From the NCBI GenBank assembly GCA_017530365.1, contig JAFXMK010000018.1:1-64000 (forward strand): DNA of 64,000 bases. Direction: 5' to 3'. Below the pieces are notes generated by a model that had not been told where the DNA came from, made no database searches, and saw only the letters and a list, made by a program, of their open reading frames with translations. Shown in pieces: positions 1-64,000 of this stretch. Every line of letters starts with the position of its first letter. Position 1 is the stretch's first letter. The stretch comes from Bacteroidales bacterium. GTDB lineage: Bacteria > Bacteroidota > Bacteroidia > Bacteroidales > F082. The position numbers were made by a program, and so were the translations under genes.

Positions 1-3000
1 CAGCAGTATTGATAGGCATGCCTTCCAGTTCCACTGTGCAGGCGGCGCTGGTTTCGATCATGTACATCTGATCGCTCATCAACCCCTCATCGTCCAGGTC
101 GCCATACCATCCATAGTCTTCGTAATAATCCGTGGAGATAGCCTTGCTCTTGATCACGGTGCCGTTTTCGCCAAGGCTGGTTTCAAGCATCTGGAGCAGA
201 TCGGTAGGTCTGCCAACAATATAGGTGCTGAACCAGTTCCAACCTTTGGCCAGTTCAGTGGTCTGGGTTACATTGGTCTGTGCAGGAGTGGTGAAGTAGC
301 TGGAAACAGTTGCGAGTTCACCACATTCATCGCTGATGCCTGTCAAATCCCATCTGTACAAGGTCTCAGGAGTGAGGCCAGTAATGGTCACAGGGCTGGT
401 GACATTGGTGAGAGTCGTTGGAGTGCCAGCGGGAGAATAGTTGGAAACGACAGTGAAGTCGAGGAAGAACAACATGGTTGAATCTGCTGCGTGATCCGAT
501 TCGTATTGGATGGCGAAGTACTTGGCGCCTGCGGGAAGATCAACATCCATGTAGTCCATATCGCTGACTGTGTAAAGCTCGCCCCAAGTGAAGCTTGCAA
601 CTTCAGCATCGGTGGTGGAGTAACCAATCTTGAAGGTCTCAGGGAATAGTTCATCTTCCTCAGTGCCAGTTGCATAATACATGAATTCCACGAAAGAGTT
701 GCCTTCAAGGGCATCAAATTCAGGTGAAATCAGATATTGAGGTGTGCTCGTGGAGGAGAAACCGAAACCAACGTAAGAATGGTCGCTGGAGAGATAATAG
801 AAATTAGTCTCTTCGTCTTCTGTTACAGCGGTCCAGTCTGCATATCCATTAAAGCCTACGCCTGTTTCGATGAGGATGTTGCCTGTAGCAGGAGTGTAAT
901 AGGTTACATTGTAGCTTTCCTGATAGCCAGTCCAACTCAGCGTGGCAGAGGTGGCTTCGGCTTCGGCAACCAAATCAACTGGCAAATCGCAAGCATTAGG
1001 TGTGGTGAAGGTGCCCATTTCGCTCCAAGCGGTACCATCTTCGCCGCAGGTGCGGTCCTCGCCGCGCACTTGCCATTCGTAGGTAGTATTGGGACGGAGG
1101 TCTTCGATATCGAGTGAGGTAGCATCGGTGGAAGCCATAATCCATTCTTGCTCTTCAGTGGCGGGGCCATTGATGGTGATGTCGTCCACATCAAGATAGA
1201 ACATATCGGTGCAGTCGAAGTGGCGGATAGCCACATAACCAGTTTGGCCAGCATAGTCACTTAAGTCAACAGTGTATTCATACCAGGTGCCCATAGTACG
1301 GTTGCCGCTACGACTTGTTGCGGGGGAAGCACCGGCACCCTTTGCAGTCATTGTCCATTGTTGGATGGTGGTAAAGGCACTAGCATCAGTGTTGCTCGTG
1401 GTTGACACTGCTACACCAAAGACTTCGGCAGGATATGAGGCATCTTGAGCAGCAGCCCAGAAGGTGATGCTGCCACCCAGTTCGACTTGAGGCGAAACGA
1501 GGTAGTTGTCAGGAGTCAAAGCTGTGCTATAATAACTCATGGAAACAACCATGTCGGAACCAGTGTGCGGGGTGCCATTAAAACCAAATGTACTTCGAAG
1601 ATCCCAGTTATTGCCGTCGCCATCAGCATCGATGGTAGTCCAATTGTCCAGGCCATTTTCAAAGCTATCTTCAAGGAGCACTGAGCCTTGTGCGGCAGGT
1701 CTGTACCACACTTCGTAGCCGTCTTGATAGCCAGTCCAGTTGAGGGTGGCGGTGGTAGGCATGAGGTTGGTGACGTTCAGATCGAACGGAGCATCGCAGT
1801 TGGAAGGCGTGGTGAAGGTGACGGTTGTCCAAGCACTTTCGCCGTCTTCGCCGCCGCAAATGGCACGCACACGAACTATGTATTCGGTTTCAGGTTCCAA
1901 AGCAAGGGTGTAGGGGCTGGCAATAGGTGCAGGAGCAGGTGTCCACTGTTCATTGCCGTCATTAATCATGACATCGTCAATCCAAACCTCGTATGCATCA
2001 AGGTTTACATCATGGAAGGCAATCCAAATGGTTAGGCCAACGTAGTCGCCCAGGTCGATGGTGGCCTCTCTCCAGTTTTCATAGCGGGTATTGCGATGAC
2101 GCACAGCAGCCTTTTCGCCCTTGGAGCCTTTAGAAGCAGAGGTCCAGATGGGAGTGAAGTCATTTGCCGTGGGATTGGCAACAGTAGCCACACAAACTTC
2201 AAAGTCTTCCGGATAATCATCATTTGCCATATCGTACCAGAAAGTCATGGAAGCACCATTATTGATCTGATAGCTACGAGGCGAAATAAGATAGGCATCG
2301 GTGTTGTAAGCACCATCATAATCGATAAATGAATAGCACAAGGCAAAGCCAGTGCCGCTGTGGGCAAGCGTGGTGTAGTCGTAACCGCCAGGGCTTTCGT
2401 TACTATGCTTCCACATACCGCCAGTGTCGATAACCATCAAATTGGTCCAACCTTGCAGGGTACCATCATCGAAATTGAAGGTAGTATTAGAATTGATCAT
2501 ATATTCCATTTCATAACCTTGGGCTTCGCCAGTCCAGCTAAATGTGGTGGCGAGAGGAGTCGATTCGACGATAGTCAGCACGGGAGCGGGGCAGGCCACT
2601 TCAGTGGTGAAAGAGATGGCATCGCTCCACTTCTCTACTTCGCACACGGGCGACACTTGCACGGTGTATTTTGTTTCAGGTGCAAGACCCGTCAGTGTAT
2701 AAGGATTGGTAACGTTTTCAATCAGTTGATCGTTAACCAAGAGGTTCCAAGCAGTGGCTTCGCCATTCTCGGTCCAGCTCAGCGTGGCGGTGCGAGGACC
2801 AATCTCTGAAGCGGCGAGGTTGGTAGGCTTGCGGCAGCTGCTGGGAACTTCGAAGGTGAAGTCGTCCAGGCAGAGACGTAATTGGTCATAGGAGTTGAGC
2901 TTCACGGCAACAAATTTGGCGCCAGCCGGGAAAGCGTCTTCATAATAGAACCAAGTGTTTGCATTAGCATTGGAGGCGGTGATTTCGGTGCCCCATGTGA

Positions 3001-4122
3001 AATCACTTGGGTCATTGGTTGTGGTGGAGTAACCCACTTGGAAGGTCTCGGTGTATGAGCTCGAAGGATTCATGTAATAGAACGACACGCCCAAACCGGT
3101 TTCAGTTCCTTCAAACATAGGAGAAATGAGGTATTGCGGTGGGTTGGTGTTGTACGAGAAACAGAAAGCGGCCGAGCCTTCATGTACATAACTAGCAGTA
3201 GTTGTTCTTCCTGTACTGCCAGCGCAGTCCACCATGCTCCAACATTCCATATCGCCAGCGTCTTCAAAGCCGTATTCGTAAGGCAGTGCGAAGGCAGCGC
3301 AAGGTGTGGTGAAGCTTGGAGCAGAGGCCCAGTTGCTCAGGTCGCCGCCGCAGTCGGCCTGCACTTTCACGGAGTAGGTCGTTTGGGGTTCAACAGTGAA
3401 GGTGTAAGGGCTGGTGACACCATTGGTAACAGTGCCGTTCACGTCGATGTTATACAGGCTGGTTTCGCCGTCCCATGTAGCGGTGGCGAGGGAGCCTTCG
3501 TAACTTACAACGACATTGGTGGGTTTGACGCAGGTTGGAGCTGCACCAGGAGTGTAGGTGAAGGTGGTGCGAGGGATGAAATTCTTCGCAGAAGGACTGT
3601 AGCTACTATAATGGCTAATACTAGCATTCGTGGCATCCGTTTTGCCATAGAAATAAGCACTGCCATAATTGCCTCCAGTAGTCCAAATGAATCCCACCAA
3701 AAGGTTGCCTCCACCATAAGTGTAGGTGCTATTGAAAGGTACTACCATATCATTTGTAGTGTAGGCATCCAATGCGCCATTGTAGACAAGCTCAGATCCA
3801 CTTAATCCATAATAGCTCATAGTTGAAAATGCAGTTTCGCTCACTTCTCTTAAATAGACTTGAGCGGTTCCATTCCAAAGAGTAGAGGCTTTGGAAGAGA
3901 GGTGGAATGTCATCTGGGTGATGGTGCCATTTGCGAGGTCTTCAAGTTCCGTCGCAGGAATGATGAACTCTGATTGTTGGTTCGCATCTGCCCATAAACC
4001 GTAAATCGGGATGTAGTTATTAGTTCCCGTTTCGGATTCATACACAGTCAAGGTTTCTTGTGCATTCATTGCCAATGGTGCGAATAGTGCCATTAGCAAC
4101 AATAAAAGTAATGAACGTTTCA
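1..4122 (-). CDS. Giant secreted modular surface protein (FN3/MAM-like repeats), 3' end outside window
   Basis: The frame is open without a stop from the ATG at 4122 to the window edge, giving at least 1374 residues. A signal peptide occupies about residues 1-22 and ends in a small-residue cleavage region before AQE. Residues about 23-195 form a beta-rich module that is shared with the next gene (Tyr-x-Pro-x-Tyr-Gly and SEFIIPAT motifs). Fibronectin-III-like segments that start with Cys-x-x-Pro follow near residues 196, 429, 773 and 1044. They alternate with MAM/cleaved-adhesin-like domains containing YLISP and WIDDV-type motifs. Near residue 1290 a GWNWFSTYI segment begins, which in such proteins usually precedes a C-terminal T9SS sorting domain; that part lies beyond the edge. 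It is probably a T9SS-exported adhesin or enzyme scaffold. No catalytic motif was recognised. Confidence 0.85.
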
Positions 4123-4240
4123 TAGGTTAATAATTTAGTTAATATTGAATTTTGTTGTGTTTTCTTTCAGTTTTGACGTGCAATTTTATGAATAGTTTTT
4201 TAATAATGCAAAGTTTTTTTTGGATTTTTTTCCTACAAAC

Positions 4241-4276
4241 AAAAAAAGGAGACGCAGTAAATGCGTCTCCTTTTGT
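4241..4276 (-). terminator. Rho-independent terminator after the 1178-aa surface protein gene
   Basis: A 13-bp perfect stem (AAAAGGAGACGCA at 4244-4256 pairing with 4262-4274) with a 5-nt loop is followed, on the minus strand, by a run of T. It lies about 30 bp past the stop of the gene at 4304-7840, so it separates that gene from the next surface-protein gene. Confidence 0.9.
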
Positions 4277-4303
4277 TGAATTTAGTAGTGATTGGATTAC
4301 TTC

Positions 4304-7300
4304 TTATTCAATCACAATCTTTTGGGTCATGACCTTTTCGCCTTGGATCAGCTGGAGGGTATAGACACCGGCTTTGGCGTTGATGCTGACATTCTCGCTG
4401 CCGTTGATGGTCTGGCTGCTGATGGTGCGGCCGAGGACATCGACGATGTTGACGATGGCGCTGCCTTCGTTGTTGATGACGATGTTGCCGTTGTTGTAGA
4501 AGGCGAAGCTGTCGTTGTTGTTGCTGCCGGCAGCGAACACCAGTTTGAAGCGGCTGGCGTAGTCGGTCACCTTGGCGTCGAAGCTGTAGCTAGGAGTCTC
4601 AAGGAGGTCGATGTCGGCGCCTGTCATATTATCAATAAGGTGTAAATAACCGAACTCAACGTTCTCATTGCTGAAGCTGATGGTGTAGTTGCCGTTCTTC
4701 TCAGCCTTGAAGCTGACAGGCATTTCACCTTCGTTCTCTGCATAGACCACAGCGTAGTCATTACCTTCGACAGGCATGTAGAGCTTGCTGTTGTTGCGGA
4801 AGCTCATGTGCTTGAGGTTGTGGCCTTGTCCGAAGCGGACGCGAACTTGGTCAACAGTGCCGCGGCCTTCGCTCACGGTCATGTTGAGCATGCTGCCCTT
4901 GCTGTTGGTGGGCTCGGTGGAGTATTGGACCTTACCAGTGGCGCTGTAGTTGATGAGAGCACCAGTGCAAGGAGCGAGTGGTGTGCTTGACGACATCAAA
5001 GTATAGGTGTTGTCATTGTTCAATGTGTAGAAGTCGGCATCCAACGCGACATCATTAGCATCAACATAGCTCAGATAAGCATTGCAAGAGTAGGGGTTAC
5101 CCACCAAACTCCAACCATTGAAAGGAGTAGTAGAAGTTCCATCAAAAGCGAAGTCTATGGTCGTAGGAATGTTGTATCCTTTAGTAGTTCCAACGAATTG
5201 TAATTGTTTATCAACCTTGTTGGCATAGAGATAACCTTCGCCAGGATTCATGACAAAATCGCTAGAATGGGCTTTGTAGTTTTGCCATTCTTCATGAGCT
5301 ACAGAGGCGTCAAACCAATAGAAGTCGTAATCACCTACATTCACGTTGGTCACATAGTTCCAACTTGAAGTATAACCTAACTGGGTAGTGCCGGTAAGAG
5401 GAGTGGCAATGAAGTAATAGTGGTCGTTGGTACTTTCACCATAGCCAGTGATGTCTTTTTCCATCGTAACCTTCAGAGTATAGGAGCCTTGTTTCAATTG
5501 ACCACCGTCCTTGATGAGAACGGAACCACCGTTGATAGTGGCTTTCTTGGCTGTGGCAACCACGCCAGCAGGAATGGTGACAGGGGCTTCGATGCTCACT
5601 TCGTCAGTAATGGCAGGAACACCAACCGGATACCAGTTGTTGGCCACATCCCAGTTGCCTTCGGTGACGAAGGTCTTGAAGCCTTCGGGGATGGTAGTGA
5701 AGCTCGAAGAAGCCCAATTGCTTGGATCCGGATAATCGTTGCAAATGCCTTTTACTTGCCATTCATAAGCAGTGTTGGCGGTCAAGCCTGTGAGATCGTA
5801 TGATGTTGTTGCAACAGGAATTTCACTCGACCATGCACCAGCGGGTACACCTTCGTATGAAGAAGTGGCAACAAATACGCCAAAGTTTTCTGGCCAGCTT
5901 GCATCAGTAGATGCTACATAGAATGTCAAGGTGCCGCCCAATGCAACATTGGGAATGATGAACCAGTTGTCGGGATATAAATCCTCGGAGTTGCTATAAC
6001 TTGCACTCATTAAACAATAAGCTCCATGTTGGCAACCTGCATCATCACCAAAATTAGCAATTTGCCATAAATTACCGTCACCGTCATAGTCAAGGTTGAT
6101 ACAGCTTGACGGGAACGAGCCGCTATTAAAGTCTTCAGTGAAGACCGTTTCATTGTTGGCATTAGTCACAACAACATCGTCAATTGTCATTTGCCATTGG
6201 CCAGAGCAAGCATAATGGCGGATGGCAATGTATCCAGTCCCACTATAATCACTCAAGTCGAAGGTGAGTTGTGTGAATTCTCCAGGAGCTTCAATATCAT
6301 TACCTTGCTGTTCCCACACACCCATGTTCGTGTCCATGGCAGCCGTTCTATATTGCAGCACGTAGCTGTCGTTGTCGCCAGTCCAGCTCAAAAGGGCGCT
6401 GTTGGTGCTGACTTCATTGGCTTGAAGGTTCTTGGGTTTTTGGCAAGAAGAAACTGCAGCTAACTCAAAGGTGACTTTGGGAAGGAAGTTTCTCTGAGAA
6501 GCAGAGTTGCTGCTATAATTTGAAATCGAAGCTCCATTGGCAGTTACGCCATAGAAGCCATCGGAACTTGAGCTAGAATAATTGCCACTTGTTGCTTCCT
6601 TGTAAAAGCCGATGAGGAGGTTGCCTCCGCCGTAAACGTACTCTTCATCGAAAGTGATGGTCATCTCAGTTGTCGAAACGGTGAGGGTTCCATCATAAAC
6701 GATAGTGGCATTTGACTGAGTGTAGTAGGTTGTACCGCTAAAGGCAGTTTCACTCACTTCGGAAAGATACACCTTGAACGATTGAGTGGAAGTGAAAGCA
6801 GAGCCATAGCTGGCATAGAACTTCATTGAGGCAATGGCATAGCCGTTCATTGCCGTTAAGCTTGAAGCTGGAACGATGAATTCTGATCTTTGTGTATTAT
6901 CACACCAGTATCCGTAAATCGGCACATAGCTATTCTTGTTTGTTCCGTCGTTCACGGTTAACAACATGGCATTGGTAGGAGTGAACGTGCAAGTGTTGCT
7001 CCACTTGGTGCCATCTGTATCGCAGTCGGGCTTTACACGGGCGTAATAAGTGGTTTCAGGAGTAAGGCCAGTGAGGTCTACTGAAGGTGTGCGACTCACA
7101 TTCACTGAAGTGGCTCCTGTGAAGTCGGAAGCTGTACCGTATTCAAGTACCCAAGCTTCTTCGGTGCCATTGACATTGCGTTCCCAAGTAAGAGTGGCAA
7201 TAGTGCCATTGCCAATGGTCAATTGAGCTTGCAGATTCTGTGGCTTGTAGCAGCTAGAGGGTTTTTCGTATGTGAAGGTGGCTTTCGGGATGAAATCATA

Positions 7301-7840
7301 AGCACCTGTTTGATATGCGTTCCAGTCGCCTGACATGTAAGCAGCATCGGCCGCTTCAACGCCATAGAATTGTCCATTGCTGTCCCACGCACCCGCGGTT
7401 TGCACATAGGTGCCAATGAGAAGGTTGCCTCCATTATAAGTGTAAGCATCATCAAATTCAATGGTCATTTGAGCGCCACTGGCATCCAAAGTGCCAGTAT
7501 AAACCACGGTGCCATTATTTGGGCCAATGTTGGCACTGAGAGTGGTGTAATTAACTTCGGCCATGTAGACTTTGTAAACCGCTGTCCAAGTCTTGGATTG
7601 GTTTTGGGCTACATAGAACGACATGGATGTAATGGCTTTGCCAGTCATGTCGGACATGCCGCTTTCGGTAGCAGGGATAATGAACTCAGAAGTAGTTCCT
7701 TGGGTGTCGCCTGAATAAGCGTAGACGGGGATGTACTGACTGGTTTCTGTCCCGTCACATACTGTCACAGTGTTTTGTGCCCTTGCCACGCCAAAGCACG
7801 CGAAGCAGAGTAAAATCAATGAAAATAAAGATTTTTTCAT
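4304..7840 (-). CDS. Secreted surface protein with duplicated N-terminal module and T9SS type A sorting domain
   Basis: The product has 1178 residues. A signal peptide (MKKSLFSLILLCFACFGVARA, split here as residues 1-20 plus A) leads into two copies of a roughly 170-residue beta-rich module at about 22-195 and 291-465. Each copy has a Tyr-x-Pro-x-Tyr start, a SEFI(I/V)PA motif and a GGNLLIG motif, and each is followed by an FN3-like segment. A MAM/cleaved-adhesin-like region at about 480-700 follows. The last 80 residues are a typical T9SS type A sorting domain, with VDVLGR, an AGVYTLQL-like motif and a basic end, so export through the outer membrane and anchoring on the cell surface are expected. 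The same module also starts the neighbouring giant protein, which suggests that one gene arose by duplication. The ligand is unknown. Confidence 0.88.
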   Translation of the reverse strand: MKKSLFSLILLCFACFGVARAQNTVTVCDGTETSQYIPVYAYSGDTQGTTSEFIIPATESGMSDMTGKAITSMSFYVAQNQSKTWTAVYKVYMAEVNYTTLSANIGPNNGTVVYTGTLDASGAQMTIEFDDAYTYNGGNLLIGTYVQTAGAWDSNGQFYGVEAADAAYMSGDWNAYQTGAYDFIPKATFTYEKPSSCYKPQNLQAQLTIGNGTIATLTWERNVNGTEEAWVLEYGTASDFTGATSVNVSRTPSVDLTGLTPETTYYARVKPDCDTDGTKWSNTCTFTPTNAMLLTVNDGTNKNSYVPIYGYWCDNTQRSEFIVPASSLTAMNGYAIASMKFYASYGSAFTSTQSFKVYLSEVSETAFSGTTYYTQSNATIVYDGTLTVSTTEMTITFDEEYVYGGGNLLIGFYKEATSGNYSSSSSDGFYGVTANGASISNYSSNSASQRNFLPKVTFELAAVSSCQKPKNLQANEVSTNSALLSWTGDNDSYVLQYRTAAMDTNMGVWEQQGNDIEAPGEFTQLTFDLSDYSGTGYIAIRHYACSGQWQMTIDDVVVTNANNETVFTEDFNSGSFPSSCINLDYDGDGNLWQIANFGDDAGCQHGAYCLMSASYSNSEDLYPDNWFIIPNVALGGTLTFYVASTDASWPENFGVFVATSSYEGVPAGAWSSEIPVATTSYDLTGLTANTAYEWQVKGICNDYPDPSNWASSSFTTIPEGFKTFVTEGNWDVANNWYPVGVPAITDEVSIEAPVTIPAGVVATAKKATINGGSVLIKDGGQLKQGSYTLKVTMEKDITGYGESTNDHYYFIATPLTGTTQLGYTSSWNYVTNVNVGDYDFYWFDASVAHEEWQNYKAHSSDFVMNPGEGYLYANKVDKQLQFVGTTKGYNIPTTIDFAFDGTSTTPFNGWSLVGNPYSCNAYLSYVDANDVALDADFYTLNNDNTYTLMSSSTPLAPCTGALINYSATGKVQYSTEPTNSKGSMLNMTVSEGRGTVDQVRVRFGQGHNLKHMSFRNNSKLYMPVEGNDYAVVYAENEGEMPVSFKAEKNGNYTISFSNENVEFGYLHLIDNMTGADIDLLETPSYSFDAKVTDYASRFKLVFAAGSNNNDSFAFYNNGNIVINNEGSAIVNIVDVLGRTISSQTINGSENVSINAKAGVYTLQLIQGEKVMTQKIVIE

Positions 7841-7911
7841 TTCGTTCGATTTGTTTTTAATTTGATTTATAAATAATTAATTGTGTTATTCGGGTTTTTT
7901 GAAAACGGCGG

Positions 7912-7919
7912 CAAAATTA
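7912..7919 (-). promoter_or_regulatory. Candidate -7 box for the 4304-7840 gene
   Basis: The minus strand reads TAATTTTG, matching TAnnTTTG, about 72 bp upstream of the ATG at 7840. No clear TTTG -33 element is visible at the expected spacing. Confidence 0.5.
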
Positions 7920-8188
7920 GTAATTTTATTTTATATAGGAGCAATTGCTTTAATTTTTTTTGAAAAGAAGATGAAAAAAGTGTCGGCTTCCCCTTTAAAA
8001 AGGGGAGTTGGGAGGTGAAAAAAATTAAAAACAAATTACGGGGGAAATAAAAGTGTTCTACCTTTTATATAAATAGTTTATATAGTTTGGATTATGTATT
8101 AATTGATTTGCCAAAATAGTTATTTATATTAAATAGAATTGTTATTCAATAGTTTTTTATTAATTGATTTAATTAATACTAAAAAGTA
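7920..8188. other. AT-rich intergenic stretch
   Basis: No gene is seen. The stretch is very AT-rich and contains one small G/C hairpin (CCCCTT-TAAA-AAGGGG at 7990-8005) embedded in text that looks like a common intergenic repeat (ending GGGAGGTGAAA). Confidence 0.5.
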
Positions 8189-8218
8189 TTGACAATTGCT
8201 AAAAATACTTTATCTTTG
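8189..8218 (+). promoter_or_regulatory. Bacteroidota-type promoter in front of the gene remnant
   Basis: A TATCTTTG -7 box at 8211-8218 has a TTG -33 element at 8189-8191 with 19 bp between them. It drives transcription into the short remnant that starts at 8238. Confidence 0.65.
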
Positions 8219-8237
8219 CGGCGAGAAACAAGTGAAC

Positions 8238-8391
8238 ATGGAAAAAAAGAATCCAATCGAAGAAGCCCAGCGCTATGTAGATAACGCTAGGGAATTCATA
8301 TTTCGAAAGCTAAAGGTCGTCGGCTTAGTATGGACGACTATCGTAATATGGTAGATCGCTGGAGAGATCATCGACCGCTGTGCGATGATGC
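8238..8391 (+). pseudogene. Remnant of a small DUF5618-like gene
   Basis: An ATG at 8238 begins a 38-codon frame (stop at 8352) whose start, NPIEEAQRYVDNAREF, resembles the beginning of the small helical DUF5618 proteins common in Bacteroidetes. After about 24 codons the similarity stops. The next frame then reads a second plausible piece (SMDDYRNMVDRW, from about 8330) that could be a later part of the same family. This suggests an internal deletion plus frameshift. The promoter is intact. The family call is from memory of the motif and is moderate at best; alternatively it is a very short real gene. Confidence 0.45.
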
Positions 8392-9465
8392 TTACTGCTT
8401 GACAAGCCGCTGGGTCTGCGTCATGCTTTCGGAACGGGTCTTCAGGAGGTAGGCACCAGTGGAGAGGCCGTGTAAGTCGATCTCGAACGATGCGGCATTC
8501 ACCTCGCGGCGGCGGATCAAGGCACCAGTGATGCTGTAAAGCTCGTAGCTGTCCACTTTCTCTTTGCTCTTCACCTCCACGAGGTTGTTGGCGGGGTTGG
8601 GATAGACGCTGAGCGTAGTGCCAGTGTTATCGGACACGACGTCCCATTCCCTGACGAGGGTAATGTCGTCAACCATAATGGCGAACTTGTCCTTGCAGTC
8701 GAAGTGGCGGAAGGCAATCCAGATTTCCTGCCCCGCATACTCGCGGAGGTCAACGGAGAAGTCGTACCATTGTCCCGTGGGCTTGGCAGTCATATCGGTT
8801 TCCCAAATGGTGGTAAAGTCGTCGGGGTCAGTGTTGCCTTCGGTGGAGATGGCCACGCCAAAGTGCTCGTCGGGGAACGTAGGATCCATGGCACACGCCT
8901 TGAAGGTCAGTAGCTGGCAGTCGATCTGATAAGGGGTCACGAGATAGTTGTCTGGCATGAGGGTGATGCCAAGCAACTCATCTCTCGAACGTGAGATCAA
9001 GCTGTAGGTGTTGGTCGAGTTGCCCCAGTTGCGGTTGAGTTCCCATTTGTAACCGTCACCGTCAGCGTCGATGTTGGTCCACAGCATGAAGGCGTCTTCG
9101 AAGTCGAAGAATACATCGCCCTCGGGTGGTGTGGGTGGTGTCGGGGGAGCGATGGAGTCACCCAGGGAATAGATGCCGATGAAGTTGGGGCTCGCCGGTG
9201 AGTCGCCAAAGAAGCAAAGACTGCCGTTGTAATCGCCGACGAAAGCGCCACCAGCACCGCCGTAAATCACATAACCGGGAGTGTTTTCAAACGCCAGTTC
9301 GGGCGTGTTGTTGAAGGTGTTGGTGGTAATGTTGTAGTCATACACGTAAGGCGTGATGCTGTTGTTGCAGAACATGAAAAGGTGGGCTTCTCCCTCAGGG
9401 TCGGTGAAGTAGCCGGAGCCGCTGCAGTAGATGCCTGACGCCGGCACACCTGAGATGGTGGCCAC
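8392..9465 (-). CDS. T9SS-sorted secreted protein with a damaged 5' end
   Basis: The frame gives 357 residues from a GTG at 9465. It contains a MAM/cleaved-adhesin-like domain (about 120-275, with FDFEDAF, YLVTPYQI and MVDDITL motifs) and a C-terminal T9SS type A sorting domain (about 280-357, with YPNPANN near its start and a TGAYLLK motif). No signal peptide exists in this frame. A good candidate (MIKRTLLLAS) begins at 9512, 20 bp after a TATCTTTG promoter, but in a different frame, so a 5' deletion or frameshift has probably separated the export signal from the body. It may be a pseudogene or an assembly error. Frame-coded protein quality after 9465 remains high. Confidence 0.7.
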   Translation of the reverse strand: MATISGVPASGIYCSGSGYFTDPEGEAHLFMFCNNSITPYVYDYNITTNTFNNTPELAFENTPGYVIYGGAGGAFVGDYNGSLCFFGDSPASPNFIGIYSLGDSIAPPTPPTPPEGDVFFDFEDAFMLWTNIDADGDGYKWELNRNWGNSTNTYSLISRSRDELLGITLMPDNYLVTPYQIDCQLLTFKACAMDPTFPDEHFGVAISTEGNTDPDDFTTIWETDMTAKPTGQWYDFSVDLREYAGQEIWIAFRHFDCKDKFAIMVDDITLVREWDVVSDNTGTTLSVYPNPANNLVEVKSKEKVDSYELYSITGALIRRREVNAASFEIDLHGLSTGAYLLKTRSESMTQTQRLVKQ

Positions 9466-9535
9466 GGTCTGTCCCTCACGGTTGATGCAAGGAGTAAAGT
9501 TCTTTTTATCATGGTTTTACGTTTTAAGTTTGGAG

Positions 9536-9543
9536 CAAAGATA
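9536..9543 (-). promoter_or_regulatory. -7 box for the 8392-9465 surface protein gene
   Basis: The minus strand reads TATCTTTG, 23 bp upstream of the ATG at 9512. It is back-to-back with the V-ATPase promoter. Confidence 0.65.
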
Positions 9544-9562
9544 CAATTTTCAAACATCGTTC

Positions 9563-9593
9563 TTGATTTCGGAAGTTTATTTTGCTATCTTTG
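9563..9593 (+). promoter_or_regulatory. Promoter of the V-ATPase operon
   Basis: TATCTTTG at 9586-9593 with TTG at 9563-9565, 20 bp apart, lies 38 bp upstream of the first ATPase gene. The whole seven-gene operon appears to depend on it. Confidence 0.75.
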
Positions 9594-9631
9594 CGACCTT
9601 AAATAATAAAAGGTATAATCACACTGACAAT

Positions 9632-10243
9632 ATGCAAGACAAATTACAAGAATTGACAGACAGGCTCTATAACGAAGGCCTGTCAAAAGGAAAACAGGAA
9701 GGTGAGGAGCTGGTGCAGAAAGCGCATGCCGAGGCTGAAGCCATCATCGCCAACGCCAAGGCGGAAGCCGCTGGCATCATCGCCCAAGCCAACAAAGAGG
9801 CTGAGGAGATGAAGACCAAGGTGGCCGCCGATGTAAAGATGGCCGCCACCCAGAGCATCGCCGTCACCAAACAGGAGATTGAGAAGATGGTGGTAACCAA
9901 TGTCGCCACCCAGGGCGTGAAAGCCAACATGGGCAACGCCGACTTCGTCAAATCGCTCATCACCACCGTGGTGAAAGCCTTCAATCCCGACAACGCCGCC
10001 CCCGTGGCCCTCGACCTCATCCTCCCCGAGGCGATGAAGGCCGAGGTGGAACCTTTCGTCCAAAACGAAATCGCCAACCAATTCAAGGGCGAGGTGAAAG
10101 TCGATTACTCCAAGAAGATGAACGGTGGCTTCAAGGTGGCTCCTAAAGACGGAGGCTACATGCTCCAGTTCACCGACGACGAGTTCACTCAGCTCATCGC
10201 CAATTACTTGCGTCCCGCTACCAAGAAAATCCTCTTCGGCTGA
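9632..10243 (+). CDS. atpE: V/A-type ATP synthase subunit E (peripheral stalk)
   Basis: The product has 203 residues. The first about 105 residues are an Ala/Glu/Lys-rich coiled coil typical of the peripheral stalk (KAHAEAEAIIANAKAEA pattern). The rest is the globular domain that caps the A3B3 head. The start at 9632 is chosen because the open frame upstream runs through the promoter and encodes nothing recognisable. It is the first gene of the operon and overlaps the next one by one base (TGATG). It is cytosolic and joins the head to subunit I. Confidence 0.92.
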   Translation: MQDKLQELTDRLYNEGLSKGKQEGEELVQKAHAEAEAIIANAKAEAAGIIAQANKEAEEMKTKVAADVKMAATQSIAVTKQEIEKMVVTNVATQGVKANMGNADFVKSLITTVVKAFNPDNAAPVALDLILPEAMKAEVEPFVQNEIANQFKGEVKVDYSKKMNGGFKVAPKDGGYMLQFTDDEFTQLIANYLRPATKKILFG

Positions 10244-10815
10244 TGGATAACTATGTCTATATCGTGGCCGGCTTGCCCGAACTGACCGCCACCTACGAAG
10301 GCGGCAGCTTCGACTATGCTGGCGTCAAGGAAAGCATCATGGAGATGCTCTCCGAGAAAGACCAGCAGCTAGTGGAACTCATGGAGGAAGGCTTCGACGA
10401 GAACAGCCTCAATGCCGATTTCTATGCCAAGGCAGCCGCCTCGAAGAACCGCTTCATCCGCGAGTACTTCGACTTCGACGGCCGCCTGCGCAACATGAAG
10501 GTGAATTACTTGGCCAAACGCCTCGGCAAGAAAGCCGAAGACTATACCATGGAGCTGCCCGAGGCCGACTTCGAGGAGGAAAAACAAATCGCCGAGATCC
10601 TCAACGATGCCGACTTCGTGGACCGTGAACAGCGCATGGACGAGCTGAAATGGGAGAAAGCCAGCGACATCGCTCGTATGGACTACTTCAACATGAACGC
10701 CATCCTGGCTTTCTTGGTCAAGGCCAAGACGGTACAGCGCTGGGCCGAACTCGACGAGGCGAAGGGGCAGGAGATGTTTAAGAAATTGGTTGAAGAAGTA
10801 AGAAGACAGAAGTAA
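10243..10815 (+). CDS. DUF2764 protein of the V-ATPase operon (likely stalk subunit)
   Basis: This is a 190-residue, charged, mostly helical protein without a signal peptide or membrane segment. It starts MDNYVYIVAGLPEL and matches the DUF2764 family, which sits between subunits E and A in V-ATPase operons of Bacteroidota and, as recalled, of Chlamydiae. These operons lack a recognisable subunit C/d, so DUF2764 is a good candidate to replace it as the connector between rotor and membrane part. That role is inference. The gene overlaps atpE by one base. Its last codons (RRQK, stop) are written by a short repeat that fills the gap to atpA. Confidence 0.85.
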   Translation: MDNYVYIVAGLPELTATYEGGSFDYAGVKESIMEMLSEKDQQLVELMEEGFDENSLNADFYAKAAASKNRFIREYFDFDGRLRNMKVNYLAKRLGKKAEDYTMELPEADFEEEKQIAEILNDADFVDREQRMDELKWEKASDIARMDYFNMNAILAFLVKAKTVQRWAELDEAKGQEMFKKLVEEVRRQK

Positions 10816-10828
10816 GAAGTAAGAATAA
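10793..10828 (+). repeat. AGAAGTAAG spacer repeat supplying the DUF2764 gene stop
   Basis: Degenerate units of AGAAGTAAG/AGAAGACAG run from the end of the DUF2764 gene into the gap before atpA, and the in-frame TAA lies inside them. Nearly the same text follows murG (32628-32660), where the protein also ends RRQK. Confidence 0.75.
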
Positions 10829-10834
10829 CATAAT

Positions 10835-12583
10835 ATGAAAACAACAGGAAAAGTTACAGGAATCATTGCAAACCTCGTCACTGTAGAGGTGGACGGCCCT
10901 GTGGCACAGAATGAGATCTGCTTCATCGACCTCGACGGTGTCGAGCTGATGGCAGAGGTCATCAAGGTGAACGGGAACAAAGCCTCCGTACAGGTGTTTG
11001 AAAGCACCCGCGGCCTCCAGATCGGCGACAAGGTTGAATTCCAAGGCTACATGCTTGAAGTGACCTTGGGACCCGGTTTGCTTTCGAGCAACTTCGACGG
11101 CCTGCAGAACAACCTTGCCACCATGGAAGGCGTGTTTCTGAAACGTGGTGAATACACCAAGGCCCTCGATGAAGAGAAACTATGGGACTTCACACCTATT
11201 GCCAAGGTTGGCGACCAAGTCATCGCCGCAGACTGGCTGGGCGAAGTCAAGGAAGGCTGGCTGCCTCACAAAATCATGGTGCCATTTAATTTCGTTGGAA
11301 CGTATAACGTTACAACGATCGCTCCCGCTGGCCAGTATAAAATCACCGACACCATCGCCACGCTGACCAACGCGGAAGGCGAGGAAGTGAAGGTAACGAT
11401 GATGCAGAAATGGCCCGTCAAGGTGGCCGTGGGCGGCTATGTGGAGAAACCGCGTCCCTTCAAGGTGATGGAGACGGGTGTGCGTTGCATCGACACGCTG
11501 AATCCTATCGCCGAAGGCGGCACGGGCTTCATCCCCGGACCTTTCGGCTGCGGCAAGACTGTGCTGCAGCATGCCTTGGCTGAGCAAGCTGACGCTGACA
11601 TCATCATCATGGCGGCCTGCGGCGAACGTGCCAACGAGGTCGTGGAAATCTTCACCGAGTTCCCCGAGCTGAAGGACAAACACACCGGTCGTTCGCTGAT
11701 GGAGCGTACCATCATCATTTGCAACACTTCCAACATGCCAGTCGCTGCCCGTGAGGCTTCCGTCTACACAGCCATGACCCTCGGCGAGTATTATCGCGCC
11801 ATGGGTATGAAGGTGCTGCTGCTGGCTGACTCCACCTCGCGTTGGGCACAGGCGCTGCGTGAGATGAGTAACCGTCTGGAGGAGCTGCCCGGTCAGGATG
11901 GCTTCCCCGTGGACCTCTCGGCCATCATCTCCAATTTCTACGCCCGTGCGGGTTACGTGAAACTCAACAACGGCCAGTCGGGGTCCATCACCTTCATCGG
12001 GACGGTGTCGCCTGCCGGCGGTAACCTGAAGGAGCCCGTCACCGAATCCACCAAAAAGGCAGCCCGTTGCTTCTACGGCCTCTCGCAGAACCGTGCCGAC
12101 AAGAAGCGATACCCTGCCGTGGATCCAGTGGATTCCTATTCCAAATATCTTGAGTATCCTGAAATCATAGAATATCTAGATGCTAAAATCGAAAAGGGTT
12201 GGGTTGACAAAGTAACGAAGACGAAATACATTATCCGCCGAGGCAAGGACGCCTACGAGCAGATCAACATCTTGGGTGATGACGGCGTGCCGATGTCGTA
12301 CCACGAGCAATATTGGAAGTCGGAACTGATCGACTTCGTCATCCTGCAGCAAGATGCTTTCGACGACATTGACGGCTCCACGCCATTGGATCGGCAGAAG
12401 TTCATGCTCGACCTCGTGCTTGAAATCTGCGACCGCAGCTTCAAGTTCGACAACTTCGAGGAGTGCACGACCTATTTCAAGGGCTTGATCAACACCTGTC
12501 GACAGATGAACTACTCCGAGTACCAGTCGGAACAATTCTATAAATACCTGAACCAGCTTAAGGAGGAACTGAACCATGAGTGA
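10835..12583 (+). CDS. atpA: V/A-type ATP synthase catalytic subunit A
   Basis: The product has 582 residues, normal for the family. The Walker A motif GPFGCGKT lies at residues 235-242, preceded by the long non-homologous insert that marks A subunits. LLLADSTSRWAQALREMSNRL and the SPAGG motif follow. It forms the nucleotide-hydrolysing site of the A3B3 head with subunit B. It ends overlapping atpB by 8 bp, so translational coupling is likely. Direction of work (pump or synthase) cannot be told from sequence. Confidence 0.97.
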   Translation: MKTTGKVTGIIANLVTVEVDGPVAQNEICFIDLDGVELMAEVIKVNGNKASVQVFESTRGLQIGDKVEFQGYMLEVTLGPGLLSSNFDGLQNNLATMEGVFLKRGEYTKALDEEKLWDFTPIAKVGDQVIAADWLGEVKEGWLPHKIMVPFNFVGTYNVTTIAPAGQYKITDTIATLTNAEGEEVKVTMMQKWPVKVAVGGYVEKPRPFKVMETGVRCIDTLNPIAEGGTGFIPGPFGCGKTVLQHALAEQADADIIIMAACGERANEVVEIFTEFPELKDKHTGRSLMERTIIICNTSNMPVAAREASVYTAMTLGEYYRAMGMKVLLLADSTSRWAQALREMSNRLEELPGQDGFPVDLSAIISNFYARAGYVKLNNGQSGSITFIGTVSPAGGNLKEPVTESTKKAARCFYGLSQNRADKKRYPAVDPVDSYSKYLEYPEIIEYLDAKIEKGWVDKVTKTKYIIRRGKDAYEQINILGDDGVPMSYHEQYWKSELIDFVILQQDAFDDIDGSTPLDRQKFMLDLVLEICDRSFKFDNFEECTTYFKGLINTCRQMNYSEYQSEQFYKYLNQLKEELNHE

Positions 12584-13904
12584 GAAAGCTTTTCAACGCA
12601 TCTATACGAAACTGAGTGCCATCACCAAGGCCACCGTGACCCTTGAGGCCCAAGGCGTGGCCAACGACGAGCTCGCCCTCGTGGCGGGACGTCTTGCCCA
12701 GGTGGTGAAGATCAAAGACAAGAGCATCACCCTGCAGGTGTTCGGTGGTACCGAGGACATCCCGACCAATGCCGAGGTGACCTTCTTCGGTGAACCTCCC
12801 ACCTTGAACGTCAGCGAAGACCTTGCCGGCCGTTTCTTCAACGCCTACGGCGAGCCTATCGACGGCGGACCGGCTGTGGAAGGCGAGAAACGCCAGATCG
12901 GCGGCCCTTCTGTGAACCCCTATAAGCGTCGCCAGCCATCACAGCTGATTCCCACCGGTATCGCTGGCATCGACCTGAACAACACCCTGGTCTCCGGTCA
13001 GAAGATCCCCTTCTTCGCCGACCCTGACCAACCCTATAACCAAGTGATGAGCATGGTGGCCCTCCGTGCCGATGTGGACAAGATCATCCTCGGCGGCATG
13101 GGCCTGACCAACGACGACTATCTCTTCTTCAAGAACCAGTTCGAGAGCGCTGGTGCCCTCCACAAGATCATCAGCTTTGTAAACACCACCGACCAGCCCC
13201 CTGTCGAGCGTCTGCTGATTCCCGATATGGCCCTGACTGCGGCGGAGTACTTCGCCGTCGATAAGAACGAAAAGGTGTTGGTGCTGCTTACTGACATGAC
13301 ACTGTATGCCGATGCCTTGAGTATCGTGAGTAACCGTATGGACCAGATCCCCTCCAAGGACTCCATGCCAGGTTCACTTTACTCCGACTTGGCCAAGATC
13401 TACGAGAAGGCTGTACAGTTGCCTGATGGCGGTTCCATCACCATCATCGCCGTTACAACGCTGAACGACGGCGACATCACGCATGCCATCCCCGACAACA
13501 CGGGTTACATCACCGAGGGACAGCTCTTCCTTCGCGCCGACCCCGACTCGGGCAAGGTCATCGTTGACCCGTTCCGCTCGCTGTCGCGTCTGAAACAGCT
13601 GGTGCAGAACAAGAAGACCCGCGAGGACCACAGCGCCGTGATGAACACCTCGGTGCGACTCTATGCCGATGCCGCCAACGCCAAGACCAAGTTGGAAAAC
13701 GGCTTCGACTTGAGCGACTACGACCTTCGCTGCCTCGACTACGCCAAGGAATACGCCACACGCCTGTTGGCCATTGACGTCAACATCTCCATCGAAGAGA
13801 TGCTTGACACAGGCTGGGAGCTTTTTGGCAAATATTTCACCAAGGCTGAGACGGGACTCAAGGAGAAGCTTATTGAAAAGTATTGGAAAGCCGTAGAGAG
13901 ATAA
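12576..13904 (+). CDS. atpB: V/A-type ATP synthase regulatory subunit B
   Basis: The product has 442 residues. As expected for B subunits it keeps the fold of subunit A but lacks a Walker A loop: at the place of the P-loop it reads SGQKIPFFADPDQPYNQV. It has the LTDMTLYADALSIVSNRMDQIPSK-type segment that lines the non-catalytic interface. It starts within the end of atpA. The stop codon at 13902-13904 lies inside a GAGATAA spacer repeat. Confidence 0.96.
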   Translation: MSEKAFQRIYTKLSAITKATVTLEAQGVANDELALVAGRLAQVVKIKDKSITLQVFGGTEDIPTNAEVTFFGEPPTLNVSEDLAGRFFNAYGEPIDGGPAVEGEKRQIGGPSVNPYKRRQPSQLIPTGIAGIDLNNTLVSGQKIPFFADPDQPYNQVMSMVALRADVDKIILGGMGLTNDDYLFFKNQFESAGALHKIISFVNTTDQPPVERLLIPDMALTAAEYFAVDKNEKVLVLLTDMTLYADALSIVSNRMDQIPSKDSMPGSLYSDLAKIYEKAVQLPDGGSITIIAVTTLNDGDITHAIPDNTGYITEGQLFLRADPDSGKVIVDPFRSLSRLKQLVQNKKTREDHSAVMNTSVRLYADAANAKTKLENGFDLSDYDLRCLDYAKEYATRLLAIDVNISIEEMLDTGWELFGKYFTKAETGLKEKLIEKYWKAVER

Positions 13905-13941
13905 GAGATATAAAGATAAGAGATAAGAGATAAAAGTTAAA
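13896..13941 (+). repeat. GAGATAAAA spacer repeat at the atpB stop
   Basis: About five degenerate copies of (A)GAGATAA(A) begin in the last codons of atpB, provide its TAA stop and fill the gap to atpD. The same unit recurs between mraY and the murD fragment (35630-35670). Confidence 0.8.
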
Positions 13942-13946
13942 TATCT

Positions 13947-14558
13947 ATGGCAATAAAGTTCCAATATAACAAGACCTCGCTGAATGAGCTCAACAAGCAG
14001 CTCAAGACGCGTACTCGGGCGCTTCCCACGCTGAAGAGCAAGGAGAGCGCGTTACGTATGGAGGTCAAGAAGGCCAAGGAGCGTTCTGAGGGACTTGTTG
14101 CACAGCTGGAGGAACAGCTTAAGTCGTACGAGTACATGGCCCGGCTATGGAATGAGTTTGAGCCGGGGCTGATCACCGTGACCGACGTGAAGCTGAAGAC
14201 CGTGAAGATCGCCGGCGTGCCCGTGCCGTCGTTGGAAGAGGTGCTCTTCGACGTGAAGGACATCAACCTATTCACCAAGCCGATGTGGTATGCCGACGGT
14301 GTGCAGATACTGAAGAACCTCGCCAAATTGGGCATCGAGTCGGAGATCTATACTGAGGTGAGTCGTGTCTTGGATTATCAGCGCAAGAAGACCACCCAGA
14401 AGGTCAACCTCTACGAGAAGGTGCAGATCCCGGGCTATCAAGAAGCCATACGCAAGATCAAACGATACATGGAAGACGAGGAGAACCTCTCCAAGGCTTC
14501 ACAGAAGATCGTGAAAAACAAACATATAGCAGAAGAGGAGGCGGACCATGGTAACTGA
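13947..14558 (+). CDS. atpD: V/A-type ATP synthase subunit D (central stalk)
   Basis: The product has 203 residues. It is helical, with an N-terminal coiled coil (TSLNELNKQLKTRTRALPTL, about residues 9-70) and a C-terminal coiled coil (about 150-200), the arrangement of the rotating central-stalk subunit. It overlaps atpI by 11 bp. No subunit F gene, its usual partner, is found in the operon. Confidence 0.93.
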   Translation: MAIKFQYNKTSLNELNKQLKTRTRALPTLKSKESALRMEVKKAKERSEGLVAQLEEQLKSYEYMARLWNEFEPGLITVTDVKLKTVKIAGVPVPSLEEVLFDVKDINLFTKPMWYADGVQILKNLAKLGIESEIYTEVSRVLDYQRKKTTQKVNLYEKVQIPGYQEAIRKIKRYMEDEENLSKASQKIVKNKHIAEEEADHGN

Positions 14559-16326
14559 AATGACGAAATATGACTTCATCCTGCTGAGCGGCGACGCTGA
14601 TGCCTTCCTTGAGAAGCTGCAGTCCGTGGGCGTGATGGACATCACCCGTTCCATGAAGCCTATCGACGAGAAGTCGGAGAAGCTCTCCAACCGTGCCGAG
14701 ATCTACCGCAAGGCCATCGCAGCCCTCAAAGAGGTGGAGCCGGCCGAGTTTGCTGAGAAGACCTACGGCGACTTGGCCGTGAACGTGCTCGAGACCGTCA
14801 AAGGCAAGGAAGAAGCCCTCAACCAACTTGCACAACTCAACAAGACTCTCGATGAGAATCTTGCCTGGGGCCGCTTCAACGTGAACGACATCAAACGTCT
14901 CGCCGACCTGGGCCTGAAGCTGCATTTCTACAAGGCCAAGACCACCTCCATGGATCCAGCCTGGAAAGAACAGTATGCGCTGAGCGAGATCGCCACGGAT
15001 GGGAACTACACTTACTTCGTGGTGGTGTCGGATCAGGAAGGCTACGACTTCCCGATGAAGGAACTGCCTGCACCTGAGAAGGACTGCAGCACCCTCGAAA
15101 AGGAGATCGCTGCGCTGAAAGACGACATCGAGCAGAAAGACAAGCACCTCGCTGAGCTGAAATGCCATGAGGGCGACCTCCGTAAGGAGATGGACCGTAT
15201 TGCCTCGAAACTTGACCTGCATCTGGCCCACGCGGCAGGGGAGAAGGCCGCCGAAGACTATATCACCGTATTCGAAGGCTTCGCTCCTGCATCGACTGAG
15301 TCGTCGTTGCGCGAGATGCTGGATCAAGAGAACGTGTTCTATGTGACCGACAAGGCCAAGGTGGATGACAATCCTCCGATCAAGCTGAAGAACAACAAGT
15401 TCGTCTCGATGTTTGAGCTGCTCACCGACATGTATGGCCGTCCCAAGTACGACGAGTTCGACCCGACGGTGTTCATCTCCATCTTCTTCATGCTGTTCTT
15501 TGCCTTCTGCATGGGCGACATGGGCTATGGATTGGTGCTCATCATCGCGGGTCTTGCCTTGAAGAAAGTGCTGGGCAAGATCGCTCCGCTGGGCATCACC
15601 TTGGGCATCGCCACCACTGTGGTGGGATTCCTGTTCCATACCTTCTTCTCCGTCGATATGCTTACCTGGAGCTGGCTTCCCGAAGCTGTGAAGAAATGCA
15701 TGTTGCCTTCCACAATCGCTGGATTCGACGGCACGATGGTGCTGGCCATCATCGTGGGTATCGTGCATATCTGCCTTGCCATGATTGTGAAGACCTACCA
15801 AAGTACCAAAGTGAAAGGCTTTGCCAACTCTTTAGGCACTTGGGGCTGGACCCTGCTCATCGTGGGTGGCGTCATCGTAGGCGGTCTCGCCTTGATCGGC
15901 GTCATGGATTCGGTGGTGACCAAGTGGGTTATCATCGGCATCGGTGTGCTGTCGGCGTTGGGCATCTTCTTCCTCAACGACCTGCATCGCAATCCGCTGA
16001 AGAACTTCGGTTCGGGCTTGTGGGAGACCTACAACACGGCTACCGGCTTGCTCGGCGATGTGCTCAGCTACCTCCGTCTATATGCCTTAGGCTTGGCAGG
16101 TGCCAAACTCGGTGAGGCCTTCAACGCCATCGGCTTGCAGGCTTTGGGCGATGGCGGTGTCGGTTGGGTGTGGTTCATCCTCATTGTGGTGATCGGCCAC
16201 ACGCTGAACGTCGCCATGTGCGTGCTGGGCGCCTTTGTGCATCCATTAAGACTTAACTTCCTTGAGTTCTTCAAAAACTCCGGTTACGAGGGCTCGGGCA
16301 GAACATATAAACCGTTAAAAACTTGA
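14548..16326 (+). CDS. atpI: V/A-type ATP synthase subunit I (membrane stator)
   Basis: The product has 592 residues. The cytosolic N-terminal half (about 1-310) holds coiled-coil regions that bind the peripheral stalk. The C-terminal half has about seven to eight membrane helices. The segment LSYLRLYALGLAGAKLG (about 505-525) carries the conserved Arg facing the rotor carboxylate. Its end is followed by a 42-bp imperfect hairpin and the spacer before atpK. Confidence 0.95.
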   Translation: MVTEMTKYDFILLSGDADAFLEKLQSVGVMDITRSMKPIDEKSEKLSNRAEIYRKAIAALKEVEPAEFAEKTYGDLAVNVLETVKGKEEALNQLAQLNKTLDENLAWGRFNVNDIKRLADLGLKLHFYKAKTTSMDPAWKEQYALSEIATDGNYTYFVVVSDQEGYDFPMKELPAPEKDCSTLEKEIAALKDDIEQKDKHLAELKCHEGDLRKEMDRIASKLDLHLAHAAGEKAAEDYITVFEGFAPASTESSLREMLDQENVFYVTDKAKVDDNPPIKLKNNKFVSMFELLTDMYGRPKYDEFDPTVFISIFFMLFFAFCMGDMGYGLVLIIAGLALKKVLGKIAPLGITLGIATTVVGFLFHTFFSVDMLTWSWLPEAVKKCMLPSTIAGFDGTMVLAIIVGIVHICLAMIVKTYQSTKVKGFANSLGTWGWTLLIVGGVIVGGLALIGVMDSVVTKWVIIGIGVLSALGIFFLNDLHRNPLKNFGSGLWETYNTATGLLGDVLSYLRLYALGLAGAKLGEAFNAIGLQALGDGGVGWVWFILIVVIGHTLNVAMCVLGAFVHPLRLNFLEFFKNSGYEGSGRTYKPLKT

Positions 16327-16857
<531 letters not shown>

Positions 16858-16866
16858 GACGCATTG

Positions 16867-16957
16867 CGTCATTGCGAGCGATAGCGAAGCAATCTGGCTT
16901 GACACGAATTGGTCAGTTTGGATTGCTTCGCTTCATTTTATTCCGCTCGCAATGACG
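16867..16957. repeat. Large palindromic intergenic repeat (CGTCATTGCGAGC family)
   Basis: CGTCATTGCGAG and GCGAAGCAATC in the left arm (16867-16894) are mirrored by GATTGCTTCGC and CTCGCAATGACG in the right arm (16921-16957). Text of this kind is known as a dispersed repeat in many bacteria. A fragment of the same word (CGTCATTGCGAG) recurs at 18366. Between the convergent atpK and the 16973-18301 gene it may act as a bidirectional terminator. Confidence 0.75.
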
Positions 16958-16972
16958 ATCCCGATGCTGTAT

Positions 16973-18301
16973 TTACCACTGGAACAAATTAATGCCGAAG
17001 GTGAACTCGGCGTAGTCGATGACCACTTCGTGGACTTTCATAAAGGAACCTACGAACATGTTGCGGTCTTCGCCGAGGTAGTATTTGAAACCTAAACGAC
17101 CATAGAAGGTGCGGTAACAGGGAGGAAGGTAAGTGTCTTCGAAGTCGCTTGCCGAGGATTCGGGCAGTCCCCAGGTCTTCTTCTGGTCGGTGCCGTAATA
17201 GATGCCATGCCAGAGGTAATAGGCGCCGCCGAGGCAGAAGGCGAAGCGGTTGTAGTTGATCTCAAACATCGCCGAAGGAGCCAAATGCAGGCCTCGGGCA
17301 AAGCTGTATTCCATCAACGGGACTGGATCGTCGCCAGTGAAGAATTCGTGCCCGTCAGCATACATCTGATGGGCTTTCTCGTACATCCGTTTGGTTTCAC
17401 CTGTCCAGCCAAAATCCAATGCAAGGTCATAACTGAACTTGGGATGGAACTGCCGATGGATGCCAACTTGGATGACGTCTGCGAAGTAGTAGGGACGCTC
17501 TGACGGCAGGTCGGAAAGCATGGTGCCGTCAGCAGCTTGATAGCTACGCATCCACTCGTTGGTCTGTAGCAGGCCAACAGAGTTGCTGGCAAAGACAGCA
17601 GTTGTTTTCTTAAACTCCGGACGTGGCTTTTCTTTGGGGATGAGTTCTGGTCTCCCGTTGGGATGGTAACGTAGTCCAACCAGCCAGCTAAACACGTTGA
17701 TGCCACAGTTGGGCAGGCGTAATGCAGCATTGGAGGAGTGGGAGAACTGATAGCGTACCAGTAAGTCGAAGTCATCCTCAATCATGAAAGTGGGACCGGC
17801 GTCGATGGCGAGATGCACATTGGTAACGGAGCCGATGAACTCATCGCCGTGCTTAGTCCAGAATGATAGACCGCCCATCAAGTCGTAGTCGAACGACCAG
17901 TTCTTGCCACGATAAAAATGACCATTAATGAAGCCGCCAGCGGAGATGCAGTCTCCCAGTGGGCGCCAGTTCTGGCGCTCATAGCCGTTGGCATCACGAT
18001 CGACGTATAGGATGCTATCGACATGGTTCTTCTCCAATCGGAGGAAGGCACCGTAGGAGAGGTAGTTAAAGTCTTTTTCCCATTGTGCTCGGCCATCCGT
18101 TTGTCGTGAAACACGTAAGTCGAGGCCGTATTGAGGTAACACCTTCATGTAAGCGTGGCGTTCTTCAAAAGGGAAATACTTTCCGAGGCGAGCGTCAACT
18201 TCCCAGATGTTGCGTGGGTCATTCCAAAGTGAGGTTTGGGTTTGTGAAATGGCGATGAGGGAAATCAGGGTAAAAAGGGAAAGGAGGATGGGTTTTTTCA
18301 T
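16973..18301 (-). CDS. Outer-membrane PagL-like lipid A deacylase / acyloxyacyl hydrolase family protein
   Basis: The product has 442 residues with a signal peptide (about 1-19). Around residues 186-205 it reads FSHSSNAALRLPNCGIN, which matches the PagL signature, where a His-Ser pair (here His188-Ser189 or Ser190) and a nearby Asn/Gly segment form the active site of lipid A 3-O-deacylases. Alternating hydrophobic residues and an aromatic C-terminal residue (FGINLFQW) fit an outer-membrane beta-barrel. It is about twice the length of PagL; the second half (about 225-442) also looks like a beta-barrel. Remodelling of lipid A is therefore possible but unproven. The gene converges on the V-ATPase operon. 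Confidence 0.65.
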   Translation of the reverse strand: MKKPILLSLFTLISLIAISQTQTSLWNDPRNIWEVDARLGKYFPFEERHAYMKVLPQYGLDLRVSRQTDGRAQWEKDFNYLSYGAFLRLEKNHVDSILYVDRDANGYERQNWRPLGDCISAGGFINGHFYRGKNWSFDYDLMGGLSFWTKHGDEFIGSVTNVHLAIDAGPTFMIEDDFDLLVRYQFSHSSNAALRLPNCGINVFSWLVGLRYHPNGRPELIPKEKPRPEFKKTTAVFASNSVGLLQTNEWMRSYQAADGTMLSDLPSERPYYFADVIQVGIHRQFHPKFSYDLALDFGWTGETKRMYEKAHQMYADGHEFFTGDDPVPLMEYSFARGLHLAPSAMFEINYNRFAFCLGGAYYLWHGIYYGTDQKKTWGLPESSASDFEDTYLPPCYRTFYGRLGFKYYLGEDRNMFVGSFMKVHEVVIDYAEFTFGINLFQW

Positions 18302-18320
18302 TTTTGTATGGGGGAAGGTG

Positions 18321-18360
18321 GAGGTTAAGGGTTAAAGGTTAGAGGTTAGAGGTTAGAGGC
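18321..18360 (-). repeat. GGTTAGAGG tandem repeat
   Basis: About five units of GGTTAGAGG/GGTTAAGG lie upstream of the 16973-18301 gene, next to a fragment of the CGTCATTGCGAG repeat (18366-18377). Confidence 0.7.
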
Positions 18361-18385
18361 GGGTACGTCATTGCGAGGAGCGGAG

Positions 18386-18420
18386 CTTACTCCTCACTCC
18401 TAACTTCTCACTTCTTACTC
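18386..18420 (-). repeat. GAGTTAGGAGT spacer repeat supplying the cysS stop
   Basis: On the minus strand the end of cysS (SKK, stop TGA) is written by AGTAAGAAGTGAG units followed by further GTTAGGAGTGAGGAGT units. Confidence 0.75.
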
Positions 18421-19880
18421 CATGTAGTTCCGTCTTTGCCGTCTTTGAGAACGATGTCGTACTTGGCCAGCTCATCGCGGATGAGGTCGGAGGTGGCCCA
18501 GTCCTTCTTGGCGCGGGCTTCCTTGCGGATGTCGATGATGGTCTGCATGAGGCCTTCCACCAGGTCACCATTGCCTTCAGCGGCGTTGTTGTTGAGAAGA
18601 CCGAGGATGTCGAACACGAACTCGTTCAAAGTCTTGTTGAGCAGCTCCAGTTCCTTGGCGTTGATCTGTACCTTGCCGTCCTTGATGGTGTTGACGATAC
18701 GTACCAGCTCAAACAGGTTGGCAATGACGATCGGACTGTTGAAGTCGTCGTTCATGGCATCGTAGCAGGCGTCCACGATCTTTTGGATATCGAGGTCGGC
18801 GGCGCCTTCGGTGGCTTTCAAGCCGGAAGCCGTCTTTACGCCTTCCATCAGGCGGTTGTAGCCCTTCTCGGCGGCTTGCAGGGCTTCGTTGGAGAAGTCG
18901 AGCGTGCTGCGGTAGTGGGCTTGCAGGATGAAGAAGCGGATCGTCATGGGATTGTACGGTTGGGCAAGGAGTGGGTGGTTTCCTGCGAAGAAATCGTCTA
19001 ACGACATGGCGTTCCCCAACGATTTGCCCATCTTCTGACCATTGATTGTGATCATGTTGTTATGCATCCAATAGACCACGGGCTGTTTGCCGTTGGCGGC
19101 TACGCTCTGTGCGATCTCCGACTCGTGGTGAGGGAACATGAGGTCCATGCCACCGCCGTGGATGTCGAAGGTCTCGCCAAGATATTTGCAGCCCATGGCA
19201 GAGCATTCTGCATGCCATCCCGGGAATCCGTCGCTCCAAGGGGAGGGCCAGCGCATGATATGCTTAGGCTCGGCTTTCTTCCATAAGGCGAAATCCACAG
19301 GGTTGTGTTTCTCTTCCTGACCACTCAGCTCACGGGTGGTGTTGAGCATCTCCTCGAAGTTGCGCCCCGAGAGGATGCCGTAGGGATGTTCCTTGTTATA
19401 TTTCTCGATGTCGAAATACACGCTGCCGTTTTCCACGTAGGCATATCCGTTGTCGAGGATCTTTTGCACCATGGCGATCTGTTCGATGATGTGTCCCGAG
19501 GCGTGCGGCTCGATAGAGGGACGCAGCACGTTGAGCTTGTCCATGGCAGCATGGTAGCGGTTGGTGTAGTATTGTGCCACCTCCATGGGCTCGAGGTTCT
19601 CGAGGCGGGCTTTCTTGGCGATCTTGTCCTCGCCTTCGTCGGCGTCATGCTCCAGGTGACCGACGTCGGTGATGTTGCGCACATAGCGCACCTTGTAGCC
19701 TAGATGCTTCAGGTAACGGAACACCAGGTCGAAGGTGATGGCGGGACGGGCGTGGCCGAGATGGGCGTCGCCATAAACGGTGGGACCGCAGACGTACATG
19801 CCGACGTGCGGAGCGTTGAGGGGTTTGAAGGGTTGCTTGCAGCGCGAGAGGCTGTTATAAATGTACAAGGTGTTTTCCAT
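18408..19880 (-). CDS. cysS: Cysteinyl-tRNA synthetase
   Basis: The product has 490 residues. HLGHARP (HIGH signature) lies near residue 42 and KMGKSLGN (KMSKS signature, with Gly for Ser) near 280. Cys and His zinc ligands are seen at [15 protein letters not shown] and HHESE. The start at 19880 ([10 protein letters not shown]) is chosen because upstream codons run into the promoter region. It charges tRNA-Cys. The gene lies alone, divergent from a small membrane protein gene, and its stop codon is in a spacer repeat. Confidence 0.97.
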
Positions 19881-19901
19881 GTCGATGGTTTTAATGGGCT
19901 G

Positions 19902-19909
19902 CAAAGATA
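19902..19909 (-). promoter_or_regulatory. -7 box for cysS
   Basis: TATCTTTG on the minus strand, 22 bp upstream of the cysS start. No convincing -33 element is seen. Confidence 0.6.
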
Positions 19910-19937
19910 AAAAAAAGTTCAAAAAAAATTAGGAATA

Positions 19938-19970
19938 TTGTCGATCGTATGGTCTGTTTCTCTATATTTG
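19938..19970 (+). promoter_or_regulatory. Promoter for the 20034-20321 gene
   Basis: TATATTTG at 19963-19970 with a TTG at 19938-19940, 22 bp apart, 63 bp before the ATG. Confidence 0.6.
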
Positions 19971-20033
19971 CAGTCTAAAACACTTATTTTATTCACTTGA
20001 AGTTGCGCCCGACACGAATCAGGGCATAGTACT

Positions 20034-20321
20034 ATGGCAGAAAACACTAACAAAAATGGTCTCGGCGTTGCCGGTTTCGTTGTTTCATTGGTGGGTTTCC
20101 TTCTTTGCTTGATTCCTCTTATCAGAATCGTGGGCGCCATCATTTGCGGTATTGGCTTCATCCTGGCTCTGATCGCTGTCTTCAAGAAGCCCAGAACCAT
20201 GGCTATCATCGGTCTCCTTCTGGCTATCGCAGGTTGCGTGATCTATTACATCAAGTACTCACAGGCTATGCATGCTATTAATGAAGCTGTGCAAAGCGGT
20301 ATTCTGAACGGCTTGGAATAA
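20034..20321 (+). CDS. Small three-helix membrane protein
   Basis: The 95-residue product has three hydrophobic segments (about 9-27, 29-47 and 54-72) with short polar ends. It resembles DUF4190-type small membrane proteins, whose function is unknown. It is a single-gene unit with its own promoter and a strong terminator. Confidence 0.75.
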   Translation: MAENTNKNGLGVAGFVVSLVGFLLCLIPLIRIVGAIICGIGFILALIAVFKKPRTMAIIGLLLAIAGCVIYYIKYSQAMHAINEAVQSGILNGLE

Positions 20322-20346
20322 TTAGCATTAAGCTAATCATAACACA

Positions 20347-20377
20347 AGCACGGGCATTCTTGTCCGTGCTTTTTTTA
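20347..20377 (+). terminator. Rho-independent terminator
   Basis: AGCACGG (20347-20353) pairs with CCGTGCT (20364-20370), followed by seven T. It ends the 20034-20321 transcript. Confidence 0.9.
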
Positions 20378-20433
20378 TGTCCGTTCACGACGAAAAAAAT
20401 GAAAAAACCTATTCAGGCTATCAATGCTTTTCG

Positions 20434-20441
20434 TACCTTTG
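20434..20441 (+). promoter_or_regulatory. -7 box for kbl-tdh
   Basis: TACCTTTG matches TAnnTTTG, 50 bp upstream of kbl. The CAACTGAA spacer repeat lies between it and the start codon. Confidence 0.55.
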
Positions 20442-20446
20442 CAGTT

Positions 20447-20478
20447 CATAACTGACAACTGAACAACTGAATAACTTC
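20447..20478 (+). repeat. CAACTGAA spacer repeat in the kbl leader
   Basis: About four degenerate AACTGA(C/A)A units lie between the kbl -7 box and start codon, so they would be transcribed as part of the 5' leader. Confidence 0.7.
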
Positions 20479-20491
20479 AAACTATTATATC

Positions 20492-21679
20492 ATGTACACG
20501 AACTTTCAAGAATATCTGAAGAAGGAATTGGCTCAGATTGAAGCCGATGGCCTCTACAAGCGTGAACGCATCATTGAGAGCGCACAAGGCGCTGAAATCA
20601 TGGTTGGTGGCAAGGTGTGCCTCAACTTCTGCGCTAACAACTACCTCGGCTTGGCCGACAACCCGGAGCTGATCCAGGCTGCCAAGGACGGCATGGACGC
20701 CCGTGGCTTCGGCATGGCCTCTGTGCGTTTCATCTGCGGTTGCCAGGACCTCCACAAGAAGTTGGAAGCCAAGATCGCTGAGTTCTTCGGCACCGAGGAT
20801 ACCATCCTCTATGCAGCTTGCTTCGATGCCAACGGCGGTGTGTTCGAGCCCCTTCTTGGACCCGATGATGCCATCATCTCCGATGCCCTCAACCACGCCT
20901 CAATCATCGACGGCGTGCGCCTTTGCAAAGCCCAACGTTTCCGTTATGCCAACGCCGACATGGCAGACCTTGAAAAACAACTGCAAGACGCTCAAGCCTG
21001 CCGCTTCCGTCTCGTCGTCACCGATGGCGTGTTCTCGATGGACGGCAACGTCTGCCCGCTTGACAAGATCTATGAACTGGCACAGAAATACAACGCCATG
21101 GTGATGGTTGACGAGAGCCACTCCGCCGGTGTCGTCGGCAAGACTGGCCGAGGCGTGACCGAGCACTTCAACCTCCGTGGCAAGATAGAGATCCTCACCG
21201 GCACACTCGGCAAGGCCTTTGGCGGCGCCATGGGCGGCTTCACCACCGGTCGTAAGGAGATCATCGACATGCTGCGCCAGCGTTCCCGTCCGTACCTCTT
21301 CTCCAACTCGATGGCTCCTGGCCTTGTGGCCGCTGGCATCCGCATGTTTGAGATGATGAGCGAGACCAACGCCCTTCAGGACAAGCTGCACGCCAACACT
21401 GACTACTTCATCAAGAAGATGACCGAAGCTGGCTTCGACTGCAAGCCCTCACAATCAGCTATCTGCGCCGTGATGCTCTACGACGCCCCGCTGTCGCAGA
21501 AGTTCGCCGCGAAGCTGCAGGAAGAAGGCATCTTCGTCACCGGTTTCTACTATCCCGTGGTGCCGAAGGGACAAGCCCGTATCCGCGTTCAGGTGAGCGC
21601 CGCCCACGAGCGCGAACACCTCGACAAGTGCATCGCCGCCTTCGTGAAGATCGGTAAGGAATTGGGAATTTTGAAATGA
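20492..21679 (+). CDS. kbl: Glycine C-acetyltransferase (2-amino-3-ketobutyrate CoA ligase)
   Basis: The 395-residue product is a PLP fold-type I enzyme of the alpha-oxoamine synthase family. NNYLGLA (about 50), DALNHASIIDG (about 133), DESHSAGVVGKTGRG (about 208) and the PLP lysine Lys241 in GTLGKAFGG are present. It cleaves 2-amino-3-ketobutyrate with CoA to glycine and acetyl-CoA. The adjacent gene encodes the enzyme that makes that substrate, so the pair forms the threonine-to-glycine route. Confidence 0.95.
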   Translation: MYTNFQEYLKKELAQIEADGLYKRERIIESAQGAEIMVGGKVCLNFCANNYLGLADNPELIQAAKDGMDARGFGMASVRFICGCQDLHKKLEAKIAEFFGTEDTILYAACFDANGGVFEPLLGPDDAIISDALNHASIIDGVRLCKAQRFRYANADMADLEKQLQDAQACRFRLVVTDGVFSMDGNVCPLDKIYELAQKYNAMVMVDESHSAGVVGKTGRGVTEHFNLRGKIEILTGTLGKAFGGAMGGFTTGRKEIIDMLRQRSRPYLFSNSMAPGLVAAGIRMFEMMSETNALQDKLHANTDYFIKKMTEAGFDCKPSQSAICAVMLYDAPLSQKFAAKLQEEGIFVTGFYYPVVPKGQARIRVQVSAAHEREHLDKCIAAFVKIGKELGILK

Positions 21680-21762
21680 GTTGATAGTTTGGAGTTGTAC
21701 AGTTGTTCAGTTGAAAGCCGCTGGACAACTGAACAACTCAACAACTGAATAACTGAACAACT
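21680..21762 (+). repeat. CAACTGAA spacer repeats forming a perfect 12-bp stem between kbl and tdh
   Basis: GTTGTTCAGTTG (21702-21713) and CAACTGAACAAC (21726-21737) are perfect inverted copies, 12 bp apart. More CAACTGAA units follow up to the tdh start codon. No T-run follows, so it could shape mRNA stability rather than end transcription. Confidence 0.75.
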
Positions 21763-22710
21763 ATGAAAAAAATATTGATCGTTGGTTCCGGCGGACAGAT
21801 CGGAACAGAATTGGTGAAGAAGCTCCGTGCTACCTACGGCAATGAGAATGTGGTGGCATCGGATCTTCGCCCTTTGACTGGTGAGATTGCCGAGAACGGT
21901 CCCTTTGAGCGGATCGACTCGACCCAGATCATGCAAATCGTCGATGTGGTGAAACGCTATAACATCGACACCATCTATAACCTCGCTGCCATCCTCTCGG
22001 CTACGGCCGAAAAGAACCCCATGCTGGGCTGGAACGTCGGCATCGGCTCATTGGTAAACTGCCTTGAGACCGCCCGTGTGTTCAACTGCGCCGTCTTCAC
22101 GCCGTCATCCATTGGCGCTTTCGGTGCCAGCACGCCACACGACAACACGCCTCAGGATACCATCCAGCGCCCGAACACCATCTACGGTGTCACCAAGGTC
22201 ACGGGTGAGTTACTGAGCGACTATTACTTCACCCGCTTTGGCGTGGATACCCGTAGCGTCCGTTTCCCTGGCTTGATCAGTAACCTGACCTTGCCTGGCG
22301 GCGGTACGACCGATTACGCTGTGGAGATCTACTACGCCGCCGTGAAGGGCGAGAAGTTCTACTGCCCCATCAGCAAAGGCACCTACATGGACATGATGTA
22401 TATGCCCGACGCCCTCGATGCCATGGTTGACATCATGGAAGCCGACCCGAGCAAGCTGGTGCACCGTAACTCGTTCAACGTGACGGCCATGAGCTTTGAC
22501 CCGGAGATCATCTACAATGCCATCAAGAAGTATTATCCCAATTTCGAGATGGAATACAAGTTTGACCCGATCCGTCAAGCCATTGCCGACAGCTGGCCGA
22601 ACAAGATGGACGATAGCTGCGCTCGCAAGGAGTGGGGCTGGAATCCTAAGTACGACCTCGATAAGATGACGGTCGATATGATCGAAACCTTGAAGAAGAA
22701 ACTGCTGTAA
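21763..22710 (+). CDS. tdh: L-threonine 3-dehydrogenase, epimerase (short-chain) type
   Basis: The 315-residue product has a Rossmann motif GSGGQIG at about 7-13 and the catalytic Tyr-x-x-x-Lys in YGVTKVTGE (about 143-147), typical of extended short-chain dehydrogenases. ILSATAEKNP and RFPGLIS segments match the NAD-dependent threonine dehydrogenases of Bacteroidota rather than the zinc MDR type. It oxidises threonine to 2-amino-3-ketobutyrate for Kbl. A plain sugar-epimerase role is the alternative, but the kbl neighbour argues against it. Confidence 0.88.
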   Translation: MKKILIVGSGGQIGTELVKKLRATYGNENVVASDLRPLTGEIAENGPFERIDSTQIMQIVDVVKRYNIDTIYNLAAILSATAEKNPMLGWNVGIGSLVNCLETARVFNCAVFTPSSIGAFGASTPHDNTPQDTIQRPNTIYGVTKVTGELLSDYYFTRFGVDTRSVRFPGLISNLTLPGGGTTDYAVEIYYAAVKGEKFYCPISKGTYMDMMYMPDALDAMVDIMEADPSKLVHRNSFNVTAMSFDPEIIYNAIKKYYPNFEMEYKFDPIRQAIADSWPNKMDDSCARKEWGWNPKYDLDKMTVDMIETLKKKLL

Positions 22711-22735
22711 TTACAAGGCGGTTTGTTTAGCACAG

Positions 22736-22770
22736 AATAGCGAGGATGGTTTGTCCCCGCTATTTTTTTT
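22736..22770 (+). terminator. Rho-independent terminator after tdh
   Basis: AATAGCG(A)GG (from 22736) pairs with CC(C)CGCTATT (to 22764) and is followed by a T-run. Confidence 0.85.
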
Positions 22771-22781
22771 CATCGTTGTTT

Positions 22782-22878
22782 AAGGCCTAACGGCCTAACA
22801 TGATAATTATGGCCGTTGTTTTCTACCGAGCTTTACCCCCTAGCGGGGGATCCTGGCGATAGGCCGTTAGACCTGATT
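22782..22878. repeat. Inverted repeat with inner G/C hairpin
   Basis: AGGCCTAACGGCCTAA near 22782 is mirrored by TAGGCCGTTAGACCT near 22860-22875. Between them is a short hairpin CCCCCTAGCGGGGG (about 22836-22849). It has no coding content and may be a small dispersed element. Confidence 0.6.
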
Positions 22879-22903
22879 TGCGAGCTCTATTTCCGTTGAT
22901 GAT

Positions 22904-22934
22904 TTTGGTATTATTAGAAAAAAAACTATCTTTG
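22904..22934 (+). promoter_or_regulatory. Promoter of the YitT-lipoprotein pair
   Basis: TATCTTTG at 22927-22934 with TTTG at 22904-22907, 19 bp apart, 21 bp upstream of the ATG. Confidence 0.8.
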
Positions 22935-22955
22935 CGGCTTTAAATTACCATTGAA

Positions 22956-23900
22956 ATGAAGAACGAAAAACTGAAACAGCAGATCGTGTCATACGCCCTA
23001 CTGGTGCTGGGTTCAGCCCTCTTTGCTGTGGGCGACGTAATGTTCGTTAACCCCTACCACATGGCTCCTGGTGGCGTCTATGGTCTCGCTAATGTGTTCA
23101 ACGCGATGTGGGGATGGAAGATTTCTTTGGCTGGCATCTGCATGGATATCCCGTTGCTGATCATCGGAACCATCATCCTCGGTCCTAAGTTCGGTCTTAA
23201 GACGGTCATCTCGGTCATCTTGATACCTGTCTTTACTTTCATCGTAGAGAGTACCTGGGGCTATGCTCCGCTCATCCACGACGGCGCTTTCTTCGATGTC
23301 GAGATGCAGTCTTCCTTGTTCTTCATGGATGGTGATGTCCAGCGCTACTTCATGCCTGACTTCTTCCTCAACACGGTCGTTTCAGGCTTGATCTACGGTG
23401 TGGCCATCGGCGTGATTTTCCGCTCGGGTGCCACTTCGGGCGGCTCTGACATTATCGCCATGATTGTTCACAAATACACCAAGATCAGCTTGGGCACCTT
23501 GGTGCTTATCGTTGACAGCATCATCTCTCTGACTACCCTCGTTGCCTTTGAGGATATCCGCCTGCCCATCTATTCCATCATCCTGATCTTCATCGAGAGC
23601 AAGATCATCGACTTGGTGGTGGAAGGCGTGAAGAGCTATAAGACGGCTTTCGTGGTCACCGACAAGGTGGAAGAAGTGCGCGACTTCATCATCAAGGACC
23701 TCGACCGTAGCGGTACGGTGTTTGCCGGAAGCGGCCTCTACAAAGGCGCTGAGCGCAAGATGATCTATGTGACACTGAACCGTAGTGACTTGGTCAAATT
23801 GAAGGCCAACCTCCGCTTCCTCGACCCGAATGCTTTTGTCAATGTGATCGAGAGCTCCGAGATCATGGGCAATGGATTCAAAGCTTTACCTACGGAATGA
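22956..23900 (+). CDS. YitT family membrane protein
   Basis: The 314-residue product has about five to six membrane helices (about 10-225) and motifs GGVYGLAN and SGATSGGSDIIAMI typical of YitT/DUF161, followed by a soluble C-terminal DUF2179 domain (about 225-305). The family is common in Bacteroidota; its transport role is not established. It probably shares a transcript with the lipoprotein gene 17 bp downstream. Confidence 0.88.
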   Translation: MKNEKLKQQIVSYALLVLGSALFAVGDVMFVNPYHMAPGGVYGLANVFNAMWGWKISLAGICMDIPLLIIGTIILGPKFGLKTVISVILIPVFTFIVESTWGYAPLIHDGAFFDVEMQSSLFFMDGDVQRYFMPDFFLNTVVSGLIYGVAIGVIFRSGATSGGSDIIAMIVHKYTKISLGTLVLIVDSIISLTTLVAFEDIRLPIYSIILIFIESKIIDLVVEGVKSYKTAFVVTDKVEEVRDFIIKDLDRSGTVFAGSGLYKGAERKMIYVTLNRSDLVKLKANLRFLDPNAFVNVIESSEIMGNGFKALPTE

Positions 23901-23917
23901 ACTTAACTCTATAAAAC

Positions 23918-24646
23918 ATGAAAAAAACACTATTTGCAGTTATTGCATGTCTCGCATTGATGGCAACAGCTTGCCAGAATACGGGCAAAGGGGACAAAGA
24001 AGCTGCCTCCAAAGAAGTTGAAGCACAAGTTAAACAGCGCGTCGAGCAGATGATGCAGATGCACGAATACTATGATGCAGACAAGCTTCTTACCGCTGAT
24101 TTGCTTGCGTTGCAGCAAAAAGCTCAAGGCGTTCATTTTTGGGCCGTCTTTTTCCCCGGTTTCCAATGGGATCTTGGTGTGATGGATGCATGTTCCGAGA
24201 AGCAGGAAGTGAAAATCGAGGGCATCAAACCGATCGACTCGCTGCATTGCGACGTGGCAATGCGTTATGTCGATGAGGGCTGCTACGATGATCCTTATAC
24301 GCTGAAACTCCTAAAAGAGAACGGCGAATGGAAGATTGACGATGTGTTCTATAACGATAGAGAAAACACGCTACGGGATGACTGCAAGTTATTTTATGAG
24401 GACGTGGTGGATTCCTATCGCACGACTTCCCCTAAAGAGATCATGGAGTTTTTCATGTATGAGGAACCATTGGAAGAAAACTACACGGATCCTGAAAGCA
24501 TTTATTACAACGATCCTTCAGCCATCTCGCAACTTATTGAAGAGCTAAAGAATTGTCACGAGCTCTTCAGAGAGAACCCTGAGTACACTGAAGAATACGG
24601 AAAGCAGATTGATGCGATGCTTGAGCGCATTGCATCACACATTTAA
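23918..24646 (+). CDS. Putative lipoprotein of unknown function
   Basis: The 242-residue product begins with a lipoprotein signal (lipobox ATAC, Cys19). A charged linker and an alpha/beta domain follow (about 45-150) with the pattern of small NTF2- or DUF3828-like domains (LKLLKENGEWKIDDVFY), then an acidic C-terminal helix. No family was recognised with certainty. Its end overlaps the convergent purN gene by 4 bp. Confidence 0.75.
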   Translation: MKKTLFAVIACLALMATACQNTGKGDKEAASKEVEAQVKQRVEQMMQMHEYYDADKLLTADLLALQQKAQGVHFWAVFFPGFQWDLGVMDACSEKQEVKIEGIKPIDSLHCDVAMRYVDEGCYDDPYTLKLLKENGEWKIDDVFYNDRENTLRDDCKLFYEDVVDSYRTTSPKEIMEFFMYEEPLEENYTDPESIYYNDPSAISQLIEELKNCHELFRENPEYTEEYGKQIDAMLERIASHI

Positions 24647-25212
24647 TGTTGTTGAAGGAGCACTTGCTCTATCACGACAGGGAAATACGCCTGCTCCAGT
24701 TGGTGGATCTTAGCCGCCAGGGAGTCAGGCGTTTCTTTTTCGTCTAATTTGGTGTAGGCCTGTAGGATGATCTCTCCACTGTCGTAAATCTCATTCACGT
24801 AGTGGATGGTGATACCTGAAAAAGCTTCCTTGGCCGCCACCACAGCCTCATGCACATGCTCGCCATAAAAGCCCTTCCCGCCGTATTTCGGAAGCAGGGC
24901 AGGGTGGATGTTGACGATCTTCTTGGGGAAGGCCTTGACGAGGTTCTCGGGAATCTTCCAAAGGAAACCGGCCAACACGATCAAATCAAGGTCAAGGCTT
25001 TTCATCTCTTGGATAAAGGCCTCGCTGTTGAATTCCTGCCGGTTGATGATCCGCAAGGGAATGCCAAGGTTTTTGGCCCGCTCGATGGAATATGCCTTGG
25101 GATTGTTGCATACGACATTGGCGATCTTGACATCGGGGTTATTGGCGAAATACTCGGCAATGCGTTGCAGGTTAGTGCCGTTGCCGGAGACGAAGATGGA
25201 GAGGCGTTTCAT
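24643..25212 (-). CDS. purN: Phosphoribosylglycinamide formyltransferase (GART 1)
   Basis: The 189-residue product has the GNGTNLQ phosphate-binding loop near residue 9, NIHPALLPKYGGKGFYG (catalytic His, about 105-120) and YDSGEII (catalytic Asp, about 143). It transfers formyl from 10-formyl-THF to GAR in purine synthesis. The start at 25212 (MKRLSIFVSGNG) is chosen over an upstream one because it directly overlaps the stop of the preceding gene (TAATG). It is the last gene of the long dcw transcript. Confidence 0.95.
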   Translation of the reverse strand: MKRLSIFVSGNGTNLQRIAEYFANNPDVKIANVVCNNPKAYSIERAKNLGIPLRIINRQEFNSEAFIQEMKSLDLDLIVLAGFLWKIPENLVKAFPKKIVNIHPALLPKYGGKGFYGEHVHEAVVAAKEAFSGITIHYVNEIYDSGEIILQAYTKLDEKETPDSLAAKIHQLEQAYFPVVIEQVLLQQH

Positions 25213-27470
25213 TATCTGATTTTTATGATGACTGTTTCGTTTTTCTTTAGATTGAACCACACTAAATAGCCTTCGTCAACCTTGCGGAAGTTGATGGGCT
25301 TGTCTTCCACAACAAGAGGGCGGCTGCAGAGCAACGTGAGTCCTTCAATGGCATTGCCGTTGTTGACGAGTGCTATGGTGTTGTCGTCAAGTATGGCGTA
25401 ATCCACATGGAGGAGCTTTTCGTAATGGCTTAAATATTGCTCTATGGTGGTGGGCAGGATTTTCTTTTCGTCGCGGAAGTTGGCGAGCTGCTCCAAAGCG
25501 AAGTTGAAGCCGGGCATGGCTTCGGCGATTCCATTTTCATCGTATTGCCAGAAGGCACGCCAAGGGTCAGACCATGCTGGATAGATATGCGTAATGAAGA
25601 CGTTGTGGTTGTCGGCAAGACGTTGCAGCCGTTTGGCGTCAAAGAAATAATGCCATTCACGGTCTTCGTTCACCTCCAAAGTGGAAGGCGTTGACCAAAG
25701 CAGGAAATCTTGGTCTCCGTTTGGCAATGTGGTGATTTGCCTGTTGGGTAAAGCATCGCTGAATCCGTCGTAAGGCTGGACCAAATGTCCGTCGAAATGC
25801 AGGGATTCCATACGGTTCTCCTCGTAATAAGCATTCCAGAGATAGCGTACGCCATACTTTTTCCAAAGCTCGGCGGCATATTGCGGAGCGTCGGGAAGCA
25901 ACCCGTCGCAGACCATGTCTTCTCGGTTTTTGTCGGGACCGTTGTTGTAACCATGGTCGATCCAACTCTTTGTGTCGAACTTCCGCTTCATGAATTGCAT
26001 GGCTTTCGGGAACTCATCTGGGATGGTGGTATATACTTCGGGAGTGTGCAGGCAAATCTCAAAGCCTCTTTTCTTGATGGCTTTCAACAATTTATAGAAA
26101 TCCTTGTCGGTTTTGATAGAGGCAACCAGCCCGGGAAAACGTCCTTTGCTGATTTTGGCATTGGTCACATTGTCAGGATTCCAATAAAACACGCTCTTGG
26201 TGACGGGGATGTTGTAATAACAGAAACCGCTAACGGCATCTTCAGGCCTAGTGATGCTCTCGTTCCCGAACAACACGGCGCGGTGGGTGCGGATGTCGGT
26301 CCAGTCGGCGTGTTCAGTGAAGATGAAGGCACTCAGGTAGCCATCCCAGATGGGCATGAGGCGTGGCAATTCTTTTGGTGGACGCCAGTATTCAGTGCTC
26401 CCCCAATGAAGGTTGATTTCTCCTTGCAACACTTCGCCTGCCTTGACCTCACGATAGGAAATATCCTCGAAATAGTCTGAGGTGTCGGAACGCATGGGGT
26501 AGTGCAGCAGCGGATGGTCACGCCAATAGTCGATGTTGAAGCAGGCAGTGCGGTGCTCGGTGTCGAGTTGCAGCGATGAGATGCCGATGTTGTGATAAGT
26601 GCTAATGGTAATGCTGTCGTTTATGACGGTAAATCCCTCCCTGTCAAGATAATAGGATGGTTGTAGGTGGGTGCTGTCGATATGCTGGTTCCGTCGGTAA
26701 ACGGTGATGTCGCCATTGGGTAAGGGCAGTACATAAGCTAAACGAAGCAGCTTGACGTCTTCTTTGAAGCGTGACTCGATTCTAACGATTGATTGTTGGT
26801 GAGATTCAATGTTAGTTTCAACAATAGAAGGGTCGCTGATAGTATCACCATCGGGGTTAATGTATTCCACGACAGGGATCAGATTCAGATAAGGGAACCA
26901 CCGGGATAAGGCGGTTGAATCAATCTCGACTTTGTTTTGGTAGTTTGGTGCTGGGAGAGGTTTGACTTCCAGTTTCGCGTTGTCGAACCACAGGTTTTCG
27001 TTTTCCCGATTCCAGACGAAGGTGCTGATCTTGCCATTGCCAATATAGTCGGTAGGGAAGTTCAAGTTAAGCGACAATCTTGACCATGCGGCCGTATCGT
27101 TGACGAATTCCACTAAAGGATAGGACTGCCAGTATTTGTTGCCCGTGCTGTCGTCGATGCTGAAAGCGATGACGGCTTGCGGATCGGTGCTTTCTGTTCT
27201 GAAGAGTACTTCATACTGGATGTTGATGTTCTTTTTGGGGTATTGTTCTCCAGCGTTGATGGTGATTCCCAGTCCGTATTCCATGGTGGAATCGCACGCA
27301 CACACGTAGCTTCCTTCGAGTGCGGTGCTGTCGGCCACGATACGAAGGTTAGTCCATGGCGGATACCAGTCGTATTGGTTCTCAAAATCGTTGGAATACA
27401 GCTGGGCTCTTGCGGAGAACCCAGCTGTGAATAACATTATGATGATCAATATGGTCCGTCTGAGACGCAT
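25212..27470 (-). CDS. Secreted protein with polysaccharide-deacetylase-like domain
   Basis: The 752-residue product has a signal peptide (about 1-22). The N-terminal beta-sandwich part (about 23-150) resembles a carbohydrate-binding fold. The centre (about 370-620) reads like a NodB/polysaccharide deacetylase barrel: FTEHADWTD, GFEICLHTPE and WIDHGYNNG are placed like the metal-binding motifs, and the family usually has Asp-Asp and His-x(3)-His there. The ATG follows the ftsZ stop with no gap. Wall or capsule remodelling at division is a guess from this position. The family call is tentative. Confidence 0.55.
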   Translation of the reverse strand: MRLRRTILIIIMLFTAGFSARAQLYSNDFENQYDWYPPWTNLRIVADSTALEGSYVCACDSTMEYGLGITINAGEQYPKKNINIQYEVLFRTESTDPQAVIAFSIDDSTGNKYWQSYPLVEFVNDTAAWSRLSLNLNFPTDYIGNGKISTFVWNRENENLWFDNAKLEVKPLPAPNYQNKVEIDSTALSRWFPYLNLIPVVEYINPDGDTISDPSIVETNIESHQQSIVRIESRFKEDVKLLRLAYVLPLPNGDITVYRRNQHIDSTHLQPSYYLDREGFTVINDSITISTYHNIGISSLQLDTEHRTACFNIDYWRDHPLLHYPMRSDTSDYFEDISYREVKAGEVLQGEINLHWGSTEYWRPPKELPRLMPIWDGYLSAFIFTEHADWTDIRTHRAVLFGNESITRPEDAVSGFCYYNIPVTKSVFYWNPDNVTNAKISKGRFPGLVASIKTDKDFYKLLKAIKKRGFEICLHTPEVYTTIPDEFPKAMQFMKRKFDTKSWIDHGYNNGPDKNREDMVCDGLLPDAPQYAAELWKKYGVRYLWNAYYEENRMESLHFDGHLVQPYDGFSDALPNRQITTLPNGDQDFLLWSTPSTLEVNEDREWHYFFDAKRLQRLADNHNVFITHIYPAWSDPWRAFWQYDENGIAEAMPGFNFALEQLANFRDEKKILPTTIEQYLSHYEKLLHVDYAILDDNTIALVNNGNAIEGLTLLCSRPLVVEDKPINFRKVDEGYLVWFNLKKNETVIIKIR

Positions 27471-29114
27471 TCAATCCACGTTTTTGTGGAGGAAGGAGTT
27501 CTCGGAGCTGATTCCTTTGCTTGAGGCGGAGTATTGTGAGACTTCCTCTTCCACGACGATCTCTTCGTAGTTCATGTCGCGGCGCATGTAGGCGGGCTGG
27601 CGTTCGAGTTCCTCGAGGCCTTTCTGGGTCTTGAAGTTGAGGCTCAGGGCTCTGAGACGGTTGCGTTTCAGCTCTTCCTTCGGGTCGTATGCCTTTTCCT
27701 TGGGCTCGTCCATCACCAGGGTCTCGACTTCCATGGTTTCGTGTTGTGTGTTAGCCGTGGTGTCGCCTGTCGTTGTCACGCTCAGGTTGCTGATCTCGAA
27801 GCTGTCGTCATCGTTCTGGTTGTTAAAGGGGTTGTCGAATACCTTGACGCTGGGTGTCGAGGGCTCTTCGTGCTTGAACACAGGGGCGTCGAAACGAAGG
27901 GTCTCTTGGCTCTCGTTCAACGAGTGGACGACCACGCCGGTGTGCTCTTCTTCTTCGACTTCAGGCTCTGGCTCTGCCACGCAAGTCGGGGCCGGTTCTT
28001 CTTTCACCACTTCCTCTTTTGTTTCCGGCTCGTTGAGGGCGTGGACGGTGCGGCCAGTGCTGGGTGCAGCTGGAGTGTTTGTCGTGGGTTGCAACGGGAC
28101 GACTTTAGGTTCCGGATGAGGGGTGGTTTCCACTCTTCTGTAATTCTTGCTGTCGAATCCTGTGGCGATGAGGGTCACGCTGATGTCTTCGCCCAGCGAC
28201 TCGTCAACGCCGTTACCCCAGATGACGTCGGAGGTGTTGCCGCAAGTGTTCTGGACATATTCGGTGATCTCCACCACCTCATCGAGCGACACCTCGTCGG
28301 TGCCTGATGTGATATAGAGCAGGATGTTCTTGGCGCCTTCGATATTGTTGTCGTTGAGCAGGGGTGAGTTGATGGCGAGCTTGATGGCCTCTTCGGCTCT
28401 GTTTTCGCCTTTGGCACGTCCGGTGCCCATGATGGCCTTGCCGCTGTCCTTCATGACGGTCTTGACGTCTTCGAAGTCCACGTTGACGTAGCCTGTGACG
28501 GTGATGATTTCGGCGATGCCTTTGGCGGCGGTGGTCAACACGTCGTCAGCCTTCTTGAAGGCTTCGGTGAGTTTCATGTTGCCGTAAGAGTCGCGAAGCT
28601 TGTCGCTGCTGATGATGATGAGAGTGTCGACGTTTTTCTTCAGTTCTTCGATACCGGCTTGTGCCTGTTGCTTGCGGCGACGGCCTTCACATTCGAAGGG
28701 AATGGTGACGATACCCACGGTAAGCAGGCCTTTCTCCTTGGCGATGCGGGCCACGACAGGGGCAGCGCCAGTGCCAGTGCCACCGCCCATACCAGCGGTC
28801 ACGAACACCATCTTGGTCTTTTCATCAAGGATCTTGTCGATCTCCTCTTCGCTGCTGAGGGCGGCTTCACGGCCTACGGCTGGGTCGTTGCCAGCACCCA
28901 ACTCGCGCTTGCCGAGGTGGACTTTGGTGGGGACGGTGCTTCTCATGAGCGCCTGATAGTCGGTGTTGCACAACACGAAGTCAACACCCTGAATGCCTTC
29001 TTCAAGCATGTGGTTCACAGCGTTTCCGCCACCGCCTCCAACGCCGATCACCTTGATATAGTTGGCGGGTTTCTCACACAGCGGTTTGAACATGTCATTA
29101 GTATAGCTTTCCAT
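27471..29114 (-). CDS. ftsZ: Cell division GTPase FtsZ
   Basis: The 547-residue product has the tubulin signature GGGTGTG at 110-116 and the N-terminal GVGGGGGNAVN loop (about 24-34). The GTPase and C-terminal domains end near 330. A long acidic, disordered linker (about 335-500) follows, then the Bacteroidota C-terminal peptide NSFLHKNVD, which in the phylum ends FtsZ and likely binds FtsA. The extended linker is usual for this phylum. Confidence 0.98.
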   Translation of the reverse strand: MESYTNDMFKPLCEKPANYIKVIGVGGGGGNAVNHMLEEGIQGVDFVLCNTDYQALMRSTVPTKVHLGKRELGAGNDPAVGREAALSSEEEIDKILDEKTKMVFVTAGMGGGTGTGAAPVVARIAKEKGLLTVGIVTIPFECEGRRRKQQAQAGIEELKKNVDTLIIISSDKLRDSYGNMKLTEAFKKADDVLTTAAKGIAEIITVTGYVNVDFEDVKTVMKDSGKAIMGTGRAKGENRAEEAIKLAINSPLLNDNNIEGAKNILLYITSGTDEVSLDEVVEITEYVQNTCGNTSDVIWGNGVDESLGEDISVTLIATGFDSKNYRRVETTPHPEPKVVPLQPTTNTPAAPSTGRTVHALNEPETKEEVVKEEPAPTCVAEPEPEVEEEEHTGVVVHSLNESQETLRFDAPVFKHEEPSTPSVKVFDNPFNNQNDDDSFEISNLSVTTTGDTTANTQHETMEVETLVMDEPKEKAYDPKEELKRNRLRALSLNFKTQKGLEELERQPAYMRRDMNYEEIVVEEEVSQYSASSKGISSENSFLHKNVD

Positions 29115-29135
29115 AGTCTTATCTGTTATTTTTTG

Positions 29136-30503
29136 TTATTCCTTGATTTCATTTTCCTCGGAGAAGAACTTGGTGATGATATTGGTGATGTCGAAGAAGC
29201 CGCGTCCGCTTTCTTTCTCTTTCTTGGGCTTTCTTCTGGTCCTATGGGTTTCCACCGGCTGGTCTTCAATCACTTCGGGTTCGGGATCGGGTTGTGTCGG
29301 GATTACAAAGATAGGTTCTTTATGCTTTGCTTTCTCCATTTTTTCCTGATATTCTGCACGGGCGATGCCTTCGATGACGAGGCCGATACAGGTGGCGTAC
29401 ATGGGGCTGGCAAGCTCTTTGACAGTGTCTTCAGCGAGATGCTCGTTGGGATAGCCGATCCTGACGTCGAGGGCGGTCTTAAAGGAGGCGAGCTGCTGGA
29501 TGTGTTTCATCATGGCGCCGCCGCCAGTGAGCACGATGCCTGCGATGAGATGATGCTGTGAGTTGACCTTTTGGATCTCGTAGTTCACCAGCTCAAAGAT
29601 CTCTTCCATACGGGCTTGGATGATGCTGGCCAGGTTGCGGAACGAGATCTCCTTAGGTGCTCTGCCGCGGATACCTGGGATCGACACCAGTTCGTCCTCG
29701 CGGTTCTCGCTGGCCACGGCCGATCCGAACTTCACCTTCACGTCTTCAGCATAGCGACGGATGATGGCGCAGCCTTTGCTGATGTCCTCAGTGATGATGT
29801 TGCCACCGAAAGGAATGACGGCTGAGTGGTAGATCTTGTTCTCGTGGAAGATGGCGATGTCGGTGGTGCCGCCGCCGATATCGACTAGGGCGACGCCGGC
29901 TTCTTTCTCTTCCTCGTCGAGCACGGCTTCAGCCGAGGCGATGGGCTCCAGGATCATGTGGTCCATCTCGAGACCGGCGCGCTCGATGCATTTCTTGATG
30001 TTCATGGCAGCAGCGGTTTGTCCGATGATGACATGGAAGTTGGCTTCTAGCTTGCTGCCCAGCATGCCCTTCGGAGTGGTGCCGATCTCGCCGTCAACGA
30101 AGTATTCCTGAGGGATGACGTCGATGATCTCCTCGCCGGGCACCATGTTGATCTTCCAGGTGTCCATGCGGAGCTTCTCCAGCTCTTCGTCGGAGATCTC
30201 TTTGTTGCGGTCGTCGCGCATCATCACGCCGCGGTGCTGCAGGCTCTTGATGTGCTGGCCGGCGATGCCGACGTTGACTGACTTGATATCGACGTTCGAC
30301 TGTGCCGATGCCTCGTCAACGGCTGTCTTGATGGCGTTAACGGTCTCGTCAATGTTGGTGACGATGCCTCTGCTTACTCCTGTGGAAGCGGCTTTGCCGT
30401 AGCCCAGGATCTCAATTTTTCCATTGGCGCCTTTTCTTCCAACGATGCATGCGATCTTGGTGGTGCCGATGTCTAATCCGACAATGATTTTTCCTTCACT
30501 CAT
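29136..30503 (-). CDS. ftsA: Cell division protein FtsA
   Basis: The 455-residue product is an actin-fold ATPase: GLDIGTTKIACIVG (phosphate 1) at about 8-21, DIGGGTTDIAIF at about 210-221 and IVLTGGGAMM at about 330. The C-terminal GRGFFDITNIITKFFSEE is an amphipathic helix fit for membrane binding, after a basic linker. It tethers FtsZ to the membrane. Confidence 0.97.
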   Translation of the reverse strand: MSEGKIIVGLDIGTTKIACIVGRKGANGKIEILGYGKAASTGVSRGIVTNIDETVNAIKTAVDEASAQSNVDIKSVNVGIAGQHIKSLQHRGVMMRDDRNKEISDEELEKLRMDTWKINMVPGEEIIDVIPQEYFVDGEIGTTPKGMLGSKLEANFHVIIGQTAAAMNIKKCIERAGLEMDHMILEPIASAEAVLDEEEKEAGVALVDIGGGTTDIAIFHENKIYHSAVIPFGGNIITEDISKGCAIIRRYAEDVKVKFGSAVASENREDELVSIPGIRGRAPKEISFRNLASIIQARMEEIFELVNYEIQKVNSQHHLIAGIVLTGGGAMMKHIQQLASFKTALDVRIGYPNEHLAEDTVKELASPMYATCIGLVIEGIARAEYQEKMEKAKHKEPIFVIPTQPDPEPEVIEDQPVETHRTRRKPKKEKESGRGFFDITNIITKFFSEENEIKE

Positions 30504-30510
30504 AGTTTTA

Positions 30511-31284
30511 TTATTTTGTACACACGATTTGATTTTTATATTTCAAGTTCAAGGTCTTGAACGGCTTCAGCTCGTCTGTGCCGCCGTATTCTTCCAGCAG
30601 CGTCTTGAGTCGGGCTAGCCTATGATTCACCGCGACGGTGTCGCCAAGGATGACTCTGGCTGTGACGTTGTTGACCATGAGTTCGTATTCGTTGTAGTTT
30701 TTGTAGATCTGTCCGATGTTGCCTGCGAGAAAATCGTCTTTCTGGATGGCCTTGGCAATGGTCAAAGCCTCGGGGATACCAGTGTCGGCATAGATGCTGT
30801 CGGTGATCTTGCCGTTGCCTTTCGGTACGGGGAAGTGGAACTGTCCGCTGGCGATGATCATACGAGGGCTGTAGTTGGGACTCGATGGGATGATGACACC
30901 TTCTGAAGTGACATAAACGGAGCGTTTTTCCTGGTTATAGACGCGAAGCACGGGCTCGAATTCCTTTGCTTGCATCCTCAAGGTGTCGTTGAGCCCGATG
31001 AAGGCGCTGGAGGTCTCAATCCACGGGTTGTCACTGAGCAGCTTGTGGATCTTCATTAGGTCGATAGATGAGATCTTGGCTTGTTGCTCCATGCCACAAA
31101 TGGCTTTCGCATACGACAGGACGGTGTCTTTGTCAACGAATCCGCGGTCATGGTTCCTCTCCAGTTCGAAAGTGATGCCCTTCAACGGTGTGTTGAGGTA
31201 CCAGTTGCGGCCATAGAAGAACAGCACGACGAGAGCGGCTCCAGTGATCACCCATAACGCTATTTTCAGAATCTTCTTCACCAT
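30511..31284 (-). CDS. ftsQ: Cell division protein FtsQ/DivIB
   Basis: The 257-residue product has one N-terminal membrane helix (about 5-25) and a periplasmic part with a POTRA-like region (about 30-105) followed by the FtsQ beta domain. The sequence is weakly conserved, as usual. The position between murC and ftsA supports the call. It overlaps murC by 7 bp. Confidence 0.88.
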   Translation of the reverse strand: MVKKILKIALWVITGAALVVLFFYGRNWYLNTPLKGITFELERNHDRGFVDKDTVLSYAKAICGMEQQAKISSIDLMKIHKLLSDNPWIETSSAFIGLNDTLRMQAKEFEPVLRVYNQEKRSVYVTSEGVIIPSSPNYSPRMIIASGQFHFPVPKGNGKITDSIYADTGIPEALTIAKAIQKDDFLAGNIGQIYKNYNEYELMVNNVTARVILGDTVAVNHRLARLKTLLEEYGGTDELKPFKTLNLKYKNQIVCTK

Positions 31285-32618
31285 TGGCTGATCATGTTTT
31301 GGAGGGGTTCAACGAAGCGGTCGATATTGCCTGCACCCATGGTGACCAGTAGTTCTGGCTTGCGTGCTGCGATGGTGTCGAGCAGGGCTTCTTTTGGGCA
31401 GAGACATTTGTTTTTCAGGTTGATCTTGTCTAGCAAAGCTTGGGAGGTGACGCCCTCGATGGGTAGCTCCCTGGCTGGGTAGATGTTGAGTAAAATCAGG
31501 TCGTCGGCCATCGCCAACACATTGGCGAAGTCTTCCATGAAATCGCGTGTACGAGTGAAGAGGTGCGGCTGGAAGACCAAGGTTACCCGTTTGCTGGGGA
31601 ACGATGCTTTTATGGCCGACAGACAAGATTTTATTTCTTCTGGATGATGTGCGTAATCATCGATGTAACAGTATTTATCGTTCTTGACGCGGACGTCGAA
31701 GCGGCGTTTTACGCCTGTGAAAGAGGCCAAGGCCATGGCGATGCCATCGGGGTCGAGGCCAAGTTCCAAGGTGGCAGCGAAGGCTGCGGTGGCGTTCAAC
31801 ACGTTGTGGATTCCAGCCATCATGAGATGGATGGGAGTGGAGGTCTCTTGGTATTGGATCTCGAAATCGGTCTCCCCGTCATGTTGGCGGATGTTCACGG
31901 CTTGGAATGCACTCTCTGGCTCAAAGCCGAAACGATAATGAATAGCTTTGTTGGCTTCGAGCGGAAGGTTTTCTTTGCTGATGACGCAGCGCTTGGTAAG
32001 ATTGGCAAAAGCGTTGAAGCTCTCTTCCAGATGCTTCTTGTCACCGTAGATGTCGAGATGGTCGGCATCGATGGAGTTGATGATGCTGATGTTTGGATCG
32101 AGGCGGAGGAAGGATCGATCGAACTCATCGGCTTCCGCCACCAGTACGGATTCGGTGGTCCTGCCGAGATGCAGGTTGCTGCCGAAATTGTTGGCGATGC
32201 CTCCGATGAAGGCGGTCATGTCCACGCCGTTTTCGTTAAGGATATGGGCGACCATGGCGGTTGTAGTGGTCTTGCCATGGGTGCCTGCGACGGCGATGGT
32301 GAAGTGTTCTTTGGAGATGGCTCCCAGGGCTTCGGAGCGTTTCATCATCGGGATGCCGCGACGGCGTAGCTCCACGAGCTCACCGAGGTCGTTCGGCACG
32401 GCAGGGGTATAGATGACAGCGTCAATGAGGGCTGGCAACAGGCTCGGGTTGTCTTCATAATGGATTGCCATGCCCTCATCTTCCAACTGTTTTGTCAATG
32501 GGGACGGTGTCAGGTCGTAGCCGGCCACCGCGATGCCTTGGTGATGGTAATACCTCGCCAGGGCGCTCATGCCGATGCCGCCTATGCCTACAAAATAAAT
32601 GCTCCTTACCCCTTTCAT
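31278..32618 (-). CDS. murC: UDP-N-acetylmuramate--L-alanine ligase
   Basis: The 446-residue product has the UDP-binding loop GIGGIGMSALA (about 12-22), the ATP loop GTHGKTTTT (about 107-115), DEFDRSF (about 165) and DYAHHPEEI (about 320). It adds L-Ala to UDP-MurNAc. It is a full-length three-domain Mur ligase, which contrasts with the truncated murD nearby. Confidence 0.98.
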   Translation of the reverse strand: MKGVRSIYFVGIGGIGMSALARYYHHQGIAVAGYDLTPSPLTKQLEDEGMAIHYEDNPSLLPALIDAVIYTPAVPNDLGELVELRRRGIPMMKRSEALGAISKEHFTIAVAGTHGKTTTTAMVAHILNENGVDMTAFIGGIANNFGSNLHLGRTTESVLVAEADEFDRSFLRLDPNISIINSIDADHLDIYGDKKHLEESFNAFANLTKRCVISKENLPLEANKAIHYRFGFEPESAFQAVNIRQHDGETDFEIQYQETSTPIHLMMAGIHNVLNATAAFAATLELGLDPDGIAMALASFTGVKRRFDVRVKNDKYCYIDDYAHHPEEIKSCLSAIKASFPSKRVTLVFQPHLFTRTRDFMEDFANVLAMADDLILLNIYPARELPIEGVTSQALLDKINLKNKCLCPKEALLDTIAARKPELLVTMGAGNIDRFVEPLQNMISQW

Positions 32619-32627
32619 ATTGGTTTT

Positions 32628-32660
32628 ATTCTTACTTCTTACTTCTGCCTTCTAGCTTCT
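32628..32660 (-). repeat. AGAAGTAAG spacer repeat supplying the murG stop
   Basis: On the minus strand GCTAGAAGGCAGAAGTAAG (repeat text) writes the last residues RRQK and stop of MurG and fills the gap to murC. It is near-identical to the copy after the DUF2764 gene at 10793. Confidence 0.75.
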
Positions 32661-33733
32661 TTAATAATTATTTCCACAATGTCGTCAGCTGCATTGGGAC
32701 GAGCGAACTTGGCGATATTGGCTTTCATTTCGTTTTGTTTCATCTTGTCGTTGACGAGCTCCTGCAAGGTTGGGATGAGTTTCGTCTCGGTCTCGCTGTT
32801 AAGGACCATGATGGCGGCGCCTGCATCGACAAGCTGCTGTGCGTTCTTGGTCTGATGGTCTTCGGCTGCGGTGGGCAGTGGGACGAAGATGACGGGTTTC
32901 TGCACTAGGGCGAGCTCTGAGATCGACATGGCACCGGCCCTAGAGATGACCACATCCGCCAACGAATAGGCGAGGTCCATGCGGTCGATGAATACCACGG
33001 GCTTGACTTTGTCGGTCAGCTGCAGCTCGTGAATCTCCTTCTGGGCCTGTTCGTAATAGAGCTTGCCGGTCTGCCAGATGAGTTGCATGTCGCTCTCCTT
33101 GAATTTTTCGAGTTGTGCCGAGATGCCTTTGTTGATGCCCAAAGCGCCTTGGCTGCCACCGACGAGGAGGACGACGGGTTGCTCGGCATTGAGGCCGAAA
33201 TATTCGGCGGCCTCATGGCGGTCACAGTTGCCGTTGATGTTGCCTCTCAGCGGGTTGCCCGTGAAGTGGATCTTCTCTTTGGGGAACCACTGCTCCAGGC
33301 CATTGTAGGCCACGCAGATGGCTCTGGCTTTCTTTCCTACGTTGCGGTTGGTCTTGCCAGGATACGAGTTCTGCTCCTGGATGATGGTCGGGATGCGAAG
33401 GGCGTTGGCAGCGGCCAGAGTGGGACCGCTGGCGAATCCGCCGACACCGATGACGGCATCGGGCTTGAACCTTCTCAAGATCCTCGCTGCCTTGTTCATG
33501 CTGTTGAAGATTTTCAAGGGAAGGATCAAGGCACTGGGGTCTTTGGTGAAACCGCTGATCCACAAGCCTTCGATCTTATATCCCGCCTTGGGAACACGCT
33601 CCATCTCCATCCTGCCTTTTGCACCGATAAACAGGATCTCCGCATCGGGGATGCTGCGCTTCAGCGCATCCGCAATGGCAATGGCAGGGAAGATGTGCCC
33701 GCCTGTTCCGCCTCCACTAATCACAAATTTCAT
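32639..33733 (-). CDS. murG: MurG, lipid II-forming GlcNAc transferase
   Basis: The 364-residue product is a GT-B fold protein with the GGGTGGHIFPA loop at 8-18, GVGGFASGP near 95, GGSQGALGIN near 193 and SRAGAMSISEL near 263. It transfers GlcNAc to lipid I at the inner face of the membrane. Its start lies 3 bp after the ftsW stop. Confidence 0.97.
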   Translation of the reverse strand: MKFVISGGGTGGHIFPAIAIADALKRSIPDAEILFIGAKGRMEMERVPKAGYKIEGLWISGFTKDPSALILPLKIFNSMNKAARILRRFKPDAVIGVGGFASGPTLAAANALRIPTIIQEQNSYPGKTNRNVGKKARAICVAYNGLEQWFPKEKIHFTGNPLRGNINGNCDRHEAAEYFGLNAEQPVVLLVGGSQGALGINKGISAQLEKFKESDMQLIWQTGKLYYEQAQKEIHELQLTDKVKPVVFIDRMDLAYSLADVVISRAGAMSISELALVQKPVIFVPLPTAAEDHQTKNAQQLVDAGAAIMVLNSETETKLIPTLQELVNDKMKQNEMKANIAKFARPNAADDIVEIIIKEARRQK

Positions 33734-33735
33734 AT

Positions 33736-33812
33736 CTAGTTGTTCAGTTGTTCAGTTTCCAGTTGTTCAGTTGTTTCCTCCTCACTTCTCACTCCTAACT
33801 CCTCACTCTCAA
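33736..33812 (-). repeat. Two spacer repeat types fused and translated as the FtsW tail
   Basis: On the minus strand GAGTGAGGAGTTAGGAGTG units pass into CAACTGAA units. They are read in frame as the last about 25 residues of FtsW, and the CAACTAG unit provides the stop. Confidence 0.85.
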
Positions 33813-35049
33813 TGCTCTTGGTCACACTCAGGATCATCCCGATTGCGAAGCCGGTCATGAGCATCGACGAGCCTCCCTTGCTGACGAAGGGCAGCTGCTG
33901 TCCTGTCACGGGCATCAGTCCAGTGGAGACGCCCATATTGATCATGGCTTGCATGATGAGGATGAAGGCGATGCCGAACGACATCATGGCGCCGAAGCTC
34001 AGAGGTCGTTTCCTCATGATTTGTATGGCTCTGGTGAGCAGGATGATGTATAGGAGCATGACAAAGATGCCACCTGCCAATCCATATTCCTCGATGATGA
34101 TGGCGTAGATGCAGTCGGAGAAGGGCTGGGGCAGGAAGTTACGCTGTGTGCTCTTGCCGGATCCTTTCCCGAAGAGGCCTCCTCTTGCGACGGCGATCTT
34201 GGCGTACATCTTCTGGGCGTTGCGGTCGTCGATGTGCAATGGTGAATGCTCTGGGTCGAGACCAGCGGCGATCTTCGCCTCTTTTTCCAACCTGGCGGCT
34301 TCGATACGCCCTTGCCAAGTCTTCACACGGCTGACCCTCGGTTTCTTCTTGGCTCTCTCCTGCAACTTGGCGTCTTCGGGATGCTGTTGGGCGGCGGCCA
34401 CTACCTTCTCATATCTGCTTTGTTTGATGCTGGCAACCATGTCGTCGGTTAGGATGTACAATCCCATGCCCAACACTGCGATGCCGATCAACGCCATGAT
34501 ATAGCTGAACTTGATCTGTCCGATGAACAGCATCACGATGCAGACCACGAAAAGCATGGCAGCGGTAGAGAGATTCTCAGGGAAGATGGGCGCCACAATC
34601 AGGATGATGGGCAGGAAGATGGGGACAATCAAGTCCTTGAATCTATAGTCTTTTGTGTTCCAGACGACAATGTATTTGGCTAGATAAGTGATGAGAACGA
34701 TCTTGGCCAACTCGCTGGTCTGGAATCCCATGATGCTTCTCGAAGCGCCATTGATGCGGCTTCCGAAGAAGTAGGTGAAGATCAGCAGGATGAAGCAGAA
34801 CAGCAGCACCAGTTCAATGGCTCTCGAATAATGCCGATAGTTGACCTTCGAAGCAACGAACATCATGATAAAACCTCCGATCAAGGTGGCGGCATGCTTT
34901 AGAAGGACCTTCTCGTTGTAGGCTCCGATCCTGACATGCGCCTCCGAACTGGTAGCGCTGTAAACCGCCAGCAAGGAGATGACACCGAGGATGAACATCA
35001 CCACCCAGATGACCCTGTCGCCTTTCAATATCTTGTTGATCCAGCTCAC
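33736..35049 (-). CDS. ftsW: Lipid II polymerase FtsW (SEDS family)
   Basis: The 437-residue product has the SEDS pattern of membrane helices and GSRINGASRSI, PENLSTAAM, GKGSGKSTQRNFLPQPFSD and GLMPVTGQQLPFVSKGGSS motifs. It polymerises septal glycan with its PBP partner. There is an unusually long charged cytosolic or periplasmic insert (about 210-285, Lys/Arg/Ala/Glu-rich). The C-terminal tail from about residue 412 is encoded entirely by intergenic-type tandem repeats and is unlikely to be conserved. Confidence 0.96.
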   Translation of the reverse strand: MSWINKILKGDRVIWVVMFILGVISLLAVYSATSSEAHVRIGAYNEKVLLKHAATLIGGFIMMFVASKVNYRHYSRAIELVLLFCFILLIFTYFFGSRINGASRSIMGFQTSELAKIVLITYLAKYIVVWNTKDYRFKDLIVPIFLPIILIVAPIFPENLSTAAMLFVVCIVMLFIGQIKFSYIMALIGIAVLGMGLYILTDDMVASIKQSRYEKVVAAAQQHPEDAKLQERAKKKPRVSRVKTWQGRIEAARLEKEAKIAAGLDPEHSPLHIDDRNAQKMYAKIAVARGGLFGKGSGKSTQRNFLPQPFSDCIYAIIIEEYGLAGGIFVMLLYIILLTRAIQIMRKRPLSFGAMMSFGIAFILIMQAMINMGVSTGLMPVTGQQLPFVSKGGSSMLMTGFAIGMILSVTKSIESEELGVRSEEETTEQLETEQLNN

Positions 35050-35054
35050 TTTAA

Positions 35055-35098
35055 TTCAGTTGATAGTTGATAGTTAACAGTTAGCAGTTAAGTGTTTT
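35055..35098 (-). repeat. AACTG(C/T)T spacer repeat at the end of the murD fragment
   Basis: Units like TTAACTGC, TAACTGT and TAACTATC run from the last codons of the murD fragment (LTANC, stop) to the ftsW start. The protein text LTANC echoes the repeat-encoded part of MurE. Confidence 0.75.
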
Positions 35099-35628
35099 AC
35101 TTCTTCTACGAAAGAGCGGCCTCGTTCGGCATAGCCTTGTTCTTGGTCTTTGCAGGCAGGCGAGAAGAGTACCAGATCGTTTTCGTTGGCGATGATGGAA
35201 GCCATGTTGACGGCTTCGTGGATGGATGCGGCTTCGTAGATTTCATCTACCACACCTTTGAAGGTCATCTTGATGTTTTCTTTCTCGTTGCCGAGGCTGA
35301 TGATGGCCTTGACGTTCTTCTTCGCCGTGTCGATGAGCTCACTGTAGTTGTTGTGGCATGAGCCTCCCACGATCCAGATCACAGGGTTGACGATGTTCTC
35401 GAAGGTGAACCAAGTGGCGTTGACGCTTTCCGCCTGCGAGTCATCGTAGTACATCACGCCGTCGATGGTGTCGATGTACTGCTGACGGTGCGAGAGGGTG
35501 TTGAGGTCGCCCATACAGTTCTTGATGCTCTCTTTTCTGATTTCCAGAATCTTGGATGTGATGCTGGAAGCCATGTTTTCTGGTCTGCGCTTGGTCAGGT
35601 TTTCCGTTTTCTCAAATAAGTATCTCAT
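35074..35628 (-). CDS. Stand-alone C-terminal domain of MurD (truncated, diverged)
   Basis: The 184-residue product aligns by eye with the last 40 percent of UDP-MurNAc-L-Ala--D-Glu ligase (family length about 440-450): NMASSITSKILEIRKESI, HRQQYIDTIDGV, DDSQAESVNATW, WIVGGSCHNNY and SPAC-RG-SF. The N-terminal UDP-binding domain and the central ATP domain (the GTxGKT loop) are absent, and only 25 bp separate it from mraY, so no shifted frame can hold them. Key positions differ from normal MurD: DSKATN is DSQAES, HRLE is HRQQ, and the SPACASFD loop reads SPACKDQ. Catalysis is therefore impossible alone. It could be a decaying gene or a domain with another role. It keeps the murD position between ftsW and mraY. 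Confidence 0.85.
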   Translation of the reverse strand: MRYLFEKTENLTKRRPENMASSITSKILEIRKESIKNCMGDLNTLSHRQQYIDTIDGVMYYDDSQAESVNATWFTFENIVNPVIWIVGGSCHNNYSELIDTAKKNVKAIISLGNEKENIKMTFKGVVDEIYEAASIHEAVNMASIIANENDLVLFSPACKDQEQGYAERGRSFVEEVKHLTANC

Positions 35629-35629
35629 C

Positions 35630-35670
35630 TCAATATCTTTTATCTCTTATCTTTTATCTAATCTTCAACG
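35630..35670 (-). repeat. GAGATAAAA spacer repeat between mraY and the murD fragment
   Basis: On the minus strand the mraY stop lies in AGATAAAAG and four GATAAGAGATAAAAG-type units lead up to the ATG of the murD fragment. The unit matches the repeat after atpB. It sits exactly at the point where the first 60 percent of murD is missing. Confidence 0.8.
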
Positions 35671-36931
35671 TCAATATCGTAAACGCCGCCAGCAAAATGC
35701 TCACAATCCAAAACCTCATGGTGATCTTGGCTTCGTGGTGCAAGTCGCCGTGGCCTTTGTATTTCACGGTGCATCCAGGATCCACCTGTGCGATGTAGTC
35801 GAGCGAAGTGCGGAAATGGTCGTGTACGGGGGTGCGTTTCCAAATCCTGCGGTGGACGCCTTTTTTCTTTCCTGTCTTGTAATAGAAGCGTTGCAGGATG
35901 ACGGAGATGCTCTCGAAGAGGAATACGCCGCAGATGATGGGCAGCAGCAGCTCCTTGTGGATGATGACGGCCGCCACAGCGATGATGCCGCCGATGGTCA
36001 GGCTGCCGGTGTCGCCCATGAAGACTTGAGCAGGGAAGGAGTTGTACCAGAGGTAACCCAGTAGAGCTCCCACGAAGGCGCTGAGGAAGACGAGGACTTC
36101 TTCGGTGCCGGGGATGAACATCAGGTTGAAATAGCTCGCCGTTCGGGCATTACTGGAAATATAGGCTAGGATACCTATGGTAAGCGCCATGATGGCGGTA
36201 TTTCCCGCCGACATGCCATCCATGCCGTCGTTCAGGTTTGATCCATTGGACACCGCAGCCACTGCGAACACGGTGACCAGCACAAAGAAGACCCATCCCA
36301 GGATGTACATCCAGTTTTCACCTGTCCATTTGAATAAGTCGGCGTAGTTAAGGTTGTGGTTTTTCAAGAAGGGAATGGTGGTCCGGGTTGACTTGACGTC
36401 GGGGCTTTTGACGACGATCTCTTGGTTGTTCTCGATCTTGAGCTGTACGGTCTCGTTCATCTGTACGGCAGGGCTGAAACGCAAGGTCAGTCCCACGATG
36501 AGGCCCAAGGTGACTTGTCCTGCGATCTTTACCCATCCGTTGAGGCCTTCCTTGTTCTTCTTGAAGGTCTTGATATAGTCGTCGGCGAAGCCGATGGCAC
36601 CAAGGAGGAGGGTCGTGATGATCATCAAGATCATGTAGATATTGTGCAGCTTACTGACCAACAGGCAGGGGATGAGGGTGGCTGCGATGATGATGATGCC
36701 GCCCATGGTGGGTACACCTGTCTTCTTGACGTTGAACGGATCCAGCTTTTCGTCGCGTTGAGTCTCCTCGATATGTTTCCGTTTCATCCTTTTGATGAAA
36801 TACTTGCCATACCAGATGGAGACGATGAGTGCGAGGATGGCGGCGGTGACAGCGCGGAAGGTGACGTAGGTGATCATTCTCGCGCCGGGGAACCCGATGG
36901 TGTCAAGATAGGAAAACAGGTAGTATAACAT
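35654..36931 (-). CDS. mraY: Phospho-MurNAc-pentapeptide transferase
   Basis: The 425-residue product has about ten membrane helices and the catalytic motifs FADDYIK (about 112-118), SNGSNLNDGMDGM (about 248-260) and HHRIWKRTPVHDHF-like VHDHF near 390. It makes lipid I. An insert at about 170-215 (charged, with KSPDVKSTRTTIPF) is common in Bacteroidota MraY as recalled. Its stop is in a spacer repeat. Confidence 0.97.
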   Translation of the reverse strand: MLYYLFSYLDTIGFPGARMITYVTFRAVTAAILALIVSIWYGKYFIKRMKRKHIEETQRDEKLDPFNVKKTGVPTMGGIIIIAATLIPCLLVSKLHNIYMILMIITTLLLGAIGFADDYIKTFKKNKEGLNGWVKIAGQVTLGLIVGLTLRFSPAVQMNETVQLKIENNQEIVVKSPDVKSTRTTIPFLKNHNLNYADLFKWTGENWMYILGWVFFVLVTVFAVAAVSNGSNLNDGMDGMSAGNTAIMALTIGILAYISSNARTASYFNLMFIPGTEEVLVFLSAFVGALLGYLWYNSFPAQVFMGDTGSLTIGGIIAVAAVIIHKELLLPIICGVFLFESISVILQRFYYKTGKKKGVHRRIWKRTPVHDHFRTSLDYIAQVDPGCTVKYKGHGDLHHEAKITMRFWIVSILLAAFTILTLKIR

Positions 36932-36934
36932 GGT

Positions 36935-38401
36935 TTATTTCTCCTTCAATGCGTTGGTTAATTCTTCTTTGTCGTCAAAATGTCTCTTCACTCCTTTGAT
37001 GATCTGATAGTCCTCGTGGCCTTTGCCTGCCAGCAGGATGATGTCGCCTTTCTTGGACAGCGCCACGGCGGTGCGGATGGCTTCGCGACGGTCGGTGATG
37101 GAGAGCGTCTTGCGCATGTCGTCGTCAGAGAGGCCCTCTTTCATCTGACGTATGATCTCATCGGGATCCTCGTCGCGTGGGTTGTCGCTAGTGAGGATGA
37201 CCTTGTCGCTGAGTTTGACAGCGATGGCAGCCATCTCAGGGCGTTTGCTGGTGTCTCTGTTGCCTCCGCAGCCCACGACAGTTAGCAGTTGGCAGTTGGC
37301 AGTTGGCAGTTGACCTTTCACTTCGTTGATGGTCTTGAGGACGTTTTCGAGGGCGTCGGGCGTGTGGGCGTAATCGACGATGCCTACGACGCCACAGTCG
37401 CTGTGAACCATGTCGAAGCGGCCGTTGGCGCCTTGCAGCTTGCTGATCTCCACCAGCAGCTCGTCTTGATCGAAGCCAAGCGACAAGGCAGCGCCATAGA
37501 TGGCGAGGATGTTGCTGGCGTTGAAGCCGCCCACGAGACGGGTGAACATCTCCCTCTCGTTGACTTTCATCAGCATGCCATCGAAGTGGCTTTCCAAGAC
37601 CACTCCCTTGAAGTCGGCATCGTGTTTCAGCGCATAGCTCAACTTCTTGGCTCTGGTGTTCTGAAGCATGACGGCTCCGTTCTTGTCGTCGAGGTTGGTG
37701 AGGGCGAAGGCAGTGGCCGGTAGGTCGTCAAAGAATTTCTTCTTGGCGTTGCGGTAGTTGGCCATGGTCTTATGGTAGTCGAGGTGGTCATGGGTCAGGT
37801 TGGTGAAGATGCCTCCTGCGAAATGCAGTCCCGCGATGCGGTTCTGGTCGATCGCGTGGGAGCTGACTTCCATGAAGGCGTATTCGCAGCCACGTTCCAC
37901 CATCTTCCTGAGCAATGCGTTTAGCTCAATGGGGTCGGGTGTGGTGTGTGTGGCAGGAATGACTTCGCGGTCGATGATGTTCTCGATGGTGGAAAGCAAG
38001 CCGCAGGCGTATCCTGCCTCAGTGAAGAGTCGATACAGCAGCGTCGCGATGGTGGTCTTGCCGTTGGTGCCTGTCACGCCGGTCAGCTTCAGTGATTTTG
38101 AGGGGTTGCCGTAGAAGTTGGAGGCGCTCATGCCTAGGACGTAGGCACTGTTGGCAACACGGATATACGTCACGTTTTCGTTCAGGATATTCGGAAGCCG
38201 CTCGCAGACGATGGCCTTGGCGCCTTTCTCCACGGCCATGTCGATATAGTCGTGACCATCGCTCTGGGTTCCTTTGACAGCAAAGAACAGGGTGCCTTCG
38301 ATGACCTTTCTCGAGTCGAACGACACATCAGTAATGTCGAGATCTTTCTTGCCAATGATCTCGTCCAAATTGCAGTTGACTAATATATCCTTGAGTTTCA
38401 T
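36935..38401 (-). CDS. murE: UDP-MurNAc-tripeptide ligase MurE, with an internal 7-bp repeat array
   Basis: The 488-residue product has [14 protein letters not shown] (about 110-123), DVSFDSRKV (about 25), THDHLDYH (about 208) and the DNPRDEDP diaminopimelate-type specificity motif (about 408), so meso-DAP is the expected third residue. At about residues 363-377, between the helix NEVKG and TVVGCGGN, it reads [10 protein letters not shown], encoded by four tandem CAACTGC heptamers, the same text as in the intergenic spacers. The rest is normal. It overlaps the PBP gene by 4 bp. Confidence 0.96.
37279..37313 (-). repeat. In-frame CAACTGC heptamer array inside murE
   Basis: Four perfect CAACTGC units plus a partial CTAACTGT unit are read through all three phases to give [10 protein letters not shown]. 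It lies at a surface-loop position just before the conserved VVGCGGN strand, where family members have a short variable loop. Confidence 0.9.
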
Positions 38402-40542
38402 TGCTTTCCTAGTGTTAGAGTGATTAATCTTCCTGGCTGGAGGGTGTCGCCTGGCGTGACGGATTGTTGCATGACTTTGCCATATCCTTCAAAGGCGATG
38501 TTCCAACCCATGTTTTCAAGTAGATAGACTGCATCAGTGATGTTCATACCTTTTACGTTAGGGACTCGGAGTGAGTCGAACTGCATGGGGCTGATGACGT
38601 ATTTTCCGTCTTCTTTGGAGAAGGAGGTCGTTGTCCATTCACTGCCCAGCGAATGATCGGTATAATCCAGGCCGATGCCGGCCAGATAAGCCGCTGCCTC
38701 GGATTGATGTCGGATGGTGCTGTCGGCCTTTTTGACGTCGTTAGCCTCGGCATCCATCATGCCTTTGATCTTGGTGGCATAGACGCGGTCGGCGATTTCC
38801 TTGAAGGCAGGGGCGGCGACCTTACCGGCGGAGTAGAACCGGCCTTTGGCTTTGCTGATAACGACGATGCAGCTGTAAACGGGGTTCTTCGCTGGGAAAT
38901 AGCCAACGAAGGTCACGTTGTAGTCGCGTTCCAGCCTGCCTTCAGCGTTGACCCATTTGTATGCCTTCTTCTCCACATTGTAGAGCTGTGCCGTGCCTGT
39001 CTTTCCAGCGATGCCGTATTCGGTGCCGCGAAGCATCTTGGCAGTGCCGCGGAGCACCACGCCTTCCATCATGCTCTGGATGGAGTCGATGGTCTTCTGC
39101 GAGGCGATATGTTCTTTCAGCACCACGGGTTCCATGGTCTGGAGCGTGATGCCTTCTTTTCTGATTTCTTTGATGAACTGGGGCTTCAGCATCTTGCCTT
39201 CGTTGGCCACGGCGTTGTACAAAGTGAGGATCTGCAGGGGAGGCAACCTGAGCTCATAGCCGATCGACATCCAAGGCAGGGAGGTCTTCGCCCAGTTGTT
39301 CTTGTCGTAGATGGGGTGCTTGATGTAGGGTTTGGCTTCACCAGCCATGCCAGTGCCTAGCGGGACGTTCAACCCCATGCCGTAGAGGCTGTTGACATAG
39401 CGTTCCGGGTGTGCCCCGAAGTAATCGGTGATGAGCTTAGCGGTACCTTTGTTGGACGACTGCTCGAAGACTTCGCGGATGGTGACGCGTCCGTCGGAGT
39501 GGATGGTGTGGTCGTCGAACATCTTCTTGCCAGAGAAGACCAGGGGACCGCTTCCGATGTTGATATGGGAGTTGATGTTGAGGTCTGGGAAGTTCTCAAG
39601 CAACACGAGCATGGAGGCGAGCTTGAAGGTGGATCCTGGCTCGATGCCTACGCCCAGTGCGAAGTTATAGAGCTCCTGACAACGGTTGGTCTGCTTGTCG
39701 CGTTGCAGGTTAGTGATGGCTTTGACGTCGCCAGTAGCCACTTCCATGACGATGGCGCAGCCTTGCTCGGCCTTGTTTTCGACGATGGCATGGCGCAAGG
39801 CGCGCTCGGCAATGTCTTGGATGCCGATGTCGAGAGTGGAGACAATGTCGTTGCCGTCAACAGCTTCGATGTTGTTTGGGTCTTCCATAGGAATCCAGAC
39901 GCCGTGATGCAGGTGACGTTGGCGGTGATGGCCGTCCTGGCCGCGTAGGATGGAGTCGTAGGCGCTCTCAAGACCTACCAGCTTGCCGTCGCTGACATAA
40001 CCGATGGTTCTGCTTGCCAACGATCCGTAAGGATGGATGCGCTTGAACTTGGGCTGTGACTTGGTCAGTCCGCCTTTGAGGTTGCCCTTGTTGAGGATGG
40101 CGAAGGTCTCCATCTCACGGTATTGGCCCAAGGTAACGTTGAGGTCGACGAGGAAGTAGCGCTTGTTGTTGTTTCTCGCCTCGATGAGGCCGGTTTTCCA
40201 ACGTTCCGCCGACCTTTTCGGGAACATGCCTGCCAACTGTTTGCTAAGCTGATCGACACCGCTGTTGAAGACACTGTCATCAATGACTTGTGGGTCGATG
40301 CCGACTTCGAAGATCGGGACGTCAGTGGCAAGCAAACTACCGTCGCAGGCGAGAATGTCGCCCCTGGAAGCTTGCAGCGTGTCGAACCTGGTCTCCACCT
40401 GGTCCGCCAAGGCACGGAGCTCGTCGCCCTCCTTGGTCTGCACCATGATGGCTTTGACCAAAATGAGGACGCCCACGGCCAAAACGGCGAGGTAAACCAA
40501 AAAGGTTCTAATCAAACATCTCGTTTTCGGGTCACGCTTCAT
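38398..40542 (-). CDS. ftsI: Division-specific penicillin-binding protein (FtsI/PBP3-like) with PASTA domain
   Basis: The 714-residue product has a membrane anchor (about 13-33), a dimerisation domain and a transpeptidase domain with SxxK at Ser304 (GSTFK), SxN in EQSSNKG (about 362) and KTG in [10 protein letters not shown] (about 515). A C-terminal PASTA domain ([20 protein letters not shown] onward, about 655-712) is present. It crosslinks septal peptidoglycan with FtsW. It overlaps murE and lies after ftsL. Confidence 0.96.
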
Positions 40543-40580
40543 TATCAGTTAACAGTTGTCAGTTATCAGTTTCCAGTTTT
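40541..40580 (-). repeat. AACTGATAACTGAC spacer repeat supplying the ftsL stop
   Basis: About five AACTG(A/G)(T/A)A-type units start in the last codons of ftsL (KTGN, stop TGA) and extend to the ftsI start codon. Confidence 0.75.
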
Positions 40581-40913
40581 TCTTACCACTCTTGTCTCCA
40601 ACGACTCTTTCAGGCCTTCATCGGCAAGCTTGTCGATCAGCACTTTCTGTGTCGATTCCTTTGTGTAGGCGGATTTGGCATAGATATATTCCACACGAAG
40701 ATCGCGTAGGAGGATGGTGTTCTTTTTGATGGACCTACTGGTGCTCTCGGCGATGTAGGCGTTGGTGATGATGAGCATCAGCAACACGGTGAGATAGACC
40801 AGGAAGGGGAAGATCTTGGAGAAGTCTTCCTTGGTGAGGAAGCTGCCTCCCAAGATACTCATGATGGTGTTGCGCCCGGATGCTTTGTTCTTTCTCTCTT
40901 TCTTCATGGTCAT
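40566..40913 (-). CDS. ftsL: FtsL-like cell division protein
   Basis: The product has 115 residues: a basic N-terminus (MTMKKERKNKAS), one membrane helix (about 37-60) and a periplasmic coiled-coil part (about 62-100). Sequence is poorly conserved in this family, so size, topology and position between rsmH and ftsI carry the call. The start at 40913 overlaps the rsmH stop (ATGA); longer frames upstream are the shadow of rsmH. Confidence 0.82.
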   Translation of the reverse strand: MTMKKERKNKASGRNTIMSILGGSFLTKEDFSKIFPFLVYLTVLLMLIITNAYIAESTSRSIKKNTILLRDLRVEYIYAKSAYTKESTQKVLIDKLADEGLKESLETRVVRKTGN

Positions 40914-41803
40914 TTCCTTTCTGCGATCCTGAGCTTGGCGCTGCGAGCCCGGCTGTTGTTGGCGATCTCCTCTTCGGAAGGCACGATGGGTTTGCGGTTG
41001 ATAATAATATAAGGTGTCAGCGCATTGCCGAAGAAGTCTTTCTCTTCTTTGCCTTCTGCGTTGCCTGTCTTCGTGAAGTTTTTCACCAGTCTGTCCTCCA
41101 ACGAGTGGTACGAAAGCACCACCAGCCTTCCGCCAGGTTTGAGCACATCGGCGCATTGCGACAGGAAGCACTCGAGGGCGTCCATCTCTTGGTTTACCTC
41201 GATGCGTAGGGCTTGGAAGATCTGCGCCAACACTTTGTTCTCACGTCCATGAGGAAGACGACCTTGCACGGCATCCTTGAGCTGGTTCGTGGTCTCGATG
41301 GGACTGCTCTCCCTGGCCATGATGATGTCGGAAGCCACCAGATGGGCGTTCTGCACCTCGCCATAGAGGCTCAGCACCTTGGTCAGGGCAGCGTGGTCGT
41401 ATGTGTTGACCACGGTGGCGGCATCGACGGGGTTGGACTGGCTCATCCTCATGTCGAGCTTGCCGTCGAAACGGGTGGAAAACCCTTTCTCGGGAGTGTC
41501 GAACTGGTGGGAGGAGACGCCGAGGTCAGCGATGACACCGTCGATCTTGCCGTTATGGTATAGTTGGATGAAATTCTTGAAATAGCTGAAGTTCTGTGGG
41601 ATGAAGGTGAACCGCTCGTCGTCGATGACGTTCTTGGCGGCATCTTCATCTTGGTCGAACGCATATAGATGTCCAGTGCTGAGTCGCTCCATGATGGCGC
41701 GCGAGTGTCCGCCGCCGCCGAAAGTGACATCGGCGTAGGTGCCCTCGGGGTTGATGTTCAGCCCTTCAATACACTCGTTCAACAACACTGGGATGTGATA
41801 CAT
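40910..41803 (-). CDS. rsmH: 16S rRNA (cytosine1402-N4)-methyltransferase
   Basis: The 297-residue product has YHIPVLLNECIEGL at the start, the SAM loop TFGGGGHS (about 26-33), DLGVSSHQFD (about 92) and RVNQE-type EVNQEMDALE (about 213). It methylates C1402 of 16S rRNA. This is the usual second gene of dcw clusters. Confidence 0.97.
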   Translation of the reverse strand: MYHIPVLLNECIEGLNINPEGTYADVTFGGGGHSRAIMERLSTGHLYAFDQDEDAAKNVIDDERFTFIPQNFSYFKNFIQLYHNGKIDGVIADLGVSSHQFDTPEKGFSTRFDGKLDMRMSQSNPVDAATVVNTYDHAALTKVLSLYGEVQNAHLVASDIIMARESSPIETTNQLKDAVQGRLPHGRENKVLAQIFQALRIEVNQEMDALECFLSQCADVLKPGGRLVVLSYHSLEDRLVKNFTKTGNAEGKEEKDFFGNALTPYIIINRKPIVPSEEEIANNSRARSAKLRIAERK

Positions 41804-41827
41804 TGGGAGTTAGGAGTTAGAAGTTTA
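41803..41827 (-). repeat. CTAACTCC spacer repeat between mraZ and rsmH
   Basis: On the minus strand the mraZ stop is followed by CTAACTCCTAACTCCC, the complement text of the GAGTTAGGAGT family, reaching the rsmH start codon. Confidence 0.65.
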
Positions 41828-42275
41828 GATTGGAGAACAATTCTTCGACGCCTTGAGCCAGGTCTTCGGTGCTGATCTCGTTGACACGTTCATCGTACTT
41901 GGCCTTGTCCCAGATTTCCATGTTGGTGAACATGGAGTCGATGACGATGTCTTTGACCAAGCCGCTGCGGTCGAGCAGGTCCTTGGGAATCTGGATTCGT
42001 CCGCTGGCGTCGAGCTTCACGCGCTTGACACCGTCGAGGTATTTACGCATGATGTCGAGTTTGCGGCGGTCGAAGGTGTTGACTTGCATCAGGATGTCGC
42101 GGCGACGGTTCCAGTCACTGGCCGTATAGAGCTCCAGGTAGGTGCCGTGCAGGCCCGGACGCAGGACGAAGTCCTCTTCGGCCTGGCTTCCCAGCTGCTC
42201 CCTGAAGTCGGCGGGCAGCATCAATCTGCCTTTCGAATCGAGCTTGCAAGTGAATGTTCCGGTAGGGTTACTCAT
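41817..42275 (-). CDS. mraZ: Transcriptional regulator MraZ
   Basis: The 152-residue product carries two AbrB-like half repeats: KGRLMLPADFREQLG (about 14-28) and SGRIQIPKDLLDRSG (about 90-104). MraZ binds direct repeats in its own promoter and controls the dcw operon. Such repeats are seen just upstream at 42312-42337. Confidence 0.96.
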   Translation of the reverse strand: MSNPTGTFTCKLDSKGRLMLPADFREQLGSQAEEDFVLRPGLHGTYLELYTASDWNRRRDILMQVNTFDRRKLDIMRKYLDGVKRVKLDASGRIQIPKDLLDRSGLVKDIVIDSMFTNMEIWDKAKYDERVNEISTEDLAQGVEELFSNLNF

Positions 42276-42294
42276 ATCTTTTTGTTTTTCGATA

Positions 42295-42302
42295 CAAAAT
42301 TA
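42295..42302 (-). promoter_or_regulatory. -7 box of the mraZ/dcw promoter
   Basis: The minus strand reads TAATTTTG (TAnnTTTG), 20 bp from the mraZ start. It is directly downstream of the proposed MraZ operator. Confidence 0.65.
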
Positions 42303-42311
42303 CTGCATTTT

Positions 42312-42337
42312 TCCCCATTTTTTTCCATTTTCTCCCA
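42312..42337 (-). promoter_or_regulatory. MraZ operator: three TGG(G/A) boxes at 10-bp spacing
   Basis: On the minus strand TGGGAG, TGGAAA and TGGGGA begin exactly 10 bp apart (plus positions 42332-42337, 42322-42327 and 42312-42317), each followed by an A-run. MraZ from other bacteria is known to bind TGGG-N direct repeats at about one helical turn. They overlap the -33 region, so repression is likely. Confidence 0.75.
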
Positions 42338-42363
42338 CTTTTTACGCGTATTTAGCTGGTTTT

Positions 42364-42456
42364 TTATCAACATAGTTATCAACAGGTTTGTTAATTCGTG
42401 TTAATTTATTGTAAATCAAATAAATAGTTTTCAACAATAAAAAACTTTGTTGATAA
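42364..42456. promoter_or_regulatory. Three TTATCAACA boxes in an AT-rich intergenic region
   Basis: TTATCAACA occurs at 42364-42372 and 42376-42384, and its complement at 42448-42456. It differs by one base from the DnaA consensus TTATCCACA. No other origin feature is seen. Confidence 0.4.
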
Positions 42457-42481
42457 TGGGCGTTAATTTGAAAGATGTTTT

Positions 42482-42489
42482 TAATTTTG
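42482..42489 (+). promoter_or_regulatory. -7 box for glsA
   Basis: TAATTTTG, 22 bp before the ATG at 42512. No good -33 element is seen. Confidence 0.55.
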
Positions 42490-42511
42490 TCAGTTAAAAC
42501 TATCGGTCACC

Positions 42512-43390
42512 ATGGAGGACAAGTACGGTAATTTGATCGATTTCAGGAAGATATTCGAAGCCAAGGCGCCCAAGCTGATGAAGAGGATGCCGAATTGGCT
42601 GTTCCGTCGCATACAGCGTTTGTTGCATGAGGAGGATATCAATACCATTCTGAGCAAATACGGTGACCTTCAGGGTGTTGAGTTCGATCAGGCTGTGGTC
42701 AAGGACTTCAACCTACAAGTCGTGGAAAAAGGCGCTGAGAACCTCACAGCGTCGCAACGTATTGTGGTAGCATCCAACCATCCGCTGGGCGGCCTCGATG
42801 GCATTGCCCTCATCGGCACTGTGGGTAAGTACTGCCCCAATCCTGTCACGCCAGTCAACGACTTCCTGATGTTCATCAAAAACCTCCAGCCGATCTTCAT
42901 TCCCGTCAACAAAGTGGGGAAGGGCGTTGCCAACAAACAGGAGAACCTGCGCTTGTTCAACGAAACCTTTGCCGGCGACCGTGCCATCTGTTACTTTCCC
43001 TTTGGACTGTGCTCGCGTAAGGTAAGAGGCGGTAAGATCATGGACCTCGACTGGAAAAAGACCTTCATCGCCAAAGCCAAGGAATACCAGCGCGACATCA
43101 TCCCAACCCATATCGACGGACACAACACGAAGTTCTTCTACAACCTGGCGAGGTTGCGTAAATTCTTAAAAATCAAGGCTAACATCGAGATGGCCTTCCT
43201 CCCTGACGAGTTCTTCAAGCAACGCAATAAAACCCTTACCATCATTTTCGGTAAGCCGATTCCCTATCAGGTCTTCGACAGTCGCCATACCGATGCGGAA
43301 TGGGCTGAAATACTACGTTGTTTCTCATATAACCTGGCTAACGATCCTGAACTGGTCTTTGACCCTGATAAAGACTATCCGATGCCATGA
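42512..43390 (+). CDS. glsA: Glycine-lipid O-acyltransferase (PlsC/OlsA-like)
   Basis: The 292-residue product has the acyltransferase motif SNHPLGGLDGIAL (about 90-101, with the His and Asp of the active site), FIPVNKVGKG (about 130) and CYFPFGLCSRK (about 156). It lies next to a GNAT/OlsB-like acyltransferase, the same pair that makes glycine lipids in Bacteroides thetaiotaomicron (glsB/glsA). It would O-acylate the N-acyl-glycine intermediate at the inner membrane. A general glycerol-phosphate acyltransferase is the alternative. Confidence 0.8.
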   Translation: MEDKYGNLIDFRKIFEAKAPKLMKRMPNWLFRRIQRLLHEEDINTILSKYGDLQGVEFDQAVVKDFNLQVVEKGAENLTASQRIVVASNHPLGGLDGIALIGTVGKYCPNPVTPVNDFLMFIKNLQPIFIPVNKVGKGVANKQENLRLFNETFAGDRAICYFPFGLCSRKVRGGKIMDLDWKKTFIAKAKEYQRDIIPTHIDGHNTKFFYNLARLRKFLKIKANIEMAFLPDEFFKQRNKTLTIIFGKPIPYQVFDSRHTDAEWAEILRCFSYNLANDPELVFDPDKDYPMP

Positions 43391-43405
43391 TTTAAATCCG
43401 TTGCC

Positions 43406-44362
43406 ATGAACAAGATTATAGATTCCATACCTGTAGATAAGATTCTTGAAGAACTGACCCTTGACCGGTTCATCAGGAAGACCAACAATGGCAAGAACGA
43501 AATCTACATTGTCAATGCCTTCAATGCCCCCAACGTCATGCGTGAGATCGGACGACTGCGCGAGATCAGCTTCCGTGACTCGGGCGGGGGAACAGGCTTG
43601 GACTGCGACCTTGATGCGTTCGACGACTGCGAGGAAAACTATTTCGAGCAGCTCATCGTCTGGAATCCCTTTGACAAGGCCATCGTGGGCGGCTATCGTT
43701 ATCTGCTTTGCGACAAGGTAAAGGCTACTGCAGACGGTCGTGTTGATACACCTACGGGTGAACTGTTCCAATATTCTGAGAAGTTCATCAAGGAGTATCT
43801 TCCCGAGACTATCGAATTGGGCCGTTCTTTCGTTCAGCCTGAGTACCAGCCTTCCAAGAGCTTTTCTAAAGGCATCTATTCACTCGACAATCTCTGGGAT
43901 GGACTGGGCTATTTGGTGACTTTGTTTCCGCAGGCGAAGTATTTCTTCGGCAAAGTCACGATGTATCCACAGCTGGAACGCGAGTCGCGCGACATGATCC
44001 TGTACTTCATGAAGAGCAACTTCCCCGATCCCGACCATCTGCTCAAACCCTGGCCGGAGCTGGACCTGCCTATTATGATGGACGAAGAGAAGCTTAAATC
44101 CATCTTCACAGGCAATAATTATCAAGAGAATTATAAGATTTTGGTAAAGAGTGTGCGTGAACGCGGCGCCGCCGTGCCTCCGCTGGTCAACGCCTATATG
44201 AGCCTGTCATCCACTATGCGTTCTTTCGGGACAGCGGTCAACCCGCCTTTCGGCAATGTGGAGGAGACGGGCATCCTAGTCACCATCAAGGATATCTTCA
44301 AGGAGAAATATGAACGCCATGCTGCCTTTGATCCAAATGAAAAACCTTTACACCTAAGCTGA
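43406..44362 (+). CDS. glsB: Glycine N-acyltransferase (OlsB/hemolysin-like GNAT)
   Basis: The 318-residue product is of the OlsB/hemolysin GNAT type: [20 protein letters not shown] (about 47-66), ELIVWNP-like [19 protein letters not shown] (about 92-110) and a later segment with the FAVNPPFGN-like [14 protein letters not shown]. It should attach a 3-hydroxy fatty acid to the amino group of glycine. It sits 15 bp after glsA; the order is reversed relative to what is recalled for Bacteroides. It overlaps nothing and precedes engB by 4 bp. Confidence 0.8.
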
Positions 44363-44366
44363 TCCC

Positions 44367-44990
44367 ATGATTATCAAAGACGCACATTTCGTATCCAGCA
44401 ACTCAAAGATCGACAAGCTGCCTAAGGACAACATGCCGGAATATGCCTTCATCGGCCGTTCCAACGTGGGGAAGTCGTCGTTGATCAACGCCTTGGTGCA
44501 GCGCAAGGGCTTGGCCAAGACCTCTTCGATGCCGGGCAAGACCATCGCCATCAACCATTTCATGGTGAACAATAGCTGGTATCTTGTGGACCTCCCGGGT
44601 TATGGCTATGCACAGCGTTCCAAGAAATCGCGGGAAGAATGGCGGGTGATGTTGGCCAACTACATCTCCAGAAGGCGCAACCTTATCTGCACCTTCGTGC
44701 TGGTGGACTCGCGTATCGAGCCTCAGGACAGCGATGTCGGCTTCATGGAATGGCTGGGCGAGAACCAGGTGCCTTTCTGCATTGTCTTCACCAAGGCCGA
44801 CAAGATCAGCAAGGCGGAGTTGAATAGGAATGTGGAAGCCTATAAGCAGCGTCTGTTGGAGGATTGGGAAGAGCTGCCGCAGCTGTTCATCACCTCGTCG
44901 GAAACCAAACTCGGCAGGGAAGAGATACTTGATTTCATTGAAGGGCAGAACAAGGAACTGGAGGACTATCTCAAAACCAAAGGACTTTGA
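44367..44990 (+). CDS. engB: Ribosome biogenesis GTP-binding protein EngB (YihA/YsxC)
   Basis: The 207-residue product is a TRAFAC GTPase: G1 GRSNVGKSS (about 30-38), G3 DLPGYGYA (about 75-82), G4 TKAD (about 145-148) and G5 ITSSETK. It helps assemble the 50S subunit. Its start is 4 bp after glsB, so it is co-transcribed. Confidence 0.96.
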
Positions 44991-44993
44991 ATT

Positions 44994-45036
44994 TGTAACA
45001 ACTAACTGAATAACTGATTAACTAACAACTTAAAAA
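44994..45036 (+). repeat. AACTGAATAACT spacer repeat after engB
   Basis: Degenerate units (ACAACTAACTGAATAACTG and AACTAACAACTT) fill the gap from the engB stop to the next gene's ribosome-binding region. Confidence 0.65.
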
Positions 45037-45045
45037 CTTAATCTT

Positions 45046-45294
45046 ATGTGGGGAATTCTCGTATCATTAGTGATTGGTGCTCTTGCTGGTTGGATTGCCG
45101 GTAAGATCATGGGTAAAGGCATGGGCCTTTTGATTTGCATCATCGTCGGTGTCATCGGCGGGTTCTTAGGCAGCTGGATTTTTGGCACAATAGGCCTTGC
45201 CGCCAGCGAATCTTTCTGGGGCAGACTCCTGGTCGGCACCCTCGGCGCTGTGGTGCTGCTGTTTATCCTTTCGCTCTTTAGAAAGAAAAAGTAA
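45046..45294 (+). CDS. YeaQ/YmgE (transglycosylase-associated) small membrane protein
   Basis: The 82-residue product has three membrane helices and glycine-rich motifs (GALAGWIAGKIMGKG, GVIGGFLGSWIFG) typical of the YeaQ/YmgE stress-membrane family. The function is unclear. This family is sometimes also named GlsB, which must not be confused with the glycine-lipid gene upstream. Confidence 0.9.
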   Translation: MWGILVSLVIGALAGWIAGKIMGKGMGLLICIIVGVIGGFLGSWIFGTIGLAASESFWGRLLVGTLGAVVLLFILSLFRKKK

Positions 45295-45295
45295 T

Positions 45296-45377
45296 AAAGA
45301 GTTAGGAGTGAGGAGTTAGGAGTGAGGAGTACTTTTTAGCCGAAGGTTTACTCCTCACTCCTAACTCCTCACTTCAT
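45296..45377. repeat. GAGTTAGGAGTGAG array forming a large palindrome at convergent gene ends
   Basis: Direct units of GAGTTAGGAGTGAGGAGT (about 45300-45330) are mirrored by ACTCCTCACTCCTAACTCC (about 45350-45372) around a 20-bp centre. The minus-strand reading supplies the mutS2 stop (SMK, TGA). The long stem could act as a bidirectional terminator. Confidence 0.8.
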
Positions 45378-47762
45378 ACTAATTCTTGTGATTCCCGCGC
45401 CTCCAGTCTCTAAAGAGGCGTCAGCGAAGCTTTTCACATCATGGTCGCGGCTGAGGAATTCCCTGATCAGTTTGCGCAGGATGCCGTTGCCTTTGCCGTG
45501 AAGAATGCTTACTTCCTTGATGCTGAGTAGCTTGGCCTCGTCGAGGTATTTGGCCACGGCATCGAGGGCTTCTTCAGCGCGTTTCCCACGGACATCCAAG
45601 GTCAGGTCGAAGTGTTCGGCCTTCTCGCTGAGGGTATCGGAGAGTCCCGACTGCCATTTGCGGATAGCTTTGCGGCCTTCGGCACGATTCACCTTACGGA
45701 GTTTGTCGAGTGAAGTGCGTAGCTTCACGGTGTCGAACAAGATGGTGGCATCGGTGTCGCTGATGGACACGATCTCGCCAACAATCTCCATCTCGTCGAT
45801 GCACACGGTGTCGCCCACCTTCAAAGCGATGTCGGTTTCTGGTTTTGGTTTCTTTGGTTCTGCCGCTTTCTTCGCGGTTTCGGTGATCTCTGCTTTTGTC
45901 TTCCTCAGCGCTTGACGGATCTCCTTGGTGCGCTCCTTTTCGGCTTGCGCCTCCTTGATTTCGCGGATGGTGCGCTCGATGCTGCTGTTGGCCTTGTCGA
46001 TGAGCTCCTGCGCTTCGTTGGCGGCATCGCGGAGATATTGTTTCTTTTTGGTCTCCAGCTCGTTAAGCAACTTCTTGTATTTTTCCACCACTTCGGAGAG
46101 AAGGGTATCGGCCACCTGAAGCTCACGTTCTTTCTTCTTGATGGCTTTCTTATCGACCTCAAGCTGTTGCAGCTGCTGTTCGAACTTCAGATGCTGGTCG
46201 CCGGTGATGTGGGCGGCATCGTCGAGGATGCGTTCAGGGAAGCCGGTCTTGCGGGCGATCTCGAAGGCAAAAGAGCTGCCGGGCTTGCCGGTGACCATGA
46301 TGTACATGGGTTGCATGAACTTGGTGTCGAACAGCATGGCGCCGTTGATGATGCCTTTGTGATGGTCTGCCAACAGTTTGAGGTTGGCGTAGTGGGTGGT
46401 GACGATGCCAAAAGCCTGTTTCTTATTGAGTTCCAATAGGATCGCTTCGGCGATGGCGCCGCCTAGCTGGGGCTCGGTACCTGTACCGAATTCATCAATG
46501 AGAAACAGGGAATTGTTGTTTGCGTTCTCCAACAGCACCTTCATGTTGCGCAGGTGTGAGCTGTAGGTGGAGAGGTCGTCGAGGATGCTCTGCTCGTCGC
46601 CGATGTCGATGAACAGGCTTTCAAAGAGGCCGCATTCGGAATCGACGTGCATGGGTACGCAGAGTCCGCATTGCAACATGTATTGGATGAGTCCCGTGGT
46701 CTTGAGGCAGACGGATTTGCCACCTGCGTTGGGACCTGAAATGACCAAGATGCGGTTCTCTTGGTCGAGGTTGAGATCTAGCGGAACGATATATTTGCCT
46801 TGCGATTTCAGCTTTTGCTCCAAAACGGGATGCCGTGCCTGGATCCATCTGAAAAAGGGCTCGTCGTGAATGACGGGTTTAATGCCGCCGATGCTTTGGC
46901 TGAGCAGTGCCTTTGCTCGGATGAAGTCGAGCTGTCCTAGCAGTTCCCAAGCCTTTAGCAGCTCAGGCAGGGAAGGACGAATGCGGTCGGTAAACTGCAA
47001 CAGGATACGTTGCACTTCGCGGCGTTCGGCATACTCCAGCTCCTTGATCTCGTTGGAGGTCTCCACGATCTCCGAAGGCTCGATATAGACGGTCTGTCCC
47101 GTTGCCGACTCGTCGTGGATGAAACCTTTCAAGGCGCGTTTGTCGCCAGCGTGGACGGGGATGACCATGCGACCGTCGCGGATGGTGATCTCGGCTTTGG
47201 GATCGACCCATCCCGAGGTCTTGGCGTCGCTCATGATTTGGCGGATGCGCCGCTCGATGCCGCCAGTCTTGCGATGGATGTCACGTCGGATCTCAGCCAG
47301 TTCAGGGGATGCGTTGTCGGGCATCTCGCCTTTATCATCGACGAGGCGGTTGGCTTCGTTGAACACGACAGGATCGACTTCGATGCCATCGGTGAGGGCG
47401 CAGAGCTCAGGGTAGTCCTCACGAGCCTCGCTCTGCCCGAACTTCAGGATGTAGCTCAAGGCATTCAGCGAGGGCTTGAGGGCGAACAGGTCTTCCAGGC
47501 TGATGCTCGTCCCTGGAATCCTGATATGTTGGAACGCTTCGCGCAGGTCATGGTAGTCCCTCACAGGGAAGGGTACGCCGTTTTGCAGCAGCTGCATGAA
47601 CTCCACGGTCTGGTCGAGGCTCCGCTCGATGGCTTCGCGATCGTTGCTGAAGTCCATCGTCTCGGCGCGTTCCAGTCCCATGGCACTGATGCAGTGCCCC
47701 TTGATGGCTTCCCGGATGTGGGTGAAACCGATCTTCTGCTCGAAGCGTTCCGGATAAATCAT
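45369..47762 (-). CDS. mutS2: Endonuclease MutS2
   Basis: The 797-residue product has a MutS core with the ABC ATPase P-loop GPNAGGKS (about 342-349), STYSSHLRNM (signature region, about 408) and LIDEFGTGTEP (Walker B, about 430). A long coiled coil follows (about 515-640), then a C-terminal Smr domain (about 722-797) with LDVRGKRAEEAL and HGKGNGILR, the nuclease motifs. It lacks the mismatch-binding domain I of MutS. Roles known for the family are suppression of recombination and rescue of collided ribosomes. Its stop codon belongs to a repeat unit. Confidence 0.96.
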   Translation of the reverse strand: MIYPERFEQKIGFTHIREAIKGHCISAMGLERAETMDFSNDREAIERSLDQTVEFMQLLQNGVPFPVRDYHDLREAFQHIRIPGTSISLEDLFALKPSLNALSYILKFGQSEAREDYPELCALTDGIEVDPVVFNEANRLVDDKGEMPDNASPELAEIRRDIHRKTGGIERRIRQIMSDAKTSGWVDPKAEITIRDGRMVIPVHAGDKRALKGFIHDESATGQTVYIEPSEIVETSNEIKELEYAERREVQRILLQFTDRIRPSLPELLKAWELLGQLDFIRAKALLSQSIGGIKPVIHDEPFFRWIQARHPVLEQKLKSQGKYIVPLDLNLDQENRILVISGPNAGGKSVCLKTTGLIQYMLQCGLCVPMHVDSECGLFESLFIDIGDEQSILDDLSTYSSHLRNMKVLLENANNNSLFLIDEFGTGTEPQLGGAIAEAILLELNKKQAFGIVTTHYANLKLLADHHKGIINGAMLFDTKFMQPMYIMVTGKPGSSFAFEIARKTGFPERILDDAAHITGDQHLKFEQQLQQLEVDKKAIKKKERELQVADTLLSEVVEKYKKLLNELETKKKQYLRDAANEAQELIDKANSSIERTIREIKEAQAEKERTKEIRQALRKTKAEITETAKKAAEPKKPKPETDIALKVGDTVCIDEMEIVGEIVSISDTDATILFDTVKLRTSLDKLRKVNRAEGRKAIRKWQSGLSDTLSEKAEHFDLTLDVRGKRAEEALDAVAKYLDEAKLLSIKEVSILHGKGNGILRKLIREFLSRDHDVKSFADASLETGGAGITRISMK

Positions 47763-47798
47763 GTTGTGATGATGCTATTTTGTTGAGGCTGTTCTGAA

Positions 47799-48305
47799 TC
47801 AATTGAAGCCGAAGCCACGGAGAACGGTCAGCACGCGTTCGTCGGTGGGATCTTCGATGTCCTCAGAGCCAACACGGACTGCCATTTTGCGGTCGGGGTT
47901 GTAGGTGAAGAAGGACAATTTGTATTTCCCAATGTTGGGAATGACTTTCCAGGTGTAGTCGCCGGTGACGATGTCTTCCAGATAATCTGCAGCGGGATAT
48001 TTGGTGAGGAATTGATCATAGTCTTCCTCAGTCCAGTCCTTGATATTGAAATCCGACCAGTCTTCCAAGTATTCGATGCCCATCTCGGAGTAGGCGTTGC
48101 TAACCTTCCATCCCTCGGTGGGAAGGTTCAAATGCCAGTCGTAGTGGTCCCAGTTAGTGGTCTCAGGAGCGGCGGGCTCTTCAACGACAGGTTCTTCTAC
48201 TACAGGTTCGTTTTGTGCTTGGGGTTCATTGGTTTTGGTGTTGTTGTTGCCGCATGCGGCGAACAGCATGGCAGCGGCTGCTGCGATAAAAAATGCTTTT
48301 TTCAT
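47799..48305 (-). CDS. Putative lipoprotein with acidic linker
   Basis: The 168-residue product starts with a lipoprotein signal (lipobox FAAC, Cys18). A Pro/Glu/Val-rich linker with tandem PVVEE units (about 30-50) leads into a C-terminal alpha/beta domain (about 53-168) with several Trp and Tyr residues. No family was recognised. It has its own promoter at 48335-48342, bordering the inverted repeat. Confidence 0.75.
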   Translation of the reverse strand: MKKAFFIAAAAAMLFAACGNNNTKTNEPQAQNEPVVEEPVVEEPAAPETTNWDHYDWHLNLPTEGWKVSNAYSEMGIEYLEDWSDFNIKDWTEEDYDQFLTKYPAADYLEDIVTGDYTWKVIPNIGKYKLSFFTYNPDRKMAVRVGSEDIEDPTDERVLTVLRGFGFN

Positions 48306-48334
48306 GATTAAAATGTTTGGGTTTTTTGAGGGTG

Positions 48335-48342
48335 CAAAGATA
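48335..48342 (-). promoter_or_regulatory. -7 box of the lipoprotein gene
   Basis: TATCTTTG on the minus strand, 30 bp from the ATG. The left inverted repeat of the island begins 8 bp further upstream, i.e. where the -33 element should be. Confidence 0.65.
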
Positions 48343-48349
48343 GTAATTT

Positions 48350-48579
48350 GTTACTTTTCTCTTGATAGAAAAGTAACCAAAAGATCAAGGCCAAAAACAT
48401 CGGCCCACCGCACAGCCTCTCTAAGTGGGGAGCCTCAAGGCGGGGAGTGCCTTCGTGCCGAAGGCAAACGCTCCGCTAAAGCTCCGCGCCCCGCCCTGAG
48501 TCTCAGCCCACTTAGTTCGGCTCTTGGCGAGCGCTGCTCCGGTTTTTGGCCTCGGCCCACGCGCCCAGCCCGTGACGGT
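48350..48579 (+). repeat. Left 230-bp inverted repeat of the restriction-type island
   Basis: It begins with the short palindrome GTTACTTTT-AAAAGTAAC and continues through CTCTCTAAGTGGG, GCAAACGCTCCGCTAAAGC and GCGCCCCGCCCTGAGTCTCA to GCCCGTG. It has no coding sense. The same sequence, roughly 85-90 percent identical by eye, is found inverted at 51214-51445. Confidence 0.85.
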
Positions 48580-48592
48580 GGGTTGTGCTTAT

Positions 48593-49675
48593 TTATTTCC
48601 CGCTCTTCCGACGGTTACACTCTCGGCAGAGCATCTGGCAGTTCTCGGCTATGGTACGTCCGCCATCACGCCACGGGGTAATGTGGTCAGCTTCCATCTG
48701 TTCGATTTCGAAGTGTTTCCCACAAACAGAACAGATGCCGTCCTGTCGCTCATAAACTTCTCGTTTCATGTTGTCATCGAAAGCCCGGATGTCGAGATGA
48801 TGCTCATCGTGGTCGAAGACGTAGGTGTAGATGCCTTTCTTTTTCTGAACATCACTATCAGCCATCAATCGTTTCACTTCAGTTTCCAAAACTGAAGCAT
48901 CCCAGATGCCTTCATGGTATTTGGCATATAGTGTACCCCAGTCCACGCCTTTCATCTCTCGACGATAGTTTGGGAATGTAGCTTTTACCCAGTTGATGAC
49001 GCTGCTGAAGTGGTTCCATAAGGCTACAGCATTTGGATCATGCTGATGGTTGCCCATATAGACTTCGATGTTGCCGTTTGAGATCCATCGTATAGCGATC
49101 TCAAGATAAGCCTGCCGATTTACTTCGCCCGACACATATTTACTGGCCAGGCCGTATGCCGCACAGTTGTTTTTACTGAAATAGCGCTTGGCATCACTCA
49201 CCCAAGAGCCCGCATACACAGCATTGCGCAGTTCTTGCTCGGTTAGTTCCTTGCCCGCGATGTTGATGGTCTTGAACCACTTGAGTTTTTCGCTATCGCT
49301 ACCGCTACAGATATAAACCTGTAGGGGATAGTCAAGGATCTGTTCTTGCTCGTCGGGCTGGAGGTTGTGGAAGTAGCGGAAGTTGAAGGCGAAGTCTCCA
49401 TTAACATATTGGCAAATGCTGATGGTTCGTTGTTGGCCGTCGATGATTTCAAAGGTGCCATCTTCACGGACAGCCCAATACATCACGTTGAGTGGGAAAC
49501 CATTGGTGAGGGTGTCGATGACGGCGTCGCGTTCCTTTTCGCCATAGACGAATTCGCGCTGGTAAGGTGGCCGTACATCTAGGTTGCCGCCGAAGGCACG
49601 CACACCATTCTCGTTATTGTCCTCGTAGCCCGCCGTCAGTTCGCGGACAGTGATCTTGTGGAGTTCGATGTTCAT
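48593..49675 (-). CDS. DUF262 (GmrSD/SspE-like) protein with C-terminal HNH nuclease domain
   Basis: The product has 360 residues from the ATG at 49675. The N-terminal DUF262 domain (about 1-200) has RPPYQREFVYGEKERDAVI and the nucleotide-site motif IDGQQRTISI. The C-terminus (about 312-360) is a zinc HNH nuclease: CSVCGK, ADHITPWRDGG, CxxC and N before RRK. DUF262 proteins with HNH-type domains are known as modification-dependent or NTP-driven nucleases (GmrSD, SspE, BrxU). An upstream in-frame ATG at 49765 would overlap the methyltransferase stop, but the extra 30 residues are the shadow of the methyltransferase's original tail, so 49675 is preferred. It is probably the nuclease partner of the adjacent methyltransferase. 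Confidence 0.85.
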   Translation of the reverse strand: MNIELHKITVRELTAGYEDNNENGVRAFGGNLDVRPPYQREFVYGEKERDAVIDTLTNGFPLNVMYWAVREDGTFEIIDGQQRTISICQYVNGDFAFNFRYFHNLQPDEQEQILDYPLQVYICSGSDSEKLKWFKTINIAGKELTEQELRNAVYAGSWVSDAKRYFSKNNCAAYGLASKYVSGEVNRQAYLEIAIRWISNGNIEVYMGNHQHDPNAVALWNHFSSVINWVKATFPNYRREMKGVDWGTLYAKYHEGIWDASVLETEVKRLMADSDVQKKKGIYTYVFDHDEHHLDIRAFDDNMKREVYERQDGICSVCGKHFEIEQMEADHITPWRDGGRTIAENCQMLCRECNRRKSGK

Positions 49676-49761
49676 TTGTATCTCGTTTTTTTGCCCTTTC
49701 AGGCCGTTATTTGCTATCAGCAGCCATTGACAAAGAGCCTTCTTCTTGATGGTATTCCACT

Positions 49762-50814
49762 TCATGATGGAGCTCGGTTTGGCGACGGCGGATGAGGATT
49801 CGAGAATAGGGTACGGTAACTACGCCGTCTATCATTCATGTAAAGATCTCCGTCAACGGTTCCTCTTTTCTGAATCTCTTTTCTGTATTTTTTATGTTCA
49901 GGTTTATATGGTTGGACGCCACATTCCAAACCTAATGTTGCGATGCCTAATCCGATGATCTCAAACTGTTCTGGATTGTATTTGTCCATGAATGTGATAG
50001 GAACACCCATGACACCATTATAATCCATTGGGATATCTGCCGTTTTATCAACGTTAATAGCATCGTAGTTTTCAAACTTTGGATATTCCTTAGGATTATA
50101 GGCCTTATATAGGATTAAATCTTCGTGACGTTTCTTTATTTCAAGATTTGTGAACCAATTTACCCCTGAAACTCGAATCATTCCTTCTCGATGGTCTCCG
50201 GCTGTAGCCACATCTTCGTATTTGCTAAAGAAGTGTCCTGCGCCGCCTTTAAAACCATACCCAAGCCATACTTTGTTATCCCTAATCAAGGGGAAGATCT
50301 CCCTATACCCAATTGCGTTTTGGTGTCCCACTATCACAAATTTCTTCTCGTATTTCATCAATTGTGCCATGTATTCGCGAAACAAGGAAAAGGGAGGATT
50401 GGTTACCACAATGTCTGCTTCTTTCAACAATTCAATACACTCTTTGGAACGGAAATCTCCATCACCATTGAAGTAGTGGATGCCGATTTCTTCGGGATCG
50501 GGCACTCGGTTTCCATTGCGATCGCCGAAATACTCCAACCAAATTGCACGTTCTGAATCGTTTTGGCTAAAAAGGTCTCTGTTCTGATTTTTATAGCAAG
50601 TAGTGATCAACTTTTTCAGCCCCAATTGTTCAAAATTGTAGCTGAAATAATGGAAGAAATTGCTCACACGAGGATCATCACAATTGCAGAGTACGGTCTT
50701 ACCTTTAAAATGTGCTTTATAGTGTTTCAGTTCGTTTTCAATATCAACTAATTGAGTATAAAACTCATCTTTTTTTGCTTTGTTTGCCGCATGAAGATTG
50801 ATGTTTCCTGCCAT
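49762..50814 (-). CDS. EcoRI-family adenine-specific DNA methyltransferase, frameshifted near its end
   Basis: The 350-residue product starts NINLHAANKAKKDEFYTQL and has VVTNPPFSLFREY with the catalytic NPPF at 139-142, FVIVGHQNAIGYREIF and GVMGVPITFMDKYNPEQF, all typical of the EcoRI-methylase family. It lacks a separate target-recognition domain. After GDLYMNDR (about residue 322) the current frame turns into low-complexity text. The adjacent frame continues with GVVTVPYSRILIRRR, the expected family end, to a stop at 49707. A one-base change near 49830 is therefore likely. Loss of about the last 15 conserved residues may or may not abolish activity. Confidence 0.85.
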   Translation of the reverse strand: MAGNINLHAANKAKKDEFYTQLVDIENELKHYKAHFKGKTVLCNCDDPRVSNFFHYFSYNFEQLGLKKLITTCYKNQNRDLFSQNDSERAIWLEYFGDRNGNRVPDPEEIGIHYFNGDGDFRSKECIELLKEADIVVTNPPFSLFREYMAQLMKYEKKFVIVGHQNAIGYREIFPLIRDNKVWLGYGFKGGAGHFFSKYEDVATAGDHREGMIRVSGVNWFTNLEIKKRHEDLILYKAYNPKEYPKFENYDAINVDKTADIPMDYNGVMGVPITFMDKYNPEQFEIIGLGIATLGLECGVQPYKPEHKKYRKEIQKRGTVDGDLYMNDRRRSYRTLFSNPHPPSPNRAPS

Positions 50815-50816
50815 TT

Positions 50817-50845
50817 GATTGATAGATTATGCAATGCTATCAATC
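50817..50845 (-). promoter_or_regulatory. Perfect 9-bp hairpin directly before the methyltransferase start codon
   Basis: GATTGATAG (50817-50825) pairs with CTATCAATC (50837-50845), with an 11-nt loop. It ends 2 bp before the start codon and would occlude ribosome access. Confidence 0.7.
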
Positions 50846-51147
50846 CGCAAGCGCAAAAGGAAAGGGTGCTTTCCTCATTGCGCTTACCAAGGTAACCCTG
50901 CAAGGAGACCTTCTAACGAGAACAAGTACTCACACCCTTAGGCATGAGCATTGCTATACTACCTCGTTAAAAGGATCCGCTTGCAATTGGCATCACCTTC
51001 ACTTATTATTTTCGTGTTTTATCTCCGTTAATCTTGCAGGGTTTTCGGTAAACGCGAAATAATAGCTAATGCTTTGTTTTATAATATGTTAATAATTACT
51101 TTTTTCTTTTTCTAAATATGTTTTATTCACAATCAATTTTTATAATG
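50817..51147 (-). ncRNA. Long structured 5' leader of the methyltransferase gene (candidate regulatory RNA)
   Basis: The promoter lies about 330 bp before the start codon and no reading frame fills the gap. Visible pairings are the 9-bp hairpin at 50817-50845, AAGCGCAA/TTGCGCTT (50849-50856 with 50878-50885) enclosing GGAAAG/CTTTCC, TTACC/GGTAA (50884-50895), and TAACGAG/CTCGTTA (50914-50920 with 50963-50969). A long-range GCAAGCG/CGCTTGC (50847-50853 with 50979-50985) competes with the second stem, which suggests a switch-like RNA. It matches no RNA family that was recognised. The 3' half (51000-51140) is AT-rich and unstructured. Confidence 0.55.
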
Positions 51148-51178
51148 CAAAGATATACATTCCCCCAACAAATGCAAA
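51148..51178 (-). promoter_or_regulatory. Promoter of the methyltransferase-DUF262 operon
   Basis: On the minus strand TATCTTTG (51148-51155) has TTTG (51175-51178) upstream at 19-bp spacing. It lies inside the island, just within the right repeat. Confidence 0.7.
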
Positions 51179-51213
51179 CAAAAGCGACTAAAACCCAACA
51201 AAAGCAGGAAATA

Positions 51214-51445
51214 CCTGCCACGGGATGGGCGCGCAGGCCACGGCCAAAAACGGGAGCAGCGGTAGCCAAAGAGCCGAACTAAGTGGGTTGAGACTCAGGG
51301 CGGGGCGCGGAGCTTTAGCGGAGCGTTTGCCTTCCGCAGGAAGGCATTCCCCGCCTTGAGGATCACCCACTTAGAGAGGCTGTGCAGCAGGCCGATGTTT
51401 TTGGCCTTGATTTTTTGGTTACTTTTGCATCAAGGCAAAAGTAAC
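51214..51445 (-). repeat. Right 230-bp inverted repeat of the restriction-type island
   Basis: Inverted copy of 48350-48579, ending outward in the palindrome GTTACTTTT-AAAAGTAAC. The outer end lies 6 bp before the cutC -7 box. Confidence 0.85.
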
Positions 51446-51451
51446 AATAAT

Positions 51452-51459
51452 TATCTTTG
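51452..51459 (+). promoter_or_regulatory. -7 box for cutC
   Basis: TATCTTTG, 19 bp before the ATG at 51478. The -33 region falls inside the right inverted repeat, whose GGTTACTTTTGC text would have to provide it. Confidence 0.65.
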
Positions 51460-51477
51460 CAAAAATTCTTTTCCATC

Positions 51478-52209
51478 ATGATCCGTCTCGAAATCTGTGC
51501 CAACGGCATACAATCCCTGCGTAACGCCATGGACGGCTGCGCCCAATGTGTTGAACTCTGCGAAGCTATCGAAGTAGGAGGACTGACGCCTTCTTTCGGA
51601 ACGCTTGCCAAAGCCATCGACCTCTCCTTCATTCCCATGCGTGTGCTCATCCGACCACGACCGGGCAACTACATTTATAATGAAGAGGAAATTGATATCA
51701 TGAAGACCGATATCATGCTCTGCAAGAAGCTGGGCTTCGAAGGCGTGGTGATCGGCGCCCTCAACGACGATGGCATGCTCGACGTAGCAGCTTTGAAAGC
51801 CCTCATGGAAGCAGGTGAGGGACTGAAATTCACTTTCCATCGTGCCATCGACGCCTGCGTGAATCCCTTGGAAGCCATGGAACAACTCATTGACTTGGGC
51901 TTCGACAAGGTGCTGACATCAGGTGGCAAACCTACCGCCGAAGAGGGCATCCCGATGATTGCCGAGATGCAGCTGCGTTTCGGCGACCGTATCGCCATCA
52001 TGCCTGGCGGTGGCATCAACTTGGGTAATGTGATGGACATCGTCAACCAGACGGGCGTGGTCAACGTGCATGCCTCGCTGGGTCACTGGGTGCCGCGCTT
52101 TAACGAGAAGCTCTATCCCAACCAGGTGGATAACACCGGTGCCGCCATGGTGTGGACCGAATCAAATTATGACATCATCTACGAAATGGAAAAGCTGATT
52201 AACCCATGA
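51478..52209 (+). CDS. cutC: CutC family protein
   Basis: The 243-residue product is a TIM barrel with LEICANGIQSLRNAMDGCAQCVEL at the start (split in text: EICANG, GCAQ), RVLIRPRPGNYIYN (about 53-66), FHRAIDACVNP (about 120) and LTSGGKPTAEEG (about 145). The family was named for copper homeostasis, but its real reaction is unsettled. The start at 51478 is chosen because the longer frame overlaps the promoter. It overlaps the next gene by 4 bp. Confidence 0.93.
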   Translation: MIRLEICANGIQSLRNAMDGCAQCVELCEAIEVGGLTPSFGTLAKAIDLSFIPMRVLIRPRPGNYIYNEEEIDIMKTDIMLCKKLGFEGVVIGALNDDGMLDVAALKALMEAGEGLKFTFHRAIDACVNPLEAMEQLIDLGFDKVLTSGGKPTAEEGIPMIAEMQLRFGDRIAIMPGGGINLGNVMDIVNQTGVVNVHASLGHWVPRFNEKLYPNQVDNTGAAMVWTESNYDIIYEMEKLINP

Positions 52210-54743
52210 AACGAATCGCTTTATTCCTCCTCATCTTAGTGGCTTTGGCGTCTTGTACGAACCGCCAGTACGTTTTCGAACAATACCTCGACCGCGGCTG
52301 GACGCTGACCAGCGACACGCTGGCACCAATGAGAAACTTCGCCGTTCCCTCTGTAGTGCAGCAAACGCTCTCAGACGCCGGTGTGATCCCTTATCCATAC
52401 AGCGGTACCGTCGAAAAGGACTTGCTCTGGATTTCCAACCATCCCTGGACCTATACCACGCAGTTCAATGTCAAAGGCAGCATGCTGAACCAAGAGGTCG
52501 TGGAGCTGGTCTTCGAGGGCATTGACACTTACGCCTCGGTGACTTTAAATGGTGAGAAACTATTCGATGCAGATAACATGTTCCGCACCTGGAAAGTGGA
52601 TGTGAAGCCTCTCCTGAAAGAAAAGAAGAACCAGTTGGTGGTGACCTTCCCTCCATACGACAGCGTCCAGCAAGCGCTCTATGATCAGTGCCGCCCTCGG
52701 TTTCCTGAGAAATATGCCGTCACCCGAAAAGCCCCTTATCAGCATGGCTGGGACTGGGCACCGAAATACAAGAACATCGGTCTGTGGAAGCCCGTCAAGT
52801 TGGTCGCTTGGTCGGATGCCAGACTGGAGAACGCCTATATCGTCACCAACGAGATCTCTGAGACTCAGGCCAAGCTGACGCTGCACCTCGATGTGGAAAG
52901 TTCTGCCAATGGTGAGCTGGTCGTTGAGATTCGTAACGACGGCAAGCTGATCCAGAGCTGCCCTTTCCAGATGGATCAAGGCAACCAACATAAAATGTTC
53001 GGCTTCACCGTTGAGAATCCCCGGCTGTGGTGGCCTAACGAGATAGGGGAGCAACCGCTTTACGATTTCGAGATCGTGTTGAAAGACAATGATAGACTAT
53101 TGGATTCCAAGACAATCCGTACAGGCATCAAGACCTTCCAGATGGTACAGGAACCAGATGCCAACGGTTTCTCTTTTTATTTTAAGGTGAACGGCGTGCC
53201 GTTTTATGCCAAAGGCGCCAACTACGTCCCCGAGGAGATGATCGAGACTTGGATCGATGATGGTCGAACGGTCAACTTGCTCCAAGAGTCAAAGAAAGCG
53301 CATTTCAACATGCTGCGCGTATGGGGCGGTGGCATCTACCCGTCGGAAGACTTCTTCAATAGCTGCGACTCCCTCGGCATTCTGGTTTGGGAAGACTTCA
53401 TGTATGCCGGCACCATGTATCCATACGACGAGGCTTTCCTGGAGAATGCCAAGATCGAAGCCTTGGAGCAGGTAAAACGTCTTGCCTCGCATCCCTCTTT
53501 GGCCTTGTGGTGCGGTGGCAATGAGATCTCCGAAGGTTATTATAATTGGGGATGGCAGCAGTCATTGGGTTGGTCGGCGGAAGATGACCAGGCTATGAAA
53601 ATGGGCTATGACCGTCTCTTTGAGACCATCCTTCCCATGGTGGTCGATACCTACGACGGCACCCGTCCTTATTGGCCGAACTCCCCGTCGAAAGGCTGGG
53701 GCCGACCTGAGAGCCTGACACAGGGCGATGTTCACTATTGGGGCGTTTGGTGGGGTGAACAGCCCTACGAGATGTACCGCGAGAAGGTTGGCCGTTTCAA
53801 TAGTGAATACGGCTATCAGTCCTATCCTGATATTCAAACCCTGAAAACCGCTGCAGGAGATGATCCAGAGTTCAAGGCATTATGCGACTATGAAGGCGAC
53901 GACTTGTATGCGCTCATCAGCAAGAATGCCTTCTTGGCAGCGCATCAGAAACATGCCAGAGGTGCCCGACAGATCAACGATTTCATCGAACGTTATTTCC
54001 CCAAGGCAAAGACCTTCGAGGAATACGTCTATCTAAGCCAACTTTCCCAGGCTTACGGCATGGAGATCGCCATCGAGGCACACCGCACGGCCAAGCCTTA
54101 CAACATGGGTACGCTCTACTGGCAGCTTAACGATGCCTGGCCTGTGACTTCTTGGTCGTCCATTGACCATTCCGGCCGACCAAAAGCCATGCAGTACAAG
54201 CTGAGGACACTCTATGCACCGGTGTTGCTCTCCTTTGACCAAAGTGACCAACAGGTGTATGTGACCTCCGATTTGATGCGAGGCATCGATGGCATGATGA
54301 CCGTTTCGGTAAACGATTTCCAAGGTGATCGGCTTTTTGAACAAAAGGTGAAGGTTGACATGGGTGCTAACCAGAACAGAAAGTTCTACGTGGAAGGACT
54401 GAGAGAATGCTTGCAGAAGGTGGATCCGAAATCGGTTTATGTGAAACTGGAGCTGTCCGAAAGCGAGAAACCGATGGCTGAAAGGTTCTGCTATTTGGTG
54501 TATCCAAAGCTTCTTCAACTGCCCAAAGCCAAGCTTGATCTCTCTATCCAGCAAGAGGGCGATATGATTCAAATAGATGTGAAAACCGATGTCTTTGCCA
54601 AGGACGTTCAGGTGTTCAGCACCAGCCGTTATGGCGTTTTCTCTGATAATTTCTTTGATTTGGAGGCTGGCCAAACCCGCCGCATCACCTTCAAATCCTT
54701 CGTTCAGGAAGAAAAAATCGATTTTTCAGCCCGAAGCTTGTAA
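52206..54743 (+). CDS. Beta-mannosidase (GH2) lipoprotein
   Basis: The 845-residue product has a lipoprotein signal (LASC, Cys17), a GH2 sugar-binding jelly-roll (about 20-200, with WTYTTQFN and YQHGWDWAPK), an immunoglobulin-like domain and a TIM barrel. WCGGNEISEGYYNW gives the acid/base Glu440 and FNSEYGYQS the nucleophile Glu534. PKYKNIGLWKPV and YWQLNDAWPVTSWSS are typical of beta-mannosidases. It would cut terminal beta-mannose from oligosaccharides in the periplasm or at the surface. It is translationally coupled to cutC. Confidence 0.93.
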   Translation: MKRIALFLLILVALASCTNRQYVFEQYLDRGWTLTSDTLAPMRNFAVPSVVQQTLSDAGVIPYPYSGTVEKDLLWISNHPWTYTTQFNVKGSMLNQEVVELVFEGIDTYASVTLNGEKLFDADNMFRTWKVDVKPLLKEKKNQLVVTFPPYDSVQQALYDQCRPRFPEKYAVTRKAPYQHGWDWAPKYKNIGLWKPVKLVAWSDARLENAYIVTNEISETQAKLTLHLDVESSANGELVVEIRNDGKLIQSCPFQMDQGNQHKMFGFTVENPRLWWPNEIGEQPLYDFEIVLKDNDRLLDSKTIRTGIKTFQMVQEPDANGFSFYFKVNGVPFYAKGANYVPEEMIETWIDDGRTVNLLQESKKAHFNMLRVWGGGIYPSEDFFNSCDSLGILVWEDFMYAGTMYPYDEAFLENAKIEALEQVKRLASHPSLALWCGGNEISEGYYNWGWQQSLGWSAEDDQAMKMGYDRLFETILPMVVDTYDGTRPYWPNSPSKGWGRPESLTQGDVHYWGVWWGEQPYEMYREKVGRFNSEYGYQSYPDIQTLKTAAGDDPEFKALCDYEGDDLYALISKNAFLAAHQKHARGARQINDFIERYFPKAKTFEEYVYLSQLSQAYGMEIAIEAHRTAKPYNMGTLYWQLNDAWPVTSWSSIDHSGRPKAMQYKLRTLYAPVLLSFDQSDQQVYVTSDLMRGIDGMMTVSVNDFQGDRLFEQKVKVDMGANQNRKFYVEGLRECLQKVDPKSVYVKLELSESEKPMAERFCYLVYPKLLQLPKAKLDLSIQQEGDMIQIDVKTDVFAKDVQVFSTSRYGVFSDNFFDLEAGQTRRITFKSFVQEEKIDFSARSL

Positions 54744-54823
54744 CTTTTTTGCTGTTTGTTCGTCTTATAGTTGTTTTTCGGAAAGCAACAAAGTAATTAA
54801 AGAACAAATAAACAGATAAAACC

Positions 54824-56224
54824 ATGAAAAAACTATTCATTATTGCGATCGCTTTGTTTTATGCGAGTATCGCATCCGCCCAAATCAACACCGTCGTTGT
54901 CAATACCAGTGGCGATGTAATCTTGCGTCAAGGGAAAGCATTCCACTGTTTCCCGAGCTCTCAAATTTCGGCAGATAACGTGCTTTACCTAAAAGGTTCG
55001 AGCGATTATGATGTCACTTTGGAAGAACTGGAAAACCTTACCATTCTCTCATCAGGTGATGTGGTTACAGATGGTGAGTTCCGTGGTAAGGACCTCAGTG
55101 TCGTTTTCAATAGTTCAGGTGATTCGCGGCTTGATTTGAATTATGAGAATGTCAATGTCAAGATGGTTGGCAATGGTGACCTCGTGTTACGAGGCCGTTG
55201 TGATCAGCTCAACATTGTAAGTAACGGCCGTGGTGACCTTCATACCAAGGAATTGGTGTGGAAATCGTGGAACACAAAGTACAACTCGGAGGAAACTGAC
55301 CGAAATCCTTCCAACTTGGAGGGCCTATCGGAGCTTTTGGCAGAATTGGGTGCCAATTTGGAGTACCTTTCCGATTCCGTTGACTGGGACCAGTTTGAGC
55401 GCGACATGGAACGTTGGGGCGAGAACATGGAAGAGTGGGGTCGTCGGATGGAAGAATGGGGTGAGCAAGTAGAACGCCAGATGGAAGGCCGTGCCCCGCG
55501 TGACCGACGTGACAACGGGAGTGACAAGCCTCATTATGGACCGTCGTCGAAGAATGTTCCTGGAGATCATTTCCCTGGTCAACGTCCCAAAGAAGCCTCC
55601 AAATCCAAGAGCCTGCTCTTCGATCCGCACTGGGGCGGCATCGATGCTGGTTTGAACATGCTGCTTGGCAATGAACTTGCCAAAGCTAACTTCAACTACC
55701 TGGAGTTGCGCCCCTTGAGAAGCTGGGTGTTCAACTTCAACATCGCTGACGTGGGTGTCGCCTTCAGCCGCAACCATGTCGCTGGTCTCTACACCGGTAT
55801 CGGTTTGGGATGGAATAACTACAGCTTCGACAATCCAGTGTGGCTCGTAAAAGGCGATAATGGCTTGGAATACGAATTGATCGATGAGAGCGTGGAAGGC
55901 AAACTGAAGAAAAGCAAGCTCGGCATGCTCTACATCCAAGCACCTTTGATGATAGAGGTAAGGCCAACCCGTGGATTCTTCATCGCAGCGGGTCTCACTG
56001 CCGGCATCAAAGTGGATACCTGGATGAAGATCAAGTTCATGGATAGATACAAAGAAAAGGCACATGGCGACTTTTACTCGAACCTCTTCAAGCTGGATGC
56101 CACCTTGCGTGCGGGCGGAAATGACATGGGCTTCTTCGCCAGCTATAACCTCCTGCCTTTGTTCAAAGAAGGCAAAGGCCCCGGCGTGCATACCTTCAAT
56201 GTAGGCTTCAGCCTGATATTTTAA
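54824..56224 (+). CDS. Secreted GIN-like (DUF2807-like) head with outer-membrane beta-barrel domain
   Basis: The 466-residue product has a signal peptide (about 1-20). A right-handed beta-repeat head (about 21-145) follows with recurring SSGD/NGDL turns, as in the putative auto-transporter adhesin head (DUF2807). A Trp/Glu/Met-rich helical linker (about 185-225) contains four WG(E/R)xMEEWG-type units. The C-terminal half (about 265-466) has the alternating pattern of an outer-membrane barrel (GIDAGLNMLLG, ending GFSLIF). It precedes an ECF sigma and anti-sigma pair 15 bp away, so it may be a sensor or main product of that regulon. Confidence 0.75.
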   Translation: MKKLFIIAIALFYASIASAQINTVVVNTSGDVILRQGKAFHCFPSSQISADNVLYLKGSSDYDVTLEELENLTILSSGDVVTDGEFRGKDLSVVFNSSGDSRLDLNYENVNVKMVGNGDLVLRGRCDQLNIVSNGRGDLHTKELVWKSWNTKYNSEETDRNPSNLEGLSELLAELGANLEYLSDSVDWDQFERDMERWGENMEEWGRRMEEWGEQVERQMEGRAPRDRRDNGSDKPHYGPSSKNVPGDHFPGQRPKEASKSKSLLFDPHWGGIDAGLNMLLGNELAKANFNYLELRPLRSWVFNFNIADVGVAFSRNHVAGLYTGIGLGWNNYSFDNPVWLVKGDNGLEYELIDESVEGKLKKSKLGMLYIQAPLMIEVRPTRGFFIAAGLTAGIKVDTWMKIKFMDRYKEKAHGDFYSNLFKLDATLRAGGNDMGFFASYNLLPLFKEGKGPGVHTFNVGFSLIF

Positions 56225-56239
56225 ATAGAAACATACCTT

Positions 56240-56737
56240 GTGACACGTTCTCAATACAACCATTGCGTCGATCAGTACGCTGACGGACTGTTCCGTTTCG
56301 TCTTGGCCTCCTTGCACAACCGCATGGAGGCCGAGGACGTTGTACAGGACAGCTTCGCCAGGGTATGGGAACGCCGTCACCAAGTGGAATACGAGAAGGC
56401 AAAATCGTATCTCTTCACTACCGCCTACCATCTTGTCGTCGATCAGACGAGGAAACGCCATCAGGAGACCACTGTGGAGGCGCTTTCCCAGATCCCTGAC
56501 AAGAACACGAACACCTATCCTGATGTCAACGAGATCCTTCATAAGACGGTGGATTCGCTGCCTGAGGCACAGCGTACGGCTATCCTGCTCCGTGACTATG
56601 AAGGCTATAGTTATCAGGAAATCGGTGACATCACCGGGCAATCCGAGGCACAGGTCAAGACCAACATCTTCCGCGCCCGCACCGCCCTCCGTAACGTCAT
56701 TAAAAGTATGGACAACATCATCGACTTAGAACCATGA
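56240..56737 (+). CDS. ECF-family RNA polymerase sigma factor
   Basis: The 165-residue product has region 2 (NRMEAEDVVQDSFARVWERR, about 30-50) and region 4 (LPEAQRTAILLRDYEGYSYQEIG, about 112-134, with a helix-turn-helix), the two domains of ECF sigma factors. The start is a GTG. The end overlaps the next gene, the likely anti-sigma factor, by 4 bp. Confidence 0.95.
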   Translation: MTRSQYNHCVDQYADGLFRFVLASLHNRMEAEDVVQDSFARVWERRHQVEYEKAKSYLFTTAYHLVVDQTRKRHQETTVEALSQIPDKNTNTYPDVNEILHKTVDSLPEAQRTAILLRDYEGYSYQEIGDITGQSEAQVKTNIFRARTALRNVIKSMDNIIDLEP

Positions 56738-57393
56738 ATGCAGAACCCAACCTCGAAGAATATCCCAAGCTCACCCCTCCTGATGTGGTGTACGAACATA
56801 AGGCATCGCTGAAAAAAACTGTCGTGATTCCTTTATATGCCAAGATTATCGCTGCCGCAGCTGCCGTTGCGCTGCTGTTCGGAATCTTTTGGCTTCGTTC
56901 GGGGCTGCCTGAGCAAGAGCTGGTGGCTGAACTGAATGCCGTCAAAGTCGATGTGTTGGAGACGGAAGAATCTTATCCTTTGGCAGAAAGCCAGGCGCGG
57001 TTTGTCGTTCCTAAGAAGACTGTCGATCCTTCAGTGAAGCCGAAGATGCAAGAGGTGTCTTACGAAAGGACTGAGATGCCCCTGCTGGCTGAGTTGCAGC
57101 CAAAGACAGCCCTCATCTTGATGCCGATGGACTATCAGTTACTACAGGATGTCGATGTCTTTTATGCCAGCAACGATCTGGTGACAACTATGGAAGAGTA
57201 TGACTACGATGAAAACGACTACGAAGAGGAGATGTCGCTCGTAGGCAGAAGCATCTATAAATGGACGGATGGCGAACATGACAGTTTCGCCAGTATGGTC
57301 AGCGAAGGCTTGCAGTCGTTTAAGACTGAGATGGCTTCGATCGCAACGACCATACAATCATCACGATCCCAACTACGACAAATGGTACGCTAA
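56734..57393 (+). CDS. Single-pass membrane protein, likely anti-sigma factor
   Basis: The 219-residue product has a short cytosolic N-terminus (about 1-30), one membrane helix (about 31-54) and a periplasmic part with an acidic stretch (about 150-170) and a C-terminal helix. Overlap with the sigma gene (ATGA) and this topology suggest an anti-sigma role. No zinc (ZAS) motif is present. Its last 74 bp overlap the 3' end of lgt on the other strand. Confidence 0.7.
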   Translation: MNAEPNLEEYPKLTPPDVVYEHKASLKKTVVIPLYAKIIAAAAAVALLFGIFWLRSGLPEQELVAELNAVKVDVLETEESYPLAESQARFVVPKKTVDPSVKPKMQEVSYERTEMPLLAELQPKTALILMPMDYQLLQDVDVFYASNDLVTTMEEYDYDENDYEEEMSLVGRSIYKWTDGEHDSFASMVSEGLQSFKTEMASIATTIQSSRSQLRQMVR

Positions 57394-58180
57394 GCCATTG
57401 TCCCATGTCAAACGTCATGCTCTTCTCAAACTCCACTTGGACGTTCTTCAGGAACTCGATGGCAATACGCGAACCGAAGATGATGATCAGGAACGTGCCG
57501 AACATCAATCCAGGACGTTTGTCGCCGATGTCGCGTTTGAAGAACATCCACAGCAGCAAGGCCATGGCGACCAGGCAGAAGAATGCCTCATAGAGTCCCG
57601 TGGGATGGCAGGGGAGAAGCTCTCCGTTGGGTCCTGGGAACTGTTCGTTGCCGCGTACGAAGACAAAGCCCCAAGGCAGGGTGGTGGGAGTGCCATAGAT
57701 CTCAGAGTTGAATACATTGCCCAAACGGATGAAGGCACCAACCAAGCACACCGGGATGACGATGCGGTCAAGGATCCAGAGGTAGGTGATATGTTCTTTT
57801 TCGCCTTTCTTTTTCTCGGTTCTCTTGTTGAAACGACGCACATAAAGCCAAAGTCCGATGAGGATACCGATGGCCCCGCCGTGGCTGGCCAGTCCGCCTT
57901 CCCAGATCTTCAAGATCTCGACAGGATGGGAGAGGTAGTATTGGGGCTCATAGAACAAGCAATGTCCTAGACGTGCACCGATAACGGTGGATACCAACAT
58001 GTAGATCAACAGGGAGTCCAGTGAGCCATCAGGCATCTTTTCCTTCTTATAGACCTTGCTCATGAGGAGGTATCCAAAGAGGAACCCCAACGCCCAACAG
58101 ATGCCATACCACCTGACCTGCAACGAACCCAATGAAAAGGCTACTGGGTCAACGTTCCATGTGATGTAATTCAGAATCAT
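57320..58180 (-). CDS. lgt: Prolipoprotein diacylglyceryl transferase
   Basis: The 286-residue product has about seven membrane helices and the Lgt signature FIRLGNVFNSEIYG (about 152-165), with VRWYGICWALGF (about 22-33) and GGLASHGGAIGI (about 92-103, catalytic His). It attaches diacylglycerol to lipobox cysteines, of which this window has three. The ATG at 58180 is preferred over a TTG at 58186. Confidence 0.96.
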   Translation of the reverse strand: MILNYITWNVDPVAFSLGSLQVRWYGICWALGFLFGYLLMSKVYKKEKMPDGSLDSLLIYMLVSTVIGARLGHCLFYEPQYYLSHPVEILKIWEGGLASHGGAIGILIGLWLYVRRFNKRTEKKKGEKEHITYLWILDRIVIPVCLVGAFIRLGNVFNSEIYGTPTTLPWGFVFVRGNEQFPGPNGELLPCHPTGLYEAFFCLVAMALLLWMFFKRDIGDKRPGLMFGTFLIIIFGSRIAIEFLKNVQVEFEKSMTFDMGQWLSVPFVVVGIVMIVWSLRSKPSQS

Positions 58181-58182
58181 AG

Positions 58183-61100
58183 TCAATTCAGATAATACTT
58201 TTGCAGGTAGTTGGTTAAAGTGTCGTTCAGCTGTGAACTCATATCGCTGCGGTCAAATCGCATTGCGGTCACCTGCATCTGTCGCAAGATGCTAATCTGT
58301 TCATCGATTTCATCTGCATAGTACTCCACGAACCGGCGTTCCATGTTGCCGTAGTAATCCACTTTGTCGCAGCAGTTCTTCACCAGTTTACGCATGAAGT
58401 CGTCTCCTTTTTCCGTAGCGCCGCAAGTGTAGTACATTTCCGGGAATTGATACAACCTGAGCTCGAAGGGGAATTTCTCGTTCGGGAAGAACTCCTGATA
58501 TTTGTCCATGACGACGATAGCCGAGTCATATTCCTGATGGTTCACCAGAGCTTGGGCGAGACGTACATAGCTTTGGCGGGCAAACTCCGCGTTGCGGATG
58601 CTCTCACGATCGGGGGTAACGCCGTCTTGGTTCAGACTGCCCCACTGGGCTTTGTTGACCAACAAGTCGTAACAGCCTTCACGATAAACACCGCCGAGAC
58701 CTTTGTAATAGTCCTCTGCCTTCACGGGGATGAAACGATAGGAAAGGCCTTCCATGTGGAGGTATTCCTGAATGCCCAACACAGAAGCCATATCACTGAA
58801 CGATGTGAAATATACCGGACGCTCCCAATTGTTGGAGGCAATGAAGTCAAGCAGCAATAACGCGTTCTTGTACAAATAGGTGTCCTTGATTTCCCAACGG
58901 ATCTCATCGACGATCTTGTCCTGCATGCTTTCGGGAACGATGCCATTGCGGATGCAGGCCTCTTTGTCAACTGTGAGTTTCAAGGTGCGCACAGGGAGAT
59001 AATGGGTGGAAGAACCGTTGGTGTAGTACTTCACGGCTTTCGGATTATGGATGAAGTTGATGACATCCTTCAACTCCACATATTGTCCTTTCAAACTCTC
59101 TTCCTCGAAGATACGGAGCGATTCGTTGACGCCATTGTCATACTCGCTTGGACTTAAGGTCAGTGACAGTCTTTCCGAATCATATACTTTGCGCCCCATT
59201 TGGTGGGCATACCAGTAGCCGGAAGAAAGCATATAGTTGACCACGCGGACGTCGGTGCGGAAGCCTTCCACCTCTTGGATGTACCAGAGAGGGAAGGTGT
59301 CGTTGTCACCACGGGTGAAGATGACAGAGTTGGGCGGTAGCTGTGCCAGATAGTTTTTGGCCCAGTCATGCGCCGAGGTCTTGCCGCCACGGTTGTGTTC
59401 ATCCCAGCCTTGTGAGGCCATGAGACATGGGACGGCTACGAGGCAGATCAATCCGACCAAAATGGTGGTTACCAAGTTCTTGCTTTTGGTGAGGCGTTCG
59501 ATCCAGTCGATCAAAGCCAATACGCCGAGTCCAATCCAGATGGCAAATGCATAGAAGGAACCAGCGTAAGAATAGTCGCGCTCACGCGGCTGGTAAGGTG
59601 TCTGGTTAAGATAGATCACAATGGCGAGACCTGTCATGAAGAAGAGCAAGAAGATAATCCAGCTTTGCTTCAGGTCTTTGCGCAACAGCCAGAATAGACC
59701 GAACAGACCGAGAAGGAGCGGTAGGAAATAGTACTTCGTCCTGCCGGGATTCTTCAAGCAGTCGGGGATATTCTTCTGGTCACCGAGACGGGCCTCATCA
59801 ATGAAATTGATGCCACTGATCCAGTTGCCGTGTTCGAGCTCGCCTTGGCTTTCAATGTCGTTCTGACGGCCTACGAAGTTCCACATGAAGTAACGCCAAT
59901 ACATCCAATTGCACTGATAGTTGATGAAGAACTTCAAGTTTTGCCCAAAGGTTGGCTTGTTGACCATCTGGGTGGTGCCGTCAATAGTGCGGACAGAGAC
60001 TTTGTCGCCCAGAACCACGCCGCGTTTGTCCTTGCGGTAACTCTCATACATCGAAACGTGTTTGGGTTGGGTGCTCCACATGCGGGGGAAAAGGGTCTTC
60101 ATCTCAGAAGCATATTCGGGCTGCGTGTTGCGCTTGTCATCGGTGATAACATAACGGCCTGCCGTCTTGTCCTTGACATAGATGGGCTTGCCGTTGGCGG
60201 CATCGGAGATAGGTGCGTTGTAATATGGGCCGTAAAGCAGTGGCCATGATCCGTATTGCTCGCGGTTCAAATAAGAGAGCATTGAAAGGGCATCCTTGGG
60301 CTCGTTTTCATTAATAGGTGTGTTGGTGTTGGCACGGATTACCAGCATGAAGAACGATGAATAGCCGATCATGATGAACATGAACGACAGAATGGCAATA
60401 TTGCCGATCACCTTCTTGCGCTTGGTCGTGAAGATAAGACCCCAGATAATGAGAGCCACTATGATCGCGAAATACACGATGGTGCCAAGGTTGAACGGCG
60501 CACCTAAGTCATTGACGAAGAAGAGCTCCATTTTGCCTGCCAGATTCACAATCTGCGGGATGAGGAAAGAGTTGATAAGCCACAACAGGGCTACCGAGAC
60601 CACACCAGCAAGAACAAAGCCCCAGAATGTGGTCTTCTTCCATTTCTTGAAATAAACAACATAGACGAAAGCCGGGATGCACAATAGGTTGAGCAGGTGC
60701 ACGCCGATGGAGAGGCCGATGAGGAAGGCAATCAAGATGATCCAACGGCTGCTGCCGGGCTCGTCGGCAACACGCTCCCATTTCAAGATGGCCCAGAAGG
60801 TGACGGCTGTAAAGAAGGATGACATGGCATAAACCTCGCCCTCGACGGCGTTGAACCAGAACGACTCGGTGAAGGTGTAGGCCAAGGCGCCAATGGCGGC
60901 GGCAATCAACACGCCAATCTTGTTGCGCTTCGGAGAATCTTCCCCTTCTTTCATCCATATCTTGCGGGCAATCATCGTGATGCTCCAGAACAGGAAGGTG
61001 ATCGTCAAACCACTGCAAATGGCCGACATGCTGTTGACCATCATGGCCACTTTGGTCACGTCACCACCTGCAAACAGGGTGAAGAAACGGGCAATCAGCT

Positions 61101-61269
61101 GGAACAAAGGCGCCCCTGGCGGATGGCCCACTTGCAATTTAAATGAGGTGGAAATGTATTCACCACAATCCCACCAGCTTACAGTGGGCTCCATGGTGAT
61201 GAAATAGACAACAGTGGCCAATATGCCAACGATCCATCCGATAAGGTTGTTCAGCTTCTTGAATGTCAT
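58183..61269 (-). CDS. DUF2723 family large membrane protein (protein O-mannosyltransferase-like)
   Basis: The 1028-residue product has about ten to twelve membrane helices in the first 560 residues, a motif PTVSWWDCGEYI (about 26-37) near the first periplasmic loop with an acidic pair, as in GT-C glycosyltransferases, and GHPPGAPLF (about 47-55). A soluble C-terminal part follows (about 600-1028), including a TPR-like end. It is probably a GT-C type transferase using a lipid-linked sugar, but its substrate is unknown. The ATG at 61269 is chosen because upstream codons cross the tRNA promoter. It lies next to lgt and may be co-transcribed. Confidence 0.82.
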   Translation of the reverse strand: MTFKKLNNLIGWIVGILATVVYFITMEPTVSWWDCGEYISTSFKLQVGHPPGAPLFQLIARFFTLFAGGDVTKVAMMVNSMSAICSGLTITFLFWSITMIARKIWMKEGEDSPKRNKIGVLIAAAIGALAYTFTESFWFNAVEGEVYAMSSFFTAVTFWAILKWERVADEPGSSRWIILIAFLIGLSIGVHLLNLLCIPAFVYVVYFKKWKKTTFWGFVLAGVVSVALLWLINSFLIPQIVNLAGKMELFFVNDLGAPFNLGTIVYFAIIVALIIWGLIFTTKRKKVIGNIAILSFMFIMIGYSSFFMLVIRANTNTPINENEPKDALSMLSYLNREQYGSWPLLYGPYYNAPISDAANGKPIYVKDKTAGRYVITDDKRNTQPEYASEMKTLFPRMWSTQPKHVSMYESYRKDKRGVVLGDKVSVRTIDGTTQMVNKPTFGQNLKFFINYQCNWMYWRYFMWNFVGRQNDIESQGELEHGNWISGINFIDEARLGDQKNIPDCLKNPGRTKYYFLPLLLGLFGLFWLLRKDLKQSWIIFLLFFMTGLAIVIYLNQTPYQPRERDYSYAGSFYAFAIWIGLGVLALIDWIERLTKSKNLVTTILVGLICLVAVPCLMASQGWDEHNRGGKTSAHDWAKNYLAQLPPNSVIFTRGDNDTFPLWYIQEVEGFRTDVRVVNYMLSSGYWYAHQMGRKVYDSERLSLTLSPSEYDNGVNESLRIFEEESLKGQYVELKDVINFIHNPKAVKYYTNGSSTHYLPVRTLKLTVDKEACIRNGIVPESMQDKIVDEIRWEIKDTYLYKNALLLLDFIASNNWERPVYFTSFSDMASVLGIQEYLHMEGLSYRFIPVKAEDYYKGLGGVYREGCYDLLVNKAQWGSLNQDGVTPDRESIRNAEFARQSYVRLAQALVNHQEYDSAIVVMDKYQEFFPNEKFPFELRLYQFPEMYYTCGATEKGDDFMRKLVKNCCDKVDYYGNMERRFVEYYADEIDEQISILRQMQVTAMRFDRSDMSSQLNDTLTNYLQKYYLN

Positions 61270-61319
61270 GTCTTCTTTGATTGAAAATGCAAAAATACAA
61301 AAAAATATCAAAAAAAATC

Positions 61320-61349
61320 TTGCAGTTAAAGAAAAAAGCCGTACTTTTG
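61320..61349 (+). promoter_or_regulatory. Promoter of tRNA-Gln
   Basis: TACTTTTG (TAnnTTTG) at 61342-61349 with TTG at 61320-61322, 19 bp apart, 24 bp before the tRNA. Confidence 0.65.
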
Positions 61350-61373
61350 CAACCGCATTCAGATGAATGAAGG

Positions 61374-61444
61374 TGTCGAGTGGTGTAATGGCAGCACTGC
61401 AGATTTTGGTTCTGCCTGTCAAGGTTCGAATCCTTGCTCGACAA
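61374..61444 (+). tRNA. tRNA-Gln (anticodon TTG)
   Basis: The acceptor stem TGTCGAG pairs with CTCGACA. The anticodon stem is GCAGA/TCTGC around loop TTTTGGT, giving anticodon TTG. The T loop GGTTCGAATCC is normal. CCA is not encoded. Confidence 0.95.
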
Positions 61445-61462
61445 CTTAGTGTGGAAGAAGAG

Positions 61463-61497
61463 AAAACCTGCTACGAATGTAACAGGTTTTTTTATAT
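61463..61497 (+). terminator. Terminator between tRNA-Gln and rimP
   Basis: AAAACCTG (61463-61470) pairs with CAGGTTTT (61483-61490), followed by T-rich sequence. It lies just before rimP and probably ends the tRNA transcript at least partly. Confidence 0.7.
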
Positions 61498-61505
61498 TCA
61501 AAAAT

Positions 61506-61961
61506 ATGATCAACAAAGAACTGATAACGAATCTAGTAGAAGAGGCTATCCAAGGAACGGACATGTTCTTGGTGGAAGTCAAAGTGAAACCGGCCAACGT
61601 CATCGAAGTCTATGTCGATGCCGACTCGGCCGTTAACATCGACCAGTGCGTGGCCATCAGCCGTTACGTTGAAAGCAAGATGGATCGCGACGCCGAAGAC
61701 TTCGAGCTGAGTGTGTTCTCGTGGGGATTGAGCGGCGCCCTGAAACTCGACCGTCAACTGAATAAATATGTCGGTCAGGATGTCGAAGTGAAAACCAAGG
61801 AACAAGGCAAGTTCCAAGGCAAGCTGGTAAGCTTCAATGAAGATAATGTTGAGATTGCTCCTGCTCCCAAGAAGGCTTCCAAGAAAAAGCCTGTCGAAGC
61901 GCAACCCAACATGATCCTAGCCCGAAAAACTACCGAACTGAAACCTGCCATAATCTTTTAA
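61506..61961 (+). CDS. rimP: Ribosome maturation factor RimP
   Basis: The 151-residue product has the two-domain RimP pattern, with VDADSAVNIDQCVAISRYVE (about 38-57) and ELSVFSWGLSGAL-like strand (about 69-80; the usual SPG is SWG). The start at 61506 (MINKELITNLV) avoids an extension over the terminator. It helps 30S assembly and starts the rimP-nusA-infB operon. Confidence 0.9.
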   Translation: MINKELITNLVEEAIQGTDMFLVEVKVKPANVIEVYVDADSAVNIDQCVAISRYVESKMDRDAEDFELSVFSWGLSGALKLDRQLNKYVGQDVEVKTKEQGKFQGKLVSFNEDNVEIAPAPKKASKKKPVEAQPNMILARKTTELKPAIIF

Positions 61962-61994
61962 ATCTTTGAATATTAAATATTTAAATCATATATA

Positions 61995-63251
61995 ATGGAA
62001 AATTACAAATTAGTAGAAACCTTCTCAGAATTCAAAGAATTCAAGAACATCGACCGTGAGGCCATGATGCGCATCATCGAAGATGTCTTCAGAGGCATGC
62101 TGAACAAGAAATTCGACACCGACACTGAAGACTTCATCGATATCATTGTTAACGTTGACAAGGGTGACTTCGAGATCTATCACAACCGCACCGTGGTTGA
62201 TGACGACGAGCTTGAAGATCCTCTGCGCCAGATCAAACTCTCCGACGCCATCCGTATCGAGCCCGACTTCGAAGTGGGCGATGACGTCTCTGAGATCCTG
62301 AAAATCGAAAGCTTCGGCCGTCGCGACATCCTCGCCCTGCGCCAGAACCTCCAGACCAAGATCAGCGAGTACCAAAAAGAGAACATCTTCCAGAAGTACA
62401 AAGACAAAGTGGGTGAGATCATCAATGCTGAGGTCAACCATGTCTGGAAGCGCGAGATCGTGGCCATCGACGACGAGAACATCGAGCTCATCCTGCCTCG
62501 CAGCGAGCAGATCCCGTCCGATATTTATAAAAAAGGTGAAAGCGTCCGCGCCATCGTGAAGAGCGTTGAGAATGTCAACGGCTCTCCGGTCATCACCCTC
62601 TCTCGTACCTCCGAGGTCTTCCTCCAGCGCCTCTTCGAGGCTGAGGTGCCCGAGGTCTATGACGGCCTGATTACCATCAAGAAGATCGTGCGTGAACCTG
62701 GCCAGCGCGCCAAGATCGCCGTGGAGTCCTACGACGACCGTATTGATCCCGTCGGCGCCTGCGTCGGCATGAAGGGATCGCGTATCCATGGCATCGTCCG
62801 TGAGCTCCGTAATGAAAACATCGACGTCATCAACTGGACTACCAACCCGACGCTCTTCATCACTAGAGCCCTCAGCCCAGCTAAGATCACCAGCATCGTC
62901 CTCGACAACGAGAACATGCTCGCCAACGTCTATATGGATAACGATCAGGTCAGCCTCGCCATCGGTAAGGGCGGCTATAACATCAAACTCGCCGGAAAAC
63001 TCACTGGCTACAACATTGACGTCTATCGCAACAGCGAGATCACTCCCGATGAAGAAGACGTGGATCTGCAAGAGTTCTCTGATGAAATTGAACAATGGGT
63101 CATCGACGCCCTCGTGGGTATCGGCTGCGACACCGCAAAACAAGTGCTGGCCATCAGTCCTGAAGAAGTGGCCCGCCGCGCCGACCTTGAAATTGAGACC
63201 GTCAACAACGTCTTCAAGGTCCTCAAGGCTGAATTTGAAAATGATAACTAA
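61995..63251 (+). CDS. nusA: Transcription termination/antitermination factor NusA
   Basis: The 418-residue product has the N-terminal RNA polymerase-binding domain (about 1-125), the S1 domain (about 135-200) and two KH domains (about 205-345, GMKGSRIHGIVREL and AIGKGGYNIKLAGKLTG). The last 70 residues hold a single helix-hairpin-helix segment (IGCDTAKQVLAISPEEVARR). It lacks the tandem acidic repeats of proteobacterial NusA. Confidence 0.97.
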   Translation: MENYKLVETFSEFKEFKNIDREAMMRIIEDVFRGMLNKKFDTDTEDFIDIIVNVDKGDFEIYHNRTVVDDDELEDPLRQIKLSDAIRIEPDFEVGDDVSEILKIESFGRRDILALRQNLQTKISEYQKENIFQKYKDKVGEIINAEVNHVWKREIVAIDDENIELILPRSEQIPSDIYKKGESVRAIVKSVENVNGSPVITLSRTSEVFLQRLFEAEVPEVYDGLITIKKIVREPGQRAKIAVESYDDRIDPVGACVGMKGSRIHGIVRELRNENIDVINWTTNPTLFITRALSPAKITSIVLDNENMLANVYMDNDQVSLAIGKGGYNIKLAGKLTGYNIDVYRNSEITPDEEDVDLQEFSDEIEQWVIDALVGIGCDTAKQVLAISPEEVARRADLEIETVNNVFKVLKAEFENDN

Positions 63252-63265
63252 AGGAAGGAGGGAAC

Positions 63266-64000
63266 ATGTCCGAAGAATCAAATATCAACATTCGTTTGTC
63301 TAAAGCGGCAAAAGAATTCAATGTGGGCAGGGAGACCATCGTGGAGTTCCTCACCAAAAAGGGATTCCAAGTCGATCCGTCACCCAATACGAAGCTCACA
63401 TCGGAGATGTATGCGCTGCTCGTAAAGGAATACCAGGGGGAGAGGGAAGTCAAAAACGAGGCGAAGAAACTCGGCAACCTCTCCTATAAAGGAGGTTCCG
63501 TATCGGTGGAATCCACCGTGCAGTCGTCAGCAAAAGACAGGGATGAGGATGATAATGAAGAAGTGTTCATCCGCACCAGTACCATCGTCAAAGAACCACT
63601 GCCTAAAGAACCTAAGGTCGAAAAACCCAAGGAAAAGGAAGCTCCCCAGTCTGTAGCTCCGACCGATCCAGTGGAAGAGAAGAAGGAAGAGGAAGGAAAA
63701 GAAAGCCCGTTGAAAGTGGTTGGCAAGATCGACCTTGAGAGCTTGAACCCTAAGACTCGTCCTGATAAGAAGACCAAAGAGGAGAAACAGCGTGAAGCCA
63801 AGGAAAAAGCTGAACGCGAAGCCGCCCTGAAAAAGGAGGAACGTCTGAAAGCTGAAAAGCAGGCAGAAGAAGCTAAGAAGGCCGAAGCCGAGAGGAAAGC
63901 CCTCGAGGCCAAGAAAGCTGAGGAAGCTAAGAAAGCTGAACAAGCTGCTGCCGAGCCTAAGTTCATTAAGACGGAAGTCAAAAAGCTGGAAGGCCCGAAG
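63266..64000 (+). CDS. infB: Translation initiation factor IF-2, N-terminal part (continues past window)
   Basis: The frame is open from 63266 to the edge (245 codons), after a strong purine-rich ribosome-binding site. Residues about 8-50 form the IF2 N-terminal helical domain (RLSKAAKEFNVGRETIVEFL). The rest is a charged Lys/Glu/Ala-rich linker typical before the G domain, which lies outside the window. Its position after nusA supports the call. Confidence 0.93.
   Translation, partial: MSEESNINIRLSKAAKEFNVGRETIVEFLTKKGFQVDPSPNTKLTSEMYALLVKEYQGEREVKNEAKKLGNLSYKGGSVSVESTVQSSAKDRDEDDNEEVFIRTSTIVKEPLPKEPKVEKPKEKEAPQSVAPTDPVEEKKEEEGKESPLKVVGKIDLESLNPKTRPDKKTKEEKQREAKEKAEREAALKKEERLKAEKQAEEAKKAEAERKALEAKKAEEAKKAEQAAAEPKFIKTEVKKLEGPK

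What the first reader, a model, noticed from the sequence alone, without database searches (positions are those of the whole stretch)
48350..51445. Inverted-repeat-bounded island pairing an EcoRI-type methyltransferase with a DUF262-HNH protein
Two 230-bp inverted repeats enclose one operon: an EcoRI-family adenine methyltransferase and a DUF262 protein (IDGQQRT motif) with a C-terminal HNH nuclease domain. No classic EcoRI-like endonuclease is present. DUF262 plus HNH proteins are known as NTP-driven nucleases that sense DNA modification, so this may be a defence system in which the partner methyltransferase marks self DNA and the DUF262-HNH protein cuts unmarked or wrongly marked DNA. The repeats make it look like a self-contained movable cassette.
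Basis: partly seen in the sequence, partly recalled or inferred. Interest (0 to 1): 0.8.

Follow-up and report, generated by a model that had tools for sequence, protein, structure and literature searches.

The report
Repeat-bracketed, swappable restriction-modification gene cassette
A pair of long mirrored repeats in a gut Bacteroidales bacterium frames a two-gene DNA-defence system, and relatives carry the same kind of frame at a few fixed places with different genes inside, which suggests a slot for exchanging defence and other accessory genes.

Summary
Arms at 48348-48574 (+) and 51219-51447 (-) are 90% identical inverted repeats enclosing one operon: EcoRI-family adenine methyltransferase (MTase), then a DUF262-HNH protein. 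The pair is a widespread two-gene restriction-modification (RM) system: 65 of 78 MTase places in 173 family genomes, and 73 of 80 loci from many phyla, have the nuclease gene beside the MTase, MTase first. PADLOC already has a full-length 'Type II restriction enzyme' model for the nuclease, so the pair is a known kind. The frame is more unusual. The same arms bracket other cargo in this genome and relatives: helicase, deiminase operon, two unrelated RM systems, a toxin-like gene; no transposase among the 20 cargo proteins scanned. Cargo differs sharply between near relatives whose flanks and arms match; arms mostly, not always, track site and side. Empty sites exist. The terminal hairpin shows strong compensatory covariation. 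Some DUF262-HNH nucleases 95-98% identical serve MTases only about 50% identical, hinting that specificity lies in the MTase. The window's MTase has a C-terminal frame break, so this copy may be impaired. Best reading: an RM cassette in a recombination slot made of structured, non-autonomous repeats.

The parts
48348..48574 (+). left arm, ~230 bp structured repeat, outer end at 48350
   Evidence: 11 arm matches in own genome
48350..48377 (+). outer terminal hairpin of left arm (11-bp stem, 6-nt loop)
   Evidence: covariation of the hairpin family
48593..49675 (-). DUF262 (ParB/Srx-like)-HNH putative restriction nuclease, 360 aa (ORF extends to 49765)
   Evidence: Pfam; PADLOC PDLC03418 REase_II 443.5 bits over the whole model; alignment; model pLDDT 86.1; best PDB fold match BrxU, weak
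49762..50814 (-). EcoRI-family adenine-specific DNA methyltransferase, C-terminal tail lost by a frame break
   Evidence: PF13651 454.9 bits; PADLOC MTase_II PDLC03297 389.1 bits; alignment with the G125 copy
50815..51218 (.). AT-rich leader between MTase start and right arm (36.4% GC against 51.1% for the window)
51219..51447 (-). right arm, inverted copy
51418..51445 (-). outer terminal hairpin of right arm
47799..48305 (-). flank: 168-aa putative lipoprotein gene (by eye; no Pfam match)
   Evidence: same flank in G115, G083, G125, G058, G068
51457..52209 (+). flank: CutC family gene; a MutS2-like gene (45369-47762, -) lies beyond the other flank

Best explanation
It is a two-gene restriction-modification system sitting in a recombination slot. 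Shown by comparison: the slot lies between MutS2 and CutC and is framed by two inverted copies of a ~230-bp repeat with a conserved terminal hairpin; the same repeat frames other cargo at other sites; between near relatives the cargo differs while flanks and arms match; no recombinase or transposase was found among the cargo proteins scanned. Inferred: the repeat began as a non-autonomous MITE-like element, and its copies now act as portable homology handles, so homologous recombination between incoming and resident arms (or within shared cargo genes) replaces the cargo. Inferred from the families: the MTase marks adenines in self DNA, and the DUF262-HNH protein, gated by an NTP, cuts unmarked incoming DNA with its HNH domain. 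The loose pairing of nuclease and MTase suggests, but does not show, that target choice lies in the MTase.
For: RM pair: 65 of 78 MTase places paired, all MTase-first; 45 of 45 distinct pairs in fetched loci MTase-first on one strand; 73 of 80 loci, labelled Bacteroidota, Paenibacillus, Rothia, Campylobacterales, Fibrobacter, Planctomycetota and others; plasmids too, with an annotated EcoRI-family MTase under the match in 10 of the 20 rows listed. Slot: 17 inverted-arm elements (16 of 44 fetched loci, chosen for arm or RM hits, plus the window; six of the 16 have a partial arm) with differing cargo. Swap: G000 against G115 flanks 93.6-97.5%, arms 92.5 and 96.5%, cargo 55-78%; G000 against G125 MTase 97.3% although CutC is 80.6% and the next gene 69.5%. 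Arms: 13 of 19 with a same-site, same-side counterpart have it as nearest relative (counted). Empty sites: GldD site empty in G000, filled by about 3450 bp in G115, flanks 95.6-96.9%; lysS-YicC empty in G058; MutS2 and CutC 49-58 bp apart in G060, G091, G122, G116, G107. Hairpin: 45 of 253 cells changed on both sides, 96.4% paired against 78.0% in shuffles.
Against: No recombination event was observed; all is comparison of draft genomes, and repeats break assemblies (G125's cassette lies on two contigs). Six of 19 arms do not group by site and side, the window's own left arm among them: its nearest relative is a deiminase-site arm of the same genome, 95.6%. Mosaic boundaries could come from ordinary recombination in the flanks without help from the arms. 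The discrete insertions look as much like transposition as like exchange. By my count about half of the nine cargo kinds are not defence genes. Most RM pairs elsewhere have no long arms (3 of 68). The window's MTase is frame-broken. No phage-restriction or methylation data.
Confidence: 0.55

Rival explanations
1. The element is a mobile insertion cassette: a transposase elsewhere in the cell recognises the hairpin ends in trans and moves arms plus cargo as a unit; short solo copies are its MITEs.
For: The terminal ~42 bp recur at 84-95% in six plasmid records (Parabacteroides, Ilyobacter, Aureibacter, Persicobacter), two-ended in Ilyobacter and Parabacteroides; solo copies of 225-304 bp (L044, L108, L130); discrete filled and empty sites; the helicase cassette at different sites in G000 and G115 and the deiminase cassette on different sides of lysS in G000 and G074.
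Against: No transposase among the 20 cargo proteins scanned (small ORFs and some others not scanned, and the ORF list was cut); no clear target-site duplication at the GldD or lysS sites; arms group by site and side in 13 of 19 cases; Y1 (RAYT/IS200-type) transposase genes absent from arm-bearing G060, G068, G080, G125 and G133 (drafts, 73-93% complete).
Confidence: 0.33
2. The DUF262-HNH protein is a modification-dependent nuclease (GmrSD/BrxU/SspE-like) that reads the MTase's mark or a phage mark, rather than cutting unmarked sites.
For: DUF262 domain with DGQQR; best PDB fold match is BrxU (weak, E 8.9e-4, TM 0.21); in Ssp a DUF262-DUF1524 protein works with a modification module (passages of PMC10952713).
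Against: The MTase-first operon conserved across phyla fits protection by methylation; cutting one's own mark would be suicidal unless gated; no DUF1524; PADLOC files relatives as Type II enzymes.
Confidence: 0.2
3. The arms are ordinary intergenic REP/terminator-like repeats, and the RM operon merely happens to lie between two of them.
For: Some arms start right after stop codons; they fold strongly; 46 of 99 genus genomes carry matches, many of them short or single in the list (capped).
Against: Seventeen elements have outer ends facing outward around cargo; cargo but not flanks differs between near relatives; the empty GldD and lysS-YicC sites lack arms and cargo together.
Confidence: 0.1

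Closest known systems
Type II restriction-modification systems (PADLOC REase_II PDLC03418 / MTase_II PDLC03297)
   Same: Two adjacent genes, MTase and putative endonuclease; the nuclease matches the whole PADLOC model
   Different: Nuclease is a DUF262-HNH protein, not an EcoRI-type enzyme; specificity and cofactor untested; some near-identical nucleases go with divergent MTases
GmrSD / BrxU / SspE (DUF262 + DUF1524 enzymes)
   Same: DUF262 domain with DGQQR and a His-Me finger nuclease domain
   Different: Canonical HNH (PF01844) in place of DUF1524, shorter, usually beside an adenine MTase
RM systems flanked by long inverted repeats (Furuta et al. 2010; paper not held, known from passages of PMC3874152 and PMC3031569)
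   Same: RM genes framed by imperfect inverted repeats, suggestive of mobility
   Different: Here the same arms frame unrelated cargo at several conserved sites, and cargo changes while most arms stay
Mobile insertion cassettes / MITEs (search listing only; otherwise recalled)
   Same: Transposase-less element ends around passenger genes; solo short copies
   Different: Very long structured arms, no transposase identified, partial site fidelity
Neisseria minimal mobile elements (recalled, not tested)
   Same: Exchangeable RM cassettes between fixed genes by homologous recombination
   Different: Here homology comes from a dispersed repeat as well as from flanking genes

Membership tests
Type II RM system | DNA methyltransferase gene | tested here: met
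   PF13651 454.9 bits; core intact, tail frame-broken in the window
Type II RM system | separate endonuclease gene beside it, conserved association | tested here: met
Type II RM system | nuclease recognises the same sequence by itself and cuts there, blocked by methylation | not testable with these tools
   weak nuclease-MTase covariation among close relatives makes independent recognition doubtful
GmrSD (Type IV) | DUF262 with DGQQR motif | tested here: met
GmrSD (Type IV) | DUF1524 nuclease domain | tested here: not met
   HNH PF01844/PF14279 instead
GmrSD (Type IV) | acts on modified DNA | not testable with these tools
   no assay
EcoRI RM system | EcoRI-type endonuclease partner | tested here: not met
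   only DUF262-HNH found beside the MTase between the arms
Transposon / MITE | inverted terminal repeats | tested here: met
Transposon / MITE | target-site duplication | tested here: inconclusive
   none clear at the GldD and lysS-YicC sites; a possible short one beside an Ilyobacter copy by eye
Transposon / MITE | cognate transposase | tested here: inconclusive
   none among 20 cargo proteins scanned; Y1_Tnp distribution does not match; other transposase families not searched

The most novel reading that the evidence does not exclude
The DUF262-HNH protein has little or no sequence specificity of its own: one near-constant nuclease is directed by interchangeable EcoRI-family MTases whose variable blocks set the target, so swapping the MTase by recombination gives a new restriction specificity at once, in a two-gene format outside Types I and III; and hairpin-ended arms provide a genome-wide set of exchange slots for such cargo.
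Probability: 0.3. Interest if true: 0.78.

Novelty: new variant of a known kind. Interest (0 to 1): 0.55.

Why it matters
If the slot reading is right, a dispersed, structured, non-autonomous repeat gives uncultured gut Bacteroidales a ready-made way to trade defence and other cassettes without carrying a recombinase. If the loose pairing reflects MTase-borne specificity, this common pair, for which my searches found no biochemical study, would be a compact, reprogrammable restriction system, directly testable by methylome sequencing of two relatives with the same nuclease.

Tried and rejected
Known RNA family in the arms: Rfam scan of 47700-51600 at E up to 1, no match. Terminal module in phages: first 48 bp of the arm, no match in the phage collection at E up to 0.01. 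RAYT/IS200-type mobiliser: Y1_Tnp in 70 of 99 genus genomes but missing from at least five arm-bearing drafts, so not supported. Close co-evolution of nuclease and MTase: Mantel r 0.72 over 44 pairs overall, but 0.18-0.34 by nuclease segment within the 28 close ones (p 0.01-0.11). Solved relatives by sequence: HNH domain only for the nuclease, none for the MTase. The MTase model (of the relative in L229, not of the window's copy; pLDDT 70.8) gave no PDB match at E 0.001 or better. Long arms as a general property of this RM pair: rejected. Literature: searches (no paper; two unrelated) on transposase-less defence cassettes and rumen Bacteroidales repeats; one search gave Porphyromonas/Prevotella MITE papers, seen as a listing only. 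A mis-aligned hairpin alignment was dropped; 7 of the 30 distinct hairpins (29 nt long) were left out of the count; the five core stem pairs are constant because the search pattern demanded them. In the tally, split hits to one gene were merged by hand before counting.
Full report
Observation. The two arms exist where stated and are far beyond chance. Between them lie the MTase and the DUF262-HNH gene on the minus strand, plus an AT-rich leader. The window's MTase differs from its closest relative by a C-terminal frame break; the catalytic core is intact. Whether this is an assembly error of a draft genome or real cannot be told here.

What the pair is. PF13651 hits occur in 54 of 173 family genomes, at 78 places after merging split hits by hand. 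Of these 78, 65 have a DUF262-HNH hit (E up to 1e-10) within 1.5 kb on the same strand, in each case downstream. Of the 13 others some are at contig ends or fragments; I did not follow each. Conversely 15 of 80 nuclease-type hits had no MTase hit beside them, many of them fragments or distant hits. Of the seven misses, five begin within 150 bp of the contig start, one has the MTase downstream (L241) and one has none in the 1.4 kb available (L207). Plasmid records also show the pair. PADLOC has models for both, labelled Type II. So the pair is a known kind of predicted RM system. The paper searches gave no biochemical study of it (listings; PMC4619093, PMC10952713, PMC12707154 and PMC10853773 seen in passages).

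Mechanism of the pair. The predicted nuclease structure (pLDDT 86.1, pTM 0.60) matches BrxU weakly (E 8.9e-4, TM 0.21) and the HNH nickase 4h9d locally. In the DUF262 passages read the DGQQR motif is assigned to NTP binding and the His-Me finger domain to DNA cutting. A classical type II enzyme should track its MTase's specificity. In 103 non-redundant systems, 76 comparisons have nucleases at least 95% identical; their MTases range from 47 to 99% identity (median 73%), and 19 of 76 are under 60%. These comparisons are not independent: the largest nuclease cluster (11 systems) holds three MTase clusters (9, 1 and 1 systems), another of 4 holds two, and two further clusters (6 and 4) hold one each. 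Pairwise views show the MTase body divergent and its C-terminal tail nearly identical next to the near-identical nuclease (L065 against L022), which looks like a recombination footprint. In that cluster, which is dominated by nine similar MTases, conservation is lowest near residues 1-20, 121-140, 221-240 and 321-360 of L033. This fits MTase-borne specificity, but two MTases 50% identical may still share a target, and over all 44 pairs tested the two proteins do co-vary (Mantel r 0.72), so it stays a hypothesis.

The frame. In the window's genome the arm matches 11 stretches: this cassette (2), an inverted pair around a PAD_porph/agmatine-deiminase-like operon between YicC-like and lysS genes (3 pieces; gene names by eye), one around a UvrD-like helicase with Zn ribbon (2, the second only 47 bp), a solo copy (3 overlapping pieces) and a fragment (1). 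In the genus 46 of 99 genomes match (in many genomes only 8 of more candidates were scored, and the list is cut). I fetched 44 loci chosen for arm or RM hits; 16 of them plus the window show outward-facing inverted pairs more than 40 bp apart, six of the 16 with a partial arm (L043, L114, L122, L129, L139, L142). Three RM loci among the 44 (L119, L126, L141) show no arm. Cargo includes this RM pair (in G115 with a nucleotidyltransferase/HepT pair; in G083 as a remnant), an N6_N4 MTase with an unknown 293-aa partner (G133), an Eco57I-type MTase with a 235-aa partner (G068, at the same CutC site), helicases (G000, G115), deiminase operons (G000, G115, G125, G083, G074), a carbon-nitrogen-hydrolase-like protein (G074), a PBECR1 nuclease-like protein (G080), a CoiA-like protein (G055) and an unknown 551-aa protein (G083) (Pfam on 20 proteins, PADLOC on 10 of them). 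One pair is nearly empty, arms 42 bp apart (L136). By my count about half of these nine kinds are not obviously defence.

Exchange. Between G000 and its close relative G115 the RM-site flanks are 93.6-97.5% identical, the arms 92.5 and 96.5% and the cargo 55-78%. Between G000 and the more distant G125 the MTase is 97.3% identical while CutC is 80.6% and the next gene 69.5%: the MTase half moved recently between lineages. Of 19 arms that have a same-site, same-side counterpart in the arm set, 13 have it as nearest relative (counted): 7 of 8 at the deiminase site, 4 of 7 at the RM site, 2 of 4 at the GldD site. The window's left arm is an exception, closest to a deiminase-site arm of its own genome (95.6%), as gene conversion or spread between sites would give. 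The deiminase cassette sits on different sides of lysS in G000 and G074, and the helicase cassette at different sites in G000 and G115, so relocation also happens. Empty sites are seen at GldD, lysS-YicC and MutS2-CutC (49-58 bp between the matched proteins in five genomes). No clear target duplication was found.

The hairpin. The outer 28 nt of the arm form an 11-bp stem. Thirty distinct versions were found. In the 23 of equal length, all six variable pairs show changes on both sides (45 of 253 cells), no cell keeps pairing through a one-sided change, and 9 cells are unpaired; 96.4% of cells pair against 78.0% in shuffles and at most 63.5% when slid. The five core pairs are constant by the search pattern. 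So the folded form seems to matter, as DNA or RNA. The ~42-bp end recurs in six plasmid records of Bacteroidota and Fusobacteriota, two-ended in Ilyobacter and Parabacteroides, so the end module is wider than this clade and independent of RM cargo.

Source organism. G115 contig 13 and G109 contig 3 have the same lengths as CADCGK010000013.1 and CADADR010000003.1, uncultured Bacteroidia genomes of the RUG series (rumen, recalled), so the window probably comes from a related gut Bacteroidales draft genome. This is an inference.

Verdict. The RM pair is a known predicted kind; the repeat-framed exchange slot with varied cargo and hairpin ends is a new variant of known ideas (RM flanked by inverted repeats; mobile insertion cassettes; minimal mobile elements).

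Noticed in passing
G000:C50:44019-46588 (L042): A second arm-bounded cassette: PAD_porph/agmatine-deiminase-like protein with two small proteins without a Pfam match; related cassettes at the lysS-YicC site in G115, G125 and G083.
   Followed up: partly
G000:C26:25653-28915 (L043): Third arm-bounded cassette with a 944-aa UvrD-like helicase carrying a Topo-type Zn ribbon; matches to PADLOC GajB and RTasHel models cover only parts of them.
   Followed up: partly
window 49762-50814: MTase C-terminus read in another frame than in relatives; may be an assembly error or a decaying gene.
   Followed up: partly
L195, L196, L197, L199: A 309-aa Fic-like gene lies between the MTase and the DUF262-HNH gene in four gut MAGs (name by eye, not scanned).
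   Followed up: no
L348 4880-5440; L347 3990-4600: Short two-ended elements with the same terminal hairpin in Ilyobacter and Parabacteroides plasmids; the latter spans an annotated 'smalltalk protein'.
   Followed up: partly
G102:C13 and G120:C9: EcoRI-family MTase beside a different, only ~30% identical DUF262 protein: a possible second partner family.
   Followed up: no
G000:C19 and G000:C28: Two contigs of the same assembly overlap over 4664 bp at 99.4%, suggesting strain mixture or a redundant contig.
   Followed up: no
MutS2-CutC spacer in G056 and G133 (L148, L151): The same spacer holds other insertions in relatives: the lipoprotein gene plus a small ORF in G056; a small membrane-protein gene with a hairpin-like remnant in G133 (by eye).
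   Followed up: partly
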